Assembly: GCA_002702705.1 (NCBI GenBank) | Contig: PABH01000028.1 | Coordinates: 62,001 to 126,000, forward strand | Source of the DNA: Anaerolineaceae bacterium | GTDB taxonomy: Bacteria > Chloroflexota > Anaerolineae > Anaerolineales > Anaerolineaceae | Direction of reading: 5' to 3' | Length of the DNA stretch: 64,000 bases | In this document: piece by piece, positions 1-64,000 of the stretch | Position numbering within the stretch: position 1 is the stretch's first letter | How the letters are laid out: every line of letters starts with the position of its first letter | Program-made: the position numbers and the translations under genes | The notes under the pieces: generated by a model | Databases searched by the model: none | The model's input: the letters and a program-made list of their open reading frames with translations, nothing else | Told to the model about the DNA's origin: nothing

Positions 1-1454
1 GCAATACGCAGTGATTTTAGATTTTTAATTTCATAATCTAAAATAAAGTTCTTATTTTTTTTTTTGTTTTGAAGTTTTTGGGGACTCAGTTGTTTTTTTT
101 GAGTACCTAGATTTGTTTTTTGTCTATTTTCCGGATATGCAGCCTGGTTTTGTTTTCGTTTTGAAATCCGGTTGAGGCCACGTTTAAATAATTTTAAAAA
201 TTTTACCGGCAGCAATAATGTATTTTTGCCTGGTTTAATGACAGCCAACTTTAATAAATTTCCAATTTGGTAAGCGACGGAGTTTTCCATATCGACATAG
301 GCATCATGATAGATATTAAACTGATCCATATAATAAATTAACTGTTCATGACTTTTTTTATACTCGCTTGTGGTGCTGGAAAGTTGTTTTTTAATTTTTT
401 CAATTTCAGTTTTGTTTTTATTTTGTTCTTCTTGTAACTGCATTTTTTCAAAGGTTAATTGTTCTAATAGTTTCTCTTTTTCTATTTGTAACTGCATTTT
501 TTCAGAGGTTAATTGTTCTAATAATTTCTCTTTTTCTTCCAAGGAATGAATTGATTGCGCGTATTTATTGTTGATTTCCTCAAAATCTTTGATGGATAGC
601 TGAAAATCTTTTTTTAGTGTTTCTTCTTCTTTTTCTAACTGAGATTGAAAGGTTTTTATTTTTTGGAGTTCGTTGTCTTTATCCGTAAGTTGTTCTTCAA
701 GCAGGTTTATTTTTTTTGCTATTTGTTGCAGACGCCTGATTTCATTCTGTTGGTCATCCACAATTTTGCGGTATCTTTTTTGCTCTCTTAAAGCAGCTTG
801 TTCGGTTAAATCCAGTATATTTTCGTTTTTATATTTATCCCAAGCATTTTGCAATGGAATTGTATTTTTACCGACAAAACGAATATACCCGTCCACAACG
901 CTTAGTGAAACAGGGGTTAAACGATCAGAGATTAATGCGATAAAAGTTCTTAAGGTGAATGTTTGGTGATGATCAGGATCCGGAAAATAACCAAAAGGAG
1001 TGGTAATTAATATTGTGCCGTCGGGTATTAATGCCTCAATGGCTTTATTAATGATAAAGTTCGGGAAGAACAAATGCTCAATAACTTCACCCAAAATTAC
1101 AGTATTGTAGTGCTGAGATGTGAACTGATATTGCAGTGAATCTGAACAGATAAAATCAATATTTTGCTGTACTTCATTCGGTTCTTTCGATAATAGATCG
1201 TTGGCAAATTGAATGCTTTTTGGATTAATATCAATGCCTGTTACACTAATACCTTTTCTTCCAAGCAGAATGGGTAGAATGCCCTCACTACAACCAATGT
1301 CCAACACAACCGGACCTTCAACTTGTGAAGCTAACCAATCTATTCTTCTTTTTGCGCGCTGCTGAGATTCGACGTTCCCAGCCATCTCCAAATAAACCTG
1401 AGCAATGCGGTCATATGCTAAATCATTCGCTTGATTGTTTGATTGTACTGACAT
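1..1454 (-). CDS. SAM-dependent methyltransferase with long coiled-coil tail (partial, 3' end outside window)
   Basis: My reverse-strand reading from the ATG at 1454 stays open for 484 codons to the window edge, so the C-terminus is missing. Residues about 48-60 carry a class I methyltransferase motif (VVLDIGCSEG) followed by an acidic strand end (GIDIN), as expected for SAM binding. A motif-like stretch GEVIEHL follows, common in Ubi/Coq-type methyltransferases. After about residue 225 the protein becomes a Lys/Glu/Gln-rich coiled coil, including two near-identical 18-residue units, then a basic tail. The architecture resembles methyltransferases that regulate or terminate O-polysaccharide chains with a coiled-coil ruler (WbdD-like), but no kinase domain is visible, so that role is only inferred. 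It is divergent from the WecC-type gene and shares a 135-base upstream region with it. Confidence 0.85.
   Translation of the reverse strand, partial: MSVQSNNQANDLAYDRIAQVYLEMAGNVESQQRAKRRIDWLASQVEGPVVLDIGCSEGILPILLGRKGISVTGIDINPKSIQFANDLLSKEPNEVQQNIDFICSDSLQYQFTSQHYNTVILGEVIEHLFFPNFIINKAIEALIPDGTILITTPFGYFPDPDHHQTFTLRTFIALISDRLTPVSLSVVDGYIRFVGKNTIPLQNAWDKYKNENILDLTEQAALREQKRYRKIVDDQQNEIRRLQQIAKKINLLEEQLTDKDNELQKIKTFQSQLEKEEETLKKDFQLSIKDFEEINNKYAQSIHSLEEKEKLLEQLTSEKMQLQIEKEKLLEQLTFEKMQLQEEQNKNKTEIEKIKKQLSSTTSEYKKSHEQLIYYMDQFNIYHDAYVDMENSVAYQIGNLLKLAVIKPGKNTLLLPVKFLKLFKRGLNRISKRKQNQAAYPENRQKTNLGTQKKQLSPQKLQNKKKNKNFILDYEIKNLKSLRI
433..540 (-). repeat. tandem 54-bp repeat within coiled coil
   Basis: Two adjacent copies (433-486 and 487-540) differ at only a few bases. 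They encode the 18-residue unit EKEKLLEQLT(S/F)EKMQLQ(I/E). The period is a multiple of three, so copy number could change without a frameshift. Confidence 0.9.
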
Positions 1455-1530
1455 TTACCACCTTTTTCCACCTTATTTAGAGTAAAAATGATTATACTAT
1501 GAAATCCCTAAAGATAAAAAAAGCTTTTAC

Positions 1531-1559
1531 TGTTTAAAAAACAATTGTTAAGATATAAT
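1531..1559 (+). promoter_or_regulatory. candidate promoter of the wecC-type gene
   Basis: A perfect TATAAT lies at 1554-1559, with a weak -35 (TGTTTA, 1531-1536) 17 bases upstream. The start at 1590 has a Shine-Dalgarno-like GAGGTGG at 1579-1585. On the other strand a TATAAT (1491-1496) faces the methyltransferase gene, so the 1455-1589 gap looks like a divergent promoter region. Confidence 0.5.
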
Positions 1560-1589
1560 CTCTTGGATGTTATTATCGTGAGGTGGTAA

Positions 1590-2867
1590 ATGAACTTTGA
1601 AAAAATATCAATTTTAGGATTAGGGTATATTGGCTTGCCTACAGCAAGCATGTTTGCATATCACGGGGTGCAAGTTTATGGTATGGATGTCAACCCCAAA
1701 GTTCTAGAAGCGCTTAATCAGGGGAGGTTGCATATCCATGAACCGGGGTTATTGGAATTTGTGCATAACGTAATTAATAACGGTAAGTTGGTTGTGAATG
1801 ATTTTGTTTGCCCATCGGATGCGTTTATTATTGCTGTGCCCACACCGTTTTATGGGGAAAAATTAGCCGATTTGAGTTATGTTAAAAATGCGGCTGAAGC
1901 GATTGTCCCTCACTTGAAAAAAGGAAACTTGGTGGTATTAGAATCTACCTCCCCCCCCTTAACTACTCAAAATATATTGGTGCCGATTTTAGAAAAATCC
2001 GGGTTAAAAGCTGGAGAGGATTTTCTGTTGGCTTATTCACCTGAACGGGTTTTACCCGGTCAGATTCTGCGAGAGTTGGTTGAAAATGCCAGGGTGATTG
2101 GCGGCATTAACTCGGAATCGGCGCAAGCAGGAAAAGATTTATATAAAATCTTTGTGAAAGGTGAAATTATCACAACTACAGCAGCAACTGCTGAAATGGT
2201 AAAAATCATGGAAAACACATATCGGGATGTGAATATTGCAATTGCGAATGAATTTTCCCGCTTATCAGAGCGGTTTGGGGTAGATGTGTGGGAAGCCATT
2301 AAAATTGCGAATTTACATCCCCGAGTGAATATTTTAAACCCTGGACCTGGCGTCGGTGGTCACTGTATCAGTGTTGATCCTTGGTTCTTTGTGGAGTCTG
2401 CCCCGGATTTGACGAAATTAATATTAGCAGCCAGACAGGTAAATGATTCCCAGCCTGATTTTGTAGTTAATCAAGTTGAAAAAATTCTGGGTAACTTACA
2501 AAATAAAAAAATAGCTGTTTTAGGTTTGGCGTATAAACCAGATGTTGACGACTTACGGGAAAGTCCCGCAATTGATATAGTTACTAAATTGAGTAAACTC
2601 GGCGCGTTTGTAACGGCTTTTGAACCGTTTAAACTTGATTTTGATTTGAAATATGGTCAAATGGCACAAAATTTAGGGGACGCTATAAAAGAAACAGACC
2701 TGATTCTGGTGTTAGTTGCTCATTCTGAGTTTAAGAATATTGATTTGGTAAAACTTAAGAACTTATCAAACACCAATGTTATATATGATGCTGTAAATAT
2801 TTGGGATAAACCAAAACTCGAAGATCTTGGATTCCAAATTTTTAAATTAGGTGTATCTGAATTATAA
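1590..2867 (+). CDS. wecC: UDP-N-acetyl-D-mannosamine dehydrogenase
   Basis: Predicted to oxidise UDP-ManNAc (or a related UDP-HexNAc) at C6 twice with NAD+, giving the uronic acid donor for a cell-surface polysaccharide. The 425-residue length fits the UDP-sugar dehydrogenase family. An N-terminal Rossmann motif (ILGLGYIGLPTA), the YSPERVLPGQ segment, the RHPRVNIL-like region and the active-site motif GPGVGGHCISVDPWF (catalytic Cys259) match the WecC branch rather than the UDP-glucose dehydrogenase branch. The C-terminal part has the LAYKPDVDDLRESPA nucleotide-domain motif. A good ribosome site supports the start. It heads a rightward set that continues with an ABC exporter. Substrate specificity is inferred from motif resemblance only. 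Confidence 0.9.
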   Translation: MNFEKISILGLGYIGLPTASMFAYHGVQVYGMDVNPKVLEALNQGRLHIHEPGLLEFVHNVINNGKLVVNDFVCPSDAFIIAVPTPFYGEKLADLSYVKNAAEAIVPHLKKGNLVVLESTSPPLTTQNILVPILEKSGLKAGEDFLLAYSPERVLPGQILRELVENARVIGGINSESAQAGKDLYKIFVKGEIITTTAATAEMVKIMENTYRDVNIAIANEFSRLSERFGVDVWEAIKIANLHPRVNILNPGPGVGGHCISVDPWFFVESAPDLTKLILAARQVNDSQPDFVVNQVEKILGNLQNKKIAVLGLAYKPDVDDLRESPAIDIVTKLSKLGAFVTAFEPFKLDFDLKYGQMAQNLGDAIKETDLILVLVAHSEFKNIDLVKLKNLSNTNVIYDAVNIWDKPKLEDLGFQIFKLGVSEL

Positions 2868-2932
2868 TGAAGAGTTAGGGTGAATACATTCATCCTTCGT
2901 GAAAATTTAAATATGATCGGTGAATAATAAAA

Positions 2933-3781
2933 ATGTCAAATGATATTGAGGAAAAGAAAATTGATGTATTTGATAATAAAGCTTATCAATCAATTTTTCT
3001 GTATCTAAAAAAGACCTACAAAGAATTGCATACGGCACGGTATGCTTTGTTTTATTTTGTGCGAAATGCTTTAAGATATCGTTACCGTCGTTCTAATTTG
3101 GGGTTTTTATGGAACATTTTAAATCCATTGTTAACGATGATGGTAATGGGTGTAGCGTTTGCATTGGTCTTTAATCGAGATATCAAAGTTTATTTAATTT
3201 ATTTGTTTAGCGGTTCGATTCCATACCAGTTTTTAAACACATCCATCCAAACAGCAACCCAGTCAATGGTTTCTTATGAACCTTACCTAAAAAAAGTAAA
3301 TTTACCAAAACCCTTTTTCCCCATTGTGAATGTATCTATTGAAATTGTAAATTTTGTGTTTATGCTTATTGCTTTATACATTATCACACTTGTAATTGGA
3401 TCAAAGTTCAGCTCTACTGTCGTATTATTACCGTTTGCGATGTTAATCCTATATGGGTTTAGTCTGGGTGTTGGGATGATTCTTTCGGTGGCGTTTGTCT
3501 ATTTTCGAGATTTATCCAATATTGTTCATGTGGGATTTACAGCACTTTTCTATGTTACACCAATTTTATATCCAGAAGATTTGGTTCCCGAATCATTAGC
3601 GATGGTTTTTAAATTTAATCCGATTAGTTATTTTGTTTTGTTGGTTCGAAGATTAATTCTAGGGGATCGTCCTACTACACTTATGGATTGGGGTATCCCT
3701 TTAATTGGAACATTAATCGTCTTATTAATTGGTACCATTGTAATGATGAAAAAAGATCGGGAAATTGTTTATCGATTATGA
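2933..3781 (+). CDS. ABC-2 type polysaccharide exporter, permease
   Basis: A 282-residue integral membrane protein of the Wzm/TagG/RfbA type. The N-terminal amphipathic stretch (FVRNALRYRYRRSNLGFLWNIL) is the usual family signature, followed by about six hydrophobic segments and the GVGMILSVAFVYFRDL loop typical of ABC-2 exporters. It would form the channel for a lipid-linked glycan or teichoic-type polymer in the cytoplasmic membrane. Its stop overlaps the ATG of the next gene, the ATPase subunit, by ATGA, so the two are translationally coupled. The 65-base gap before it holds a short inverted repeat (2878-2895) but no clear terminator. Confidence 0.88.
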   Translation: MSNDIEEKKIDVFDNKAYQSIFLYLKKTYKELHTARYALFYFVRNALRYRYRRSNLGFLWNILNPLLTMMVMGVAFALVFNRDIKVYLIYLFSGSIPYQFLNTSIQTATQSMVSYEPYLKKVNLPKPFFPIVNVSIEIVNFVFMLIALYIITLVIGSKFSSTVVLLPFAMLILYGFSLGVGMILSVAFVYFRDLSNIVHVGFTALFYVTPILYPEDLVPESLAMVFKFNPISYFVLLVRRLILGDRPTTLMDWGIPLIGTLIVLLIGTIVMMKKDREIVYRL

Positions 3782-4533
3782 ACAGTATTATTGAATTCCA
3801 AGATGTTACATTAAAGTTTAAAATATTTTTTAATCCAAACCCCACATTAAAAGATACATTATTAAGTTTTACAGGTAAAAATGATGCTAAGAAGAAAAAA
3901 ACTCAGGATTTTTATGCTTTAAAAAATATAAATCTCACGATACATTCAGGAGAGAAAGTGGGGATCATTGGATTAAATGGAGCAGGCAAATCGACAATGT
4001 TAAAAATTGTTGCTGGGATATATTCGCCGCATTATGGACAGGTAATTGTGCGTGGGAAAGTTACCCCATTAATTGAATTGGGAGCTGGTATTAATCCTGA
4101 GTATAGTGGTCGAGAAAATATTTACTTATATGGTGCGATTCATGGGTTATCACCACAACAAATGAGGGAAAAAGAGCAGGAGATTGTGGATTTTGCTGAA
4201 TTAGGGCCACATATTGATGTTCCAGCCAAATATTATTCATCAGGTATGTATAGCCGATTAATTTTTTCGATAGCTTCTATGACTAATCCCGATATCCTAA
4301 TTGTTGATGAAGTATTTGCCGCAGGAGATGCGCGATTTGTGCAAAAAGCAATGAACAGAACATTGGAACTATTCGATAAGTCTAAAGCAGTCTTATTTGT
4401 GTCTCACAGTTTGAGTCAAGTAGAACAAATTTGTAACCGGGTACTTGTACTTAATCAAGGACAAATTGTAAATGACGGCTTACCTAGTGAAATGATCCAA
4501 TATTATCAGGATGAAATTGTCACAAAAAAATAA
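3778..4533 (+). CDS. ABC-2 type polysaccharide exporter, ATPase (short form)
   Basis: The start was set at 3778 because this ATG overlaps the permease stop (ATGA); the longer upstream frame lies inside the permease gene. The 251-residue product has a Walker A GLNGAGKST, a signature YSSGMYSRL (SSGM replaces LSGG, usual for Wzt/TagH proteins), Walker B ILIVDEVFAAGD and a switch His in VSHSL. It ends soon after the nucleotide-binding domain, without the carbohydrate-binding tail present in the second ATPase of this window (44860-46119). It probably powers export of a different or differently terminated polymer. Its 3' end lies 3 bases from the convergent gene at 4537. Confidence 0.88.
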   Translation: MNSIIEFQDVTLKFKIFFNPNPTLKDTLLSFTGKNDAKKKKTQDFYALKNINLTIHSGEKVGIIGLNGAGKSTMLKIVAGIYSPHYGQVIVRGKVTPLIELGAGINPEYSGRENIYLYGAIHGLSPQQMREKEQEIVDFAELGPHIDVPAKYYSSGMYSRLIFSIASMTNPDILIVDEVFAAGDARFVQKAMNRTLELFDKSKAVLFVSHSLSQVEQICNRVLVLNQGQIVNDGLPSEMIQYYQDEIVTKK

Positions 4534-4536
4534 ATT

Positions 4537-5907
4537 TTAAAAATATTTGATTATTTTTTTAACCCTTTGAGCCCAATGATGCTTATTAGCAAATAATTTT
4601 GCATCTTCAGATGTATCGGAAAGCTTTGAGTTCAGAAAGTTTCTTATTGCTTCAATAAATTCATCGGTTGAACTGGCTATTTGTAAAAACGATTCACCCT
4701 TATATTGAGTGATTTCATAAAAAGAAGTGGTTACAACTGGTAAGCCTAATGCTGCGTACTCAAAAAATTTTATTGGAGAAACACTATTTGTTAGATCGTT
4801 GATCGTGAAAGGTATGATCCCAATATCAAAATTAATTGCGATTTCAGGTAATTTTTTATAAGGGATTAATCCTGTAAAATGAACATTGGGTAAACGAGAA
4901 ATTTCATTTATATCTGTCCAAATTTGCCCAATAAACACAAATTCCCATTCAGGCGATTTATTTGCAACGTCGTGAATGAGTTTAAAATCAAGCCACTCCG
5001 CAATTGCTCCATAAAACCCAATAATAGGCTTGTCTTTTCTTAATTGAATGGTGGGGAATTTTTTGAGATTTGTTTTCTTAAGATTTGTAAAGTCTTCAGT
5101 GATAACACCGTTTGGTAAATAAATTGCGTTGGAACGTTTTTTTGTAAAATCGGTGAGTTGTAAACCTGAATATGTAACTAAATCCGCAGCCTCCACAAAT
5201 TGTTCATGTTTATTTAACATTTTTTCATCATACAACGAAAAAATTTCAAGACGATCTATGATGTCATACCATAAAAATTTTTTAGGAATAAGATTCGCGA
5301 ATGGAAGATTTAACATCCAAGTACATAAAATAATGATATCAAAATTTTGGAGGGGATAAATCAGGTACTGATCACCTGAGATAGTGTATAGATTAGATTC
5401 AACTTTTACTATGGATAGGTGGGATTGTTTTGGTTCGCAGAAAAAGCATAAATAATCAAGTTTTGCGAATTCACGTAATAATTGTTGGGGACGCTGTAAA
5501 GGCTCCCAATGAATAGTGGAAGGGTAAACAATTATTCCGGAGTATTTTTTCTCAGATAGTATTTCATAGATCTTACTTAGGTCCGAATTTTTATTATATG
5601 ACTTAATTCGATATTTGGAATAGTTATAAGCCTTTCTCTTATAAGCATCTTCAAATGTATCTGGAAAGGCGAGTGTCTTGAATTTTTCTGATTTGACTAA
5701 TTTATGAAAGAAATAAATGATCTTGAATTTTAACTGTTTTCTGTTTTTAGAATAATAATTTATTTTTGATAACCAATCTCCTACTTTCCATAAAACCGGA
5801 AAATTCTCAATTTTTTGTAAAAAAACTTCATTTAAGAAGCGTTCTTCACTAAGTTCAAAATTGAGTTTGTTATGTAAAAATGGGTTAGATTTGAGTTTAT
5901 CATTCAT
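4537..5907 (-). CDS. glycosyltransferase, GT-B fold (TuaH-like)
   Basis: A 456-residue cytoplasmic protein. The C-terminal half reads as a GT4/GT1-like donor-binding domain: GFYGAIAEWLDF, then FVFIGQIW and the family motif KFFEYAALGLPVV with the conserved Glu. The first 110 residues are Lys-rich and not recognisable. The region LVTYSGLQLT...YLPNGV is typical of teichuronic-acid-type glycosyltransferases. Its start overlaps the stop of the upstream glycosyltransferase by 8 bases, so the two form a leftward operon opposing the flanking genes. Donor and acceptor sugars cannot be read from the sequence. Confidence 0.75.
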   Translation of the reverse strand: MNDKLKSNPFLHNKLNFELSEERFLNEVFLQKIENFPVLWKVGDWLSKINYYSKNRKQLKFKIIYFFHKLVKSEKFKTLAFPDTFEDAYKRKAYNYSKYRIKSYNKNSDLSKIYEILSEKKYSGIIVYPSTIHWEPLQRPQQLLREFAKLDYLCFFCEPKQSHLSIVKVESNLYTISGDQYLIYPLQNFDIIILCTWMLNLPFANLIPKKFLWYDIIDRLEIFSLYDEKMLNKHEQFVEAADLVTYSGLQLTDFTKKRSNAIYLPNGVITEDFTNLKKTNLKKFPTIQLRKDKPIIGFYGAIAEWLDFKLIHDVANKSPEWEFVFIGQIWTDINEISRLPNVHFTGLIPYKKLPEIAINFDIGIIPFTINDLTNSVSPIKFFEYAALGLPVVTTSFYEITQYKGESFLQIASSTDEFIEAIRNFLNSKLSDTSEDAKLFANKHHWAQRVKKIIKYF

Positions 5908-7204
5908 AAAGATTTATATATTTTTTTAGTATTTGTATCCATCGATTTTGCCATAAAGAGAGATTAAAAGATTGAACACTTATCAGCGCATTTGCACTTA
6001 ATTTTTCTCGAAGATTTGGATTTTCAATTAATCTGCAAATTGAGTTAAATAATTCTGATGAATTTGGTTCTATCATAGTTCCATTGAACTCAGCTAAAAC
6101 AATATCTGTTAATCCCCCAACATTTGTAACTATAACAGGTTTTCCACTAGCCAGAGCTTCCAAACATGACAAGGATGTACCTTCACTATATCGAGTAGGT
6201 ATGATAACAATATCTGCATTTTGATATACTTCTCCCATTTTATCAGGGGCGGTATCATACCATTTAATTTTTCCATCATATTTTTCCGTGAGTTTTTTTA
6301 CTTCTACTTCTTCAAATTTTTCTGCTTTACCACAAAATTCAATAGAAATATTTTCATACCTTGATAATAGATCTGGGATAATTTTTTGTATCAACCAAAA
6401 GCCACGTGCATCAGTTAATCTTCGAGGAAATAAAATGGTTACCTCTTCCTTTCCCTCTTTTTTTATCAGATTAAATTTATTAAGATCAACAAAATTAGGA
6501 ATATAGACACATTTTTCGGAAAGATCATAATCAGTAGCTCTTAACCAATTAATTGTATTGGTATCAACAGATACAATTATATTTACGTTCTTACATGAAG
6601 AAAGCACATCATGAATTAAGTTTGTATATTTACTATTATCTTTTTGAAGCCAATGCGCATCCCAATCAACCCCATGGCTAACACAAATTGAAGGTGTATT
6701 AAATTTTGGGCTTGCCAATAATAATTGAAAATAAATTGAGAGAGTTGGTTTTGGAACCCAATCATGATAAGCTTCATTTAGTCGTTTTATATTGTATCCA
6801 TTCGTATTTAAGCCAAACACATGAATACCTTCGTGAATTTTATGCCAGGTTTGGTTTCCACATTGATAAACCTCTAAAGAAGCACCCAAAGTATGAATTA
6901 TTTTACTTAGTTCAACAATGTATCTTTCTGCACCACCCTGCATATAATCCCGACCATTAAGATCATAAAAGGTTGACACAACTACTGCAATCCGTTGTTT
7001 TTCAGAAATGTTCTCCTTCCATAAATTGAGGAAATCGTTTTTTCGAAATTTTTCAATTTGGGGATTTGTTGGTGTTTTAGACCTTATCCATTTCCAAAGT
7101 TTATTTGTTAAAAAGACTATGGTATTGCTTAAACCCATTTCGCTAAAATACCGATACATCTTTATTATTTTCCATTTTATGTAATTTGTTTTTTTTAAAA
7201 TCAT
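5900..7204 (-). CDS. glycosyltransferase family 4
   Basis: 434 residues, first gene of a two-gene leftward operon. An N-terminal domain with GGAERYIVELSKI (the classic GT4 acceptor-side loop) is followed by a donor domain with LFPRRLTDARGFWL, YQNADIVIIPTRYSEGTS and LEALASGKPVIVTNVGG, which carries the E-x7-E pair. It should transfer a nucleotide-activated sugar with retention during polysaccharide assembly at the membrane. The N-terminus is basic and may be membrane-associated. No good Shine-Dalgarno precedes the ATG. The start region is back to back with the rightward gene at 7251. Confidence 0.85.
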   Translation of the reverse strand: MILKKTNYIKWKIIKMYRYFSEMGLSNTIVFLTNKLWKWIRSKTPTNPQIEKFRKNDFLNLWKENISEKQRIAVVVSTFYDLNGRDYMQGGAERYIVELSKIIHTLGASLEVYQCGNQTWHKIHEGIHVFGLNTNGYNIKRLNEAYHDWVPKPTLSIYFQLLLASPKFNTPSICVSHGVDWDAHWLQKDNSKYTNLIHDVLSSCKNVNIIVSVDTNTINWLRATDYDLSEKCVYIPNFVDLNKFNLIKKEGKEEVTILFPRRLTDARGFWLIQKIIPDLLSRYENISIEFCGKAEKFEEVEVKKLTEKYDGKIKWYDTAPDKMGEVYQNADIVIIPTRYSEGTSLSCLEALASGKPVIVTNVGGLTDIVLAEFNGTMIEPNSSELFNSICRLIENPNLREKLSANALISVQSFNLSLWQNRWIQILKKYINLYE

Positions 7205-7213
7205 TTTCTTAAT

Positions 7214-7243
7214 TTGGAAAAAGTCTATTTTTCAAGCTATAAT
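7214..7243 (+). promoter_or_regulatory. promoter for a probably leaderless transcript
   Basis: TTGGAA (7214-7219), an 18-base spacer and a perfect TATAAT (7238-7243) end only 7 bases before the ATG at 7251. Transcription would start at or within a base or two of the start codon, and there is no Shine-Dalgarno. Confidence 0.6.
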
Positions 7244-7250
7244 TTTGCAT

Positions 7251-8402
7251 ATGCCCAAAATCGCAATTATTCATGAATGGTTTACCGTTTACACAGGCTC
7301 GGAACGTGTGGTTGAGCAGATGTTGCAGGTATTTCCTGATGCAGATTTATTTTGCTTGGTTGATTTTTTACCACCGGAGCAGCGAGGATTTTTGAGAGGG
7401 AAAAAAGTAAATACTTCTTTTCTTCAAAAAATGCCTTTCGCTCGAAAAAAATATCGTCAATATTTGGGCCTGATGCCATTAGCAATTGAGCAGTTTGACT
7501 TATCTGCTTATGATATTATCATATCAAGCAGCCACGCGGTTGCAAAAGGTGTCATCACCAGCCCGCAGCAGCTTCACATCAGTTATGTGCATTCTCCTAT
7601 GCGTTACGCTTGGGATATGCAGGCAGCCTATCTTCGGGATAGCGGTCTCACAAAAGGGATTAAGAGTGCTTATGCCCGGCTTCTTTTGCATTATATCCGG
7701 CTTTGGGATTTGAGTACAGTCAACCGGGTGGATCTATTTTTATGTAATTCCGAATATGTTCAATCACGGATTAGAAAATATTACCACCGAGAAGCTGAGG
7801 TTATTTATCCTCCCGTTAAAGTGGAAAAGTTCAATTGCTGCAAAGAAAAGAAAGATTATTATTTAACCGCTTCACGACTTGTTCAGTATAAAAAAGTAGA
7901 CTTAATCGTTTCAGCTTTTGCAGAAATGCCTGACAAAAAACTAGTCGTAATTGGTGAAGGGCCGGATTTTGAAAAGATAAAAAAAATGGCAACTCCAAAT
8001 GTTCACTTATTAGGTTATCAAACCAATGAAGAGTTGGCAGAATGGATGCAAACCGCAAAGGCATTTATTTTTGCCGCCCAAGAGGACTTTGGCATTACAC
8101 CAGTAGAAGCCCAGGCTTGCGGTACGCCTGTAATCGCTTATGGGAAGGGCGGTTCGTTGGAAACCGTTCGTGGTTTAAAAGATAAAAACCCAACCGGATT
8201 GTTTTTTTATGAACAAAGTGCAGGAGCGATCCAATCAGCAGTGCTTGAATTTGAAGAGAATCAAGATGGATTTTCTGCTGAAAATTGCCGTCAGAATGCT
8301 GAACGATTTGATGTGAATGTTTTTACAGAAACTTTTCAAGAAATTGTTGAACGAACATGGTATAATTTTCAAAATACTTTCTCTAAAAGTAATTTTGAAT
8401 AG
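7251..8402 (+). CDS. glycosyltransferase family 4 (mannosyltransferase-like)
   Basis: I chose the ATG at 7251 over an in-frame TTG two codons earlier. The 383-residue protein opens with IAIIHEWFTVYTGSERVVEQ, a form common in GT4 enzymes of exopolysaccharide loci. The SSSHAVAKGV and YVHSPMRYAWD segments and the donor motif EDFGITPVEAQACGTPVIAYG (two conserved Glu) complete the GT-B signature. It precedes the initiating transferase at 8450 by 47 bases and is probably cotranscribed with it. The position of its product in the repeat unit is unknown. Confidence 0.85.
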   Translation: MPKIAIIHEWFTVYTGSERVVEQMLQVFPDADLFCLVDFLPPEQRGFLRGKKVNTSFLQKMPFARKKYRQYLGLMPLAIEQFDLSAYDIIISSSHAVAKGVITSPQQLHISYVHSPMRYAWDMQAAYLRDSGLTKGIKSAYARLLLHYIRLWDLSTVNRVDLFLCNSEYVQSRIRKYYHREAEVIYPPVKVEKFNCCKEKKDYYLTASRLVQYKKVDLIVSAFAEMPDKKLVVIGEGPDFEKIKKMATPNVHLLGYQTNEELAEWMQTAKAFIFAAQEDFGITPVEAQACGTPVIAYGKGGSLETVRGLKDKNPTGLFFYEQSAGAIQSAVLEFEENQDGFSAENCRQNAERFDVNVFTETFQEIVERTWYNFQNTFSKSNFE

Positions 8403-8449
8403 AGGGGAATCATCCCAGTTCGCAACGAAAGAAATTCTCAAAAGGCAAG

Positions 8450-9934
8450 GTGTCTTTTTTGATCACCGGAAATCGTTTGGAATACGAAAACTACCAACCC
8501 AAATATATTACGAAATCTCCGCCAAAAATGTTTATGCTTCAATATGCTAAACAAATTATGTCTATATTAATGATGAGCAGTGATTTATTTGTTTTGGGCA
8601 TCGTGTTTACTGTTTCTGTGTTGGGGTGGCAATATGTAAATCCGACTTTAATACCAGAAAATTATGTCGTTTTATTTCCTTATTTTTTTATTTTTATTCT
8701 TGTGTTTGCTTTTTCCGGTTTATATCCGGGCATTGGGTTAAGCCAGGTTGATGAGTTAAAACGGATAACGCTAACAACAACCATTATCTTTTTAGCACTG
8801 GGAACACTAACCTTTTATTCACGGAGTGCAATTGCCTGGTCCCGCGGTGTTTTTGCAGTTTCGTGGATGTTGTCCATGTTATTACTTCCTAATGGGCGTA
8901 AGTTGTTTCGCTTGATTGCATTAAAAACTGGCACGTGGGGTATTCCCACTGTTATCATTGGGTATGGACCACGGGGGCGATATGTTGTAAACCAGTTAAA
9001 AAATTACCCTGAATTGGGGTTTTTGCCCGTGATCGCCATTGATATTGATGAGAGAAAAACAATACGAAAAAAAGATGTTTATAAAAAAAGTGAACCTGAT
9101 AAAAAATATATTGAATGGGCTGCCAATCAGATCCGTTCAGCGATTATTTTAACGGATGAAATATCGAAGGAGTTTTTAAACGAATTTATCAATGATGATT
9201 TTTCGGGATTCCAACAGGCAATTATGATCTCCGGGGATATGCAAATTGGCTCTTTATGGGTGCAATCATTTAATTTGGCAGGCGTTTTAGGATTAGGTTT
9301 TCGTCAAAACGTCATTACCCGGTGGCAATTGATGACGAAAAGAATCTTTGATTTGGGTTTGATTTTTTTGTTTTTGCCAGTATTGATTATGTTATTTCTG
9401 GTAATATCTTTTGCGATCAGGCTTGATAGTCCTGGCAGAGTATTTTACAAACAAAAAAGGGTTGGGCAAAACGGAAAGCCAATTTTTGTTTGGAAATTTC
9501 GGACGATGGTATCCAACGCGGATGAAATATTAGAAAAATGGTTAAAAGCTAACTCTGATTTACGAAAAGAATGGGATGAAAACCACAAATTAAAAAATGA
9601 TCCTCGTATCACTCGGGTAGGACGATTTTTACGCCGGATGAGTTTGGATGAATTACCTCAAATGATGAATGTTCTTCAAGGAGATATGAGTTTAATTGGT
9701 CCGAGACCAATTGTTGAAAAAGAGATCATTTATTATGGAAAGAAGTTCCAGCTTTATAAAAAAGTTTTACCAGGTCTCTCGGGGTTATGGCAAATATCCG
9801 GAAGAAATGATGTGTCCTATACGGATCGCGTTTTATTGGATGAGTATTACGTGAGAAATTGGTCGATATGGTTAGATTTTTATATTGTGATGAATACATT
9901 TTGGGCTATTATTACTGGTAAAGGGGCCTATTAA
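8450..9934 (+). CDS. undecaprenyl-phosphate sugar phosphotransferase (WbaP-like)
   Basis: Initiates polysaccharide synthesis by moving a sugar-1-phosphate from a UDP-sugar to undecaprenyl phosphate. The GTG at 8450 has AAAGG just upstream; an internal ATG near 8528 is an alternative start. The 494-residue protein has four N-terminal hydrophobic segments, a Rossmann-like middle domain (VIIGYGPRGRYV) and a C-terminal catalytic domain. That domain starts with KRIFDLGL plus a re-entrant hydrophobic helix, then FYKQKRVGQNGKPIFVWKFR, TRVGRFLRRMSLDELPQ, GDMSLIGPRP and LPGLSGLWQISGR. These are all bacterial sugar-transferase signatures, with the catalytic Asp-Glu pair in SLDELPQ. Whether it uses galactose, glucose or another sugar is not decidable here. 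Confidence 0.9.
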   Translation: MSFLITGNRLEYENYQPKYITKSPPKMFMLQYAKQIMSILMMSSDLFVLGIVFTVSVLGWQYVNPTLIPENYVVLFPYFFIFILVFAFSGLYPGIGLSQVDELKRITLTTTIIFLALGTLTFYSRSAIAWSRGVFAVSWMLSMLLLPNGRKLFRLIALKTGTWGIPTVIIGYGPRGRYVVNQLKNYPELGFLPVIAIDIDERKTIRKKDVYKKSEPDKKYIEWAANQIRSAIILTDEISKEFLNEFINDDFSGFQQAIMISGDMQIGSLWVQSFNLAGVLGLGFRQNVITRWQLMTKRIFDLGLIFLFLPVLIMLFLVISFAIRLDSPGRVFYKQKRVGQNGKPIFVWKFRTMVSNADEILEKWLKANSDLRKEWDENHKLKNDPRITRVGRFLRRMSLDELPQMMNVLQGDMSLIGPRPIVEKEIIYYGKKFQLYKKVLPGLSGLWQISGRNDVSYTDRVLLDEYYVRNWSIWLDFYIVMNTFWAIITGKGAY

Positions 9935-9950
9935 ATAGGCTTTTTGAAAA

Positions 9951-11867
9951 ATGCTGAACAACTGGATTAATAAATATAAGTGGGAAAAAATATTTCCTTA
10001 TATTGTAATAATCATCGGTCTCGTGCAAGGTTTAATTTATGTCTTTCTCATTCCACCCTGGCAGCATTACGATGAGCCTGGGCATTTTGAATATGCCTGG
10101 ATGATTGCCAACCATGATTCGTTTCCCCAAAAAGGGGAATATGATAATGAGGTTCGGCTTGAAATTCTCGAATCGATGAAACGGAACGATTTTTTTAATT
10201 CCCCATCCTTACAAAAGCTTTCTACTGTTGCACATACATATGATCCTGTTTGGATTGGGATTACTCAGGTTGGTGATCCACCTTTGTATTATGTGTTGAC
10301 GGCTGTACCATTATGGGTCTTGAAGAATGCGTCAGTTGAGGTTCAATTATATGCTTCCAGGATCATATCGCTTATTTTGTTTTTGTCCGTAATTTTTTAT
10401 GCAGAGAAATTTGCTAAAGAGATTGACCCAAAGAAAAAATATTTTTATTATCTGTTTCCGATTTCGTTAGTCTTGGTGCCAGCTTTTGTAGAACATAGTG
10501 TGGCTATGAATAATGATGTTTTGGCGACGCTTGTTTATTCAATAATTCTCGTTTATGGTATAAGAACGATTAAAGATGGAATAAACCTTAAACGATTATT
10601 TTTTTTGTTTTTGTTAATTGGGGTAAGTTTGTTAACCAAAGCTTCCGTTTGGTTGTCGGTTATTGTGGTGCCTTTGGTTTTATATTTTTCATGGTTTCAG
10701 AAAAAGAAGCCATTGAAGGGCTCATTCATTCTTGTTTTTATTGCTCTGGCAGGTATATTTTTGTTTTTTGAGCTAAAAGATGCGGCATATTGGTTACCTA
10801 CGTCAAATCAGAGTCTTCCCACAAAAACAAACACACAATATGGAACTGCTTTACAAATAAGCAGTCAACCAGAAACCAATAGTTTGTCCCATTTTATAAC
10901 CGATGGAAGACAAGAAACAAATGAGGTGGCTGGCAAAGTCGTCACGATTGGGGCCTGGATCTGGAGTGATATTGACAAAACCACCATTGGCGCGCCTTAC
11001 CTAAATTATGTAAAAGATAAACAAGATTTCTATTTAACGAACGGCTCTATCGAAATAACGAATAAGCCCACCTTTTTTGCTTTTCACCACAATATTCCTG
11101 AGAATTTTGACTTTTTATATTTGGTTTTCGAACCTGTTTCTACAGATGAAAATTTACAAAATGTTTATTATCAAAATCCACTGTTTGTTATTGGTGAGTT
11201 TCCAGGAAATATCGAACCAAATTTTGATGTTGGAAAGAATTCTGGTGAGTGGAATAGAGAGGGGGTTACGAATTTAGTTCGAGATCACGATTTAAAGAAA
11301 ACTTGGCCGCGTTTCAGGCCATTTATACTGGAACTTTTTAATAAAATTGATTATCGCATTAGTCGAGCAGCGAGTTGGATCATTTATTCTCTGGATACAA
11401 AAGCAACATTTTGGTATACGCAAGAATCGTTTGAAAATCTTTTCCGTTCTTTTTGGGGAAAATTTGCCTGGTCACAGGTCGTTCTAAGCGGCAATAAACC
11501 ATTCAGACCTATTAAAATATTTTCTCTGATTGGATTAATATTATCCTTATTTTACTTAATTCCTAAGCTTTCAAAAAAGAATGTTAATATCTTCTTCTGG
11601 CTTGCAATAGCCATATTTGGGAATTTGTTTTATGCATGGTTTACAGGTATTTCTGATAATTCTTTCTTTGGAAAACCACAATTACCAGATTCAAGATACA
11701 TATTCGTGTCGATATACCCGCTGCTTGGATTGATTGTTTATGGTTGGTCTAGTATACTTGCACATGTTCAGAAACGATTTAGAATAGGTTTGATTAGCTT
11801 ATATTTTGTATTTTTTGCTTATATTAATATAAATGCAATCTATACAATCGTGCAATTCTATTATTAA
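9951..11867 (+). CDS. GT-C-like membrane protein with extracytoplasmic insertion
   Basis: 638 residues with about ten hydrophobic segments. The first membrane helix (residues 14-35) is followed by WQHYDEPGHFEYAW, an acidic Asp41-Glu42 motif in the first outer loop as in GT-C glycosyltransferases (PMT/ArnT and DUF2142-type proteins). Between about residues 270 and 480 a large soluble, beta-rich stretch interrupts the membrane region, and the last helices follow. It begins 16 bases after the initiating transferase and is in its operon. It may glycosylate a lipid-linked intermediate or a protein on the outer face using a polyprenyl-linked donor. The fold is inferred and the substrate unknown. 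Confidence 0.7.
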   Translation: MLNNWINKYKWEKIFPYIVIIIGLVQGLIYVFLIPPWQHYDEPGHFEYAWMIANHDSFPQKGEYDNEVRLEILESMKRNDFFNSPSLQKLSTVAHTYDPVWIGITQVGDPPLYYVLTAVPLWVLKNASVEVQLYASRIISLILFLSVIFYAEKFAKEIDPKKKYFYYLFPISLVLVPAFVEHSVAMNNDVLATLVYSIILVYGIRTIKDGINLKRLFFLFLLIGVSLLTKASVWLSVIVVPLVLYFSWFQKKKPLKGSFILVFIALAGIFLFFELKDAAYWLPTSNQSLPTKTNTQYGTALQISSQPETNSLSHFITDGRQETNEVAGKVVTIGAWIWSDIDKTTIGAPYLNYVKDKQDFYLTNGSIEITNKPTFFAFHHNIPENFDFLYLVFEPVSTDENLQNVYYQNPLFVIGEFPGNIEPNFDVGKNSGEWNREGVTNLVRDHDLKKTWPRFRPFILELFNKIDYRISRAASWIIYSLDTKATFWYTQESFENLFRSFWGKFAWSQVVLSGNKPFRPIKIFSLIGLILSLFYLIPKLSKKNVNIFFWLAIAIFGNLFYAWFTGISDNSFFGKPQLPDSRYIFVSIYPLLGLIVYGWSSILAHVQKRFRIGLISLYFVFFAYININAIYTIVQFYY

Positions 11868-11883
11868 TGATTTGGAGAATAAA

Positions 11884-13332
11884 ATGAAAAAATATAAACA
11901 ATTCGTTTTCATTATTCTGATATTTATCTCAGCTTGTTATGCCTTTGATAGTAATCCCGATCAACAGGTAGTTGAAGCTTATGAACAACAAGGTTCAATA
12001 GTGAAATCCGAATTGCCAATTAATATTTATCTGCCCGCAATTTTAAATGGGTATCCTCCACATACTATATTAGGTGCTCAATTAGAAACAATTACAGCAG
12101 CAAATGGGTTGCTTGAAATGGCTGAAGCCGGTAACCGCTGGACGAGAAGAGATTTTCTTTGGCGTTTGGTTGAGCCTACAAAAGGACAAAGAAATTGGGA
12201 TGCTGTTAAATATTACGAAGATGAATTAATCAATGCAAGCCAAAATAATTTAAATGTTATTCTGATTCTTATGAGTACACCGGAATGGGCACAATTTCCT
12301 GGGTATACCTGTGGTGGCAAGATCAAACCGGAAGAAATTTCAGCGTATGCCAATTTCATGTATGACTTAGTAAGGCGCTATAGTAAACCACCTTATAATG
12401 TAAAATATTATGAATTGTGGAATGAACCGGATGTGCGTGACATTTTGGGATGTTGGGCAGACCCGGAAGACCCAAATTATTATGGGGGAAAAGCCTATGG
12501 AGAGATGTTAAAAGTTGTGTATCCTGCAATAAAAGCAGCTGATCCGGAAGCACAAGTTCTTGTTGGTGGGTTGCTGTTAGATTGTGATCCGAATTTAACA
12601 TTTGAAAACAAAACATGTACGCCTGCCTATTACCTGCGTGGAATCCTTGAAGCGGGTGCAAAGAATTCATTTGACGGTGTCGCTTTTCACTCGGGAGATT
12701 ATTACATGGGTGAGGTAGGTAAGTTCCATAGTCCGAATTTTGGTGCAACGTGGGATACTACCGGTCCATCAACCAATCCAAAAGCAAAATTTTTAAAAAA
12801 TGAATTAGCCCGTTATGGGGCTCAAGATCGGTATTTGGTTAATACTGAATCAGGTTTAGCTTGTGTTGGAACCGATACTGAATGCACCAGTCCTACTTAT
12901 GGATACGAAGAAACAAAAACCTATTATTTTGTTCAAAATGGTGTTTCTGCTATGGCAAATGGATATAAGGCGAATATTTGGTTTTCTGTATATGGGGATA
13001 ACGCAAATAATAATCGCAGCGGAATTTTAACGAGAGAAAATGAACCTCGCCCCATTTACTATACGTTTGATTTTATGACCGAGGCTTTAGCAAATTATTC
13101 CTTTGGGCGTTATGTTGATTTGGGAGAGAATATTAGGGCCTATGAGTTCCTTTCTCCTTCAGAAAAAAAACAATGGGTTGTTTGGAGCTTAAATGGTTTG
13201 AATCAAACGATTAATCTGACGACTTCACCCTATAGTATTTATAAAATATCCAATACTGGGCAACCCGTGCAGATAGAAAACAGTCAAGTAATTGAAATTG
13301 GTTTAGCTCCTGTTTTTATTAAATTCAATTAA
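11884..13332 (+). CDS. secreted glycosidase-like lipoprotein (TIM barrel, GH39/PslG-like)
   Basis: The start at 11884 has GGAG 7 bases upstream; the longer frame overlaps the previous gene. A signal peptide ends in a lipobox (FISAC), so the 482-residue protein is probably membrane-anchored outside the cell. The body looks like a clan-A beta/alpha barrel: RRDFLWRLVEPTKGQ, then ELWNEPD with the likely acid/base Glu, and LVNTESGLAC with the likely nucleophile Glu. Glycosidases in exopolysaccharide loci, such as PslG of Pseudomonas, trim the polymer during export. That role is an inference from context. A similar protein is encoded at 25200-26858. Confidence 0.75.
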   Translation: MKKYKQFVFIILIFISACYAFDSNPDQQVVEAYEQQGSIVKSELPINIYLPAILNGYPPHTILGAQLETITAANGLLEMAEAGNRWTRRDFLWRLVEPTKGQRNWDAVKYYEDELINASQNNLNVILILMSTPEWAQFPGYTCGGKIKPEEISAYANFMYDLVRRYSKPPYNVKYYELWNEPDVRDILGCWADPEDPNYYGGKAYGEMLKVVYPAIKAADPEAQVLVGGLLLDCDPNLTFENKTCTPAYYLRGILEAGAKNSFDGVAFHSGDYYMGEVGKFHSPNFGATWDTTGPSTNPKAKFLKNELARYGAQDRYLVNTESGLACVGTDTECTSPTYGYEETKTYYFVQNGVSAMANGYKANIWFSVYGDNANNNRSGILTRENEPRPIYYTFDFMTEALANYSFGRYVDLGENIRAYEFLSPSEKKQWVVWSLNGLNQTINLTTSPYSIYKISNTGQPVQIENSQVIEIGLAPVFIKFN

Positions 13333-13356
13333 GCCATAGATGGAGCGAGAAAATTC

Positions 13357-14802
13357 GTGATTCAAATGAACTTTGGGAATAAAAAGATCAATATATCCTT
13401 AACGGTATTAATTGCTTTTTCACTTAGTTCATTCTTATTTATTTTGCTTCTTTTTTCATTAAGATCTTGGTCCTATGATGACCCGTATATAACCTATCGT
13501 TACGCTGAGAATTTGGCAGCCGGAAGAGGGCTTGTTTTTAATATAGGTGAAAGGGTGCTTAGCACGACCACGCCTTTTTTTGCCTTATTGTTAGCTGCGT
13601 TACATAATCCATATGTTAGCACACACGCCTTGGCGAATGGACTGGGGGCATTTAGTTTAGCGTATGGCGGTTTTTTGCTTTGGTTAATTTTAAGACATCA
13701 GGAAGCTAACTATGCTGCTTGGTTGAGTTTACTTCTTTTTCCGATATTTCCTTCCGTAATCAAAACGATTAGCTCTGAAACGCCTCTTTACATTTTTACT
13801 GGCTTATTAACTATTTATCTTTATCAAATAAGAAAATTTAACTGGTCCGCCTTTTTTGCTGGTTTGATTGTATTAATTAGACCAGACGGGCTTATTTTGC
13901 CTGGATTATTAATCATCATAAATCTTATTCAACATCGGAAAATTCCGTTTAAATATGGATTAATTGTTTTGTTCGTGAATTTACCCTGGCTGATTTTTGC
14001 ATGGTTGTATTTTGGACTGCCTATACCCATCACGTTAAACGTTAAACAATCCCAGGGCGTAATGCAAATAAGCCAATTATTTGCGCCGGGTTTTTTAGAT
14101 TTAATAAAGCAGTTTTTATCACAACCGATATATTGGATCCACTGTTTGTTATTCACGGTTGGTTTGGTGTTTTTGATCGTAGAGAAAAAAATACAAAACC
14201 AGATTGTGTTATTTTGGGTAGTCTTGTATTTTCTTGCCTATACCATAATGGGCGTAACTCGATACTTTTGGTACTACGCTCCTTTATTTCCGGCGATTAT
14301 TATTCTTATTGGATTAGGTTTAGAGTGGTTGAAAAAAATAAGCCCCAAAACGTATCAAAAGTATTTTGCGACGAGTTTAATGCTATTTTTATTCATTTTT
14401 CAGCTAAATGTGTTTTTTAAATCCAGCCAACAATTTGATAAACGTGTCTCCATCTATAAAGAAATAGGAATATGGCTTAATCAATATACAGATGAAACCG
14501 ATACAATTGGATTATTAGAAGTGGGTATCATTGGATATTATGCCGACAGAACGATGATCGATTTCGCCGGTTTGATAAAACCAGAGGTTGCAAAGAGTAT
14601 GCAAGCAAATACTACCTATCAAGACACAGCAAAATGGGCGGTTGAGAAGTATCATCCAAATTATTTGGTCTTACATGAGGGGTTTATATCTCAAGATTTA
14701 CTAACAAATCATTTTAACTGTCTATCTGTCAAACAATTTGAGGGTGATTTATATAATTACTCAACGATGATAATTTATAAATGTAATTGGCCTGGTAATT
14801 AA
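13357..14802 (+). CDS. GT-C-like membrane glycosyltransferase
   Basis: 481 residues with about eleven membrane helices. After helix 1 the first outer loop has SWSYDDPYITYRYAENL: Asp41-Asp42 followed by an Arg, which fits the metal/donor-binding motif of GT-C enzymes that use polyprenyl-phosphate sugars. A short globular tail of about 100 residues follows the last helix. The GTG at 13357 is preferred because GGAG (13342-13345) lies 11 bases upstream; the ATG at 13366 is an alternative. It sits 24 bases after the lipoprotein gene and 11 bases before the next membrane protein, so it belongs to the same operon. Substrate unknown. Confidence 0.7.
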   Translation: MIQMNFGNKKINISLTVLIAFSLSSFLFILLLFSLRSWSYDDPYITYRYAENLAAGRGLVFNIGERVLSTTTPFFALLLAALHNPYVSTHALANGLGAFSLAYGGFLLWLILRHQEANYAAWLSLLLFPIFPSVIKTISSETPLYIFTGLLTIYLYQIRKFNWSAFFAGLIVLIRPDGLILPGLLIIINLIQHRKIPFKYGLIVLFVNLPWLIFAWLYFGLPIPITLNVKQSQGVMQISQLFAPGFLDLIKQFLSQPIYWIHCLLFTVGLVFLIVEKKIQNQIVLFWVVLYFLAYTIMGVTRYFWYYAPLFPAIIILIGLGLEWLKKISPKTYQKYFATSLMLFLFIFQLNVFFKSSQQFDKRVSIYKEIGIWLNQYTDETDTIGLLEVGIIGYYADRTMIDFAGLIKPEVAKSMQANTTYQDTAKWAVEKYHPNYLVLHEGFISQDLLTNHFNCLSVKQFEGDLYNYSTMIIYKCNWPGN

Positions 14803-14813
14803 GGTTGACAAAT

Positions 14814-16052
14814 ATGACTGCCCAAATTCTATCAATATCGTGGTCGATCATTTTATTACTTGTTTTTATATATTTAATTGCAAAACAGTCTCAAATTAAA
14901 TTTTTCCATAACAGGAACTCTTTACTTCTGGTACTTGCAATCGGGTTATTTGTAAGATTGGTTCCTGCATTTTTTTTTGAAACAGGCACTAATTTTGATA
15001 TAGAATCTTACAAATTAGTAAGCGAGCATGTGGTAAATTTTGAAGATGTTTACACTGCAGAAGATACGATAAATAGACACCCATATTTACCTTTTCAAAT
15101 GTATTGGATGGGTGCCGCTAATCTTATATCGAATAAACTGGCAATTTCGTTTTCCGCAATCGTAAAAATCTTTCCCATTCTTGCAGATTGCCTAGTTTCA
15201 TTATTATTATTTTTGATAATAGTGAATACAAAAGACAAACAAACCGCGCTTTTTGGAGCGTTACTTTATGCTGTAAATCCGATTTCTGTATTTGTATCCG
15301 CCTATCACGGACAATTTGGTGCAATACCGATTTTGTTTATTCTACTCACTATTTACACATTAGAAAAGAACAAATTTATTTCAGGTGTGGCACTGGGGTT
15401 TGGTGTATTAAATAAAAGCTGGCCTATCTTATTTTTTCCAATAACGTGGACAAAACTAAGTAGCATGAAGGAAAAAATGTTTTTTACCACGGCTATGCTG
15501 ATTTCGCCAGGTATTGGTGTTTTAATCTACAGCATTTTGTATGACGCAAGAATATTCACAGTAATAAAACGAGCCGTCATGTATAGTCATGGCATCGGGG
15601 TGTGGGGGTATACATACTTCATCAAGATGTTGGGTATATATTCTCCAGGGATATCACCATTTGTTTGGGACTACTTTGGGGTAGCAAAATTTGTTACTAT
15701 CGCTATTTTGGCATTGATTTGGTATAAGTTTGCGAGGCATAAAAAGGTTTCAGAGGGATTTTTATTAATATTGATTTCTTTTTTCGCGTTCACACATGCG
15801 TTTTCAATTCAATATTTGGTGTGGATCGTGCCTTTTGCGATTTTAAGTTTTGATTATCATTGGTTGAAATTATATACCTTGGGTGCGTTTTCCTATATGT
15901 TTTTAGTTTACAATACCCTAATTAATCATTTTTATATTAATAATATTATGTCTTGGCCTGAAGCAGACTTACTTATAATTATCCCTGCAAGTTTACCGGT
16001 TTGGTTTGTAACCTTATTTTGGTTTATTAATAAAATTAAACAGCCTGACTAA
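14814..16052 (+). CDS. GT-C/GT87-like membrane glycosyltransferase
   Basis: 412 residues with about ten membrane helices. The ATG at 14814 is chosen because AAGG (14801-14804) is well spaced; a TTG at 14805 is possible. The first outer loop has FETGTNFDIESYK with an acidic pair near residue 62, and a downstream LNKSWPILFFP segment recalls the GT87 and mannosyltransferase B families. It is the last rightward gene before a convergent neighbour. The 75-base gap that follows (16053-16127) shows no hairpin terminator. Confidence 0.65.
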   Translation: MTAQILSISWSIILLLVFIYLIAKQSQIKFFHNRNSLLLVLAIGLFVRLVPAFFFETGTNFDIESYKLVSEHVVNFEDVYTAEDTINRHPYLPFQMYWMGAANLISNKLAISFSAIVKIFPILADCLVSLLLFLIIVNTKDKQTALFGALLYAVNPISVFVSAYHGQFGAIPILFILLTIYTLEKNKFISGVALGFGVLNKSWPILFFPITWTKLSSMKEKMFFTTAMLISPGIGVLIYSILYDARIFTVIKRAVMYSHGIGVWGYTYFIKMLGIYSPGISPFVWDYFGVAKFVTIAILALIWYKFARHKKVSEGFLLILISFFAFTHAFSIQYLVWIVPFAILSFDYHWLKLYTLGAFSYMFLVYNTLINHFYINNIMSWPEADLLIIIPASLPVWFVTLFWFINKIKQPD

Positions 16053-16127
16053 TGGAGATATTTTTTTTCGTCTATTTGTTTGAAGATCAAAGCGTATCAA
16101 ACTGTTTTTATATATTTCAAGTTGGGG

Positions 16128-17717
16128 TTAAAAATCGTTTTTTCCAATTGTTTTGAAAAACACTGTATTTTTAGGATTACCAGCAATAAAATTTGTTAGG
16201 TTTTTGATCTTCATTCCATCGCCATCCGTGTTAACTTCGTATGATACCCAAAGATCTGTGGGAGGGGGAAATCCCTGATACTCAATTAACTTATCCCTGC
16301 TGCGTAAGAATTCATGAATTCCAGAAAAGCTGGAGAAGAAGAGATACAAAATTAGAATGAATGAAAATAAAAGATTCCGTAAATTTTTAGGCGAAAAAAG
16401 ATTGATGGTGGATATCTTTTTAATTAAAAGAATATACACAATTAATAATGCGGGAATAGATACTCGCATTACAAAATCATTGTGATTCCCATAATGGTAT
16501 AAAGGGATTATCGTTAATGTGATGAATGTTGCTAACCATAAGAATTTATTATTCTTTTGATAGACTAATAGAATAGCAATCCCAAATTCCAAAACCAAAA
16601 ATAATACGATTCGTTGTGGTAAATATTTACCTAATTGACCATATAATTCCCAAATAAAGTTATGGGGATTGGATGAAATTGTCGCTGAAAAAAATAAATA
16701 GCTGGTGACAACTAAAATTAATGGAATAATTGTATTCTGAAAAGAAATGGTTTCTCGAAAAATACGTTTAAGATTGGGAGAAGTTGATTCATTGATTGGA
16801 AATGCAAGTTTATATAAAACAAAAGGAATTAATCCTATAGAGGGAAAAGGAGCAAATAATAAGATCAATGCATAAGTAAAAACTATATTTTTTCGGTTTT
16901 TTATATTTAACAATAAAGCGGTCATTAGCCAGGCAGGAATGGCTTGATTAAAAACCCAAAAGAGTTGCACGGTTTGAGCAGAATACTGAAAAGGTGGAAT
17001 CCACCATTCAAGCTGACTATTATCTAAAAAATTAAAGAGTGATAACCCCAATTGGGCTTTTAAGCCGGTTGAAAAGGGGGGCTGTGTATTCCCAAATAGG
17101 TTTAAGTCGTTTAAAAGTACAAATCCAATGATATCTAGCCCACCCCAAAAAATAAATATGATTAAGTACCCTATGTTTGTTTTTTTAACGTATCGAGCGA
17201 TTAATAATATTGTCAGTAAAACACCAATCCCAGTCCATAGGAATAAGAAGTAATTTGCCACTTTCCACCCAAAAAACTTGCCGACTAAAGCTGATGGCAA
17301 CCAAAAAGAGAAATAATAAATTAAAGCGCCTTGATCACCAAAAATTTCCTGCAATATGGGTTGGTCTGAATAATCGTAATGAACAGGCCAGGTATGGGAA
17401 ATGAGGTCTCTTAGCATGGCGTTTCTTCCGCTAAAATCGTCGTTTTGAAATCCAAGACCGCCAATACCAGAGAACACCAACCATATTCCAACTAAAATAA
17501 TTGTGAATATAAGAAATTGTGTTCTCTTATAGCTAAGTTTATAGGCTAGAAATTCCCAATTTCGCAGACATAATATAAATCCCATAATAAGTAAAATGGA
17601 AAAAATTACTGACACTATTAATTTCAGCCAGCCAAAAAAAAATAATATTAGCGGGATAATAAAAAACAGATACGCCGAAACGATTAGGATTTGATCAAGG
17701 AATTTACTGTTTTTCAT
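16128..17717 (-). CDS. large polytopic membrane protein, GT-C-like, unknown function
   Basis: 529 residues, with about twelve hydrophobic helices. The only recognisable signal is QNDDFSGRNAML (Asp93-Asp94) in the loop after the third helix, similar in position to the acidic motif of GT-C enzymes. Beyond that I do not recognise the family. It is transcribed alone on the reverse strand, convergent with the GT operon and just downstream of the cysN stop. The ATG lacks a Shine-Dalgarno and sits 10 bases behind a -10 box, so translation may be leaderless. It could be an assembly enzyme or transporter for the surface glycan. Confidence 0.6.
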   Translation of the reverse strand: MKNSKFLDQILIVSAYLFFIIPLILFFFGWLKLIVSVIFSILLIMGFILCLRNWEFLAYKLSYKRTQFLIFTIILVGIWLVFSGIGGLGFQNDDFSGRNAMLRDLISHTWPVHYDYSDQPILQEIFGDQGALIYYFSFWLPSALVGKFFGWKVANYFLFLWTGIGVLLTILLIARYVKKTNIGYLIIFIFWGGLDIIGFVLLNDLNLFGNTQPPFSTGLKAQLGLSLFNFLDNSQLEWWIPPFQYSAQTVQLFWVFNQAIPAWLMTALLLNIKNRKNIVFTYALILLFAPFPSIGLIPFVLYKLAFPINESTSPNLKRIFRETISFQNTIIPLILVVTSYLFFSATISSNPHNFIWELYGQLGKYLPQRIVLFLVLEFGIAILLVYQKNNKFLWLATFITLTIIPLYHYGNHNDFVMRVSIPALLIVYILLIKKISTINLFSPKNLRNLLFSFILILYLFFSSFSGIHEFLRSRDKLIEYQGFPPPTDLWVSYEVNTDGDGMKIKNLTNFIAGNPKNTVFFKTIGKNDF

Positions 17718-17727
17718 AATTGGCGTA

Positions 17728-17755
17728 ATGATAACATTTTTTTCTTAATCGTAAA
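17728..17755 (-). promoter_or_regulatory. candidate leaderless promoter
   Basis: On the reverse strand TTTACG (17750-17755), a 16-base spacer and TATCAT (17728-17733) precede the ATG at 17717 by 10 bases. The expected transcription start falls within about 3 bases of that codon, and no ribosome-binding site is visible. Confidence 0.45.
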
Positions 17756-17767
17756 GGAAGAATATAT

Positions 17768-19582
17768 TCACACCTTAAATATCACACCATGATCCTGTAG
17801 CAGCCGCTTGATTGACACGGTAGCTTCTTCCAGTGGTTCATAGTGATGGAAGATGAGATCGTAGGTAATGTCGGTGGTCAGGTCTTCGCCCAACCAGATG
17901 GTTTCGATCTTTTCTTCGCCGATGACGGCTTTGATGATGTTCAGGTCAGCCTGGGTGAGTTCAACCGCAGTGACGATCATGATCATGCCCGCGTCCAGGA
18001 AGAGGTGGGCCACTTCTGCAAAACGGCGGATATTTTCCCGCCAGTCCCCTGGCGTTTGGTTACGTTTGAGGTCTGCATTCACGCCATACAGCAGTGATCC
18101 GATGCCCATGTAGTAAGCCAGTTTGCCGGAATCAAATAAGTGCTGCTCTAACATACTGGCCAGGCGTTTACGCCCAACACCTTTAGGTCCGGTGACGATG
18201 ACCAGTGAAGATTTTTGGTTATAACGCTCGGCACGCTGCTCACTATTTACTGTGCTGCGAATCCATTTTTGGTTACGCAGGAAGATGTCTTCCCGCAGTT
18301 GGCTTTCTTCATCCGGCAGCGCTTCGATCACAATCCCGCCGCCCCGAATTTCATACTCATCCACAATCACAAACCGGCTGGTGTCAGGCAGCTTGTCGGA
18401 AGTGTCAAAGGCGATGGGGTGCGCCAATTTGAAGGTGACCTCAGCCACATCGTGGTGGTTGATCTCCGTTTTTCCGTTAACACTGCCGTAATCCGAGGCA
18501 TCAATAATGTTGTGAATGGTTTCGATTTGAGCACGTTCTTTTGCGGTGCCTAGCTTTAAATAAAATGTCTTTTTGGTAGTGAGGGGTTGTTTGCCTAACC
18601 AGAATAAACTGACCCGCATCCGGGTACTGACAGCCGGTGTGGCTTCACCCACCTTACACACCACTTCACCACGGTGCGTATATATTTGGTCACGCATAGT
18701 GAAACCTGTGGACTGCCCGGCGATGGCTGTTTCTTGTTTTGGGGTATTAAACGATTCGATTGAAGCCAGGGTAGTTCGTTTGCCGGAAGGGTAAACGATC
18801 AGTTCTTCATCTTGATTTAGACTGCCGCTGGAGATGGTACCTGCGATAATACGCCGGCTGTCGCCGTAGGTCGAAAATTTGTATACATCCTGGATGGGTA
18901 AACGCAGCGGTTGGTTGGTTAACGGTGGTTCTTTGGTGAAAGAATCCAATGCTTGTAATGTAGATAGACCTTCATACCAGCTTGTGGATTTTGAAGGAAA
19001 AACCACATTATCGCCCTCTCTTCCGCTGACAGGAATATAAAATAAAGGTTTTACACCGATGCCTGCCAGGTAGGCACTGTATTCAGTTTGGATTTTATCA
19101 AAAACTTCCTGGCTGTAATTCACCAGGTCCATTTTGTTCACCACCACCACAATCTTTTTGATGCCCAGCATCCACAATAAATAACCGTGCCGCCTTGAAT
19201 TTTCCTGCACCCCTTCATCCGCGTCGATCACAAGAACAGCGGCTTCGGCGTGGGAAGCGCCAGTCACCATGTTTTTTATAAATTCAATATGTCCTGGTGC
19301 GTCGATGATGATGTAACTGCGCTGTTCGGATTGGAAAAACACCCGCGCCGAATCAATGGTGATGCTTTGGGCTTGTTCATCTTTTAATGCGTCAATCAGA
19401 AAGGCATATTCAAACGGTTTACCTTCTTTTTGGCAGCGTTCCCGGATTTGTTCCATTTTTCCTTTTGGCAGGGAATTGGTATCTGCCAACAAACGGCCAA
19501 TGACGGTGCTTTTTCCGTGATCCACATGACCGACGAAGACGATGTTCATTTGCTCTTTATTGAGATCGGTTAGTGCTGTCAT
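17768..19582 (-). CDS. cysN: sulfate adenylyltransferase large subunit fused to a degenerate APS-kinase domain
   Basis: GTP-driven subunit that with CysD makes adenosine phosphosulfate from ATP and sulfate. The GTPase domain is intact: G1 GHVDHGKST (residues 17-25), DAPGHIEF and NKMD, followed by EF-Tu-like beta barrels. Residues about 458-604 align by eye with APS kinase, as in NodQ/CysNC fusions, but catalytic parts are lost. The P-loop reads GPKGVGRKR instead of [16 protein letters not shown] has become MGIGSLL, and the active-site Ser-Pro segment is absent, while ENIRR..EV and LDAG remain. The total of 604 residues is close to a full CysNC. It starts 3 bases after cysD. The tail is probably structural or regulatory, as a complete CysC is encoded upstream. 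Confidence 0.92.
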
Positions 19583-19585
19583 GGT

Positions 19586-20467
19586 TTACATATATCCTTC
19601 TCGGCGTAATGCTTCCAATCCGCCGCCGTCTTCTTTATCCTGTGCACGCCCGGAGCGTTCGGCGATATTGGCGAATTTACCTACTTTTAATTCGGCGATA
19701 ATTTCATCCACATTGGCTGCTTCCGATTCAACTGGCACGGTACAGGGATAACAGCCCAAAGACCGATACCGCCGACCATTACCCTGGTTGTAATATAAGG
19801 AAACGGTGGGAATATTTTCACGTTTGATGTATTCCCAGATATTTAATTCCGTCCAATCCAGCAATGGGTGAATGCGGACATTTGTGCCCGGAGCAAAATC
19901 GGTTTTGTATTGATTCCAGAATTCGGGTGGTTGGTCTGCGATATTCCATTCATTTTGGCGGTCTCGGGCGGAAAAATATCGTTCTTTTGAACGGGATCCT
20001 TCTTCATCCGCCCGGGCACCAACAATGACACCGGTGAACGCTTGTGGGTTGATTTCTTCTTCGTAGGTGTGGGTGTCGTGGTTGTAACGAAGCCGTTTTC
20101 CTTTTCCGTTCAGCGTTTGGGTAAGTGCCTGGGTTTTTAATAAACCGCAGCATGTTAAGCGATCCACAGCACCATCCGGAAAGGTGTTTTTTTGTTCGAG
20201 TGCTTCAAAATTCGACCCTACGACCATTGTCAGGCGCATTTCCCGCACCAGTTCATCCCGATATTGAATCATTTCGGGGATTTTAAAGTGGGTGTCAATA
20301 TGCACCAGGGGAAAAGGTACATGTCCAAAAAAGGCCTTTCGGGCTAACCATAACAGCACGGTGCTGTCTTTTCCCATTGACCATAACATACCCAGGTTTT
20401 TAAAATTAGCGTATGCTTCACGTAAAATGTGTACGCTGCGACTTTCAAGTTCGTCTAAATGACCCAT
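19586..20467 (-). CDS. cysD: sulfate adenylyltransferase small subunit
   Basis: 293-residue ATP-alpha-hydrolase-type subunit of ATP sulfurylase. It opens with [17 protein letters not shown] and has the PP-loop ([13 protein letters not shown]), the [16 protein letters not shown] segment and an ending REGYM, all family hallmarks. The Arg-rich C-terminal piece ([19 protein letters not shown]) binds the CysN partner in known complexes. An AAGGAAA ribosome site precedes the ATG. It is the third gene of tauE-cysC-cysD-cysN, separated from cysC by 25 bases. Confidence 0.96.
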
Positions 20468-20492
20468 ACAAATTTCCTTGTTTTTAAAGTAT

Positions 20493-21110
20493 TCAATTAG
20501 TATAGGGGGTAATCACTTTTTTTTGAAGTAAATGTTCAATGACCTGGTTTGCACATTCTTCAATAGTAAGTTCCGCACTTTTTAAAATTAGTTCAGGATT
20601 TACTGGTGGTTCGTATGGCGAACTGATGCCAGTAAATTGCGGAATTTCCCCGCTGCGGGCTTTCTGATATAAACCCTTTGGATCCCGGCTTTCACATACT
20701 TCAATGGGACAATCCACAAAAATTTCGTAAAAGCAACCTTGCGGGAGGGTGGCCCGTACACGTTCCCGGTCATTGATAAAAGGGCTTATAAAAGCGGTAA
20801 TGACGATCAAACCAGCATCGACCATTAATTTGGAAACTTCACCAATGCGGCGGATATTTTCCTGCCGGCCTTGTTCCGAAAAATCAAGATCCTGGTTTAA
20901 ACCGGTTCGGATATTATCGCCATCCAGTAAATAGGTGTGAACACGATAATGTTGATTTAATTGCTGTTCGACAGCCCCGGCGATAGTGCTTTTTCCCGAG
21001 CCGGATAGTCCCGTGAACCACAAGACCACTGGTTGATGGTTTTTAATTTTGGAACGGTCAATCACTGTGATTTTGTGTTGGTGCGGGATAATATTTTTGT
21101 TTTTTGTCAT
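20493..21110 (-). CDS. cysC: adenylylsulfate kinase
   Basis: Phosphorylates APS to PAPS in the cytoplasm. The 205-residue protein has the canonical P-loop GLSGSGKST (residues 34-42), [12 protein letters not shown], the [16 protein letters not shown] helix, the active-site AFISPF (Ser) and the mobile-lid region [20 protein letters not shown]. Everything lost from the CysN tail is present here, so this enzyme should carry the kinase activity. It starts 3 bases after the tauE/safE stop. Confidence 0.96.
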
Positions 21111-21113
21111 TAA

Positions 21114-21860
21114 TTAAAACCAGATTTGATAAAGTGTTCTTAATTGTAACCCAATAATCAACACGGCAACGATGATCATAATCACTTTGGGTGGTAATTT
21201 TTTGGTGAGTAATGCGCCAAATGGGGCGGCAATCACGCCACCCAGCATTAAACCCAAGATAATATTCAGGTTAACCAGGCCGATGGTAAGTATGAAGGCA
21301 ATTGCTTCGGAAAAGGTGACAAAAAATTCAGTCAGATTAACCGATCCAATGGTCTTATTCGGTACATTCCCATCGGAAATCAAGGTAGAGGTTACAATCG
21401 GTCCCCAGCCCCCGCCGCCAATGGCATCAAACAATCCGCCAAACAAACCAAGCGGGAAAAGATATTTGTTTTTGGGCGTGGTTGTTAATGTGGTGAACTT
21501 GAGCGCTTTCAAAAAGATGCGAATCCCCATAATTAATAAATAAATCGCGATATAGGGTTTCAATTTTTCGCCGGGGAGGCTGGTGAGAATATAAGCACCG
21601 GTGACCCCACCGATCACTCCGGGAATGGCGAGGCGTTTCACCAGATTAAAATCAACATTGCCGAACCGCCAATGAGATAATCCTGAAACAGCCGTGGTGA
21701 CGATTTCCGCGGTGTGCACACTGGCACTGGCAGCTGCCGGGGAGACGCCAACTCCTAATAAAAAGCTGTTTGCACTGACCCCGTAGGCCATTCCCAAACT
21801 GCCATCAATTAACTGAGCAATAAAGCCCACTAATACAAAAAGCAAAAATTGAATATCCAT
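21114..21860 (-). CDS. TauE/SafE-family sulfite or organosulfonate transporter
   Basis: About 248 residues with seven to eight hydrophobic helices and the two Gly-rich family repeats (FIAQLIDGSLGMAYG near the N-terminus and GLFGGLFDAIGGGGWGPI in the middle). Such proteins move sulfite, sulfoacetate or similar anions across the membrane. As first gene of the tauE-cysC-cysD-cysN operon it may serve sulfate uptake or sulfite removal. I place the start at the ATG at 21860, which has a G-rich ribosome-like site. An in-frame ATG at 21872 is an alternative and would be nearly leaderless behind the -10 at 21883-21888. Confidence 0.85.
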   Translation of the reverse strand: MDIQFLLFVLVGFIAQLIDGSLGMAYGVSANSFLLGVGVSPAAASASVHTAEIVTTAVSGLSHWRFGNVDFNLVKRLAIPGVIGGVTGAYILTSLPGEKLKPYIAIYLLIMGIRIFLKALKFTTLTTTPKNKYLFPLGLFGGLFDAIGGGGWGPIVTSTLISDGNVPNKTIGSVNLTEFFVTFSEAIAFILTIGLVNLNIILGLMLGGVIAAPFGALLTKKLPPKVIMIIVAVLIIGLQLRTLYQIWF

Positions 21861-21882
21861 ACCACACCCCATACCCTTACGC

Positions 21883-21888
21883 AGTATA
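21883..21888 (-). promoter_or_regulatory. -10 box for the sulfate-activation operon
   Basis: TATACT on the reverse strand lies 10 bases before the first possible ATG (21872) and 22 before the preferred one (21860). I could not find a convincing -35. Confidence 0.4.
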
Positions 21889-21940
21889 AATCTTTGATTT
21901 AAGCTATTCTACAGCGAAAGGGTTGGTTTGGTAAGTGATT

Positions 21941-23023
21941 TCATTGTGATTTTAATGCGGATTGGATCATTAGAAATTCTCCAATGTTTTCCATGGTTAC
22001 TAACCCAATTAAATTGTTGTTTTCCAGTATCGGAACGGTGTTGCAGCCACAAGTTTGTAAACGAGCAGAAACGGTTTCTAACATTTCTCCGCTTTCCGCG
22101 GTTATAAAATTGCGATCCATAAAACTGGAAATATTGGCTGTTTGGCCTTCGGTTGCCAGGGCATGCATTAAGTTCTTTCGAGTCAATATTCCAACCATTT
22201 GTCCATTCATATCTACCACCGGAAAATCCTGTTGGTAACCGGCAATAATCGCCTCAGCAGCATCGCTTAATCGTTGGTTGGTGTTTAGGGTCTGAAAACG
22301 GGTTAACATCGCTCTCTGGATCGGAATTCCACTCATTGCGGATCGCACCTGAACCATGCTGGATTCCTGGCTGGCACCGATCCAGACGAAAAAGGCGATG
22401 AAGAGCAAAAAGGGATTGAAAAGTAAACCGATCAATCCAAAGATGAGCGCGATACCTTGCCCTAAGGCGGCGGCGGTTTGGGTTGCCCGAGTGTATTCCA
22501 ATCGCATCGCTAATAAAGCCCGGACAATACGCCCTCCATCCATTGGAAAAGCGGGGATGAGGTTAAACAGGAATAAAGATAAATTAACAATCGCTAGGCG
22601 TTCTATCAGGGTACCGCTGGTGATATTAAGTTGAGGAATTTGGGAAAACCCGGTGGTTAAGAAGATTACAGTAAACAAGACCACTGCAAAAAACAGGTTC
22701 ACCAAAGGACCTGCAATCGCTACGATGAGTTCTTCTTTGGGTTTTTCCGGCATCCGTTCCAGGCGCGCTACACCGCCAATTGGTAACAAAGTAATGTCTT
22801 TGGTTGGGATTCCATATTTGCGTGCAGTAAGGGCATGGCCAAACTCATGTAAAACCACAAACAAAAACAGCAGCACAATGAACAAAATTCCGCTCAACGC
22901 CGCCTGGATATTCCGTTGGGTGATCCAGTAAGATACCCCAATCCAGATAATCAATAAAAAGAAGGTGCTGTGTACCTTTACATCAATACCTGCAATTTTT
23001 GCAATTTTAAATGACCATTTCAT
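21941..23023 (-). CDS. site-2 protease-type intramembrane metallopeptidase with CBS pair
   Basis: 360 residues from the ATG at 23023, which has GGAG 6 bases upstream; an ATG eight codons earlier lacks a ribosome site. The zinc motif HEFGH (59-63) sits in a membrane helix, and the third ligand is in FPMDGGR (Asp162). This is the M50B/SpoIVFB-like rhomboid-independent protease fold with six hydrophobic segments. The C-terminal 110 residues form two CBS modules (QDFPVVDMNGQMVGILTRKN and NTVPILENNNLIGLVTMENI), which typically sense adenine nucleotides. The substrate, often an anti-sigma factor or a membrane regulator, is not identifiable from the neighbours. Confidence 0.9.
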   Translation of the reverse strand: MKWSFKIAKIAGIDVKVHSTFFLLIIWIGVSYWITQRNIQAALSGILFIVLLFLFVVLHEFGHALTARKYGIPTKDITLLPIGGVARLERMPEKPKEELIVAIAGPLVNLFFAVVLFTVIFLTTGFSQIPQLNITSGTLIERLAIVNLSLFLFNLIPAFPMDGGRIVRALLAMRLEYTRATQTAAALGQGIALIFGLIGLLFNPFLLFIAFFVWIGASQESSMVQVRSAMSGIPIQRAMLTRFQTLNTNQRLSDAAEAIIAGYQQDFPVVDMNGQMVGILTRKNLMHALATEGQTANISSFMDRNFITAESGEMLETVSARLQTCGCNTVPILENNNLIGLVTMENIGEFLMIQSALKSQ

Positions 23024-23170
23024 TTCGTTCTCCGTATGGTTATTCATATTTTTTAATAAATGGGCAAAAAAGCCCGGTTCTTATTGATAAGTTTATAAAG
23101 TTTGTAGCGGAACGTGGATAAGATTTATATACTTTAAGAGAATTCTTATGAAATATTTATATATATTGAA

Positions 23171-23199
23171 TTGACTTTCGGGGAAAATAATACTAATAT
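23171..23199 (+). promoter_or_regulatory. promoter of the superoxide dismutase gene
   Basis: TTGACT (23171-23176), a 17-base spacer and TAATAT (23194-23199) in a very AT-rich stretch give a leader of about 75 bases before the start at 23283. Confidence 0.6.
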
Positions 23200-23282
23200 T
23201 ATATTAAATATATAAAATATCTAATTAATCCTTTCAAACCTGGTTGGGAATGAAAGAAAGTGAAAGAAAAGGAAAAAAGAAA

Positions 23283-23900
23283 ATGACTGAAAAATTTGTA
23301 TTACCTGAACTTGGCTTTGCGTTTGATGCTTTAGAACCTTATATTGATGCCCGGACGATGGAAATCCATCATGGAAAACATCATGCCGGTTATGTAAGTA
23401 AATTAAATGCAGCTTTAGAAAAAGCACCAAAATTCTTTGATCATTCTGTAGAAGAAATTCTTAAGAACATCAAAGATGTGCCGGAAGAAATTCGTACTGC
23501 TGTGGTTAATAATGGTGGTGGACATGCCAATCATTCCTTATTTTGGAAAGTCTTAAAACCAGGTGGCGCTAAATCTCCTTCTGGTAATTTAGCTACCGAA
23601 TTAAATAAGACATTTCAATCTTTCGATGGCTTTATGGAGAAATTCTCCGATGCTGCAGCGACTCGATTTGGTTCGGGGTGGGCTTGGTTAGTTTTAGATG
23701 GACAGAAAAAATTACAGGTTTATTCCACGGCAAACCAGGATAGCCCTCTCATGCAAGGACATACTCCCATTTTAGGTTTGGATGTTTGGGAGCACGCCTA
23801 TTACTTAAATTACCAAAATCGGCGCCCAGATTATATTAAAGCATTTTGGAGTGTAGTTAACTGGGATGTGGTTAATTCATTTTATACTGAAGCCAAATAA
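23283..23900 (+). CDS. sodA: superoxide dismutase, Mn type
   Basis: 205 residues. The ATG at 23283 is chosen since it gives the normal family N-terminus ([22 protein letters not shown]) and has AAAGG upstream; the longer frame adds a low-complexity Lys-rich leader. Metal ligands are visible: His29 in IHHGKHH, the second His of HANHSLFW, and Asp and His in DVWEHAYYL. The GGGHANH context and a Gln in the ANQDSPL segment indicate the manganese rather than iron subtype. It dismutates superoxide in the cytoplasm. It has its own promoter and terminator and appears unrelated to the polysaccharide genes. Confidence 0.95.
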
Positions 23901-23912
23901 ATAAAAAAAGTT

Positions 23913-23950
23913 AAACAAAAAACGGGCTGCGAAAAGCCCGTTTTTTGTTT
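23913..23950. terminator. bidirectional Rho-independent terminator
   Basis: A perfect 16-base inverted repeat (23913-23928 and 23935-23950) with a GCGAAA loop has a GC-rich core (CGGGCT/AGCCCG) flanked by A and T runs. It can stop transcription from sodA and from the convergent lipoprotein gene ending at 23958. Confidence 0.93.
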
Positions 23951-23957
23951 AAAAACC

Positions 23958-25136
23958 TTATTCAGGCATTTCCCAAAATTTGATAATCAGATCACTACCG
24001 GTTGAGCTTATAATTTTGCCGTCATCTGAAAAAACAAGCTGTGAGATACCTTCCTGATGAGCGGTGAATCCCCGAGTGATTGATTGTGTAGCAGCGTCGA
24101 TCAGATAGATGTTTCCTTCCTGGCTGACGGCCAGAACACTCCCATCCGGTGAAAATGCCATACTATACGCAGGCTGCGTGACCTCGATTTTATTGATCAT
24201 TTCACCACTTTGTGGATCCCAAAAAAATATAAAAGGCTTAAATTGATCATTTTCCATTGCTCCGGCGGAAGTAACAATCAATGTGTTTTGTGGGTTGCTT
24301 GTAAAGCTGGCGATAAAATCTTCATGATTAAAGGACTGCCCCATGGTGTTGGATTCAATATCACTGATTTGTAAGGTAGCGCGTGCAAACCATAATAGGT
24401 GTTTACCGTCAGCAGCAAATCGGACTTCATAAACGGGTGCCGCGGTATCAAAACCGGATAATTCTTTCTCGATATTCCCATCTTGAACATTTACTAACTT
24501 TGCAGCACGTTCCTCCATTAGCGTAAATATTAGCTGTTTGCTATCCGGTGAAAATTTTGCTGAAACGAATCCAAAATCAACCAAGAAGGTGACCTGTTCA
24601 CCAGTTTTCCAATTATTTACTTGAACGATGTTGTTATTGCTTAAAATCGCGAAGTGAAGACCGTCATTTGCAACATCCAGAATAGACTTATCATCGCTGC
24701 TTTTGTATTCAAACATTTTATCCAAAGAAGGATAGGCATAATAGGTTAAGGAGTCATAGCCTAACAATGCAAACTCGGTTCCTGCCGGGTTCCAAATTAG
24801 TCTTTGGGGTTCGGAAATGGGCAAAGATTGAAGTAAAACGAGTGTATCTTCTTCTGGTAAATCAGCTAAATTTTGGCTGGTAATTGGTGCAGGATAGGGA
24901 CTTTCAGATGGAAAACCAGATTTATCTGGTTGATTATCCACAGGAGGGTAAACTTCAGTGGTTTTAATAGGGGGTTCTTGTGGAATGACTGTGTTTTGGA
25001 GATTCTCTGTTGGGACTGGTGTATCCACATTCGTTGGGATTAAATCCGTTGGCGTGCTGATGGAGGGAGAACAAGCGATTAAAAGGAATATAAAACAAAA
25101 TATGCAGGCTATCATTCGAATGGTATTAAATTTCAT
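23958..25136 (-). CDS. beta-propeller (WD40-like) lipoprotein
   Basis: 392 residues. A signal peptide ends in the lipobox LLIAC, followed by about 70 residues rich in Thr, Pro and Ser that form a flexible stalk. The rest is a series of propeller blades with repeated phrases such as AKFSPDSKQLIFT, VRFAADGKHLLWF, MAFSPDGSVLAVS and LVFSDDGKIISS, ending in a GSDLIIKFWEMPE blade closure. It would sit on the outer face of the membrane and bind proteins or glycans; no enzymatic function is suggested. It stands as a single leftward gene downstream of the glycosidase-like gene, with a 63-base gap. Confidence 0.82.
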   Translation of the reverse strand: MKFNTIRMIACIFCFIFLLIACSPSISTPTDLIPTNVDTPVPTENLQNTVIPQEPPIKTTEVYPPVDNQPDKSGFPSESPYPAPITSQNLADLPEEDTLVLLQSLPISEPQRLIWNPAGTEFALLGYDSLTYYAYPSLDKMFEYKSSDDKSILDVANDGLHFAILSNNNIVQVNNWKTGEQVTFLVDFGFVSAKFSPDSKQLIFTLMEERAAKLVNVQDGNIEKELSGFDTAAPVYEVRFAADGKHLLWFARATLQISDIESNTMGQSFNHEDFIASFTSNPQNTLIVTSAGAMENDQFKPFIFFWDPQSGEMINKIEVTQPAYSMAFSPDGSVLAVSQEGNIYLIDAATQSITRGFTAHQEGISQLVFSDDGKIISSTGSDLIIKFWEMPE

Positions 25137-25199
25137 AGGGGACTTCTTTCTTCATCCGTTGTATAAATAAGACGAAATCGAGTGGGAAAATGTTCCCTT

Positions 25200-26858
25200 T
25201 TATCCGTTCTGATCGCCCAATTGATCTACCAGCCAATTCATAAAACGATAGATTCCTTTTTCAGACCAGTTTAATACTCGATTTCCGACTTGTTCAACTT
25301 GGTTATTTGCCCAATTATTCAGTCCATCTTTTTGTTTTTCTCCCCACGATGCTAACCCATCACTAATGCGGAAATTTAAACTGGAGAAGATGTTAACATT
25401 ATCTTGTATGAGCACAACCGGAATTTCGTTAATATACAACGTCAGGTTGCTATTATTTGTCTCTATCTCAATCCCCGAGGAAATGGAAAGATCGTCTGTA
25501 TTTGCAACATAGGCACGGTACATTTTTCCGGGCACATCTCGGAGGGTCACCAAATAGGGTGTTGTTCCACCACTGGCTGTCCACAGGTAGATGATGGTTC
25601 GCCCTTCTTTACGGAACCGGTATTCAAAAACCCCAGTTTCCAAACCAATCTGATTGCTGGTTTTGCCATCACTTAGAATTCTTGCTCCCCCTAATAACCG
25701 GGCAATATTTGAGAAAGCTTGTTTTCCGGCTGGTCCCAAGGTGAATCCGGGATTTCCCGGGTCTTCATAATAACTATTCCAAAAAACTTTTCGTACATCC
25801 TCATTAGCGAGCAGGGGTACAACGCTCCGGATCAAAAAATTTGATTCTATCTGATCTGTAGGAACATTTTGGGCTGCTGCCAGGGTTGTTAACCAATCTT
25901 CCCGCCAACCCAACTCCGTGACCCAAATTGGTTTTGCACCATATTGAGCAGCAAAATTAGAAATCTTTTCAATTTCACCCAAAAGATTGGTTTGAATCGG
26001 AATATCCGGTTGGCACAAATTACTTTCGACATCCATGGCTGGACCACGATACATCCATGCTTCAGGTGGGTTATTTTCCCAATAAGGGTGAACTGCAATA
26101 ATGTCAAAATCATCCCAAGCGCCCGCGTTTCTTAATTCGCCTAAATACCAATAAAGGCTGGTGTTACAGTTATTATTGGTTGAACTCAATAAACCACCCA
26201 GCACAACCACATCGTTTGAATCATGTTGCTTGATAATTTTATAGGCGGTAGTTAACATGCGCGCGTATAAAAATGGTGAAGGATCAGCAGTTGCTTGTTG
26301 GCTGGTGGGAAAAACGACCTTCGCCCATTGATTAGGATTGTTGATTTCGTTTCCGATTTCCCAATAATTTATGCGATCACCAAAGCGGTCCACAACTGTT
26401 TGCACATACACCTGCCAGCGTTTTAGTAACTGATCCGAATCCACACTTTGTTCAGGGTATTGGTGGGGAAGATAAACTGGTCCGGTTGAAAGAACGGCTA
26501 ATACGTTTAAATCGTGGGTTTCCGCTTCAACCAGCATCCGGTTAAAATCCCGATATGTATTCCCAAAACCATATACAAATCGGAATTCTCCCGGATTTAA
26601 TTCCACTTCAGACCAAGGGATTTCTTCACGAATCCAATGAATGTTCATTTCTTCAAGCTGGCCGTATGCACCGGAAAGTCCATCCGTGCCCACGCGTAAA
26701 TGGGTGGAAGTACCAATACCCAAATCGTTAAGGGGTTCCGGGGAAATTTCTGTAGTTGGTGTTCTAAATAAAAACACAATTAAAGTAACAAAAACCGCCA
26801 CAATGGCAATTTTATAAACGAGAGAAGGGATTTTTATATCTGAAAACATACTATCCAT
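25200..26858 (-). CDS. membrane-anchored glycosidase-like protein (TIM barrel)
   Basis: 552 residues with one N-terminal membrane helix (residues 13-28) and an external catalytic region. IHWIREEIPWSEVELNPGEF, NYWEIGNEINNP (probable acid/base Glu) and PIWVTELGWRED (probable nucleophile Glu) match clan-A glycoside hydrolases such as GH39 or GH5. A C-terminal beta domain and a Trp/Asn-rich tail follow. The ATG at 26858 is supported by AAGGAAAG. It is distantly similar in plan to the lipoprotein at 11884-13332. A role in cutting or remodelling the surface polysaccharide is inferred from the location. Confidence 0.75.
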   Translation of the reverse strand: MDSMFSDIKIPSLVYKIAIVAVFVTLIVFLFRTPTTEISPEPLNDLGIGTSTHLRVGTDGLSGAYGQLEEMNIHWIREEIPWSEVELNPGEFRFVYGFGNTYRDFNRMLVEAETHDLNVLAVLSTGPVYLPHQYPEQSVDSDQLLKRWQVYVQTVVDRFGDRINYWEIGNEINNPNQWAKVVFPTSQQATADPSPFLYARMLTTAYKIIKQHDSNDVVVLGGLLSSTNNNCNTSLYWYLGELRNAGAWDDFDIIAVHPYWENNPPEAWMYRGPAMDVESNLCQPDIPIQTNLLGEIEKISNFAAQYGAKPIWVTELGWREDWLTTLAAAQNVPTDQIESNFLIRSVVPLLANEDVRKVFWNSYYEDPGNPGFTLGPAGKQAFSNIARLLGGARILSDGKTSNQIGLETGVFEYRFRKEGRTIIYLWTASGGTTPYLVTLRDVPGKMYRAYVANTDDLSISSGIEIETNNSNLTLYINEIPVVLIQDNVNIFSSLNFRISDGLASWGEKQKDGLNNWANNQVEQVGNRVLNWSEKGIYRFMNWLVDQLGDQNG

Positions 26859-26913
26859 CTTTCCTTAGGTTGTTTTTGGAGCAAGTTCAATGCCATTCTG
26901 CATTCTTATTTTA

Positions 26914-26939
26914 ACCTGTATAAATCAACTATTACAGGT
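26914..26939. promoter_or_regulatory. inverted repeat, possible operator
   Basis: ACCTGTA (26914-26920) and TACAGGT (26933-26939) form a 7-base inverted repeat with a 12-base spacer in the gap between divergent genes. A TATAAA (26919-26924) overlaps the left arm on the forward strand, upstream of the aminotransferase. Confidence 0.4.
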
Positions 26940-26973
26940 ACAATTAATGAATGGTCACTGAGGAGTTAGAACA

Positions 26974-28194
26974 ATGGTAGCAGATAAACCGGTATTCCAA
27001 GAGAAAAGGTGTAACAATTTTTCATTTCCTACCTGGCCGCAGTATGACGAAGCGGAAGAAAAAATTCTGATGGAGGTTTTACACAGTGGTGTCTGGTGGA
27101 AAACACCTGGTGAGCAAGTGTACGCTTTTGAAAGAGAGTTCGCTCAATTTATTGGCGTAGATTATGCAATCGGGGTGACCAATGGGACGGCAGCACTGGA
27201 AGTGGCGGTTAGCGCGTTGGGAATTCGTCCCGGTGATGAAGTTATTGTTCCTGATTTTACTTTTGTGGCTACAGCCAGTGCAGTGTTATCAGTTGGCGCT
27301 ATGCCAATATTTGTGGATGTTAATCCTGATACATATTGTATAAACGCTGAAGAAATTCAAAAAGCGGTTACATCACGAACAAAAGCTGTAATTGTTGTGC
27401 ACCTGGGAGGTCATCCTGTTGATTTGGACGCCATATTGGATTTGTGTCGAAGCCATCACCTATACTTGATTGAAGATTGTTCTCATGCGCATGGATCGGA
27501 ATGGCGCGGAAAAAAAGTAGGTGGTTTTGGTGATTTTGGTACCTTTAGTTTTCAACAGGGTAAGTTGCTGACCGCTGGAGAAGGTGGGGCGATTGTAACC
27601 AACAATGCTGATTTAGAGCTAAAAGCAAGATCTATCCATGATTGTGGACGTTTGCCAGATCAATGGTTTTATAGCCATTTTAATTACGGGTCGAATTACC
27701 GTATGACCGAATGGCAAGGTGCGATTCTACGCAAACAGTTGGAACGGCTGCCGGATCAGGGAAGAATCCGCAATCGGAATGCAGCCTATTTGGATCGAGA
27801 ATTGGAAAAAATTAAGGGCATTACTCCCCAATGGTCTGATCCAAATTGCACTCACAACGGGCATTATGCTTATATTTTTCACTATGATTCTGAAAAATTT
27901 AGTAGTTTACCACTGACGCAGTTTGTGATGAAATTAGAAGAAGCGGGAATTCCGATCCAGGCTAGTTACCCACCGCTGCATGAACTGGATCTATTTCAGA
28001 ATGGGATATATCGCAGCCGGATAACCACTGATCAGGATTATCAATTTTTAATGGAAAAAGATTATCCCCATACTGTCAAAGGTGCTAGAGAAACCATCTG
28101 GTTTCCACAAAATGTATTGTTGGCTGAGGAATACATTTTAGACCAGATGGTGCATGTGATGCGGGAAACACTTAATAAGGAAGTTTGCGCTTAA
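26974..28194 (+). CDS. DegT/DnrJ/EryC1/StrS-family sugar aminotransferase
   Basis: PLP enzyme of 406 residues that would transaminate a keto-sugar or keto-cyclitol. The family features are VTNGTAALEVAV, VIVPDFTFVATASAV, IEDCSHAHGS (PLP-binding Asp) and the Schiff-base Lys197 in FSFQQGKLLTAGEGGA. The FQQ-K-TAGEGG wording is closer to the AHBA-synthase and inosose/scyllo-inosamine aminotransferase branch than to PseC/ArnB-type enzymes, so its substrate may not be an ordinary UDP-sugar. GAGGAG precedes the start. Its stop overlaps the ATG of the next gene (TAATG), placing it in the AT-rich operon that follows. Confidence 0.88.
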   Translation: MVADKPVFQEKRCNNFSFPTWPQYDEAEEKILMEVLHSGVWWKTPGEQVYAFEREFAQFIGVDYAIGVTNGTAALEVAVSALGIRPGDEVIVPDFTFVATASAVLSVGAMPIFVDVNPDTYCINAEEIQKAVTSRTKAVIVVHLGGHPVDLDAILDLCRSHHLYLIEDCSHAHGSEWRGKKVGGFGDFGTFSFQQGKLLTAGEGGAIVTNNADLELKARSIHDCGRLPDQWFYSHFNYGSNYRMTEWQGAILRKQLERLPDQGRIRNRNAAYLDRELEKIKGITPQWSDPNCTHNGHYAYIFHYDSEKFSSLPLTQFVMKLEEAGIPIQASYPPLHELDLFQNGIYRSRITTDQDYQFLMEKDYPHTVKGARETIWFPQNVLLAEEYILDQMVHVMRETLNKEVCA

Positions 28195-30635
28195 TGAAAA
28201 AAATAGTTCTTATCGCTGGTTTTGTCCTTCTCGGTATATTTTTATCGGGCTGCGGTACGATGACATTGCCAGTACAACCAAGCATTGAAGTGGAACCAAA
28301 AGAATTATCAACGACTGTGGAGTATGGACAAACATTTTTCTCGAGAGAAAATGGTTTAACCGCGATTGATTTTTATATCGTTGATGTAATACAACCGGGT
28401 GAAGTTAAATTGGAATTATATTCAATTGATAACCTAGATGAGCCAATTGTTTCTACGGAAAGAAATATCAATCTGGGGGTAAAAAATGAATTTGTGCGTT
28501 TTGATTTTAACCAAAATATTTTTTCCCTCAACCAGGACTATTATTTAAAGCTTTCTGTTCCTGGTGAAGCGGTTATTGATATCGGAAACTCTTATGCGGA
28601 TGTATATTCTTCTGGAGCGATGTATGAAAATGCCAATCCTATTGAAAGACAAATGGCATTTCGTTTGGGATTTAATCGGCTTCAGGTTGTTTTTGGGTTA
28701 CTAACAACTTTTTTACAGTGGCTATTATGGCTGGGTTTTTCGATTCTACTCTTTTTTATACCTGGCTTTGCTTTATATAAACTGTTTTGGTCCAACAATG
28801 CCTTATCCTTAGGCTCTATCATTGGCATTTCTTTTGGTATTGGAGCGGCAATTTACCCAGTTTTATTATTATGGATGCGAGTGATTGGCCTACAGTTGCA
28901 TCAGTGGAATATCTGGATCGTTATTATTCCTTCCTTAATTTTTTCAGTCTATTCTCTTATAAAAACTTTAAAGCACACAAAAAAAACCTTTCGATTTAAT
29001 CAATCATTTTTCGTTCACGAAAAAAAATGGTTTTTTCTGGCTTATTTGATCATTGTAACTGCGATTGTTTTTACCAGGTTTTGGGTCATTCGTTCAATAG
29101 AAGTACCGATGTGGGGTGATTCATACCAACATACGATGATTGCTCAATTAATATTGGATCATGGCGGTCTTTTTCAGAGCTGGTTGCCTTATGTTCCGTA
29201 TGAAACCTTAACTGTGCAGTATGGTTTTCCTGCCGCTTCAGCCGTTTTTGCATGGATAAGTGGGGAATCCTCTATTTATTCAACGTTAATTGTTGGGCAA
29301 GTATTTAATATTTTGTCGATTCTTGTTTTGTATCCTCTGGGAGAAAAAGTTACCAGAAAAAATAATTGGGGTGGCAATATCGTTTTAATTCTTGCTGGTA
29401 TTTTTTCTATGATGCCTGCTATGTATGTAAATTGGGGCCGATACGCACAATTATCCGGACAGGTTGTTTTGCCCATATTAATGTGGATGATGTGGGAATT
29501 GCTTGAAAAAAGAGAAGAATTTACATGGAAAAAGATATTTCTAACAGGGCTGCTTTTGGTTGGGATGAGTCTAAATTATTATCGAACACCTTTTATTTTT
29601 GCATTTTTTGCCGCTGCCATAATTTTAGGTTTATTAATTAAAAACTGGAAATCAAGATCGTTTTGGTATCATATCCTAAAGGTTAATCTTCCAATTATTT
29701 TTATTGCGATTCTCTTTTTATTACCATGGGGAACGCGATTAATTGGAAGCAATTTATCATCCGCATTAGAAGCAGGTGTTACCAGAGAAATCCCTCTACA
29801 GTCGGTAATTAATGATTACCAGGCATGGCGAGCAATTAAAAACTATGTTTATCCTGTTCTGCTTATGTTTAGTATTTTGGGGTTTGTTTTAGCAGGGTTA
29901 AAGAAAAATTGGAATATATGGTTGATCTTTTTGTGGACCATCTTTATTTCTGTATATAAATTTACCCAAATTTTTAATTTTCCAGGCGCGAATATGATGC
30001 AGTCCTTCGCCATCTTGATTATGTTATATATTCCTGTTTCGATTTTAGCAGGTTATTTTTTAACCGAAGTTGTAAATTATATTCCGCGATGGAAAAACTT
30101 AATTGTTTTTGTAATGATCTTTATCGTATTAATTCCAGGTGTTAATACAGCTAGAAAAATTGTAGATGAACCATTTTATGCGATCGTAAAACGTCCTGAT
30201 TTAAGAGCAATGCAGTGGATTAAAGAAAATACAAAATCAGACTCAAACTTTTTGATAGAAGGATTTCGGATTTACAATGGCAATTCCTCAGTAGGCTCAG
30301 ATGGTGGGTGGTATATTCCACTTTTAACAAAAAGACATAATACAATACCCCCTCAATATGCATTATTAAATGAAAAACCAATTGATCCAAATTATACAGA
30401 AATGGTTACAGAAAGAATCAAAATGATTGAAGAGGCTGGACTTTCCTCAATAATTCCAGAGTTCTGCAGAGGAGAACTAACCCATCTTTATATTGGTCAA
30501 GATCATGGATTGGTTGGTGAAAATAACCCTAAATTATTTGATGAAGAAGATATTGATTTGGAGTATTTCTCTCTTGTATATAAAGAAGATCGGGTTCGGA
30601 TTTATCAATTTAAAGACGCAATGTGTGGCAACTGA
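28194..30635 (+). CDS. lipobox-bearing polytopic membrane protein, GT-C-like
   Basis: 813 residues from the ATG at 28194, which overlaps the aminotransferase stop and has AAGGAAG upstream. It begins with a lipoprotein-type signal (LSGC, Cys about residue 22), followed by about 130 residues of soluble beta-rich domain. Then at least eleven membrane helices run from about residue 165. An outer loop has EVPMWGDSYQHTMIAQL, an acidic motif reminiscent of GT-C transferases, and a C-terminal soluble part of about 130 residues. The combination of a lipobox with a polytopic body is unusual. The function is not known to me; extracytoplasmic glycosyl transfer is a guess. Confidence 0.65.
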   Translation: MKKIVLIAGFVLLGIFLSGCGTMTLPVQPSIEVEPKELSTTVEYGQTFFSRENGLTAIDFYIVDVIQPGEVKLELYSIDNLDEPIVSTERNINLGVKNEFVRFDFNQNIFSLNQDYYLKLSVPGEAVIDIGNSYADVYSSGAMYENANPIERQMAFRLGFNRLQVVFGLLTTFLQWLLWLGFSILLFFIPGFALYKLFWSNNALSLGSIIGISFGIGAAIYPVLLLWMRVIGLQLHQWNIWIVIIPSLIFSVYSLIKTLKHTKKTFRFNQSFFVHEKKWFFLAYLIIVTAIVFTRFWVIRSIEVPMWGDSYQHTMIAQLILDHGGLFQSWLPYVPYETLTVQYGFPAASAVFAWISGESSIYSTLIVGQVFNILSILVLYPLGEKVTRKNNWGGNIVLILAGIFSMMPAMYVNWGRYAQLSGQVVLPILMWMMWELLEKREEFTWKKIFLTGLLLVGMSLNYYRTPFIFAFFAAAIILGLLIKNWKSRSFWYHILKVNLPIIFIAILFLLPWGTRLIGSNLSSALEAGVTREIPLQSVINDYQAWRAIKNYVYPVLLMFSILGFVLAGLKKNWNIWLIFLWTIFISVYKFTQIFNFPGANMMQSFAILIMLYIPVSILAGYFLTEVVNYIPRWKNLIVFVMIFIVLIPGVNTARKIVDEPFYAIVKRPDLRAMQWIKENTKSDSNFLIEGFRIYNGNSSVGSDGGWYIPLLTKRHNTIPPQYALLNEKPIDPNYTEMVTERIKMIEEAGLSSIIPEFCRGELTHLYIGQDHGLVGENNPKLFDEEDIDLEYFSLVYKEDRVRIYQFKDAMCGN

Positions 30636-32989
30636 TGGTTAACTTGTTTAGAAATAATTTTCGCTGGCTGAGTATATTATTCCCAATACTAATTTTGGCG
30701 GTTTTTAACTTTACTTCCAATACAGGTATAGATATTTTTATTTCCATTTTATTCTTAATTGGAATAGGTATTGGTTTATTTGTCTTGGAAAAGAATCAAC
30801 TTGAAAATAAGTGGATCAATTTCCTTAAGTACTCCCTTTTCATTGTTTCCATTATTTTTGGTGTGTTTTCCTTTTATTTTTCATCTGTTTGGATATCATT
30901 GACATTTATCGTTGTATGGTTTGTGTTTAATTTATGGATTCGGAAAGATATTGTTTCCATATTTCAGAACAAATTGATCAATGGGATATTGTGGTTGGTT
31001 TGGCTTGGATTCGTTCCGCTAATCCCCATTTTAATGAACGAAATTCAGACCCGATTTTCAGAAGAAGAGTTTTTTGTTGCTATTCAATATATAAAATTAT
31101 TGATCTTGTTTGTTACACTTCTTTTTACCGTATACAGTATCACACGTGGTTTTAAAAATATATTTCAATATAAACAACCATACCAAAGCAATAAGGAGTT
31201 TGTGATTATTGAATTTATCCTATTTGGTAGTATTTTATTTTGGGGGTTAAGAAGTTACCAAAACAGCTTCTATCCGAAAGAAGGGATTCAACTGCTTCCT
31301 GGAATTACAGAAGAAACCCCATTTATTTGCGAAGTAGCTGAAGAAGAATATCCAATTGAAGAGAGAGATGTGTTTTCCAAAGCGGTTAAACTCTTGATTG
31401 AGAATCCGAATAAGTCCTCACCGGAATACGGATTATTAAGCTTGGTGCGTGATGAGATACAATGGCAAAATCTTTTTCATGATACATTATTAGAAGAAGC
31501 TGCAGAAAAAAGATACACACAACCAGCAAATAGTGTAAAGTATGGGCAATTTGAAGCAGCATTAAGAGCCTATTATTACGGAAAATTTATCGAAAAATAT
31601 CCTGACGCTTTTTCCGAAGCGGAAACTCAAATTATTCAAAATTGGTTTGCGGACATTAATCGCCGGGCGATGACCGTGGAGTGGGTTGATTGGTTATATG
31701 GAACAGCCTTTTCCATGTGGCCGGAAGGCCCTTATGAAAATCAGGAAATTGGCGCTGGCTTAATTTCTATGCTGTTAAAGTACGATTTAAGCGCACCAGA
31801 GTTAGTAGAAAAAAATATAAGTTATATGGAGCGAAATCAGCGGGGATGGGCACAACGCTTCCGAAATACGGATGATGCGTTTGTATATCAAACAGATTGG
31901 ATCTCTAATGCTTATTTACAATCCGAATATATTGGCAAAATAAATCTATCAAATATGAAGAACTCTTTTGAATGGGTGAAATTGCAAACGATGCCTGATG
32001 GAAGTGCCGCTCATTATAATTTTCCATATCATTCATCTGTTGCCGGGGCTATGTTATTAGGTTATCAACTTACGTCCAATCCCGAGTATCTTTGGTTAGC
32101 AGATCATGCATTGGATCGATTGGTAGAGGATGGACTTTATTTCAAAGTAATCCCTGGTATCGATAAATTTATTTCAGGTGATCAATTTATAAAAAAACCG
32201 AATGAATTATCGTGTATTCTATATGGAAATTCAGGTTTACCAAATCAACAAGGACCCTTATCACCTGATAAGATCATTTTAAGAAATGGCTGGGATTCGA
32301 ATAGTACATATTTATTATTAAATCTAAGGTTTACGGGGTGGCATCGCTACAAAAGTACAAATACATTAACGACGGTTTTTCAATCTGGACAATTAATAGA
32401 AGATAATTACTCAACTTCCTCGATAGAGTGGTTGCCAGAGGGTCGTAGTAAGTTGCGCGACAAACGAATTCCTCGGGAAAATATGAATGGATTTGTTATC
32501 GAAAGAGATGGAGTAGATCGTTTTTTTTGTGATCTACTAGGATGTGATTCTATTTGGGCTCAAGATCCTCCATTTTATGGAAAAGTAGAAGGATATCGCT
32601 TTGAAGAAGAACAGGATGATGTCACTGTTTCAATGGTTTGGAATGGGATGACGATTGAACGAAAGATAAACTTTTATGATGATGGTATGATTTTGATTTG
32701 GGATTCCAATCAAGAAGATATTAAAACAAAGTATCTCCAGTCTGGAATTATAATTTCAGACAAAAGTAAAAATATTTTAAGTTATGATTTGTTGAATATG
32801 GAATATATTAATTTATCAGATCAAAATGTAAATCGAAATGAAATTTCCATAGTAACAATCATATCTCCTGAAGAATTAAATACTTCTGAGATAATGATTA
32901 CCCCGAACGAGCTAAGAGTTTTAAAGGAAGATTCTATAGAGATGAGTTATCCTTATGAAAAACAGTCATTTAAGGAAATAGAAAATTAG
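30635..32989 (+). CDS. membrane-anchored heparinase II/III-like protein
   Basis: 784 residues. The ATG at 30635 overlaps the previous stop (TGATG). The first 220 residues hold about seven hydrophobic helices. The remainder is soluble: an alpha/alpha-toroid-like stretch (SMWPEGPYENQEIGAGLISM, YQTDWISNAYLQSEYIG, PDGSAAHYNFPYHSS) and then a beta-sandwich region (LLNLRFTGWHRYKST, MVWNGMTIERKINFYDDGM). This order is that of heparinase-type polysaccharide lyases, though exact catalytic residues cannot be fixed by eye. It may cleave or modify the uronic-acid-containing product during secretion; the WecC-type gene supplies uronic acids. The assignment is tentative. Confidence 0.6.
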   Translation: MVNLFRNNFRWLSILFPILILAVFNFTSNTGIDIFISILFLIGIGIGLFVLEKNQLENKWINFLKYSLFIVSIIFGVFSFYFSSVWISLTFIVVWFVFNLWIRKDIVSIFQNKLINGILWLVWLGFVPLIPILMNEIQTRFSEEEFFVAIQYIKLLILFVTLLFTVYSITRGFKNIFQYKQPYQSNKEFVIIEFILFGSILFWGLRSYQNSFYPKEGIQLLPGITEETPFICEVAEEEYPIEERDVFSKAVKLLIENPNKSSPEYGLLSLVRDEIQWQNLFHDTLLEEAAEKRYTQPANSVKYGQFEAALRAYYYGKFIEKYPDAFSEAETQIIQNWFADINRRAMTVEWVDWLYGTAFSMWPEGPYENQEIGAGLISMLLKYDLSAPELVEKNISYMERNQRGWAQRFRNTDDAFVYQTDWISNAYLQSEYIGKINLSNMKNSFEWVKLQTMPDGSAAHYNFPYHSSVAGAMLLGYQLTSNPEYLWLADHALDRLVEDGLYFKVIPGIDKFISGDQFIKKPNELSCILYGNSGLPNQQGPLSPDKIILRNGWDSNSTYLLLNLRFTGWHRYKSTNTLTTVFQSGQLIEDNYSTSSIEWLPEGRSKLRDKRIPRENMNGFVIERDGVDRFFCDLLGCDSIWAQDPPFYGKVEGYRFEEEQDDVTVSMVWNGMTIERKINFYDDGMILIWDSNQEDIKTKYLQSGIIISDKSKNILSYDLLNMEYINLSDQNVNRNEISIVTIISPEELNTSEIMITPNELRVLKEDSIEMSYPYEKQSFKEIEN

Positions 32990-32993
32990 GATT

Positions 32994-34133
32994 ATGAAAG
33001 TTTGTTATTTTGGTACCTATCGTGCTGAATATTCACGAAATAAAATCATGATTAATGGTTTAAAACAAAACGATGTTGAAGTTCTTGAATGTCATCAACA
33101 ATTATGGACCGGAATTGAAGACCGGGTTAACGCAGTCCAGTCTGGGTGGATTAATCCTAAATTTTGGCTGCGAGTGATAAAGGCTTATATAAAATTAATT
33201 TCAAAATATACCAAAATAAAAGATTATGATGTGATGGTCGTAGGATATCCCGGACAGTTTGATGTGTTTTTGGCAAGGATGCTTACCTGGTTCAGACGAA
33301 AACCCCTGGTTTGGGATATTTTTATGTCGATTTATTTGATTTCTATTGAGCGTAATTTAGATAAAAAAAATTCCTTGGCTGTTCGACTATTACACTTTAT
33401 TGAAAATATTGCTTTAAGATTACCTGATATGTTAATTATCGACACAGCTGAATATGCCAAATGGTTTGAAGCTAATTATAAAATCAGCAGAGATAAATTT
33501 CACCTTGTGCCAACCGGGGCAGATGATCGTGTTTTTTCAGCCATAGATATGAAGAAGAGAAATCCGGGAAATGAATTTATTGTTTTATACTATGGTACAT
33601 TCATACCCAACCACGGTCTGCCTTATATAATGGATGCTGCCAGGTTATTAAAGGAAAATCAGGATATAAGATTCGTTTTTATCGGAACCGGACCAGAATT
33701 AAATGTTTGTTTGGAATTTCAAAAAAATCATAAATTAAATAATTCCGAGTTTTTAGGTTGGAAAGAACCAAAAGTGTTAGTAGAATATATCAAAAACGCA
33801 GATTTGGTTTTGGGGGCTTTTGGGAATACCCCCCAATCCTTAATGACAGTTCAAAATAAAATTTATGAAAGTATGGCTCAGAAAAAACCAATCATCACAG
33901 GTGATAGTCCACAAATTCGGGCAATGTTTGAAAATCGAAAAGATATTTTTACGTGTAACCGGGATGATCCGGATAGCTTAAAACAGGAAATTCTTTATAT
34001 CAAAGATAATCAATTCGGATTACAAAATATTGTTGATGCGGCATATGAAAAATTTATTAATGAATTTTCAATTCAAAAAATTGGCAACTTATTTTCTATG
34101 TACTTAGAGAATATTACAAATAAACAGATATAA
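32994..34133 (+). CDS. glycosyltransferase family 4
   Basis: 379 residues with a GT-B outline. The N-terminus VCYFGTYRAEYSRNKIMINGL is typical of a GT4 subgroup. The C-terminal domain has IVLYYGTFIPNHGLPYIMDAA, FIGTGPE, the LGWKEPKVLVEYIKNADLVLG strand-turn and KIYESMAQKKPIITGDSPQI in place of the usual E-x7-E. It starts 4 bases after the heparinase-like gene and 4 bases before the next glycosyltransferase, clearly in one operon. Base composition is very AT-rich. Confidence 0.82.
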   Translation: MKVCYFGTYRAEYSRNKIMINGLKQNDVEVLECHQQLWTGIEDRVNAVQSGWINPKFWLRVIKAYIKLISKYTKIKDYDVMVVGYPGQFDVFLARMLTWFRRKPLVWDIFMSIYLISIERNLDKKNSLAVRLLHFIENIALRLPDMLIIDTAEYAKWFEANYKISRDKFHLVPTGADDRVFSAIDMKKRNPGNEFIVLYYGTFIPNHGLPYIMDAARLLKENQDIRFVFIGTGPELNVCLEFQKNHKLNNSEFLGWKEPKVLVEYIKNADLVLGAFGNTPQSLMTVQNKIYESMAQKKPIITGDSPQIRAMFENRKDIFTCNRDDPDSLKQEILYIKDNQFGLQNIVDAAYEKFINEFSIQKIGNLFSMYLENITNKQI

Positions 34134-34137
34134 AATC

Positions 34138-35343
34138 ATGAAAATTGTTTTTTTTCTTACCCAAGATTTATCTAGCCCCTCTGGTTTGGGCAGATATTTC
34201 CCTTTAGCAAAGGAATTAGTGAAACTGGGGAATGAAGTTAAAATAATAGCTTTACATTCCAACTATAAAAGTATAAAAGAAACAGAACTAATCATAGATG
34301 GGGTAAGTGTAAAATACATTGGGCAAATGCAGGTTTTAAAAGTAAATAATGAAAAAATTTATTTTCCTGCAAGAAAATTATTATTTATCATGATGGTTGC
34401 TCTAATTAAGTTTATTTTTTTTGCTTTATTCTTAAATTTTGATGTTTTAGTTGTAGGTAAGCCACATCCAATGAATGGCATAGCAGGAGTTGTTGCTAAA
34501 TATGTGAGAAATAAAAAAATAATTATTGATTGTGATGATTTTGAGGCTCAAAGTAATAGATTTCAGAATAAAGTTCAATATGCCTTAATTAAATTCTTTG
34601 AAGACAGAATCCCTTTAATAGGAGATGTGGTTACAACCCATACGGAGTTTAATAAACAACGATTGTTGAATCTAGGTTTAAGTTCAGACAAAGTAAAAAT
34701 TATTCCCAATGGTGTTGACCGAGAAAGGTTTGCCCAAGTGGATTTGAAGGAAGTTGAAAATCTCAGACAAGAGTTAAATTTAACTGGCAAAAGAGTAATA
34801 GGTTTCATTGGTTCTATTAGTTTGAAGTCTCATCCAATTAATTTATTACTCGAGGCTTGTAAATTGATTATTCCAAGATACCCAGATTTAATGATTATGT
34901 GTGTTGGCGGTGGAGAAGATATTGGAGTTGTCAAAGGTATAGCAAATGAACTTGATATATCCAAGCATCTATTAATGATTGGAAGAATTAATCCCGATGA
35001 AATCGTGTTATATTACAAACTATGTTATCTAACAGTGGATCCGGTATATGATAATGCAACAGCTAAAGGCAGATTGCCTTTAAAGATGTTTGAGAGTTGG
35101 GCTTGCGATATTCCTTTTGTTACTTCTGATGTAGGTGATCGCAAATTTTATTTGTCAGATCCAGAATGTGGAATGTTAGCAATGAGCGATTCACCAATAG
35201 AATTAGCGAATAAAATCGAATATATTTTAGTTAATAAAGATACAAAAGACAGAATAATTAAAAACAGTAGAAATAGACGAAAATTGTTTTATTGGGATGT
35301 TATTGTATATGATTTTTTAGATGGTATTAAACATGAAAAATAA
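34138..35343 (+). CDS. glycosyltransferase family 4
   Basis: 401 residues. The N-terminal domain has SSPSGLGRYFPLAKELVKLGN and a hydrophobic helix near residues 80-100. The donor domain has PNGVDRERF, RVIGFIGSISLKSHPINLLLEA, MIMCVGGGED and KMFESWACDIPFVTSDVGDR with the conserved Glu. It probably adds one residue of the repeat unit on the inner membrane face. It overlaps the following GT2 gene by 11 bases. Confidence 0.83.
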   Translation: MKIVFFLTQDLSSPSGLGRYFPLAKELVKLGNEVKIIALHSNYKSIKETELIIDGVSVKYIGQMQVLKVNNEKIYFPARKLLFIMMVALIKFIFFALFLNFDVLVVGKPHPMNGIAGVVAKYVRNKKIIIDCDDFEAQSNRFQNKVQYALIKFFEDRIPLIGDVVTTHTEFNKQRLLNLGLSSDKVKIIPNGVDRERFAQVDLKEVENLRQELNLTGKRVIGFIGSISLKSHPINLLLEACKLIIPRYPDLMIMCVGGGEDIGVVKGIANELDISKHLLMIGRINPDEIVLYYKLCYLTVDPVYDNATAKGRLPLKMFESWACDIPFVTSDVGDRKFYLSDPECGMLAMSDSPIELANKIEYILVNKDTKDRIIKNSRNRRKLFYWDVIVYDFLDGIKHEK

Positions 35344-36220
35344 TGAAAAGATAATAACAATTATTGTTAATTATTGTAAACCACAGGATACTATAGAGTG
35401 TGTAAAATCCGTTCTTAATAGCAAAAATATAAGTAGTATATTTATTTTAATAGTTGACAATGGTTCAAATGACGATTCTTATTACTTATTATCAAATTAT
35501 TTTTTAAATGAATCAAGGATAAAAATTATATCTACACATAAGAACCTTGGTTTTACTGGAGGATATAACATTGGCATAAAATATGCATTGGAAAGGAACT
35601 TTGATTGGGTATTTATTTTAAATAATGATACAACAGTTTTGGATAATACAATTAGGTTTTTGTTAAATCCTTCTTATGATGTGGTAATTCCAAAAATATT
35701 AGTTTATGATACTCCGAATTTTGTTTGGTCAGCTGGTGCAAAATGGAGAAAATTTCCACCTGGGGTAATTATGGAGGGGTACCTCAAAAATGATTCGGCA
35801 GATTTAAACAGATCAAAAAAAATCAACTATGCAACAGGTTGTGCAATTATGATCCGACAAAACTCCTTAAAACTATTAAATGGGTTTGATGATGATTTTA
35901 TTAATTATTTTGAAGATTATGATTTTTTTTATCGGGCTAATCAAATCGAATTAAACATTTATTATGAAGCCAAATCAATAGTTTTTCATAAGATTTCTCA
36001 AACACTTGGGAACTTTTCGAAGGAACGATGGTTTTTTTTAGGCAGAAATTCCTTCTTATTTTTCCGGAAAAATAACCGATTTCCATATCCAACATTCATT
36101 ATTTATGTTGTTTGGTTTTTGTTTCGTGAGTCCTTAAAAGGTAATATAGCTTTGTTGCCAAGTTTTATTAACGGATTAATTGCAGGTAGAAATTTTTTGG
36201 AAAAGAAAATGGACAATTAA
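35333..36220 (+). CDS. glycosyltransferase family 2 (rhamnosyltransferase-like)
   Basis: 295 residues from the ATG at 35333; an ATG four codons earlier (35321) is possible. GT-A fold: TIIVNYCKPQDT, VDNGSNDDS (41-49), NLGFTGGYNIGI and the metal-binding LNNDT (96-100), then CAIMIRQNSLKLLNGFDDDF and YFEDYDFFYRA with the catalytic-base region. The closest general type is dTDP-rhamnosyl- or galactofuranosyltransferase-like GT2 enzymes. It is in the AT-rich operon, 2 bases before the methyltransferase gene. Confidence 0.85.
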   Translation: MKNNEKIITIIVNYCKPQDTIECVKSVLNSKNISSIFILIVDNGSNDDSYYLLSNYFLNESRIKIISTHKNLGFTGGYNIGIKYALERNFDWVFILNNDTTVLDNTIRFLLNPSYDVVIPKILVYDTPNFVWSAGAKWRKFPPGVIMEGYLKNDSADLNRSKKINYATGCAIMIRQNSLKLLNGFDDDFINYFEDYDFFYRANQIELNIYYEAKSIVFHKISQTLGNFSKERWFFLGRNSFLFFRKNNRFPYPTFIIYVVWFLFRESLKGNIALLPSFINGLIAGRNFLEKKMDN

Positions 36221-36222
36221 AA

Positions 36223-37077
36223 ATGACAAATTGTGACTTTTGTGGATCAAACAAGAATTTTGATTTTATTTCAACACAAGATCGATTTACCAATGAAGAA
36301 TTTCAGTATGTTAAATGTTTGAGGTGTGGATTGATTTTTCTCAAACATATTCCTTCGAAAGATGAAATATTGCGTTATTACCCTAATAATTACGAGGCAT
36401 ACTCTGGAATAAAGAAAAAAAAAGTACTAGAAAAAACAATTAAGTATATTAAAAAGTATAAAAATAACCCTTCAAGTATTTTAGATATTGGTTGTTCGAC
36501 AGGAGAATTTTTAGAAGCAATAAAATTTAATGGTATAAAAAATGTATATGGTATTGAATTGAATGAGGTTATTTCTGATATTGCAAAAGAAAAGGGAATA
36601 AAAATTGTTGGAAGTACCATTGATGATTTGCAGCCTAATGACAGGGGCTATGATATTATTACACTCTGGGATGTTTTTGAACATCTGCCAAATCCCAGGT
36701 CTTCATTAGAGAAAATTTTTTCAATTCTGAATCCCGGCGGTTATCTTTTTATGTCTATTCCTAATCTCGATAGTTTTGACAGATACATATTCGGACAAAA
36801 ATGGATTGGTTGGGATGCTCCAAGGCATTTATATTTGTATGACAATAAATTAATTGAAAAAGTTCTGATAGAATCGGGTTTTAGCTTTGAATTTACTCAT
36901 TGTATAACAGGTGCTAAAGGCGCATTTAACTTGAGTATGGATAAATTAATTGGGAAATCTATAAGTGACACAATTACAGTAAGATTTTTATCATTATTCC
37001 TTTGGCCATATAGGCAAATTTCCTATTTAATTAAACGAGCCCCTGTTATCACGGTCGTGGCGAAGAAATTATATTAA
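36223..37077 (+). CDS. class I methyltransferase with N-terminal zinc ribbon
   Basis: 284 residues. Cys4, Cys7, Cys32 and Cys35 form a zinc-binding pattern like that of sugar C- and O-methyltransferases. The SAM motif is SILDIGCSTGEF (86-97), with DVFEHLPNP and NPGGYLFMSIPN downstream. It presumably methylates a sugar nucleotide or a terminal sugar. The 121 bases after it (37078-37198) contain no gene I can support. Confidence 0.85.
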   Translation: MTNCDFCGSNKNFDFISTQDRFTNEEFQYVKCLRCGLIFLKHIPSKDEILRYYPNNYEAYSGIKKKKVLEKTIKYIKKYKNNPSSILDIGCSTGEFLEAIKFNGIKNVYGIELNEVISDIAKEKGIKIVGSTIDDLQPNDRGYDIITLWDVFEHLPNPRSSLEKIFSILNPGGYLFMSIPNLDSFDRYIFGQKWIGWDAPRHLYLYDNKLIEKVLIESGFSFEFTHCITGAKGAFNLSMDKLIGKSISDTITVRFLSLFLWPYRQISYLIKRAPVITVVAKKLY

Positions 37078-37198
37078 TAAATGGTATTGAACAATTTTCT
37101 GAAATGAACTCAGCGGAATTTAATCAATATGATTTTTGAATTATGGTATATCGTGATCAGTATAAAAACATCTGTTTGGAGAAACAATATCGCAATTT

Positions 37199-38197
37199 AT
37201 GGAAGAACTATCTCGTATTAAAAATAGAATATCTCAATTTATTAAGCAATTGGACCTTAAACCATATAGAAAATTCTCTATAATATTTTTTTATATTTTA
37301 GGTTTTTTATTATTGGCTTTTTTAGTTATTTACAATTGGAAGGCTCTAATTGATGTAGTAAAAAATGTAAATATTATTTGGTTATTAAGTATAATTTTTT
37401 GTTATCCATTAGGTATGTTACCAACTGTAGCGGTGTGGCACGAAATATTGAAATCAACAAGCAATAATATAAAATTTAGAGATAATTTTTTATATTATTG
37501 CTTGTCAATTTTTTCAAAGCATATACCTGGTTTTGTGTTTTTTATTGGTAATAGGTCGATTGTTTATTCGGAAAAAGGAATTTCTACAAAAAAAATACTT
37601 TTCTTAACAATGTTTGAAACGATTATCTTGTCTTTGGTTGGGTATTTTATATCAATTCCTCTAGTAATCTTTAATAATCAATTAATACAATTTAAATTGA
37701 AAGTTTTAATATTAGTTTTTTGTAGTATTGCTCTATTATTGGTTTTTTTTCTCCTGATTAATTCTGTTCGGAAAAAACCAAACAGGGAGATTAGAATATT
37801 TAATAAAGAATTCTATTTACCAACTATTAATATAAAACCATTGATTTTTGCGGTTTTATATTCAATATTAGCTTGGATTGGCGGGGGACTTTTACTTTCT
37901 TTTATGGTTATTAGTTTAGATATTTTTACATTTTCAAATATTCTTTTTTCTATTGGTGTTTATGCTTTTGTTGGATCATTATCAATGACACTAGGTTTAC
38001 TAATTCAAGGATTTGGTATTAGGGAATTGACTATGGTTCTATTATTTTCTGCGATATTAAGTCCAGTAAAATCAATGGCAATTTCTATTGGTTTTCGGGT
38101 GCTATTAACAATTGGTGAAGTATTATGGATTACTTTATTTGTGATTATTCTGAAGCCCAAAAAATTAAAAGAATCAAGGGAAGGTAATATTTCCTAG
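37199..38197 (+). CDS. flippase-like integral membrane protein (UPF0104/LPG synthase TM family)
   Basis: 332 residues with about eight membrane helices and a cytoplasmic N-terminus. The order of segments, with FVFFIGNRSIVYSEKGIS and GLLIQGFGIRELTMVLLF, recalls the AglD/MprF-type transmembrane domain often encoded in polysaccharide loci. A lipid-linked-sugar or phospholipid translocation role is inferred. A weak TTGAAT/TATAAA pair with 19-base spacing lies upstream (37136-37166). The 3' end overlaps the convergent lipoprotein gene by 24 bases. Confidence 0.72.
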   Translation: MEELSRIKNRISQFIKQLDLKPYRKFSIIFFYILGFLLLAFLVIYNWKALIDVVKNVNIIWLLSIIFCYPLGMLPTVAVWHEILKSTSNNIKFRDNFLYYCLSIFSKHIPGFVFFIGNRSIVYSEKGISTKKILFLTMFETIILSLVGYFISIPLVIFNNQLIQFKLKVLILVFCSIALLLVFFLLINSVRKKPNREIRIFNKEFYLPTINIKPLIFAVLYSILAWIGGGLLLSFMVISLDIFTFSNILFSIGVYAFVGSLSMTLGLLIQGFGIRELTMVLLFSAILSPVKSMAISIGFRVLLTIGEVLWITLFVIILKPKKLKESREGNIS

Positions 38198-38662
38198 ATC
38201 AATCACATTATTAAGATCCGAGTCTTTAACATCGAAAATCACCATACTAGTAGAATTTAATTGTGATGCTGGAATTTGGGCTCCGTTTCGAGTTAATATG
38301 ACCACTGCATATTTTCCAATTGGAATATTAACGAAAACAAATTCTCCATCAACTTCATTTACTGTTGCTTGGAAGATATTAACATCCTCAAAAGCGGGAA
38401 TGGTTGATATTGGAGAATTATTATCAAGTGGTACTAAATAAATTCCATCATCAGGGTTTGGAAGTAAAGATATATCTAAAACCAAAAGATTCCCTTTTAT
38501 TGTTGCAAATTCATTGCTGTTTGAAGTTGGGAAAACGAACGATACTGGTGTCGAAGTAGAAACATCAATTGATATGTTAGAAATTTGGGGTGTGTTGGTT
38601 GGGGCTTGACAACCAGTTAGACCTAAAATAACCAAAAACAAGAATCGCTGAATTATCTTCAT
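38174..38662 (-). CDS. small lipoprotein, unknown function
   Basis: 162 residues with a signal peptide and lipobox (LTGC), a short Thr/Pro-rich linker and a beta-rich domain. The segment GEFVFVNIPIGKYAVVILTRNG looks like a carboxypeptidase-regulatory or Cna-B-like fold, suggesting a surface-exposed immunoglobulin-like module. GGAG precedes the ATG. It overlaps the convergent flippase-like gene at its end. Confidence 0.75.
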   Translation of the reverse strand: MKIIQRFLFLVILGLTGCQAPTNTPQISNISIDVSTSTPVSFVFPTSNSNEFATIKGNLLVLDISLLPNPDDGIYLVPLDNNSPISTIPAFEDVNIFQATVNEVDGEFVFVNIPIGKYAVVILTRNGAQIPASQLNSTSMVIFDVKDSDLNNVIDLGNITFP

Positions 38663-38765
38663 CTATACTCCTTAGATTGAAATGTCATTAAAATTATATT
38701 TTTTCAAAAAAAGAAAACAAGTAAAAACCTGCTGCTTTTATTGTTTATAAAGAAATTAAAACATT

Positions 38766-38807
38766 AGGTCTCTTGATGACCTGAAAATTATTCAGCACAA
38801 GAGACCT
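38766..38807 (-). terminator. hairpin terminator of the YYGW protein gene
   Basis: A 10-base inverted repeat (38766-38775 with 38798-38807) encloses a second 5-base hairpin (38781-38785 with 38791-38795). It lies just past the stop of the gene ending at 38831, and a T-rich run follows on the reverse strand. The 38663-38830 gap holds nothing else I can support. Confidence 0.75.
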
Positions 38808-38830
38808 GTTTTATTTCTTTTTGATAAATA

Positions 38831-40201
38831 TTATTGGGAGAATGAGTTTACGCTCATTGACCAATCCCCTACAGTTGTCCTAATTTGGTTTGGATTAGTA
38901 AAGTTCACAATACAGGAAATTTTTGCTGTTGATGTATTAGCTGTTACAGTTAAACCACCTTGAAAACCATTGGGCAAGAAAGTTTCTGATGGAACGTAAA
39001 TTTCTAAAGTTTTTCCAGTTGTTAATGTTGCTGTATTATAGGCATTTCCAGCGTAACCATCATATTCAATATGGAGAGAAGTTGCATCTGAGCCAACATT
39101 TTGGCAAGTAAAAGATGAATCCCAACCGTAATATGACTTCATAACACTAGGAGCTCCAACCTTATTTGTTGCTTCAGTCGGATTAATAGCACTATAAGTT
39201 TGTGCTTGCCCATTGGTTGTGGCTGCATTAGCAACTGCTACAATATTCATTGCTGGTGAAGTTGTAATTGTCGCACCAAAATAGCCTGTTCCTGGATGTA
39301 CGGATGGCATATACAATAAACAACCTGGTTGAGCATCTGTAAGGTTGCATGTAGATAAACCTGTGTCGCTATATGTTACTGTTACTGTTGTATTCCCAGC
39401 ATCTAGTTTTCGAATATTTAGACTTGCAGCCCATCCATAATAGGAATTATAAAGTGCCGGTACATATAATGTCGATGCACCAGAAATGGACCCGCTGTAT
39501 GATTGAGTATTCCCTTGTGTAGGAACTGTTTGATTATCAACAGCAATGATATCTTCTATTGTAGATGTTACAACTGCAGATCCATTACAACTTGTAGCTG
39601 CAGTAAAACCAGTAGGAATAAGATTTTCTAAATCAAAATGAACGGAACTACCGCCAGCTACATTTGTTGCGCTTAAAGTACCAGTAGTGCCATTTTCGCA
39701 TTTTAAAGCCACACTGATATCTGTCGCATTTGCTCCAATATTTTGGACCGAAATGAAACTATACCACCCATAATAATTGTATGTAATGGCTGGAAGATAG
39801 AAGGTTGTAGCGCCTGTGTCGAAACCGGAATAACTACCGTTGAAGTATTTTGAACCCTCTCCTACCAAATTTGCGATTGCAACAATTTTCTGATCTGCAG
39901 AAACAACAACAGAATATTGTCCAGAATCTAAACCTGGAACACCAGGAACATAAATTTCCCATGACTCACCGGGGTCAAGGGAAAATGGATTCGGTTTTCC
40001 ACTGTTAAGTTCAGTAGGTGTAATTTCTGTACCATCTCCTTTGACAAAAGTAACTAATACACTGTTTGCAGTTGCATCACTTACATTTTGAACAGTGAAG
40101 GATGATTTGTCTGTATCACCTAACTGTGCGGCAACTGGACTAACTGCTACAAGTAGCATTACCATAATCGCAATAATTGAAATCAAATGTATTTTTTTCA
40201 T
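38831..40201 (-). CDS. secreted protein of four tandem 'YYGW' beta modules
   Basis: 456 residues with a signal peptide (residues 1-25, cleavage near PVAAQ) and no lipobox. The mature part consists of four modules of about 100-115 residues. Each has a pattern like (S/A)SFxVQNxGxxATxxxVxY, then a P-rich turn and a closing strand such as FYLPAI or LYVPAL. Modules 2, 3 and 4 each begin with a conserved YYGW, followed by YSFISVQNIG, AASLNIRKLD or DSSFTCQNVG. The protein ends with no anchor visible. A strong ribosome site (AGGAG) and promoter suggest high expression; a surface-coat or adhesive role is inferred. I do not recognise a named family. Confidence 0.82.
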   Translation of the reverse strand: MKKIHLISIIAIMVMLLVAVSPVAAQLGDTDKSSFTVQNVSDATANSVLVTFVKGDGTEITPTELNSGKPNPFSLDPGESWEIYVPGVPGLDSGQYSVVVSADQKIVAIANLVGEGSKYFNGSYSGFDTGATTFYLPAITYNYYGWYSFISVQNIGANATDISVALKCENGTTGTLSATNVAGGSSVHFDLENLIPTGFTAATSCNGSAVVTSTIEDIIAVDNQTVPTQGNTQSYSGSISGASTLYVPALYNSYYGWAASLNIRKLDAGNTTVTVTYSDTGLSTCNLTDAQPGCLLYMPSVHPGTGYFGATITTSPAMNIVAVANAATTNGQAQTYSAINPTEATNKVGAPSVMKSYYGWDSSFTCQNVGSDATSLHIEYDGYAGNAYNTATLTTGKTLEIYVPSETFLPNGFQGGLTVTANTSTAKISCIVNFTNPNQIRTTVGDWSMSVNSFSQ

Positions 40202-40206
40202 ATATC

Positions 40207-40250
40207 ATACTCCTGTTTAAATATCTGTATTTGAAATATTACAGGAGTAT
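40207..40250. promoter_or_regulatory. 10-bp inverted repeat spanning promoter and ribosome site
   Basis: ATACTCCTGT (40207-40216) and ACAGGAGTAT (40241-40250) are perfect inverted copies 24 bases apart. One arm contains the AGGAG ribosome site of the YYGW gene and the other overlaps its -10 box. Confidence 0.55.
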
Positions 40251-40264
40251 CCGTATTTTATCAA
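40236..40264 (-). promoter_or_regulatory. promoter of the YYGW protein gene
   Basis: On the reverse strand TTGATA (40259-40264), a 17-base spacer and TAATAT (40236-40241) give a start near 40229 and a leader of about 28 bases. Confidence 0.65.
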
Positions 40265-40320
40265 TAACCCATATGGATTATTCTATTGTTTTCATTATGA
40301 CTTCGAAAAAAAGCAAAGCA

Positions 40321-41250
40321 TTAATTTCCCTTCCTCCGCATCAACAACTCCTCCAACATCTTGCGATTAGAGGCGATGAGATCAGCCAGCAGTCCATTCA
40401 GAATGGTCTGAAAACCAATAATTAATAATACGGCGGCGACGATGACGGATTGGACGTGCCCGCCGCCCTGCCCAATCAGGAAGAAGTAGAGGTAACGCAG
40501 ACCGAGTGCTGTACCCGCCAGAGCCATCAGGATGCCAATGGTGAAAAAAACCCGGATGGCGCGGTACATGGCGTAGGCACGGATGATGGTGATGGTAGAT
40601 CGCACCATATAATCGACCATGCCGTGCATCAATCGGGACGGCCGACGCGGTGGATTGGTACGAATGGGGACAGAGGTGACGTTAATATTGCGATTCCCAG
40701 CCTGGATCAGGGTTTCGAGCGTGTAGGAATAGTTGGAGAGGATATTGGTGCGCAAGGCGGTATCTCGCGTCATGGCTCGGAATCCGCTGGTGGCATCGGG
40801 TATTTCTAAACCAGCAGCTTTGGAAACAACATAACTGCCGATGGTTTGTAATTTTCGTTTTAATGGGGTGAATGCTTCTTCGGTGGCTACGCCTCGATCG
40901 CCAATGACGAGTTCAGCGTTTCCTTCCAGAATGGGTTGAATCAGTTTTGGAATATCTTTTGCTTCGTATTGATTATCGGCATCGGTGTTTACAATAATGT
41001 CCGCACCCAATCGTAAACAGGCATCAATGCCAGCCCGAAAGGCTCCTGCCAGACCTTGATTTTTTTTGAGGCTGATAATGTGATTGACCCCCGCTTTTCG
41101 GGCGACTTCCACGGTGTTATCTTCGCTGCCATCATCAATGATCAAGATCTCTAATTCATCAATGCCCTCAATGTGCCGGGGAATTGCTGATAAGGATTCT
41201 TCCAGGGTTAATGCTTCGTTATAGCAGGGAATTTGTATGATTAATTTCAT
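40321..41250 (-). CDS. membrane glycosyltransferase family 2 (DPM1/GtrB-like)
   Basis: 309 residues. The GT-A domain has [32 protein letters not shown], the metal site [11 protein letters not shown] and the [10 protein letters not shown] region of polyprenyl-phosphate sugar synthases. Two C-terminal membrane helices (about residues 235-255 and 270-292) match the GtrB/DPM type. It probably makes a polyprenyl-phosphate-linked hexose, the donor class that GT-C enzymes elsewhere in the window would need. Its composition is richer in GC than the preceding 10 kb. Confidence 0.88.
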
Positions 41251-41293
41251 TTCGTAAAAGATTTCCCAGTTTTATTAATTATTTATTTTGCTA

Positions 41294-41378
41294 GTATATC
41301 ATACCCGCATGGGTATATCATACCCGCTCGCATGGGAATAACTTACCCTTCGTGTTTTGGTATACCACACCAGCATGA
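41294..41378. repeat. degenerate 19-bp repeat cluster, intergenic
   Basis: Copies of a unit like GTATATCATACCCGCATGG start at 41294, 41313 (with a 4-base insertion) and 41360 (15 of 19 bases kept). A partial copy lies between the last two. Each unit contains ACCCGCATGGGT-like dyad symmetry. The surrounding gap (41251-41490) holds no gene; a TATAAT at 41461-41466 probably serves the next lipoprotein gene. Confidence 0.65.
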
Positions 41379-41490
41379 TAAAGTTCAGGAATGATCAATC
41401 CCGTTTTGGTTTCTTGAGGTTTTAACAAGTCGGTTTTTAGATTTTTCACAAAAGTTTCTGTATAATACAATTAATAGAAGGATTGGTGTT

Positions 41491-42198
41491 ATGAAACGGT
41501 TATTGTGGGCAATTGGTCTTCTCAGTATGGTTTTGATGGCGTGTTCTATTTCATCTTTACCTGGTTATGTTTCTACGCCAGCACAGCCCCCCGTTGCAGA
41601 GAGCCCTCAAGATGATCTTCCTCCAACCTTAACCGCGTTTGCCGAATTTTTTGCTTCTGCTACCGCTGTTGTGGAAATTGTACCCTCATCCACCCCAGTG
41701 CCTACAGAAGAAAAATTACCCACGCTGCAGCCAGTTTTCACAGAACAACCTGATTTTCGAAATTTACAGCCGGATTTTTCAGCACCGGATTTTGAATATA
41801 AAAAACAGTCCATGTCACCGGCTTATTTGCCAAATTTTGCTCATCCTGAAGCTGGGTGTAATTGGATGGGGGTAGCCGGTCAGATATTTGACGCGGAAGG
41901 GCTGCCAACAGGTGATCTTGTCATTGTTGTTGAAGGCCAAATCGATGGGCAATTTTTTGAAGCTTTGGGTTTTACCGGTTTGGCGAAAGTGTATGGTCCA
42001 GAAGGTTATGAAGTGATCCTGGGTGACCGCGCCCAGCCTGGTATTTTTTGGCTGCAAGTTTTTGATTTGAACAGCAAACCACTGTCGAATATTATCGAAT
42101 TTGAGATGACAGGAGATTGCGAACAGAACTTGGCCTTGATTAATTTGTATTGGGATGCCGCTGGTTTTAAACTGTATGTACCGTTGATCACGAATTGA
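41491..42198 (+). CDS. lipoprotein, unknown function
   Basis: 235 residues with a signal peptide, a lipobox (LMAC) and about 75 residues rich in Pro, Ser and Thr. A compact C-terminal domain follows, with GCNWMGVAGQIFDAEGLPTG, which resembles a beta-sandwich module, and it ends KLYVPLITN. GAAGGA precedes the ATG and a TATAAT lies 24 bases further up. Surface location is likely; no enzymatic motif is visible. Confidence 0.75.
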   Translation: MKRLLWAIGLLSMVLMACSISSLPGYVSTPAQPPVAESPQDDLPPTLTAFAEFFASATAVVEIVPSSTPVPTEEKLPTLQPVFTEQPDFRNLQPDFSAPDFEYKKQSMSPAYLPNFAHPEAGCNWMGVAGQIFDAEGLPTGDLVIVVEGQIDGQFFEALGFTGLAKVYGPEGYEVILGDRAQPGIFWLQVFDLNSKPLSNIIEFEMTGDCEQNLALINLYWDAAGFKLYVPLITN

Positions 42199-42237
42199 TT
42201 TTCGGAACAGCGTTATTCACACCAAGAGACTTTTAAG

Positions 42238-42449
42238 CACACAGAATTACAGAAGCACAGAGGAAAAATTGGTATTGAGTGATTGAAATTTTTTCTCTTC
42301 TCCGTATCTCCGAACTTATGTGTGCAAAAAAAACTTCAACTTGCCTAAAGTGTTTTTCGATTGGATATGTCACACGGAAGATCAGAATTTCTGAGGTGGA
42401 GATAAAAAGAAGAACACCACAGAGGTCACCAAGACCACAGAGAAAAATC
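42238..42449. repeat. remnants of CACAGAG-type dispersed repeats
   Basis: The 330-base gap 42199-42528 holds no credible gene. It contains two patches rich in CACAGAG phrases (42238-42263 and 42415-42449, the latter reading CCACAGAGGTCACCAAGACC). Such patches recur in the intergenic DNA of many environmental bacteria and often yield spurious small reading frames. Confidence 0.55.
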
Positions 42450-42478
42450 AAAAGAGGACGCTGTTTCCAGATGCTTCC

Positions 42479-42507
42479 TTGACTGAATACGGTGCGAGGT
42501 TTATAAT
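42479..42507 (+). promoter_or_regulatory. near-consensus promoter of the region-6 operon
   Basis: TTGACT (42479-42484), a 17-base spacer and a perfect TATAAT (42502-42507). The expected start is about 15 bases before the ATG at 42529, and there is no Shine-Dalgarno in that short leader. Confidence 0.8.
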
Positions 42508-42528
42508 TCAGCAACTGAATTTTAGATT

Positions 42529-43967
<1,439 letters not shown>

Positions 43968-44006
43968 AAGGAAGCTCCCGGTTCAACGCGGGCAATTTCA
44001 AACTAT

Positions 44007-44858
44007 ATGACTGTAAACCAAAACAACACTACAATTACGTACTTGCGTCCAGCGAAAGGGCTGGCTGCATTAAATTTACGTGATTTGTGGGATTATCGAG
44101 AACTTATTTATTTCTTAACCTGGCGTGATATAAAAGTTCGCTACAAACAAACCATTCTTGGTTTTGCATGGGTTATCCTGCAGCCGCTTATCCACACCCT
44201 AGTATTTACCTTTTTGTTTGGCAATTTGCTGAATGTGGATTCTAATGGTGTACCGTACCCGATTTTTGCGTTTGTCGCGATTTTACCCTGGAATTATTTT
44301 GCCAGTTCCTTATCACGTTCATCCACCACACTGGTAGGTAGCGCGAATCTGATCAGTAAGGTCTTTTTCCCCCGTATGGTTATTCCCATGTCGGGTGTTA
44401 TCTCCGGGTTGGTTGATTTTGCAGTATCGCTGGTTGTGTTGGTGGTAATGATGTTTATTTATAATATTACGCCCACCTTAAATACACTGTATTTACCCTT
44501 GTTTCTGCTGCTTGCCATGCTAACAGCACTTGGATTTGGTTTATGGCTTTCAGCATTAAATGTACGCTTCCGAGATATCAACCACCTGGTTCCTTTTTTA
44601 GTGGAAATTTGGAAGTACATTACGCCGGTTATTTATGGCAGCACACTCATTCCAGAGAAGTACCGCTTTTTAATGGGGTTTAATCCCATGACAGGTGTGG
44701 TAGAAGGCTTTCGATGGGCATTATTGGGTAACAATATGACCGATGTTTCAGCGCCAGGTCCAATTTTTGCTATTTCAGTAGTTATTACTTTGGTTGTTCT
44801 TATTTCCGGTGTTATTTTCTTCCGGAATACGGAAAGAACCTTCGCGGATATTATCTGA
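44007..44858 (+). CDS. wzm: ABC-2 polysaccharide exporter, permease (second system)
   Basis: 283 residues with six membrane helices. The N-terminal YFLTWRDIKVRYKQTILGFA and the central SALNVRFRDINHLVPF are the Wzm/KpsM-like signatures; YFASSLSRSSTTLVGSANLI follows helix 2. It differs from the permease at 2933-3781 in wording and composition, so the two systems are not recent duplicates. It starts 39 bases after fcl and ends 1 base before its ATPase gene. Confidence 0.9.
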   Translation: MTVNQNNTTITYLRPAKGLAALNLRDLWDYRELIYFLTWRDIKVRYKQTILGFAWVILQPLIHTLVFTFLFGNLLNVDSNGVPYPIFAFVAILPWNYFASSLSRSSTTLVGSANLISKVFFPRMVIPMSGVISGLVDFAVSLVVLVVMMFIYNITPTLNTLYLPLFLLLAMLTALGFGLWLSALNVRFRDINHLVPFLVEIWKYITPVIYGSTLIPEKYRFLMGFNPMTGVVEGFRWALLGNNMTDVSAPGPIFAISVVITLVVLISGVIFFRNTERTFADII

Positions 44859-44859
44859 T

Positions 44860-46119
44860 ATGACGGATACAGTAATTCACGTAAAAAATCTATCAAAAAG
44901 ATACTTAATCGGTGCATCTCAAGACCGTCAGGATACATTAAGAGACGTTCTGGTTCAAGCAGTTAAAACACCGTTTCAAAAGAAAAAACAAAATGATAAT
45001 CGTGTTTTGTGGGCTTTACGGGACATTAGTTTTGATGTGGAGCGTGGTTCGGTAATTGGAATTGTCGGACGGAACGGTGCGGGAAAGAGCACTTTGTTAA
45101 AAGTGCTTTCCCGTGTGACAGATCCTACCAGTGGGTTTGGTGAAATTCGGGGGCGTGTTGGCTCTTTGTTGGAAGTTGGAACAGGTTTTCACCCAGAACT
45201 AACCGGAAGAGAAAATATCTTTTTAAATGGTGCCATTTTGGGCATGAAACGAGCGGAAATCGCGACAAAATTTGATGAAATTGTAGAGTTTTCCGAAGTT
45301 TCCAAATTTATTGATACTCCCGTGAAACGTTATTCCAGCGGGATGTATCTACGTTTGGCATTTGCTGTGGCAGCCCATCTTGAACCGGAAATTTTGGTTG
45401 TGGATGAAGTCCTGGCCGTTGGGGATGCTGAGTTTCAGCGAAAATGCCTGGGAAAAATGAGTGATGTGGCGGATCAAGGCCGGACGGTTTTGTTCGTTTC
45501 GCATAATATGTCTGCCATTTTACGGTTGACTCAGGAAACGCTGGTATTAGAAAAAGGTAAAGTTGTTAAACGTGCCCCGACTGCAGAAGCTGTAGATTAT
45601 TATCTTTCCAGCGGTTTTGCGGAAAGCGGAGAACGCCGCTGGGATCAAGATGAAATTCCGGTTAATGCGGCTCCATTTCGCCCAATAGCGTTACGAATTA
45701 AAAATGAAACCAACCAAATTGTGAATACGGTTCGTTCTGTTGAAGAGACAACCATTGAATTTGAATATGTTTTGGATCAGCCGATCACAGGATTACGTGT
45801 TGGTTTGTACTTGATGAGTACAAGAGGTGAGTTTATTTTCACCAGTTTTGATACCGATGATCCAAAAGATTATGAAAAACATACTGTTAGAGAAGCAGGT
45901 CATTATTTCAGTCGCTGCACCATTCCTGCGGATTTCTTAAATGAAGGGCGTTTTGTACTGGGTGTGAATGCCAGTACCTATCGCATCAAACGATATTTTC
46001 AAGATGAACGGGCGATTACCTTTACGGTTGATCCTTCCGGTGCTCCTGGTATGCAATGGCCAGAGCCGCGTCTAGGTCCAATTCGTCCACGCTTGAAATG
46101 GGATATAAAGTTGGATTAA
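44860..46119 (+). CDS. wzt: ABC-2 polysaccharide exporter, ATPase with Wzt-like carbohydrate-binding domain
   Basis: The ATG at 44860 follows the permease stop by one base; a longer frame lies inside the permease gene. Of 419 residues, 1-250 form the ATPase: GRNGAGKST, signature YSSGMYLRL, Walker B ILVVDEVLAVGD and SHNM. Residues about 270-410 form a beta-sandwich (PFRPIALRIKNETN, TTIEFEYVLDQPITGLRVGL, FTSFDTDD), as in Wzt proteins that recognise the non-reducing end of a finished chain. This implies export of a chain-terminated polymer. Confidence 0.9.
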   Translation: MTDTVIHVKNLSKRYLIGASQDRQDTLRDVLVQAVKTPFQKKKQNDNRVLWALRDISFDVERGSVIGIVGRNGAGKSTLLKVLSRVTDPTSGFGEIRGRVGSLLEVGTGFHPELTGRENIFLNGAILGMKRAEIATKFDEIVEFSEVSKFIDTPVKRYSSGMYLRLAFAVAAHLEPEILVVDEVLAVGDAEFQRKCLGKMSDVADQGRTVLFVSHNMSAILRLTQETLVLEKGKVVKRAPTAEAVDYYLSSGFAESGERRWDQDEIPVNAAPFRPIALRIKNETNQIVNTVRSVEETTIEFEYVLDQPITGLRVGLYLMSTRGEFIFTSFDTDDPKDYEKHTVREAGHYFSRCTIPADFLNEGRFVLGVNASTYRIKRYFQDERAITFTVDPSGAPGMQWPEPRLGPIRPRLKWDIKLD

Positions 46120-46122
46120 ACT

Positions 46123-47736
46123 ATGCCGATTGTGGGAAAAGAATCAATAAAAAAAATATTGGGCGGCATGCCATATACCGCCGAACTGTATTGGTTGCTG
46201 CGCCAACAAGGAAAACCGATCAGCCGGTTTTCCTTACAGCATTTAGAGAAGCATCTGCCTGCACTTTTAGAGCAAGCTCAAACGCTGCGAGAAAAAGTGT
46301 CTCAACCAGGGAAAAAGGTTTTTTTGTTCGCCAATTTGCATTATTGGATTGAACATACGGCTTTATTGAGTATATCCCTGGCGGCTCAGGGGCATGATGT
46401 TACGCTGGCGTATTTGCCCTTTGCTGAATGGCGCAGTCCAATCAACCGCTTTGATTTACGACGCCAAAATATATATGCTCGTAATATTTTAGATAAAATG
46501 AATCCATTGGTGCAAACGGTGTCTTTTATTAGTAAGCGGGCCCCGTATATGCCATTGAGCAAAGATTTGGAAATGGGTATTGAAGAAGTAAGTGTATTTG
46601 ATTCACAATATACCCTGCAAATAGAGGATATTGATCCGACCAGTGAAATTTATCGCTTACGACACCGCAGAAACCGGGATGCGGCGCAAACCTTGTTAGC
46701 CTGGTTACGATCTAACCGTCCAGATGTTGTCATCGTTCCCAATGGCACCATTATGGAGCTGGGAATTTGTTACCGGGTTGCAAAATCACTTAAAATACCG
46801 GTCAGTACCTATGAGTTTAGCGATCAGCGAGACCGATTTTGGGTTGCTCAAAATGCGCAGGTTATGCACCAAAATACGGATGCCTTATGGGAAGCACGTA
46901 AAGATCATCCTATTAATGATAAACAGTTAGAGCAGGTGAGAGCTTTGATGATGTCTCGCCAAAAAGCCAGCTTATGGAAAAACTTCTCTCGTCTATGGCA
47001 AGGAACGCCGACCAAAGGCGCAGAAAAAACAAAAAACGAATTGGGTCTTGATGATCGTCCAATTGTCCTGTTAGCCACTAACGTCTTAGGCGACAGCTTA
47101 ACTTTGGGACGTCAGGTGTTTACAAAAAGTATGGCAGAGTGGATTGAACGCACAGTGCAATATTTTTTGGCTCGTGATGATGCCCAACTGATCATTCGAG
47201 TTCATCCCGGTGAAATATTAACCCGTGGTGTATCCATGGTAGATATTATTAATCACTTAGCCCCAAATCTCCCTGAGCATATTCATTTAATTAAGCCCAA
47301 TGAAAAAATCAACACTTACGACCTGGTGGCCATTGCAGATATCGGTTTGGTTTACACAACCACCGTTGGTATGGAAATGGCGATGACCGGTATTCCCTCC
47401 ATAGTGGTTGGTGATACACATTACCGTGACCGGGGATTTACATACGACCCCGATTCCTATGTCAATTATTATAAATTGTTGGGTGCGATGCTGCTGGAAC
47501 CACAGAAATACCGTTTATCACGAGAGAAAATCGAGTTGGCATGGAAATATGCTTACCATTTCTTTTTTGATTTTCCGCGCCCCTTCCCCTGGCACCTGGT
47601 TAATATGTGGGATGATTACAAAGACTGCGATTTAAAAAGTGTGCTTTCTGAAGAAGGCCTTCTTACTTATGGCGATTCCTTCCGGTATTTACTTGGAGAA
47701 ACATTGGATTGGAAAACAGCCAAATACGATGAATAA
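46123..47736 (+). CDS. capsule-type polysaccharide biosynthesis protein (GT-B)
   Basis: 537 residues. The first 300 include KVFLFANLHYWIEHTALLS and VVIVPNGTIMELGICYRVA, and the second domain has QLIIRVHPGE, AIADIGLVYTTTVGMEMAMT and GIPSIVVGDTHYRDRGFTY. This is the wording of KpsC/KpsS-like capsule synthesis proteins that transfer Kdo or related ulosonic acids. That fits the nonulosonic acid genes downstream. It starts 3 bases after the exporter ATPase. The gene at 63457, cut by the window end, seems to be of a related kind. Confidence 0.75.
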   Translation: MPIVGKESIKKILGGMPYTAELYWLLRQQGKPISRFSLQHLEKHLPALLEQAQTLREKVSQPGKKVFLFANLHYWIEHTALLSISLAAQGHDVTLAYLPFAEWRSPINRFDLRRQNIYARNILDKMNPLVQTVSFISKRAPYMPLSKDLEMGIEEVSVFDSQYTLQIEDIDPTSEIYRLRHRRNRDAAQTLLAWLRSNRPDVVIVPNGTIMELGICYRVAKSLKIPVSTYEFSDQRDRFWVAQNAQVMHQNTDALWEARKDHPINDKQLEQVRALMMSRQKASLWKNFSRLWQGTPTKGAEKTKNELGLDDRPIVLLATNVLGDSLTLGRQVFTKSMAEWIERTVQYFLARDDAQLIIRVHPGEILTRGVSMVDIINHLAPNLPEHIHLIKPNEKINTYDLVAIADIGLVYTTTVGMEMAMTGIPSIVVGDTHYRDRGFTYDPDSYVNYYKLLGAMLLEPQKYRLSREKIELAWKYAYHFFFDFPRPFPWHLVNMWDDYKDCDLKSVLSEEGLLTYGDSFRYLLGETLDWKTAKYDE

Positions 47737-47748
47737 AGGTAATAGTGA

Positions 47749-48624
47749 ATGAGTAATCCTTCAATTAAAAGTGACGTACGAAAATTTTATGATCAAATCG
47801 GTTGGCAAATGGAAAGTGATGGGTTTTACCAAAATGCCAGGTATGAGGATTTGCGGCCGGTTTCCCGAGAATATATCGATCGTTGTCACTTGAGAATCAA
47901 TCGCCATTTACAGCGCCCCGGAAAATATTTGTTAGATGCCGGGTCAGGACCAATTCAATACCCGGCTTACTTAACCTATATGGAAGGTTACCAATACCGG
48001 TTGTGCCTTGATATCTCGATTGTTGCCTTACAAGAGGCCCGCAAGCGAATTGGTGAAAAAGGGTTGTTTGTCGTGGCGGATGTAGCCAATCTCCCTTTTA
48101 AAGCGGATGTATTCGAAGGGATTGTTTCTTTGCATACCCTGCACCACTTGCCCATCACGGAACAGAAAAAGGCTTACAAAGACTTGAATCGTGTGTTGGC
48201 TCCCAACCATACGGCAGTTTTGGTCAATGGATGGACAAGAACACCATTAATGGAACGGTGGTCCTGGTTGGTACGGGGCATGGAACGATTGGGGGGCTTG
48301 TTGAATAAAATTAAAAATCAAGAATCAAGTCCGAGTACACCTGTCAAAGAAAAAGTTGAATCCACTAAGGAACCCGTCAAAAAAGAAGCAACCGGTACCT
48401 TTGTGGAAAAACTGGATGCTGATTGGCTGCGCCGAGAATTGGCTGGTAATGATCTGAAGATTTTGGTTTGGCGCAGTGTCAGTGTGCGCTTTTTGCGGGC
48501 GGTTATTCATGCCCCACTAGCCGGTAAGTTATGGTTAAAATTATTGTATGCGCTGGAGGAAAAAAATCCAGCGTATTATGGTGAACAGGGGCAATACCCC
48601 CTGATTGTTTTTACGAAAAATTAG
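47749..48624 (+). CDS. class I SAM-dependent methyltransferase
   Basis: 291 residues. The SAM site is YLLDAGSGPIQYPA, followed by CLDISIVALQEAR, VADVANLPFKADVFEG and LHTLHHLP, in Ubi/biotin-methyltransferase style. A low-complexity Lys/Glu/Thr linker near residues 195-220 separates it from a C-terminal helical region. It probably acts on a sugar in the same polymer and lies 12 bases from the preceding gene. Confidence 0.83.
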   Translation: MSNPSIKSDVRKFYDQIGWQMESDGFYQNARYEDLRPVSREYIDRCHLRINRHLQRPGKYLLDAGSGPIQYPAYLTYMEGYQYRLCLDISIVALQEARKRIGEKGLFVVADVANLPFKADVFEGIVSLHTLHHLPITEQKKAYKDLNRVLAPNHTAVLVNGWTRTPLMERWSWLVRGMERLGGLLNKIKNQESSPSTPVKEKVESTKEPVKKEATGTFVEKLDADWLRRELAGNDLKILVWRSVSVRFLRAVIHAPLAGKLWLKLLYALEEKNPAYYGEQGQYPLIVFTKN

Positions 48625-48652
48625 TTATTTCGGAAGATGTTGGAGAAATAAT

Positions 48653-49657
48653 ATGGATTGGTCAAAAAAAGTTGTTCTGGTAACCGGTGGTACGGGTTCA
48701 TTTGGAAAAAAACTGGTACGGATTTTGTTGGACGAATATAACCCGGCAAAGATCATTGTGTTCAGCCGTGATGAATTAAAACAGCATGAAATGCGCGTGG
48801 CTGGTTATAATGCTCCAAATTTGCGTTATTTCATTGGCGATGTGCGAGACCTGGATCGTTTACGCCGTGCGTTTGAAGGTGTGAACATTGTCATTCATGC
48901 GGCAGCGTTAAAACAGGTGCCCGCTTGTGAATATAACCCAATGGAAGCCATTAAAACCAATATTTTGGGCAGCAGTAATGTGATTGATGCTGCATTGGAT
49001 ACCGGTGTGGAACGTGTGGTGGCTTTAAGTACCGATAAAGCGGTTAACCCGGTCAACTTGTATGGCGCAACCAAACTGGCAGCCGAAAAATTATTTGTTC
49101 AAAGCAATGCCTATGCCGGCGGCAGAACCACGCGGTTTGCCTGTGTTCGTTATGGTAATGTGGTTGGCAGCCGCGGAAGTGTGGTTCCGGTCTTTTTACG
49201 CCAACGGGAATCTGGCACCGTAACAGTGACAGATGAACGCATGTCTCGGTTCTGGATTTCTTTGGAGCAGGGAGTTCGGTTCGTGATTCGCTGTGCTGAA
49301 CAAATGCATGGCGGCGAAGTGTTTGTCCCGAAAATTCCAAGTATGACCATTCTTGACCTGGCAAAAACAATTGCACCGGAAGCCTCTGTAAATGTAATTG
49401 GTATTCGCCCCGGTGAGAAATTGCATGAAGTGTTGATTTCCGAAGATGAAGCTCGTACAACGGTTGAACTAGAAGACATGTTTGTTGTACAGCCTGCAGA
49501 AGCCTTATGGTTTGGGCGAGATTGGGAAAATCAAGGAAAACTAATTGAGGGTGATTTCCGTTATGCCAGTAATACCAATACCGAATGGCTTGATGTTAAT
49601 CAAATTCAAGAAATCATCACCCCCATTGAAGCGGCATACAAACAGGGCAAATTGTAA
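48653..49657 (+). CDS. UDP-GlcNAc 4,6-dehydratase (PseB/FlaA1-like)
   Basis: 334 residues. The ATG at 48653 gives the normal family N-terminus. Motifs: TGGTGSFG (11-18), VFSRDELKQHEM, the catalytic STDKAVNPVNLYGATK with Thr127-Asp128-Lys129, Tyr137 and Lys141, and KIPSM, IRPGEKLHEVLIS. The Tyr of YGATK places it with PseB rather than with CapE/WbjB enzymes, which have Met there. The product would be a UDP-4-keto-6-deoxy-HexNAc for pseudaminic- or legionaminic-type acids or for a deoxyamino sugar. No PseC-type aminotransferase follows; a reductase does, sharing one base. Confidence 0.88.
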   Translation: MDWSKKVVLVTGGTGSFGKKLVRILLDEYNPAKIIVFSRDELKQHEMRVAGYNAPNLRYFIGDVRDLDRLRRAFEGVNIVIHAAALKQVPACEYNPMEAIKTNILGSSNVIDAALDTGVERVVALSTDKAVNPVNLYGATKLAAEKLFVQSNAYAGGRTTRFACVRYGNVVGSRGSVVPVFLRQRESGTVTVTDERMSRFWISLEQGVRFVIRCAEQMHGGEVFVPKIPSMTILDLAKTIAPEASVNVIGIRPGEKLHEVLISEDEARTTVELEDMFVVQPAEALWFGRDWENQGKLIEGDFRYASNTNTEWLDVNQIQEIITPIEAAYKQGKL

Positions 49658-50577
49658 TGTCTCGAATTTTACTGACCGGTGCCAGTGGTTTGTTAGGGAT
49701 TAATTTTGGTACCCAACTGGCAAATCAACATGAGATTATCGGATTGGTGAATCAGAACAACCTGAACGGTGTGCCTTTTGAGGTAAGGCAGGTGGATCTG
49801 ACCCGACCGCAGGCTGTAGAACGCGTCATTGATCAGGTAAAACCGGATGTGGTTGTCCATTGTGCAGCAATGGCGAATGTTGATTTATGTGAAACCGAAC
49901 CGGAACGAGCCTATCTGATTAATGCGGACGTTCCATCTCAATTTTCAAAAATTACCAAAGATCGATCCATTCAATTTGTTCATATCTCAACCGATGCAGT
50001 TTTTGACGGTGTTGAAGGAAATTATACAGAAAAAGATGACCCCAATCCTTTGGGTGTGTATGCACAGACTAAATTAACAGCAGAACATTACGTTATGGCA
50101 GAAAACCCGCAGGCGATTGTAGCAAGAGTAAATTTTTACGGCTGGAGCATTTCCGGACGGCGCAGTTTAAGTGAGTTCTTTTTTAATCATTTATCTGAAA
50201 AGAAACGCATGATGGGTTTCACGGATGTTTATTTTTGTCCATTATTGGTAAATGATCTGGTTGATATATTAATGGAAATGATCGAAAAAGGTTTGTCTGG
50301 CCTTTATCATACCCTCAGCAGTGAGTGTTTGACAAAATATGATTTTGGACTGGCAATTGCTGAGAAGTTCGGATTGGAACAGAACTTAATTGACCCGGTT
50401 TCCGTTTATGAAAGTGGTTTAAAAGCAGCCCGTTCACCTAACTTGACGCTTTCCACAGAAAAACTGAGCAGTGCGCTGGGCCATGCTTTACCCGACCAGG
50501 CAGAGAGTTTGACTCGTTTTTACGCGCTTTACCAACAGGGGTTAAGAGAAAAAATCCAATCGTTTCATCAGGGATAA
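49657..50577 (+). CDS. dTDP-4-dehydrorhamnose reductase-like SDR
   Basis: 306 residues, start overlapping the previous stop (TAATG). TGASGLLG at the N-terminus, HCAAMANVDLCE, STDAVFDG and the YAQTK active site are RfbD features. FNHLSEKKRMMGFTDVYFCP gives the substrate loop. RfbD, RmlB and RmlC partners are absent, and its coupling to the PseB-like gene suggests it reduces the UDP-4-keto-6-deoxy sugar made there instead of the dTDP-linked one. That is an inference. Confidence 0.82.
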   Translation: MSRILLTGASGLLGINFGTQLANQHEIIGLVNQNNLNGVPFEVRQVDLTRPQAVERVIDQVKPDVVVHCAAMANVDLCETEPERAYLINADVPSQFSKITKDRSIQFVHISTDAVFDGVEGNYTEKDDPNPLGVYAQTKLTAEHYVMAENPQAIVARVNFYGWSISGRRSLSEFFFNHLSEKKRMMGFTDVYFCPLLVNDLVDILMEMIEKGLSGLYHTLSSECLTKYDFGLAIAEKFGLEQNLIDPVSVYESGLKAARSPNLTLSTEKLSSALGHALPDQAESLTRFYALYQQGLREKIQSFHQG

Positions 50578-50632
50578 ACGAAGTTTTTCTCTTCTGTTTA
50601 CCCCACGTACTTAAAGAGGAAAGGACAATTCC

Positions 50633-51697
50633 ATGGAAATGAAAATTGGTACTCGATTAATCGGACTTAATCACCCGACCTATTTTATTGCGGATATCGC
50701 AGCAAACCATGATGGCAGTTTAGAACGGGCAAAATATCTGATTCGTTTGGCGAAAAAAGCAGGTGCAGATGCAGCCAAGTTTCAAAACTTCCAAGCACCA
50801 AAAATCGTTTCTGATTATGGATTTAAACACATGGGAAGCCAACAATCCCATCAGTCCAAGTGGCATAAATCCGTTTTTGAAGTGTATCAGGATGCCTCCA
50901 TTCCCTTCAATTGGACAGAAGAATTAAAAGAAGCCTGTGATGAAGTGGGTATCGATTATTTTTCTTCCCCCTATGATTTCGAGGCCATTGATTATTTAGA
51001 ACCTTTTATGCCTGCCTATAAGGTTGGTTCAGGTGAGATTGATTGGCTGGAAGCACTGGGACGAATGGCTTCCAAAGGCAAGCCAGTCTTATTGGCAACT
51101 GGTGCTGCAAATATAGGTGAAGTGCAAAAAGCAGTACATACCATTACAAAAATTAATCCAGAATTGGTGCTGATGCAGTGTAATACCAACTACACCGGCA
51201 GTCTGGAAAACCTGAAATACGTCAATTTAAATGTATTAAAAACGTACGCACTTATGTTTCCTGATTTAATCTTGGGTTTATCGGATCATACACCAGGGCA
51301 TGCTACCGTATTAGGTGCTGTTACCTTAGGTGCACGAGTTATTGAAAAACACTTTACTGATGATCAACATAGAGAAGGACCAGACCATCCTTTCTCAATG
51401 GACCCAGATGGTTGGGCTGAAATGGTAAAACGTACCCGGGAATTGGAAGCTGCTCTTGGAAGTGCGGATAAAGTGGTCGCTGAAAATGAAAAAGAAACCG
51501 TAATCATTCAACGCCGGTGTGTGCGTGCTGCCCGTGATTTAAAAAAGGGAGAGGTGATCACCCGCGAAATGTTGGATGTTTTACGCCCCGCGACAGTAGG
51601 AGCTATTAAACCGGATCAGTTGGAACAAGTTATTGGAACGACAGTATCGGTGGATATCCCTTCTGGCAAAGAAATCCGCTGGCTTGATTTAAGTTAA
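50633..51697 (+). CDS. NeuB-family nonulosonate synthase 1 (with SAF domain)
   Basis: 354 residues. Condenses PEP with a six-carbon amino sugar to a nine-carbon ulosonic acid. The TIM barrel has FIADIAANHDGSLERAK, GADAAKFQNFQ, DYFSSPYDFEAID, YKVGSGEIDW, LLATGAAN, LGLSDHTPGH and VIEKHFTDD. The SAF (antifreeze-like) tail is present from about residue 290 (RRCVRAARDLKKGEVITREM). AGAGGAAAGG precedes the ATG. It differs clearly from the other two paralogues here, for example with DIAANHDGS and a Gln in KFQNF. Substrate not fixed. Confidence 0.9.
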   Translation: MEMKIGTRLIGLNHPTYFIADIAANHDGSLERAKYLIRLAKKAGADAAKFQNFQAPKIVSDYGFKHMGSQQSHQSKWHKSVFEVYQDASIPFNWTEELKEACDEVGIDYFSSPYDFEAIDYLEPFMPAYKVGSGEIDWLEALGRMASKGKPVLLATGAANIGEVQKAVHTITKINPELVLMQCNTNYTGSLENLKYVNLNVLKTYALMFPDLILGLSDHTPGHATVLGAVTLGARVIEKHFTDDQHREGPDHPFSMDPDGWAEMVKRTRELEAALGSADKVVAENEKETVIIQRRCVRAARDLKKGEVITREMLDVLRPATVGAIKPDQLEQVIGTTVSVDIPSGKEIRWLDLS

Positions 51698-51717
51698 TTC
51701 CGGTCCGAGGAGTATTT

Positions 51718-52833
51718 GTGCGTATTTTGTATTTCAGCCGTGATTACACAACGCATGATTTTCGTTTTTTAAAGTCTTTATCAAAAAGCGAACATCAGGT
51801 TTATTTTTTGCGTCTGGAAAAGAAAAATCGCCAATTGGAAGATAGACCCATTCCGGAAAACATTATTCAGGTTCAATGGCTGGGCGGTAAACAGGAAGTC
51901 AAAATCTGGGATGGCTTGCGTTTATTTTTTGACTTAAAACGGGTCATCCGGGATATTCAGCCTGACTTGATTCACGCTGGACCAATCCAGACCTGCGCGT
52001 TTTTAACTGCGCTTACTGGTTTTAAACCATTGGTAAGCATGTCTTGGGGTTCGGATCTCTTAAAAGATGCAGACCGGAATAAATTTTACGAATGGGTTAC
52101 AAGATATACCCTAAAACGTTCCACGGTATTAATTGGTGATTGCCAGGCAGTTTGGGATAAAGCGGTGTCTTTCGGTTTTTCCCCGAAAAATGTAGTTTTA
52201 TTCCCTTGGGGAATTGATTTAAAACGTTTTACTCCCGGGAAAAATAAAACTTTTCGAGAACGCCGTGGTTGGACTGAAAATTTTGTGATGTTATCCCTGC
52301 GCTCATGGGAACCAATCTATGGTCTGGAAGTTCTGGCAAAAGCATTTGTGATCGCAGCACGAGAGGTTCCGGATTTACGGTTGATATTATTGGGTGGTGG
52401 TTCTTTAGCACCCATGATTCGTTCTATTTTTGAACAAAACCAACTTTCGGATCGGGTTTATTTTGGTGGGCAGACTCCACAAAAAGAACTTCCCGGTTAT
52501 TACCAGGCGGCGGATTTATATCTGAGTGCTTCGCACAGTGATGGTTCATCCGTATCTTTGATGGAAGCATTAGGGAGTGGACTGCCGGTTTTGGTTTCGG
52601 ATATTCCCGGAAATAAAGAATGGATAAAAGCTGGTAAACAAGGCTGGTTATTTCGGGATGGTAATGTAGCCGATCTGGCAGAAAAAATGGTACAGGCTTA
52701 CCAATACCGGTTTGAATTAAATACCATGGGGCAAAAAGCCCGCCAGTTGGCAGAATCCCGTGCAGACTGGAATAAAAATTTTGAAATCCTTTTATCTGCC
52801 TACCGGTTGGCTATAAAACGGGTTAAACGTTGA
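51718..52833 (+). CDS. glycosyltransferase family 4
   Basis: 371 residues with a GTG start preceded by CGAGGAG. GT-B fold with VSMSWGSDLL, LFPWGIDLKRF, MLSLRSWEPIYGLEVL, LILLGGGS, YYQAADLYLSASHSDGSS and LMEALGSGLPVLVSDIPG. The SWGSD loop and DGSSVSLMEALG motif suit a hexose or N-acetyl-hexosamine transferase. Lying between a NeuB and a cytidylyltransferase gene, it may act next to the nonulosonic acid residue. Confidence 0.85.
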   Translation: MRILYFSRDYTTHDFRFLKSLSKSEHQVYFLRLEKKNRQLEDRPIPENIIQVQWLGGKQEVKIWDGLRLFFDLKRVIRDIQPDLIHAGPIQTCAFLTALTGFKPLVSMSWGSDLLKDADRNKFYEWVTRYTLKRSTVLIGDCQAVWDKAVSFGFSPKNVVLFPWGIDLKRFTPGKNKTFRERRGWTENFVMLSLRSWEPIYGLEVLAKAFVIAAREVPDLRLILLGGGSLAPMIRSIFEQNQLSDRVYFGGQTPQKELPGYYQAADLYLSASHSDGSSVSLMEALGSGLPVLVSDIPGNKEWIKAGKQGWLFRDGNVADLAEKMVQAYQYRFELNTMGQKARQLAESRADWNKNFEILLSAYRLAIKRVKR

Positions 52834-52876
52834 GGATAACAAATACGAGAAGTTTTCTCGTTTGGAGAAATTAAAC

Positions 52877-53659
52877 TTGATAAAAAGATCACAGAAGATT
52901 GTCACAATTATCCAGGCACGGATGGGTTCCAGCAGGCTGCCGGGCAAAGTGTTAAAGGACCTGGGCGGGAAGCCAATGTTGGCGCATGTCATCCAGCGAG
53001 TCAAACGAGCTCGTTTCGTGGATGAAATATGGGTAGCCACCACTAGTAGTGAACTTGATCTGCCGATTGTTGAATTTTGTCATGAACAAAACATACCGGT
53101 ATACCAGGGCAATGAATATGATGTGTTGGATCGTTATTACCAGACAGCCACAGCTGCCCAGGCAGATATTGTTATTCGTATTACGGCGGACTGTCCCTTG
53201 GTTGATCCTGATTTAATTGACCAGTTAGTTACTGCATTTTTGCAAACCGGCGTTGATTTTGCCGCAAATCGTCTGCCGCCGCCCTGGAAACGCACCTATC
53301 CGATAGGATTGGATATCGAAGTAACCTCTTATTCGAACTTAAAATTAGCCTGGGAAAAAGCGGACCAAATCTATGAACGGGAACACGTCATGCCCTATTT
53401 TTATGACCAACCAGGACGATTTAAAACCCTTTTACTACACCATGAGTTGGATTTAGGTGCAAAACGATGGACCGTCGATACCCCACAGGATTTGGATATG
53501 CTTCAAAAAGTATTTGACCATTTTAAAGACGGTCCATTTTCATGGTTGGATGTGTACGAGTGGTTAAAACAACACCCGGAAATCGAACAAATAAATGCCG
53601 AGATTGAACACAAACAAATGCAGGAAGTGGATGATCGTTATCATCCGGAAAAGAAATAA
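52877..53659 (+). CDS. SpsF-type cytidylyltransferase
   Basis: About 260 residues. I chose the TTG at 52877 because GGAG (52864-52867) is well placed; a TTG at 52862 is possible. VTIIQARMGSSRLPGKVL is the nucleotide-binding signature, then LDRYYQTA and RITADCPLVDP. SpsF proteins resemble CMP-sugar synthetases and occur with NeuB genes in spore-coat and flagellin glycan loci. It could activate one of the ulosonic acids with CMP, or another sugar phosphate. The C-terminus is Glu/His-rich. Confidence 0.82.
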   Translation: MIKRSQKIVTIIQARMGSSRLPGKVLKDLGGKPMLAHVIQRVKRARFVDEIWVATTSSELDLPIVEFCHEQNIPVYQGNEYDVLDRYYQTATAAQADIVIRITADCPLVDPDLIDQLVTAFLQTGVDFAANRLPPPWKRTYPIGLDIEVTSYSNLKLAWEKADQIYEREHVMPYFYDQPGRFKTLLLHHELDLGAKRWTVDTPQDLDMLQKVFDHFKDGPFSWLDVYEWLKQHPEIEQINAEIEHKQMQEVDDRYHPEKK

Positions 53660-53667
53660 AGGTGAGT

Positions 53668-54594
53668 ATGCAGCCAATCATTACCATTTTTACCACCCCA
53701 AAACCATTTAAGGATGCCCATATTCGCACAATCCAGACCAATGCCATTCGATCCTGGGCTTTATTAAAACCAGCGGTTGAAGTGGTATTAATTGGAGAAG
53801 AAGAAGGAGTGGCGGAGGCTGCAGATCAGGCTGGTGTTTTATATCTTCCGGAAGTGAAACGTAATCAGCAGGGCACTCCCCTAATTTCTTCCTTATTCTC
53901 AACCGGTGCTTCCGTAAATACGAGTCCCTTATTGGCTTATGTGAATGCCGATATTCTCCTTTTTGATGATTTTTTGAGTTGTGCACAAGAAATCTTGAGC
54001 CAAAGTCAAAAGTTTTTAATTGTTGGTCAACGATGGGATTTGAACCTCACGTCTCTGATTGATTTTTCAGAAGGTTGGCAAAGACGAATTAAACAACAAA
54101 CCCAACAGGAAGGTTGGCTTCATACCCGCGGTGGTAGTGATTATTTTATTTATCCGCGTGTTTGTTTTCAAAAAATTCCGGATTTTGCCGTAGGGCGTGC
54201 TGGCTGGGATAACTGGATGTTTTACGAGGCGCGCCGCCAGGGTTGGAAAACGATTGATGCCACCCCATCCATTCAAATTGTCCATCAAAACCACGATTAC
54301 AGCCACTTGCCGGGCGGGCAGACGCATTATCGTTTACCAGAAACGACAGAAAATGTACGTCTGGCGGGGGGACGCCGCACCATCTTTACCTTGATGGATG
54401 TGGATTATGAGTTCAGGGATGGGATTGTCAAAAAATATCCCTTATCTTTGAAAAAACTACTGCGTGAGATCGAGATTTTCCCGTTGGTCCGATTAAATTC
54501 AATGGGTTTAGGGCATTTATTTTTTGCTGTCTTTCATCCGAAACAAGCTGTAAGAGAATTAAAAAAGTGGGCCGCAGCTCGGCGAAAGAAATAA
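53668..54594 (+). CDS. GT-A-like glycosyltransferase, unassigned
   Basis: 308 residues. The ATG at 53668 has AAAGGTGA immediately upstream; a GTG at 53662 is an alternative. TIFTTPKPFKDAHIRTIQTN begins the fold and LLAYVNADILLFDDF looks like a metal-binding strand, while GRAGWDNWMFYEARRQGWKT resembles the acceptor loop of GT-A enzymes. I cannot place it in a numbered family. It is flanked by genes of the nonulosonic acid set with gaps of 8 and 15 bases. Confidence 0.65.
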   Translation: MQPIITIFTTPKPFKDAHIRTIQTNAIRSWALLKPAVEVVLIGEEEGVAEAADQAGVLYLPEVKRNQQGTPLISSLFSTGASVNTSPLLAYVNADILLFDDFLSCAQEILSQSQKFLIVGQRWDLNLTSLIDFSEGWQRRIKQQTQQEGWLHTRGGSDYFIYPRVCFQKIPDFAVGRAGWDNWMFYEARRQGWKTIDATPSIQIVHQNHDYSHLPGGQTHYRLPETTENVRLAGGRRTIFTLMDVDYEFRDGIVKKYPLSLKKLLREIEIFPLVRLNSMGLGHLFFAVFHPKQAVRELKKWAAARRKK

Positions 54595-54609
54595 AGAATT
54601 GGAGTTTTT

Positions 54610-55572
54610 ATGCGTGTAGGACAAAACCCTGCCAAATATGTAAAAGAAGTTGAAAAACCAGCCCGTATAACGGTGGCTATATTAAACTATATTCCCTTTT
54701 TAAGTGGTTTTTATGCGGAATCCTTAGATGTATTAAAAGTTACCCTCGGCAGCTTAAATAAAAATACAGATATGGATTATGACCTCTTGGTGTTTGATAA
54801 TGGAAGTTGTGATGAGGTACAAGATTATTTATTGGCTGAACAACGTGCCGGAAGAATTCAATACCTCATGCTCTCGGATAAAAATTTGGGAAAAGGTGGG
54901 GCCTGGAATCAGATACTGGCTGGAGCTCCTGGGGAAATTATCGCCTATGCGGATTCGGATGTGCAATTTTTGCCGGGTTGGTTGAGCCGTTCGGTCGAAT
55001 TGTTAGAAACCTATCCTAATGTGGGCATGGTGACCAGCCGCCCATTTCGTACCAAACCGGATTATTTCAGCAGTGGCCTTATCTGGGGAGAAAACACCCC
55101 GGAAGTGGTGGTTCAAAGTGGGCAATTCATTCCCTGGGAGACGTTTCTGGAATTTAACCTCAGTTTAGGACATGAGGAAAAAGAAATCCGCGAAATTTAT
55201 GAGTCGACAGTAGATATTTGGCTGGAGTATAAAGGCATTCGAGCAGTGCTGGGGGCTTCCCACTGGCAGTTTGTGTCTTATAAATCCGTATTACAACAAT
55301 TTTTACCATTTGAAATGAGTCGTCCGATGGGACAGGTAAAACAATTGGATGAACGTATGAATGGACAAGGGTATTTAAGATTAATGGTACCCGATGCTTT
55401 GGTTTTAAATATGAGCAATACGTTAATTAATGTGCCCGGGGTTGATCGAACGTATAAAGAAACCTATACTAAAAAAAGTCGATTGTTGGATTTCCCTTTG
55501 ATTAAAAAACCATTGTTAAAGCTCTATGACTTAATTTTTCGATGGTACTATTTTGATCAAGACAAAAGTTGA
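54610..55572 (+). CDS. glycosyltransferase family 2
   Basis: 320 residues. TVAILNYIPFLSGFYAESLD, LVFDNGSCDEVQDYL, NLGKGGAWNQIL and the DxD-type metal site AYADSDVQFLPGW define a GT2 GT-A fold. The C-terminal ending (PLIKKPLLKLYDLIFRWYYF) is amphipathic and may bind membrane. No hint of the transferred sugar. Confidence 0.85.
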   Translation: MRVGQNPAKYVKEVEKPARITVAILNYIPFLSGFYAESLDVLKVTLGSLNKNTDMDYDLLVFDNGSCDEVQDYLLAEQRAGRIQYLMLSDKNLGKGGAWNQILAGAPGEIIAYADSDVQFLPGWLSRSVELLETYPNVGMVTSRPFRTKPDYFSSGLIWGENTPEVVVQSGQFIPWETFLEFNLSLGHEEKEIREIYESTVDIWLEYKGIRAVLGASHWQFVSYKSVLQQFLPFEMSRPMGQVKQLDERMNGQGYLRLMVPDALVLNMSNTLINVPGVDRTYKETYTKKSRLLDFPLIKKPLLKLYDLIFRWYYFDQDKS

Positions 55573-55596
55573 TGTTCTCCAATGAATAGAGGAAAA

Positions 55597-56649
55597 ATGG
55601 ATCACACCACATTTTTTATTCAAGATAAAGAGGTCGGCAGAGGCCAGCCTTGTTTTATCATTGCTGAAATCGCACAGGCACATGATGGTAGTTTGGGTAC
55701 AGCGCATGCTTTTATTGACGCAGTTGCAGAATCCGGGGCAGATGCGATTAAATTCCAAACCCATATTGCAGAGGCTGAAAGCACCCCTCAAGAACCCTTT
55801 CGGGTTAAGTTTAGCAAACAAGATGCCACCCGGTATGAATATTGGAAGCGCATGGAATTCACACCGGAACAATGGGCTGGGTTGGCTGAGCATGCCAATG
55901 AACGTGGTTTGGTGTTTTTAAGTTCTCCTTTTTCCGAAGAAGCGGTAAATTTACTGCATAAAATCGGTATGCCTGCCTGGAAAATTGCTTCCGGTGAAGT
56001 AAACAATCCTTTGTTAAAAGAAGCTATGTTCGCTACTGGCAAACCAATTTTATTATCCAGCGGCATGAGTTCTTATGATGAAATTGATGCCGTGGTGGAC
56101 GAAGTTAAATCAAAAAATTTACCTTTGGCTGTTTTTCAATGCACCTCAAAATACCCTTCTCCGCCGGAGGAGATTGGTTTAAACATCCTGCGGGAATATC
56201 AACAGCGTTATCAAGTTCCGATTGGTTTATCGGATCATTCCGGAAAAATTTTTGCTGGTCTGGCAGCGGTCTCTTTGGGGGCCAGCCTGGTAGAAGTGCA
56301 TGTCACCTTAAGCCGGGAAATGTTTGGCCCCGATGTGCCTGTTTCCTTAACTTCAACCGAATTAAAACAACTGGTAGAAGGAATACGATTTATTGAAACG
56401 GCATTGGAAAATCCGGTTGATAAAGCCTCGATGGCGGACTCATTAAGCGAAATGCGTTCCATTTTTGGAAAGAGCCTGGTTTTAAAACAAGATTTACAAA
56501 AAGGTGAAACTATTCAACGCCACATATTGTCTGCCAAAAAACCAGCATTGGGCGTCTTGGCGGAAAATGTAAACACTGTGTTAGGGAAAAAAATTAATCG
56601 AAATATAAAAGCAGGGGAGTTCTTAAAAATCGAGGATTTGGTGGATTAA
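55597..56649 (+). CDS. NeuB-family nonulosonate synthase 2 (with SAF domain)
   Basis: 350 residues. AGAGGA directly precedes the ATG at 55597, so I prefer it to the ATG at 55582. FIIAEIAQAHDGSLGTAHAF, GADAIKFQTHIAEAES, FLSSPFSEEAVNLL, WKIASGEVNN, LLSSGMSS, FQCTSKYPSPPEEIGLN, GLSDHSGKI and VEVHVTLS are family motifs, and the SAF tail starts near residue 280. It is followed immediately by neuC and a NeuA-type gene, a NeuBCA order fitting sialic or legionaminic acid synthesis. Confidence 0.92.
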   Translation: MDHTTFFIQDKEVGRGQPCFIIAEIAQAHDGSLGTAHAFIDAVAESGADAIKFQTHIAEAESTPQEPFRVKFSKQDATRYEYWKRMEFTPEQWAGLAEHANERGLVFLSSPFSEEAVNLLHKIGMPAWKIASGEVNNPLLKEAMFATGKPILLSSGMSSYDEIDAVVDEVKSKNLPLAVFQCTSKYPSPPEEIGLNILREYQQRYQVPIGLSDHSGKIFAGLAAVSLGASLVEVHVTLSREMFGPDVPVSLTSTELKQLVEGIRFIETALENPVDKASMADSLSEMRSIFGKSLVLKQDLQKGETIQRHILSAKKPALGVLAENVNTVLGKKINRNIKAGEFLKIEDLVD

Positions 56650-56652
56650 GAT

Positions 56653-57813
56653 ATGAGTGATAAAAGAAAAATTTGTGTTGTCATAACTGCTCGACCAAGT
56701 TATTCTCGTATCCGCTCTGCGTTAAAAGCGATACAAGAACATCCTGATTTGGAGCTCCAACTGGTGGTGGCTGCATCCGCTTTATTGGACCGTTATGGAA
56801 AAGTAGTGAGTCACATCGTTAATGATGGATTTAAGGTTGATGCTCAGGTGCTAATGGTGCTGGAAGGCGAAAACCCGGTTACGTCCGCCAAAACCACCGG
56901 AATTGGTTTGATGGAACTTTCGACAGTGTTTGATAATTTAAAACCAGACATTGTGGTTACAATCGCCGATCGTTATGAAACAATTGCTACAGCCATCGCC
57001 GCTGCCTATATGAACATCCCCCTGGCGCATATTCAAGGTGGGGAGATCACCGGCAATATTGATGAAAAAGTACGCCATGCCATCACCAAATTATCCGATT
57101 ACCATCTGGTTTCCAGTGATCGCGCCCGAGAACGGGTGATCCGGATGGGTGAAGACCCTGAAATGGTGTTTAAGACCGGTTGTCCTTCGATTGATATTGC
57201 AAGAGTGGTAAAAGAAGATCCCGGTCCTAATATTGATCCTTTTGTTAAATATGGTGGTGTTGGAGAACAGGTGGATCTCAGTAATGGTTACTTGGTGGTG
57301 ATGCAGCACCCTGTGACTGATGAACATAAACAAGCACGGGAACAAGTAACGGAAACCTTACATGTTATTAATGATTTGGGCCTGCCCACTTTATGGTTCT
57401 GGCCCAATGTGGATGCGGGTTCTGATGGCACATCTAAGGGAATTCGTTCCTTCCGTGAGATTTACAAACCCACCAATATTCACTTCTTTAAAGAAATTCC
57501 GCCGGATGACTTTTTGCGGCTGTTGATTCACAGCCGCGGTATTATTGGCAATTCCAGTGTTGCCATCAGAGAATGTTCTTATCTGGGCGTACCCGCTCTT
57601 AATATTGGCAGCCGAGAAGCAGGCCGTGAGCGAGGTAACAATGTTATTGATGTAGGGTATTCCCGTGAGGAGATCCGCCACGGCATCGAAGCGATGTTGG
57701 AGAGAGGTCATGTGGAAGGAATGGCAATTTATGGTGATGGGTTTGCCGGTGAAAAAATTGCTGATGTATTGGCAGGGGTACCTCTCCGTTTTTCAAAAAA
57801 GTTGACTTATTAA
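56653..57813 (+). CDS. neuC: UDP-N-acetylglucosamine 2-epimerase, hydrolysing (NeuC/LegG-like)
   Basis: 386 residues. Releases UDP while converting a UDP-HexNAc to a free ManNAc-type sugar, the substrate of NeuB. ITARPSYSRIRSALKAIQ, TIADRYETIATAIAAAYMNIP, HIQGGEITGNIDEKVRHAITKLS and GIIGNSSVAIRECSYLGVPA are typical of the NeuC branch rather than WecB. If the PseB-like dehydratase supplies its substrate, the branch would be legionaminic-type; otherwise plain N-acetylneuraminate. Confidence 0.92.
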   Translation: MSDKRKICVVITARPSYSRIRSALKAIQEHPDLELQLVVAASALLDRYGKVVSHIVNDGFKVDAQVLMVLEGENPVTSAKTTGIGLMELSTVFDNLKPDIVVTIADRYETIATAIAAAYMNIPLAHIQGGEITGNIDEKVRHAITKLSDYHLVSSDRARERVIRMGEDPEMVFKTGCPSIDIARVVKEDPGPNIDPFVKYGGVGEQVDLSNGYLVVMQHPVTDEHKQAREQVTETLHVINDLGLPTLWFWPNVDAGSDGTSKGIRSFREIYKPTNIHFFKEIPPDDFLRLLIHSRGIIGNSSVAIRECSYLGVPALNIGSREAGRERGNNVIDVGYSREEIRHGIEAMLERGHVEGMAIYGDGFAGEKIADVLAGVPLRFSKKLTY

Positions 57814-57818
57814 ACCAT

Positions 57819-58532
57819 ATGAAACCAAAAATTCTTGCGATTATTCCTGCCCGCGGTGGATCCAAAGGGGTACCCCGTAAAAATATTCGTCTGGTTGGCG
57901 GAAAACCATTAATTGCTTATTCAATTGAAGCCGCCAAAGCGGTGGGTGATCTTTTCCATCGAGTGATCGTTAGCACGGATGATCCGGAAATTGCTGAAAT
58001 TTCTAAAACGTATGGAGCGGAAGTGCCTTTCCTACGACCGGAGAATCTGGGTGACGATAAAATGCCGATGGTGCCCGTGCTGCAGCATGCTGTGAATTTT
58101 ATTGAAGAGCAGGATCAAATTAAATTGGATTGGGTGTTTTTATTACAACCCACCGCACCAATGCGCACACCGGAAGATATTCGAGCTGCCATTCAAATTG
58201 CTCAGGAGGGCACCAGTGATTCGGTCATTAGTGTTGTACAGGTTTTTGCAGTACATCCGATCTTAATGAAAAAGATAGACGGCAACCGCTTGCTGCCATT
58301 TTGTATTGAAGAAAAAGAAGGTACACGCCGCCAGGATTACCAACCAGCCGCCTACATGCGTAATGGCTCAATTTACCTTACCCGCCGAGATGTCATCATG
58401 AACGATGGCTCCATTTGGGGTAAGGAGATTTGCCCGTACGTCATGCCGGAAGAGCGTTCTTTAAATATTGATAGTGAACAGGATCTAAAACTGGTCGATT
58501 TAGCCCTCACGGAGAGGAACCAGCATGACTGA
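57819..58532 (+). CDS. neuA: CMP-N-acetylneuraminate cytidylyltransferase (NeuA type)
   Basis: 237 residues. IIPARGGSKGVPRKNIRLV is the CTP-binding signature, with VIVSTDDPEIAE, PFLRPENLGDDKMPMV and FLLQPTAPMRTPEDI following. A stand-alone synthetase of normal length, encoded 5 bases after neuC. It overlaps the dehydrogenase gene after it by 8 bases. Which acid it activates is undetermined. Confidence 0.9.
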   Translation: MKPKILAIIPARGGSKGVPRKNIRLVGGKPLIAYSIEAAKAVGDLFHRVIVSTDDPEIAEISKTYGAEVPFLRPENLGDDKMPMVPVLQHAVNFIEEQDQIKLDWVFLLQPTAPMRTPEDIRAAIQIAQEGTSDSVISVVQVFAVHPILMKKIDGNRLLPFCIEEKEGTRRQDYQPAAYMRNGSIYLTRRDVIMNDGSIWGKEICPYVMPEERSLNIDSEQDLKLVDLALTERNQHD

Positions 58533-59493
58533 TGCCGGGTTAAGAATCCTGAATGCAGAACCCGATTCCTATTGTAAGGAAGCAGAGGCGATCTTACGCT
58601 CCCTCGGTTCGGTGGACTTTAAATCCCTGAACCGTGAGCAGCTTTTAAATTGTATAGCAGACTATGATGTTTTAATTGTGCGGCTGGGTTTCCAAATAAA
58701 CCGGGAAGTATTCTTAAAAGCAAAAAAATTAAAAACAATTGTGACTGCAACCACTGGCCTGGATCATATTGATCTGGCAGCTGCTAAAGAATTTGGGGTG
58801 ACGGTATTAAGCCTGCGTGGGGAAGTTGATTTCTTACGCTCCATTCCCGCCACCGCAGAGCTGACCTGGGGGTTGCTCTTAAATATTACCCGTAACCTAC
58901 CTCAAGCCTATTTTTCTGTATTGAATGGTCGCTGGGATCGAGAGGCTTTTCGTGGGTTTGATCTGGCAGGAAAAAAACTGGGTATTCTGGGATTAGGACG
59001 GATCGGGGAAAAAATAGCCCGTTATGGGTTGGCTTTTGATATGCAAGTTCGAATGTTTGACATTGATAAAACAAAAACAGCACCCGGTGTGAAAAGTATG
59101 GATACGATGCAAGATCTATTTGCCTGGGCTGATATAATTTCAATCCATGTTCCTCTGAACGAAACCACACAAAACCTGGTGGGAATGAATGAACTATCCC
59201 AAATGGAAAATGGTTACCTGATCAATACGGCGCGTGGTGATGTTTTGAATGAACAAGATTTGATTCTTGCTTTGGAAAAAGGGCATCTGCGCGGGGCCGC
59301 GGTAGATGTTATTCAAGATGAACGCGGATTGGAAAATAATCCTTCTCCGCTGATCAACTATGCCAAAAGCCATTCTAATTTAATCATTACACCTCATATT
59401 GGTGGCGCATCCTTTGATTCGATGGCATCAACAGAAATTTTTATGGCTAACAAATTAAAAAATCATCTTGATTTTAAGAAAGGTGAAGGATAG
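58525..59493 (+). CDS. D-isomer-specific 2-hydroxyacid dehydrogenase
   Basis: 322 residues. Rossmann motif LGILGLGRIGEKIARYG, catalytic Arg in NTARGDVLNE, Glu in DVIQDERG and His in TPHIGGASFDS. The family includes SerA, PdxB and glyoxylate reductases; the substrate is not clear. Sitting inside the cytidylyltransferase cluster it may oxidise or reduce a three-to-nine-carbon acid or make a modified PEP-side substrate. That is a guess. Confidence 0.87.
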   Translation: MTDAGLRILNAEPDSYCKEAEAILRSLGSVDFKSLNREQLLNCIADYDVLIVRLGFQINREVFLKAKKLKTIVTATTGLDHIDLAAAKEFGVTVLSLRGEVDFLRSIPATAELTWGLLLNITRNLPQAYFSVLNGRWDREAFRGFDLAGKKLGILGLGRIGEKIARYGLAFDMQVRMFDIDKTKTAPGVKSMDTMQDLFAWADIISIHVPLNETTQNLVGMNELSQMENGYLINTARGDVLNEQDLILALEKGHLRGAAVDVIQDERGLENNPSPLINYAKSHSNLIITPHIGGASFDSMASTEIFMANKLKNHLDFKKGEG

Positions 59494-59494
59494 T

Positions 59495-60496
59495 ATGCGT
59501 TTCTTAATCGTGAGTTTTGGTTCGATAGGCCGCCGACATTTTCGGAATTTACAAACCTTAGGTGAAACCGATATTATTTTATTACGATCCAATAAAAGTA
59601 CATTGGATACGGAGGAGATCGCTCAATTTGTGGTAGAAACCAACCTGGATAAAGCGTTAGCCCACCGGCCTGATGTTGTTTTGTTAACCAATCCCACTGC
59701 GCTGCATTTGGATGTGGCTATTCCTGCAGCTCGTTTGGGGTGCCACTTGTTTTTTGAAAAACCGATTGCGGAATCCATGGAACGAATTCCTGAATTGTTG
59801 GATGCCTTAAAAGTTGGCGGTGGGAAGGCGTTTACCGCATTCCAATTTCGTTTTCACCCGGGTCTCCGAAAAATAAAGAACTTGATAAATGATGGTTCAA
59901 TCGGCCAGGTAATCAGCGCTCGTGCTCATTGGGGAGAATATGTACCCGGATGGCATCCCTGGGAGGACTATAAAACAAGTTACAGCACCAGAGAAGATTT
60001 GGGAGGTGGTGTGATCCGTACCTTATCGCACCCGTTGGATTATATGCGTTGGTTATTTGGTGAGGTTAAGTATCTCTCCAGTTTTTATCTGCCGGTTTCT
60101 GCCTTAGACGTTCCGACTGAAGCCATAGCTGAAATTGGTATGCAGTTTGAGAATGATATTGTTGGTAGTGTTCACGTGAATTATATTGAGCGGCCAGGAC
60201 AGCACACATTGGAAATCATTGGTGATGGTGGTACGATTCGCTGGGATAATGCCGATGGTGCAGTGGACCTGTATTCGGTTGAACGGGCTGAATGGCAGCG
60301 GTTTGAACTGCCAGTTGGATTCGAGCGAAATGATTTGTTTTTGGCTGAAATGCGCAATTTTTTGGAATTTATTCAGGAAAATAAACCTGCTGCTTGTACG
60401 TTAGATGATGGCATTCAAACCCAACGTCTGATTGAAGCCGCTTTTCTCTCCGGACGGAATAAAGAACAGATCTGCTTAAGTGAGAAGGAAAATTAA
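59495..60496 (+). CDS. Gfo/Idh/MocA-family oxidoreductase
   Basis: 333 residues. The ATG at 59495, with AGGTGAAGGA upstream, gives an N-terminus MRFLIVSFGSIGRRH. FFEKPIAES carries the family Glu-Lys-Pro motif, and VISARAHWGEYVPGWHPWEDY with LGGGVIRTLSHPLDY contains the expected active-site residues. These NAD(P)-dependent enzymes oxidise sugars or sugar nucleotides. It overlaps the next gene's upstream region but not its start. Confidence 0.88.
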   Translation: MRFLIVSFGSIGRRHFRNLQTLGETDIILLRSNKSTLDTEEIAQFVVETNLDKALAHRPDVVLLTNPTALHLDVAIPAARLGCHLFFEKPIAESMERIPELLDALKVGGGKAFTAFQFRFHPGLRKIKNLINDGSIGQVISARAHWGEYVPGWHPWEDYKTSYSTREDLGGGVIRTLSHPLDYMRWLFGEVKYLSSFYLPVSALDVPTEAIAEIGMQFENDIVGSVHVNYIERPGQHTLEIIGDGGTIRWDNADGAVDLYSVERAEWQRFELPVGFERNDLFLAEMRNFLEFIQENKPAACTLDDGIQTQRLIEAAFLSGRNKEQICLSEKEN

Positions 60497-60509
60497 AAGA
60501 GGTCATTGG

Positions 60510-61331
60510 ATGAGCACAATTTTTGATAAATTTAATATGAAAAATAAAGCCGCGATTGTCACTGGTGGTGCTGGTTTATTGGGCAGGCAATTTTCTTTAA
60601 CCTTAGCCCAGGCTGGGGCAGGTGTGATCGTGGCTGATCTTTTTGGTGATAAGGCAGAACAAACCGCTTTATCCATTCGGCAAGCAGGGTATGAAGCGCA
60701 GGCTGTTCAGGTCGATGTAACCGATCCAAAGGCGGTGGAGGCGATGGTGGCAGCTGCTCAAAAGAATTATGGACGGTTGGACTGTATTGTTAACAGCGCA
60801 GCCATGGACCCAAAATTTGATGCCGATCATGCTGGCAGCCATTCCAACAGTTTTGAAGACTATCCGGTGGAGATGTTCCGCCAGGCATTGGATGTCAATT
60901 TGACCGGTATGTTCCTTTGTTCTCAAGCAGCGGTTAAACTGATGTTAAAAGATAAAAGCGGTTCGATCATTAATATCTGTTCAACCTATGGTTTGGGTGG
61001 TCCAGATCAGCGCCTTTATGAGCGGGAAGGACAGCCGCGCCAATACAAACCCGTCTTTTACACGGTTACCAAAGCAGGTGTTCTGGGCTTAACCAAATAT
61101 TTGGCCACTTATTACGCTGGAACAAAAATCCGTTCCAATGCACTTACACCGGGTGGGGTTTATAATGACCATGATGAGATCTTCACCGAACGTTATTCCT
61201 CACGTACGGTTTTAGGCCGCATGGCAGAACAGGATGAAATGAACGGGGCCGTATTATATCTGGCTTCGGACGCTTCATCTTATATGACCGGCGCAAATTT
61301 GGTGGTCGATGGAGGATGGACAGCATGGTAA
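60510..61331 (+). CDS. short-chain dehydrogenase/reductase
   Basis: 273 residues from the ATG at 60510, with AGAGG well spaced upstream. TGGAGLLGRQFSL (cofactor), VNSAAMDP, ICSTYGLGGP with catalytic Ser and YTVTKAG (Tyr-x3-Lys), and a family C-terminus YMTGANLVVDGGWTAW. It overlaps the next gene by 7 bases. A role in modifying the carbon chain of an ulosonic acid or its precursor is inferred from position. Confidence 0.88.
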   Translation: MSTIFDKFNMKNKAAIVTGGAGLLGRQFSLTLAQAGAGVIVADLFGDKAEQTALSIRQAGYEAQAVQVDVTDPKAVEAMVAAAQKNYGRLDCIVNSAAMDPKFDADHAGSHSNSFEDYPVEMFRQALDVNLTGMFLCSQAAVKLMLKDKSGSIINICSTYGLGGPDQRLYEREGQPRQYKPVFYTVTKAGVLGLTKYLATYYAGTKIRSNALTPGGVYNDHDEIFTERYSSRTVLGRMAEQDEMNGAVLYLASDASSYMTGANLVVDGGWTAW

Positions 61332-62548
61332 ACCCACGCTTGGAAGTGTTAGCTATTATTCCTGCCCGCGGCGGCTCAAAAGGCATTCCTCGGAAAAACA
61401 TTAAATTATTTGCAGGTTTTCCTTTGATTTCCTACAGCATCCAGGCGGCTCTTAACAGCAAGTATGTTACCCGAGTGATTGTTTCTACGGATGATGAAGA
61501 AATAGCAACGGTGGCCAGGCAGTATGGGGCAGAGGTGCCGTTTTTGCGCCCGGAACAATTTGCACAGGATGATACCCTGGATTTGCCGGTTTTTGAACAC
61601 GCGCTGTTAACCCTGGCAAAAACAGAAAACTATCAGCCTGATCTGGTTGTACAGTTAAGGCCGACCTCTCCGATCAGACCCGTAGATTTATTGGATGATG
61701 CCATTGGATTAATGATAGATCATCCCGAGATTGATTCGGTTCGCGGCGTTGTGCCTTCAGGTCAAAATCCCTTTAAAATGTGGCAGATCGACAAAACAAC
61801 GGGTTTGATGACGGGTTTGATTCCGGTAGAAGGTATCGCTGAACCATATAATGCCCCGCGCCAAAAATTACCGGAAACGTTCTGGCAGACCGGGCATATT
61901 GACGTTATCCGCCCAACCGTGATCCTTGAGCAGCATTCCATGTCGGGAAAACACATCAAACCAATTTTTATCAACCCGGATTTTACAGTGGATCTGGATA
62001 AACCAGCGGATTGGAAACGAGCAGAATGGCTGGTGTGGTATGGCGGTTTGGAAATGGTGATGCCCGGGAATAAACGCCGTCCGTTGCCAGAAACCGTGGA
62101 ACTGGTGGTGTTTGATTTTGATGGCGTGATGACCAACAACTGGGTCACGGTGGATCAAAATGGCATCGAAGCGGTAACGGCCAACCGTGGTGATGGAATG
62201 GGGATTGGATTGTTACATAAAAGAGGTATTAAGACCTTGGTTCTTTCCACCGAAATTAACCCTGTGGTCAGTGCACGTTGTCAAAAATTAAAAATACCGG
62301 TTATTCAAGGTGTTAAGGATAAACCGGTTGTTTTAAAAGAGTATTTGTCAAATAATCAAATTAACCCCGAACATGTTGTTTATGTTGGTAATGATATAAA
62401 TGATGTGCCGTGTTTTCCCGTGGTTGGCTGCGCCGTTGCAGTTGCAGATGCGCATTTTTCCGCATTAAGCCAGGCAGACCTGATCTTAAGCCGGAAAGGT
62501 GGAAAAGGGGCGGTGCGGGAACTTTGTGATCTTTTACTTCAGGATTAA
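61325..62548 (+). CDS. CMP-ulosonate cytidylyltransferase fused to KdsC-like HAD phosphatase
   Basis: 407 residues. The ATG at 61325 has GGAGG 9 bases upstream; an ATG at 61316 is possible. Residues 1-250 form a NeuA-type synthetase (IIPARGGSKGIPRKN, VIVSTDDEEIA, QLRPTSPIRP). Residues about 255-405 form an HAD phosphatase of the KdsC type: VVFDFDGVMTNN with catalytic Asp264 and Asp266, VLSTE, KDKPVVLKEYL and VGNDINDVPCF. Such fusions exist, including the animal CMP-sialate synthetase, where the second domain is degenerate; here the motifs look complete. The pairing suggests a 9-phosphate (or 8-phosphate) intermediate that is dephosphorylated before activation. Confidence 0.9.
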   Translation: MVNPRLEVLAIIPARGGSKGIPRKNIKLFAGFPLISYSIQAALNSKYVTRVIVSTDDEEIATVARQYGAEVPFLRPEQFAQDDTLDLPVFEHALLTLAKTENYQPDLVVQLRPTSPIRPVDLLDDAIGLMIDHPEIDSVRGVVPSGQNPFKMWQIDKTTGLMTGLIPVEGIAEPYNAPRQKLPETFWQTGHIDVIRPTVILEQHSMSGKHIKPIFINPDFTVDLDKPADWKRAEWLVWYGGLEMVMPGNKRRPLPETVELVVFDFDGVMTNNWVTVDQNGIEAVTANRGDGMGIGLLHKRGIKTLVLSTEINPVVSARCQKLKIPVIQGVKDKPVVLKEYLSNNQINPEHVVYVGNDINDVPCFPVVGCAVAVADAHFSALSQADLILSRKGGKGAVRELCDLLLQD

Positions 62549-62578
62549 AATATGGATTTGAAAAAACAGGAGAATCCG

Positions 62579-63457
62579 ATGAAACGTGAGATAAAAATTG
62601 GAAATACCTGGGTAGGAGATGGTTTTCCTACCTATATTATTGGTGAAATTGGTATTAATCATAATGGGGATGTGAAAATTGCCAAAGATTTGATTCGAGC
62701 AGCACACCATGCCGGTATGAATGCGGTTAAATTTCAGAAACGGACCCCGGAAATCTGCGTACCGCCTGAACAGCAAGGTCAGATGCGGGAAACACCGTGG
62801 GGTTATATCAGTTATCTTGAATATCGCCATAAAGTTGAATTTGGAGCAGAGGAATATCGCCAGATTGCTGACCTTTGTAAGGAATTAGGAATTGATTGGT
62901 TTGCCTCTGTTTGGGATGAGGACGCGGTTGATTTTATGGAACCTTTTGAACCGGTTTGTTATAAGGTGGCATCCGCTTCCTTAACGGACCTGCCCTTATT
63001 AAAGAAACTAAGAAACACGGGCCGCCCTTTAATCATCTCAACCGGTATGTCCACAATGGATCAAATTCGCCGGGCAGTAGAAGAAATTGGTGAAGAGAAT
63101 CTTGCGATTACCCATGCTACCAGTGCTTATCCGTGTGATCCTGAAGAATTAAATATCCGCATGGTGGAAACTTTACGTAAACAATTTTCTTGCCCGATTG
63201 GTTACTCTGGTCATGAAGTTGGACTGGTTCCTTCATCTATCGCTGTAGCCCTGGGTGCCTGTATCGTAGAGCGCCATATCACCCTTGATCGTGCCATGTG
63301 GGGTTCAGACCAAGCTGCATCCGTGGAACCCTGGGGCATGGAAAAATTGGTTAAATATATCCGCGTGACGGAAAAATCCCTTGGGGATGGTGTGAAAAAA
63401 GTGTATGACAGCGAAAAATCATCCTTAAGTAAACTGCGCCGGGTACAATCTTTCTAA
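62579..63457 (+). CDS. NeuB-family nonulosonate synthase 3 (lacks SAF domain)
   Basis: 292 residues from the ATG at 62579, supported by CAGGAGA. The barrel is complete: YIIGEIGINHNGDVKIAKDL, NAVKFQKRTPEICVPPE, WFASVWDEDAVDFM, YKVASASLTDL, IISTGMST, THATSAYPCD, GYSGHEVGLVPSS and VERHITLDRAMWGSDQ. It ends near KSSLSKLRRVQSF without the SAF tail of the other two. The HEVG and DRAMWGSDQ wording differs markedly from the other paralogues. It follows the NeuA-HAD fusion by 30 bases, and the next gene overlaps its stop. Confidence 0.9.
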   Translation: MKREIKIGNTWVGDGFPTYIIGEIGINHNGDVKIAKDLIRAAHHAGMNAVKFQKRTPEICVPPEQQGQMRETPWGYISYLEYRHKVEFGAEEYRQIADLCKELGIDWFASVWDEDAVDFMEPFEPVCYKVASASLTDLPLLKKLRNTGRPLIISTGMSTMDQIRRAVEEIGEENLAITHATSAYPCDPEELNIRMVETLRKQFSCPIGYSGHEVGLVPSSIAVALGACIVERHITLDRAMWGSDQAASVEPWGMEKLVKYIRVTEKSLGDGVKKVYDSEKSSLSKLRRVQSF

Positions 63458-64000
63458 TGAAAATTACGCGGATTCCAAAAGCAATTAATCAGCGCTGGGT
63501 GCATCACAAGAGCAACCAGCGCATTCAAAATCTTAGTTTACAGGTAACCAAACACCAACCCGATCCGGTTGGTGCTCCGGTTATCTTTTTTAATGCTTCC
63601 ACCCGATTGCAAGGGATGAGTTTAAATGCGGCTTATTCGTTATTAACGGCCTGGTCTTTACGATTACAAGGGGTCCCTGTAATCCATTTTGTTTGTAATC
63701 AGGGTTTGCCATACTGTATGTTGGGTAGTGTGTTAAATGATCCGCTGGATCCGCCACCCTGTGAAAAATGTATAACCCAATCAAACCAGCTTTTTCGTAA
63801 TGCGGATGTGGTGTGGTTAAATAAAAACAGCAATCTGACACTTTCACAACAAATTGAAAATTTATCGATTGATCAATTATCAATCTTTGTTTATGAAGGA
63901 GTGCCGTTGGGTGAACTGGTATTACCCGCTATCCGTTGGGTTTTACGCTGCCATCATTTGCCGGAAACAGAAAGAAACCGCACTTTATTCAAACGTTATA
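63457..64000 (+). CDS. polysaccharide biosynthesis protein, partial (3' end outside window)
   Basis: My reading from the ATG at 63457 (overlapping the previous stop, TAATG) stays open for 181 codons to the window edge. It has MSLNAAYSLLTAWSLRLQG, VIHFVCNQGLPYCMLG and a CEKC motif near residues 108-111, then IFVYEGVPLGELVLPAIRW. The pattern resembles a GT-B-like surface carbohydrate synthesis protein. It is probably part of the same operon. I do not assign a specific family. Confidence 0.75.
   Translation, partial: MKITRIPKAINQRWVHHKSNQRIQNLSLQVTKHQPDPVGAPVIFFNASTRLQGMSLNAAYSLLTAWSLRLQGVPVIHFVCNQGLPYCMLGSVLNDPLDPPPCEKCITQSNQLFRNADVVWLNKNSNLTLSQQIENLSIDQLSIFVYEGVPLGELVLPAIRWVLRCHHLPETERNRTLFKRY

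Follow-up and report, generated by a model that had tools for sequence, protein, structure and literature searches.

Why should a subunit of ATP sulfurylase carry the remains of an APS kinase when an intact APS kinase is encoded in the same run of genes? The question is raised by a cysN-like gene in a 64,000-nucleotide stretch of an Anaerolineaceae genome (assembly GCA_002702705.1, contig PABH01000028.1, positions 62,001 to 126,000), which is referred to as a whole as the window. A first-pass annotation had noted that the C-terminal tail of this CysN lacks the Lys-Ser-Thr of the P-loop, the DGDNIR motif and the catalytic Ser of APS kinases but keeps their ENIRR..EV and LDAG segments, and that an intact CysC lies in the same operon. 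All of these observations are borne out by the features of the locus, given here in window coordinates.

17768..19582, minus strand: cysN-like gene, 604 aa; an EF1A/CysN GTPase at about residues 1-425, a linker and a dead APS-kinase-like tail.
17771..18265, minus strand: the dead APS-kinase-like tail of CysN, residues 440-604, with the PF01583 match at 458-564.
17987..18046, minus strand: alpha2 helix and LDAG, both kept, CysN residues 513-532; it holds four of the eight dimer-interface positions (520, 523, 527 and 530) mapped from PMC13213808.
18089..18106, minus strand: the former DGDNIR motif, CysN residues 493-498, now GIGSLL.
18164..18190, minus strand: the former Walker A motif, CysN residues 465-473, where GPKGVGRKR replaces GLSGSGKST.
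19586..20467, minus strand: cysD, 293 aa, the sulfurylase catalytic subunit; PF01507; CysD model NF003587, 351.8 bits (cut-off 195).
20493..21110, minus strand: cysC, 205 aa, an intact APS kinase; PF01583, E 3.3e-66; NF003013, 297.1 bits (cut-off 163).
21114..21872, minus strand: TauE/SafE permease, the first gene of the run; PF01925, E 1.9e-40.

The run tauE-cysC-cysD-cysN extends on the minus strand from 21872 to 17768, and the ends of its open reading frames are separated by gaps of 3, 25 and 3 bases. Directly downstream of cysN, at 16128-17717 on the minus strand, is the gene for a 529-aa protein that is hydrophobic by sequence and for which Pfam gives no hit at E 1. In the whole genome to which the window belongs, PF01583 matches the CysN tail, CysC and one weak candidate (20.2 bits, in another frame), whose translation we take to resemble the SRP protein Ffh. 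CysD is the only PF01507 protein in the genome. Since no CysH was found there by the PF01507 search, and one sulfotransferase scores above the cut-off of its model, PAPS in this organism more likely serves sulfation.

The tail is recognizable as an APS-kinase domain, although it falls short of the models built for whole enzymes. Residues 458-564 match PF01583 (APS_kinase) with an E value of 1.4e-11 (45.1 bits against a cut-off of 21.1). The APS kinase model TIGR00455 is not passed by the tail (49 bits against 138.7), nor is the bifunctional CysNC model NF004035 by the whole protein (436.5 bits against 715), and the CysN model TIGR02034 is narrowly missed (328.7 bits against 336.1). The G1 motif of the GTPase, GHVDHGKST, is invariant in 74 sequences, cysD adjoins the window cysN, and a tree of the GTPase part places the window CysN in a clade separate from canonical CysN. 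The linker starts at W440 and leads into the tail, which is thus attached to a CysN-type GTPase and not to a Sat-type sulfurylase. A frameshift or assembly error as the source of the tail was rejected, because the frame is open in the window and likewise in the listed relatives.

The loss of the active site was followed in 81 tails (80 loci and the window) and compared with 51 CysC sequences, for which only rows of 166-239 aa were used. The ligand positions were those of the Mycobacterium CysC structure, as described in PMC4373884. In the window tail the P-loop GLSGSGKST and DGDNIR are replaced by GPKGVGRKR and GIGSLL; the Walker Lys has become Arg, the Ser of FISP is Glu541, and RENIRR..EV and LDAG are retained. 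The lid over ATP and APS, with its catalytic Lys and the Phe of FTG, is deleted over about 32 alignment columns relative to both the NodQ-type tail and CysC, so that the full APS-kinase length is not kept and the first-pass annotation is only partly right on this point. Similar losses run through the other tails. The position of the Mg2+ ligand Ser457 is Lys in 79 tails and Arg in two, against Ser in 46 and Thr in five of the 51 CysC sequences. Asp480 is found in none of the 81 tails and Arg483 in one, whereas both are present in 51 of 51 CysC sequences, and the position of the lid Lys562 is deleted in all 81 tails and is Lys in all 51 CysC sequences. The FISP Ser remains in one of 81 tails compared to 50 of 51 CysC sequences, the FTG Phe in no tail, and the Ser/Thr that follows the Walker Lys is absent in 81 of 81. 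By the same alignment all compared ligand residues are present in the window CysC.

The tails have also acquired a conserved pattern of their own. Window-tail position 472 is Lys in 79 of 81 and Arg in the remaining two, and position 471 is Lys or Arg in every one. A new conserved motif surrounds YFLGIG[SN].LYGV, and W563 (80 of 81) and G565 (81 of 81) are conserved residues that do not occur in CysC. Judged by its sequence, the tail is almost certainly a catalytically dead APS-kinase domain that selection has retained. Three genomes (L213, L214 and L215), outside the 81-tail set, have a second, divergent CysN paralogue with a dead tail, in which Walker A GKS is intact and DGDN and the lid are lost.

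The fold has apparently survived the loss of catalysis. An AF2 model of the tail alone has a pLDDT of 88.2 and a pTM of 0.83. When this model was compared with solved structures, ranks 1 to 30 were all APS kinases or APS-kinase domains (Z 16.1-19.2), and the first different structure, at rank 31, was another kinase with a Z of 14.7. The dead domain of the Penicillium ATP sulfurylase is among the matches (1m8p, Z 16.8; 1i2d, Z 16.6). Fold searches with the full-length CysN model returned only EF1A/EF-Tu/eRF3/CysN-type entries among the matches listed, and a phmmer search of the PDB with the whole protein returned only GTPases of that type among the best 60 of 225.

Such tails are widespread. 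A tail on CysN was found in 15 of 101 genomes, namely the window's own and 14 of 100 relatives, and the matches contain no internal stops; in L017 the match covers only residues 1-152 of 165. Five further genomes of the 101 have weaker matches in other frames only, and 81 have no match of any kind, the presence of CysN itself having been checked only in the phylum sample. The tails in relatives of the window's family are open and alike, so the check for decay proposed in the first-pass annotation found neither absence nor random erosion among them. A scan of GTDB yielded 88 confirmed relatives, from which the best 80 loci, several from one genome, were retained. By their record titles these loci come from over ten phyla and include Chloroflexi, Halanaerobium and other Bacillota, Bacteroidota, Planctomycetota, Spirochaetes, Gemmatimonadales, Omnitrophota, Neomarinimicrobiota, Acidobacteria, Fusobacteriales, Lokiarchaeota and others. 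Metagenome bins make up many of them, but Halanaerobium and Eubacterium xylanophilum are named strains, and so is Ilyobacter polytropus. In this last case the gene (L276, 3693-5498) is annotated as a GTP-binding protein only; the plasmid that carries it is typed as conjugative and also has cysC, adenylyl-sulfate reductase alpha, a ferredoxin and cysD. In two loci from Asgard archaea (L094 and L100, titled Lokiarchaeota, Harpocratesius) cysD and a cysC match accompany a dead-tail CysN.

A search with the GTPase part gave a view of how often the tail has been lost. CysN-like matches at E 1e-60 were found in 26 of 301 Chloroflexota genomes. Three of the 26, the window included, belong to the window's CysN clade (562-734 bits, the others scoring at most 352), and all three have the tail. 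A sample of 294 Planctomycetota genomes contains 27 clade proteins (>580 bits), of which 23 have dead tails, two have eroded ones and two have lost the tail; the border of the clade, at about 560 bits, is our own choice. The eroded or lost tails are those of L178, L185, L197 and L198. In L197 and L198 the tail is gone after about residue 447 and a short peptide, similar in the two, stands at the end instead; no APS kinase was found in their genomes with PF01583. Another relative in the clade, L203, has about 155 unrelated residues where the kinase tail would be.

Selection on the tail was estimated from 25 pairs of genes, which were chosen by hand, overlap and come mostly from CysC-bearing genomes, so that the counts are not independent. 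The 21 pairs that gave a value for the tail have dN/dS of 0.011-0.192, and random erosion of the tail is rejected on this ground. Together with the open, conserved tails of the relatives, these values uphold the earlier description of the tail as a retained pseudo-enzyme domain. The tail is more constrained than the GTPase part in 13 of the 17 pairs with both values, and more constrained than CysC in 12 of 13. In pairs from CysC-lacking genomes it is looser than the GTPase part in five of the five computed (0.34-0.50 against 0.18-0.33). The ratio of tail to GTPase distance, CysC-lacking against CysC-bearing, is 1.71 against 1.91 in the closest bin and 1.71 against 1.32, 1.75 (one pair) against 1.61, and 2.46 against 1.54 in the others. 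These ratios, higher without CysC in three of four bins and lower in the closest, hint at some CysC-linked constraint, and the tail seems to be held more tightly where CysC is present.

The 58 dead tails that were placed in a tree form a single clade among 94 kinase domains, with a support of 100. Of the 80 loci, which were thinned by number, two being too short, 30 went into the CysN tree, and the kinase-domain tree was thinned likewise. In the tree of the GTPase part the pseudo clade comprises 60 rows with a support of 89, and 58 of these are grouped with a support of 99. Motif-intact fused kinases form a grade below this clade; L200-L202 and L204-L206, just outside it, have fused kinase tails with intact motifs. 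The tail-less L207-L209 and L212, in which PF01583 finds no tail, lie deeper. Because the dead tails are one clade and motif-intact fused kinases form a grade below it, the pseudo clade probably goes back to a live CysNC that was silenced in one old event, although support for the key branches, from a quick tree search, is only moderate (84-92). Silencing would therefore predate the operon of the window, and the proposal that the tail was kept after subfunctionalisation with a separate CysC is not upheld, as the silencing has a single origin among the treed tails and is not tied to CysC. The idea that the window CysC split off from the tail, or is a recent duplicate of it, was also rejected, since a long branch with a support of 100 separates the pseudo tails from motif-intact kinases. 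Within the canonical clade, the CysN of L211 and L216 have damaged APS-kinase tails of their own (L211 has DGQN for DGDN and a changed FISP serine), and silencing has therefore happened more than once.

The partner expected for a dead kinase domain is a live one, and a CysC match of >110 bits does lie within 62 of the 80 loci. An intact CysC is encoded elsewhere in 15 of the remaining 18 genomes; of the last three, two have a fragment and one has none. The 22 dead-tail genomes found by the GTPase search or alongside it (20 from the Planctomycetota sample and two Chloroflexota) are divided evenly, 11 with an intact CysC and 11 without. Completeness is known for two of the CysC-lacking genomes, at 98% (G153) and 83%. 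G618 has a typical tail and CysC was not found in it, and G536 has an atypical tail and CysC. Parsimony gives a weak preference for a pseudo-clade ancestor without CysC (five steps, against six for an ancestor with it). A CysH-type reductase adjoins the dead-tail gene in G153, G425 and G533 (L263, L270 and L274). These three reductases pass TIGR02055 (APS reductase) and fail TIGR02057 (PAPS reductase), but also pass NF002537 and TIGR00434, both named phosphoadenylyl-sulfate reductase; the models are thus divided as to the substrate, and the missing APS kinase argues for APS. The reductase beside the tail-less L273 (G440) passes NF002537 alone. Clustering of the neighbours of the loci revealed no third partner that matches the constancy of cysD and cysC.

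What the tails appear to have kept is the face by which APS kinases dimerize. The interface was defined by the eight residues named for the Entamoeba enzyme in PMC13213808, out of 32 said to participate in one structure, and they were transferred by motif spacing and not by alignment with the Entamoeba sequence. In the window CysN they fall at positions 489, 490, 500, 504, 520, 523, 527 and 530. At these eight positions, so mapped, the tails retain the CysC consensus in 91% of cases on average, compared to 10% at the 13 ATP/APS ligand positions from PMC4373884 and 31% at 37 other columns conserved in CysC. The retention at the seven comparable interface positions was reached in none of 20000 random draws. 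Gly occupies position 500 in 80 of 81 tails, and Gly at the corresponding position is associated with the open type of dimer in PMC13213808. In a deeper set of 108 tails alpha2 is the best-kept helix (2.42 bits, against a mean of 1.87 for all columns) and may be conserved for the fold alone; alpha3, which PMC4373884 also assigns to the dimer interface, is below the average, with 1.48 bits against 1.87.

We propose, with a probability of about one half, that the tail is a non-catalytic dimerization module, which would serve the assembly of the GTP-driven ATP sulfurylase CysDN. It is the best fit because such a role can do without catalysis, without the old ligands and without CysC, and yet the mapped dimer face has been kept; persistence of the tail in genomes without CysC is as predicted by an assembly role independent of CysC. 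The tail was probably inherited from an ancestor whose CysN carried an active kinase domain, as NodQ/CysNC proteins do. The retained face would join two CysN tails and hence two CysDN units. In genomes with a separate CysC, such as that of the window, this face may pair with it instead and place it at the site of APS production, and this pairing may be a later addition to the dimerization role.

The first-pass annotation had suggested instead that the tail docks CysC or channels APS. The tail would then be a platform on which a pseudokinase-kinase heterodimer passes APS from CysD to CysC. The frequency of CysC within or outside the 80 loci, the retention of the dimer face (mapped as above) and the looser tails of CysC-lacking pairs in three of four bins all speak for such a platform. 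As a universal function it is rejected by the 11 of 22 tail-bearing genomes without an intact CysC, among them the 98% complete G153; the slight parsimony preference and the two genomes that retain CysC beside eroded tails weigh in the same direction. Docking could still operate in the CysC-bearing majority, which includes the window, but as the explanation of the tail it is a tentative alternative. A composite reading is somewhat more doubtful: the tail would be an ancient pseudokinase subunit that forms a heterodimer with CysC if present and a homodimer if not, and whose altered P-loop reads an anion or nucleotide and sets the activity of CysDN.

It is unlikely that the tail is in essence a ligand sensor, comparable to the PAPS-binding dead domain of fungi, with the P-loop G....G[KR]K holding an anion or nucleotide and a Lys in place of Mg2+. 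The near-invariant basic residues at 471 and 472 and the YFLGIG[SN].LYGV-type motif would suit such a role, and in fungi a regulatory role of dead APS-kinase domains is known (PMC13213808, PMC3779200). However, the APS/PAPS ligands R483, both stacking Phe residues and the lid are lost, whereas the fungal domain retains FTG and lid-like segments as well as the GDTVR Arg. Furthermore, the P-loop is gone in the deep members L145 and L146, and PAPS is an improbable ligand where no APS kinase was found. Since the ligand residues are gone, binding of PAPS at the old site is unlikely, and so is the sensing of APS there that had been suggested earlier.

That the tail is an inert cap, needed only for the folding or solubility of CysN and without contacts of its own, would agree with the presence of W440, R450 and Q456 of the linker, together with core positions, among the best-kept columns, but is made quite improbable by the tail-less CysN proteins of the same wider clade (L197, L198, L207-L209 and L212). 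Plain decay of a useless remnant, for which the four eroded or lost tails and the looser tails of CysC-lacking genomes could be cited, is very hard to reconcile with open tails in 14 of 100 relatives and 80 loci of many phyla, with their low dN/dS and with new conserved residues such as W563 and G565.

The tail has several counterparts among known systems. The ATP sulfurylase of Penicillium chrysogenum (1i2d/1m8p) likewise has a dead APS-kinase fold C-terminal to the sulfurylase, but there it follows a Sat-type enzyme, and the lid and part of the pocket are kept in sequence. This fungal enzyme with a dead regulatory domain is already known (PMC3779200 and PMC13213808), and the dead domain forms a kinase-domain dimer, as described in PMC13213808. 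The CysNC/NodQ proteins of Mycobacterium and rhizobia have the same order of domains as the window protein, a CysN GTPase followed by an APS-kinase domain. The alignment with this type called for earlier shows that the window tail is 26% identical to the Mesorhizobium CysN tail, which keeps the lid, FTG and further motif residues that the window tail lacks. In the two-domain APS kinases of Thiobacillus denitrificans and Entamoeba histolytica, too, one of the fused domains is dead, but the arrangement is reversed, the sulfurylase-like half being dead and the kinase alive; the dead domain of T. denitrificans is predicted to stabilize the assembly (both after PMC13213808). No description of a dead APS-kinase domain on CysN was found in the open-licence PMC literature, as covered by titles and the openings of abstracts.

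The finding bears on annotation as well as on evolution. A survey of 2007 separated CysN from NodQ by means of the PF01583 model (PMC1780047), and this model alone does not necessarily separate dead from live tails. A match above the cut-off could be misread as an APS kinase where the genome encodes none: in G153 the tail scores 29.6 bits and is the sole APS-kinase match. Dead APS-kinase domains were known on fungal Sat, and the domain has met the same fate on the GTP-driven sulfurylase, an unrelated enzyme, in a single old lineage that spans many phyla. If the reading as a pseudokinase subunit were true, a fused APS kinase would have been converted into a controller without catalytic activity on two sulfurylases that are unrelated, the fungal Sat and the CysDN of this lineage. 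The lineage, in which some members have the partner CysC and others do not, provides a natural test of why a dead domain is retained.
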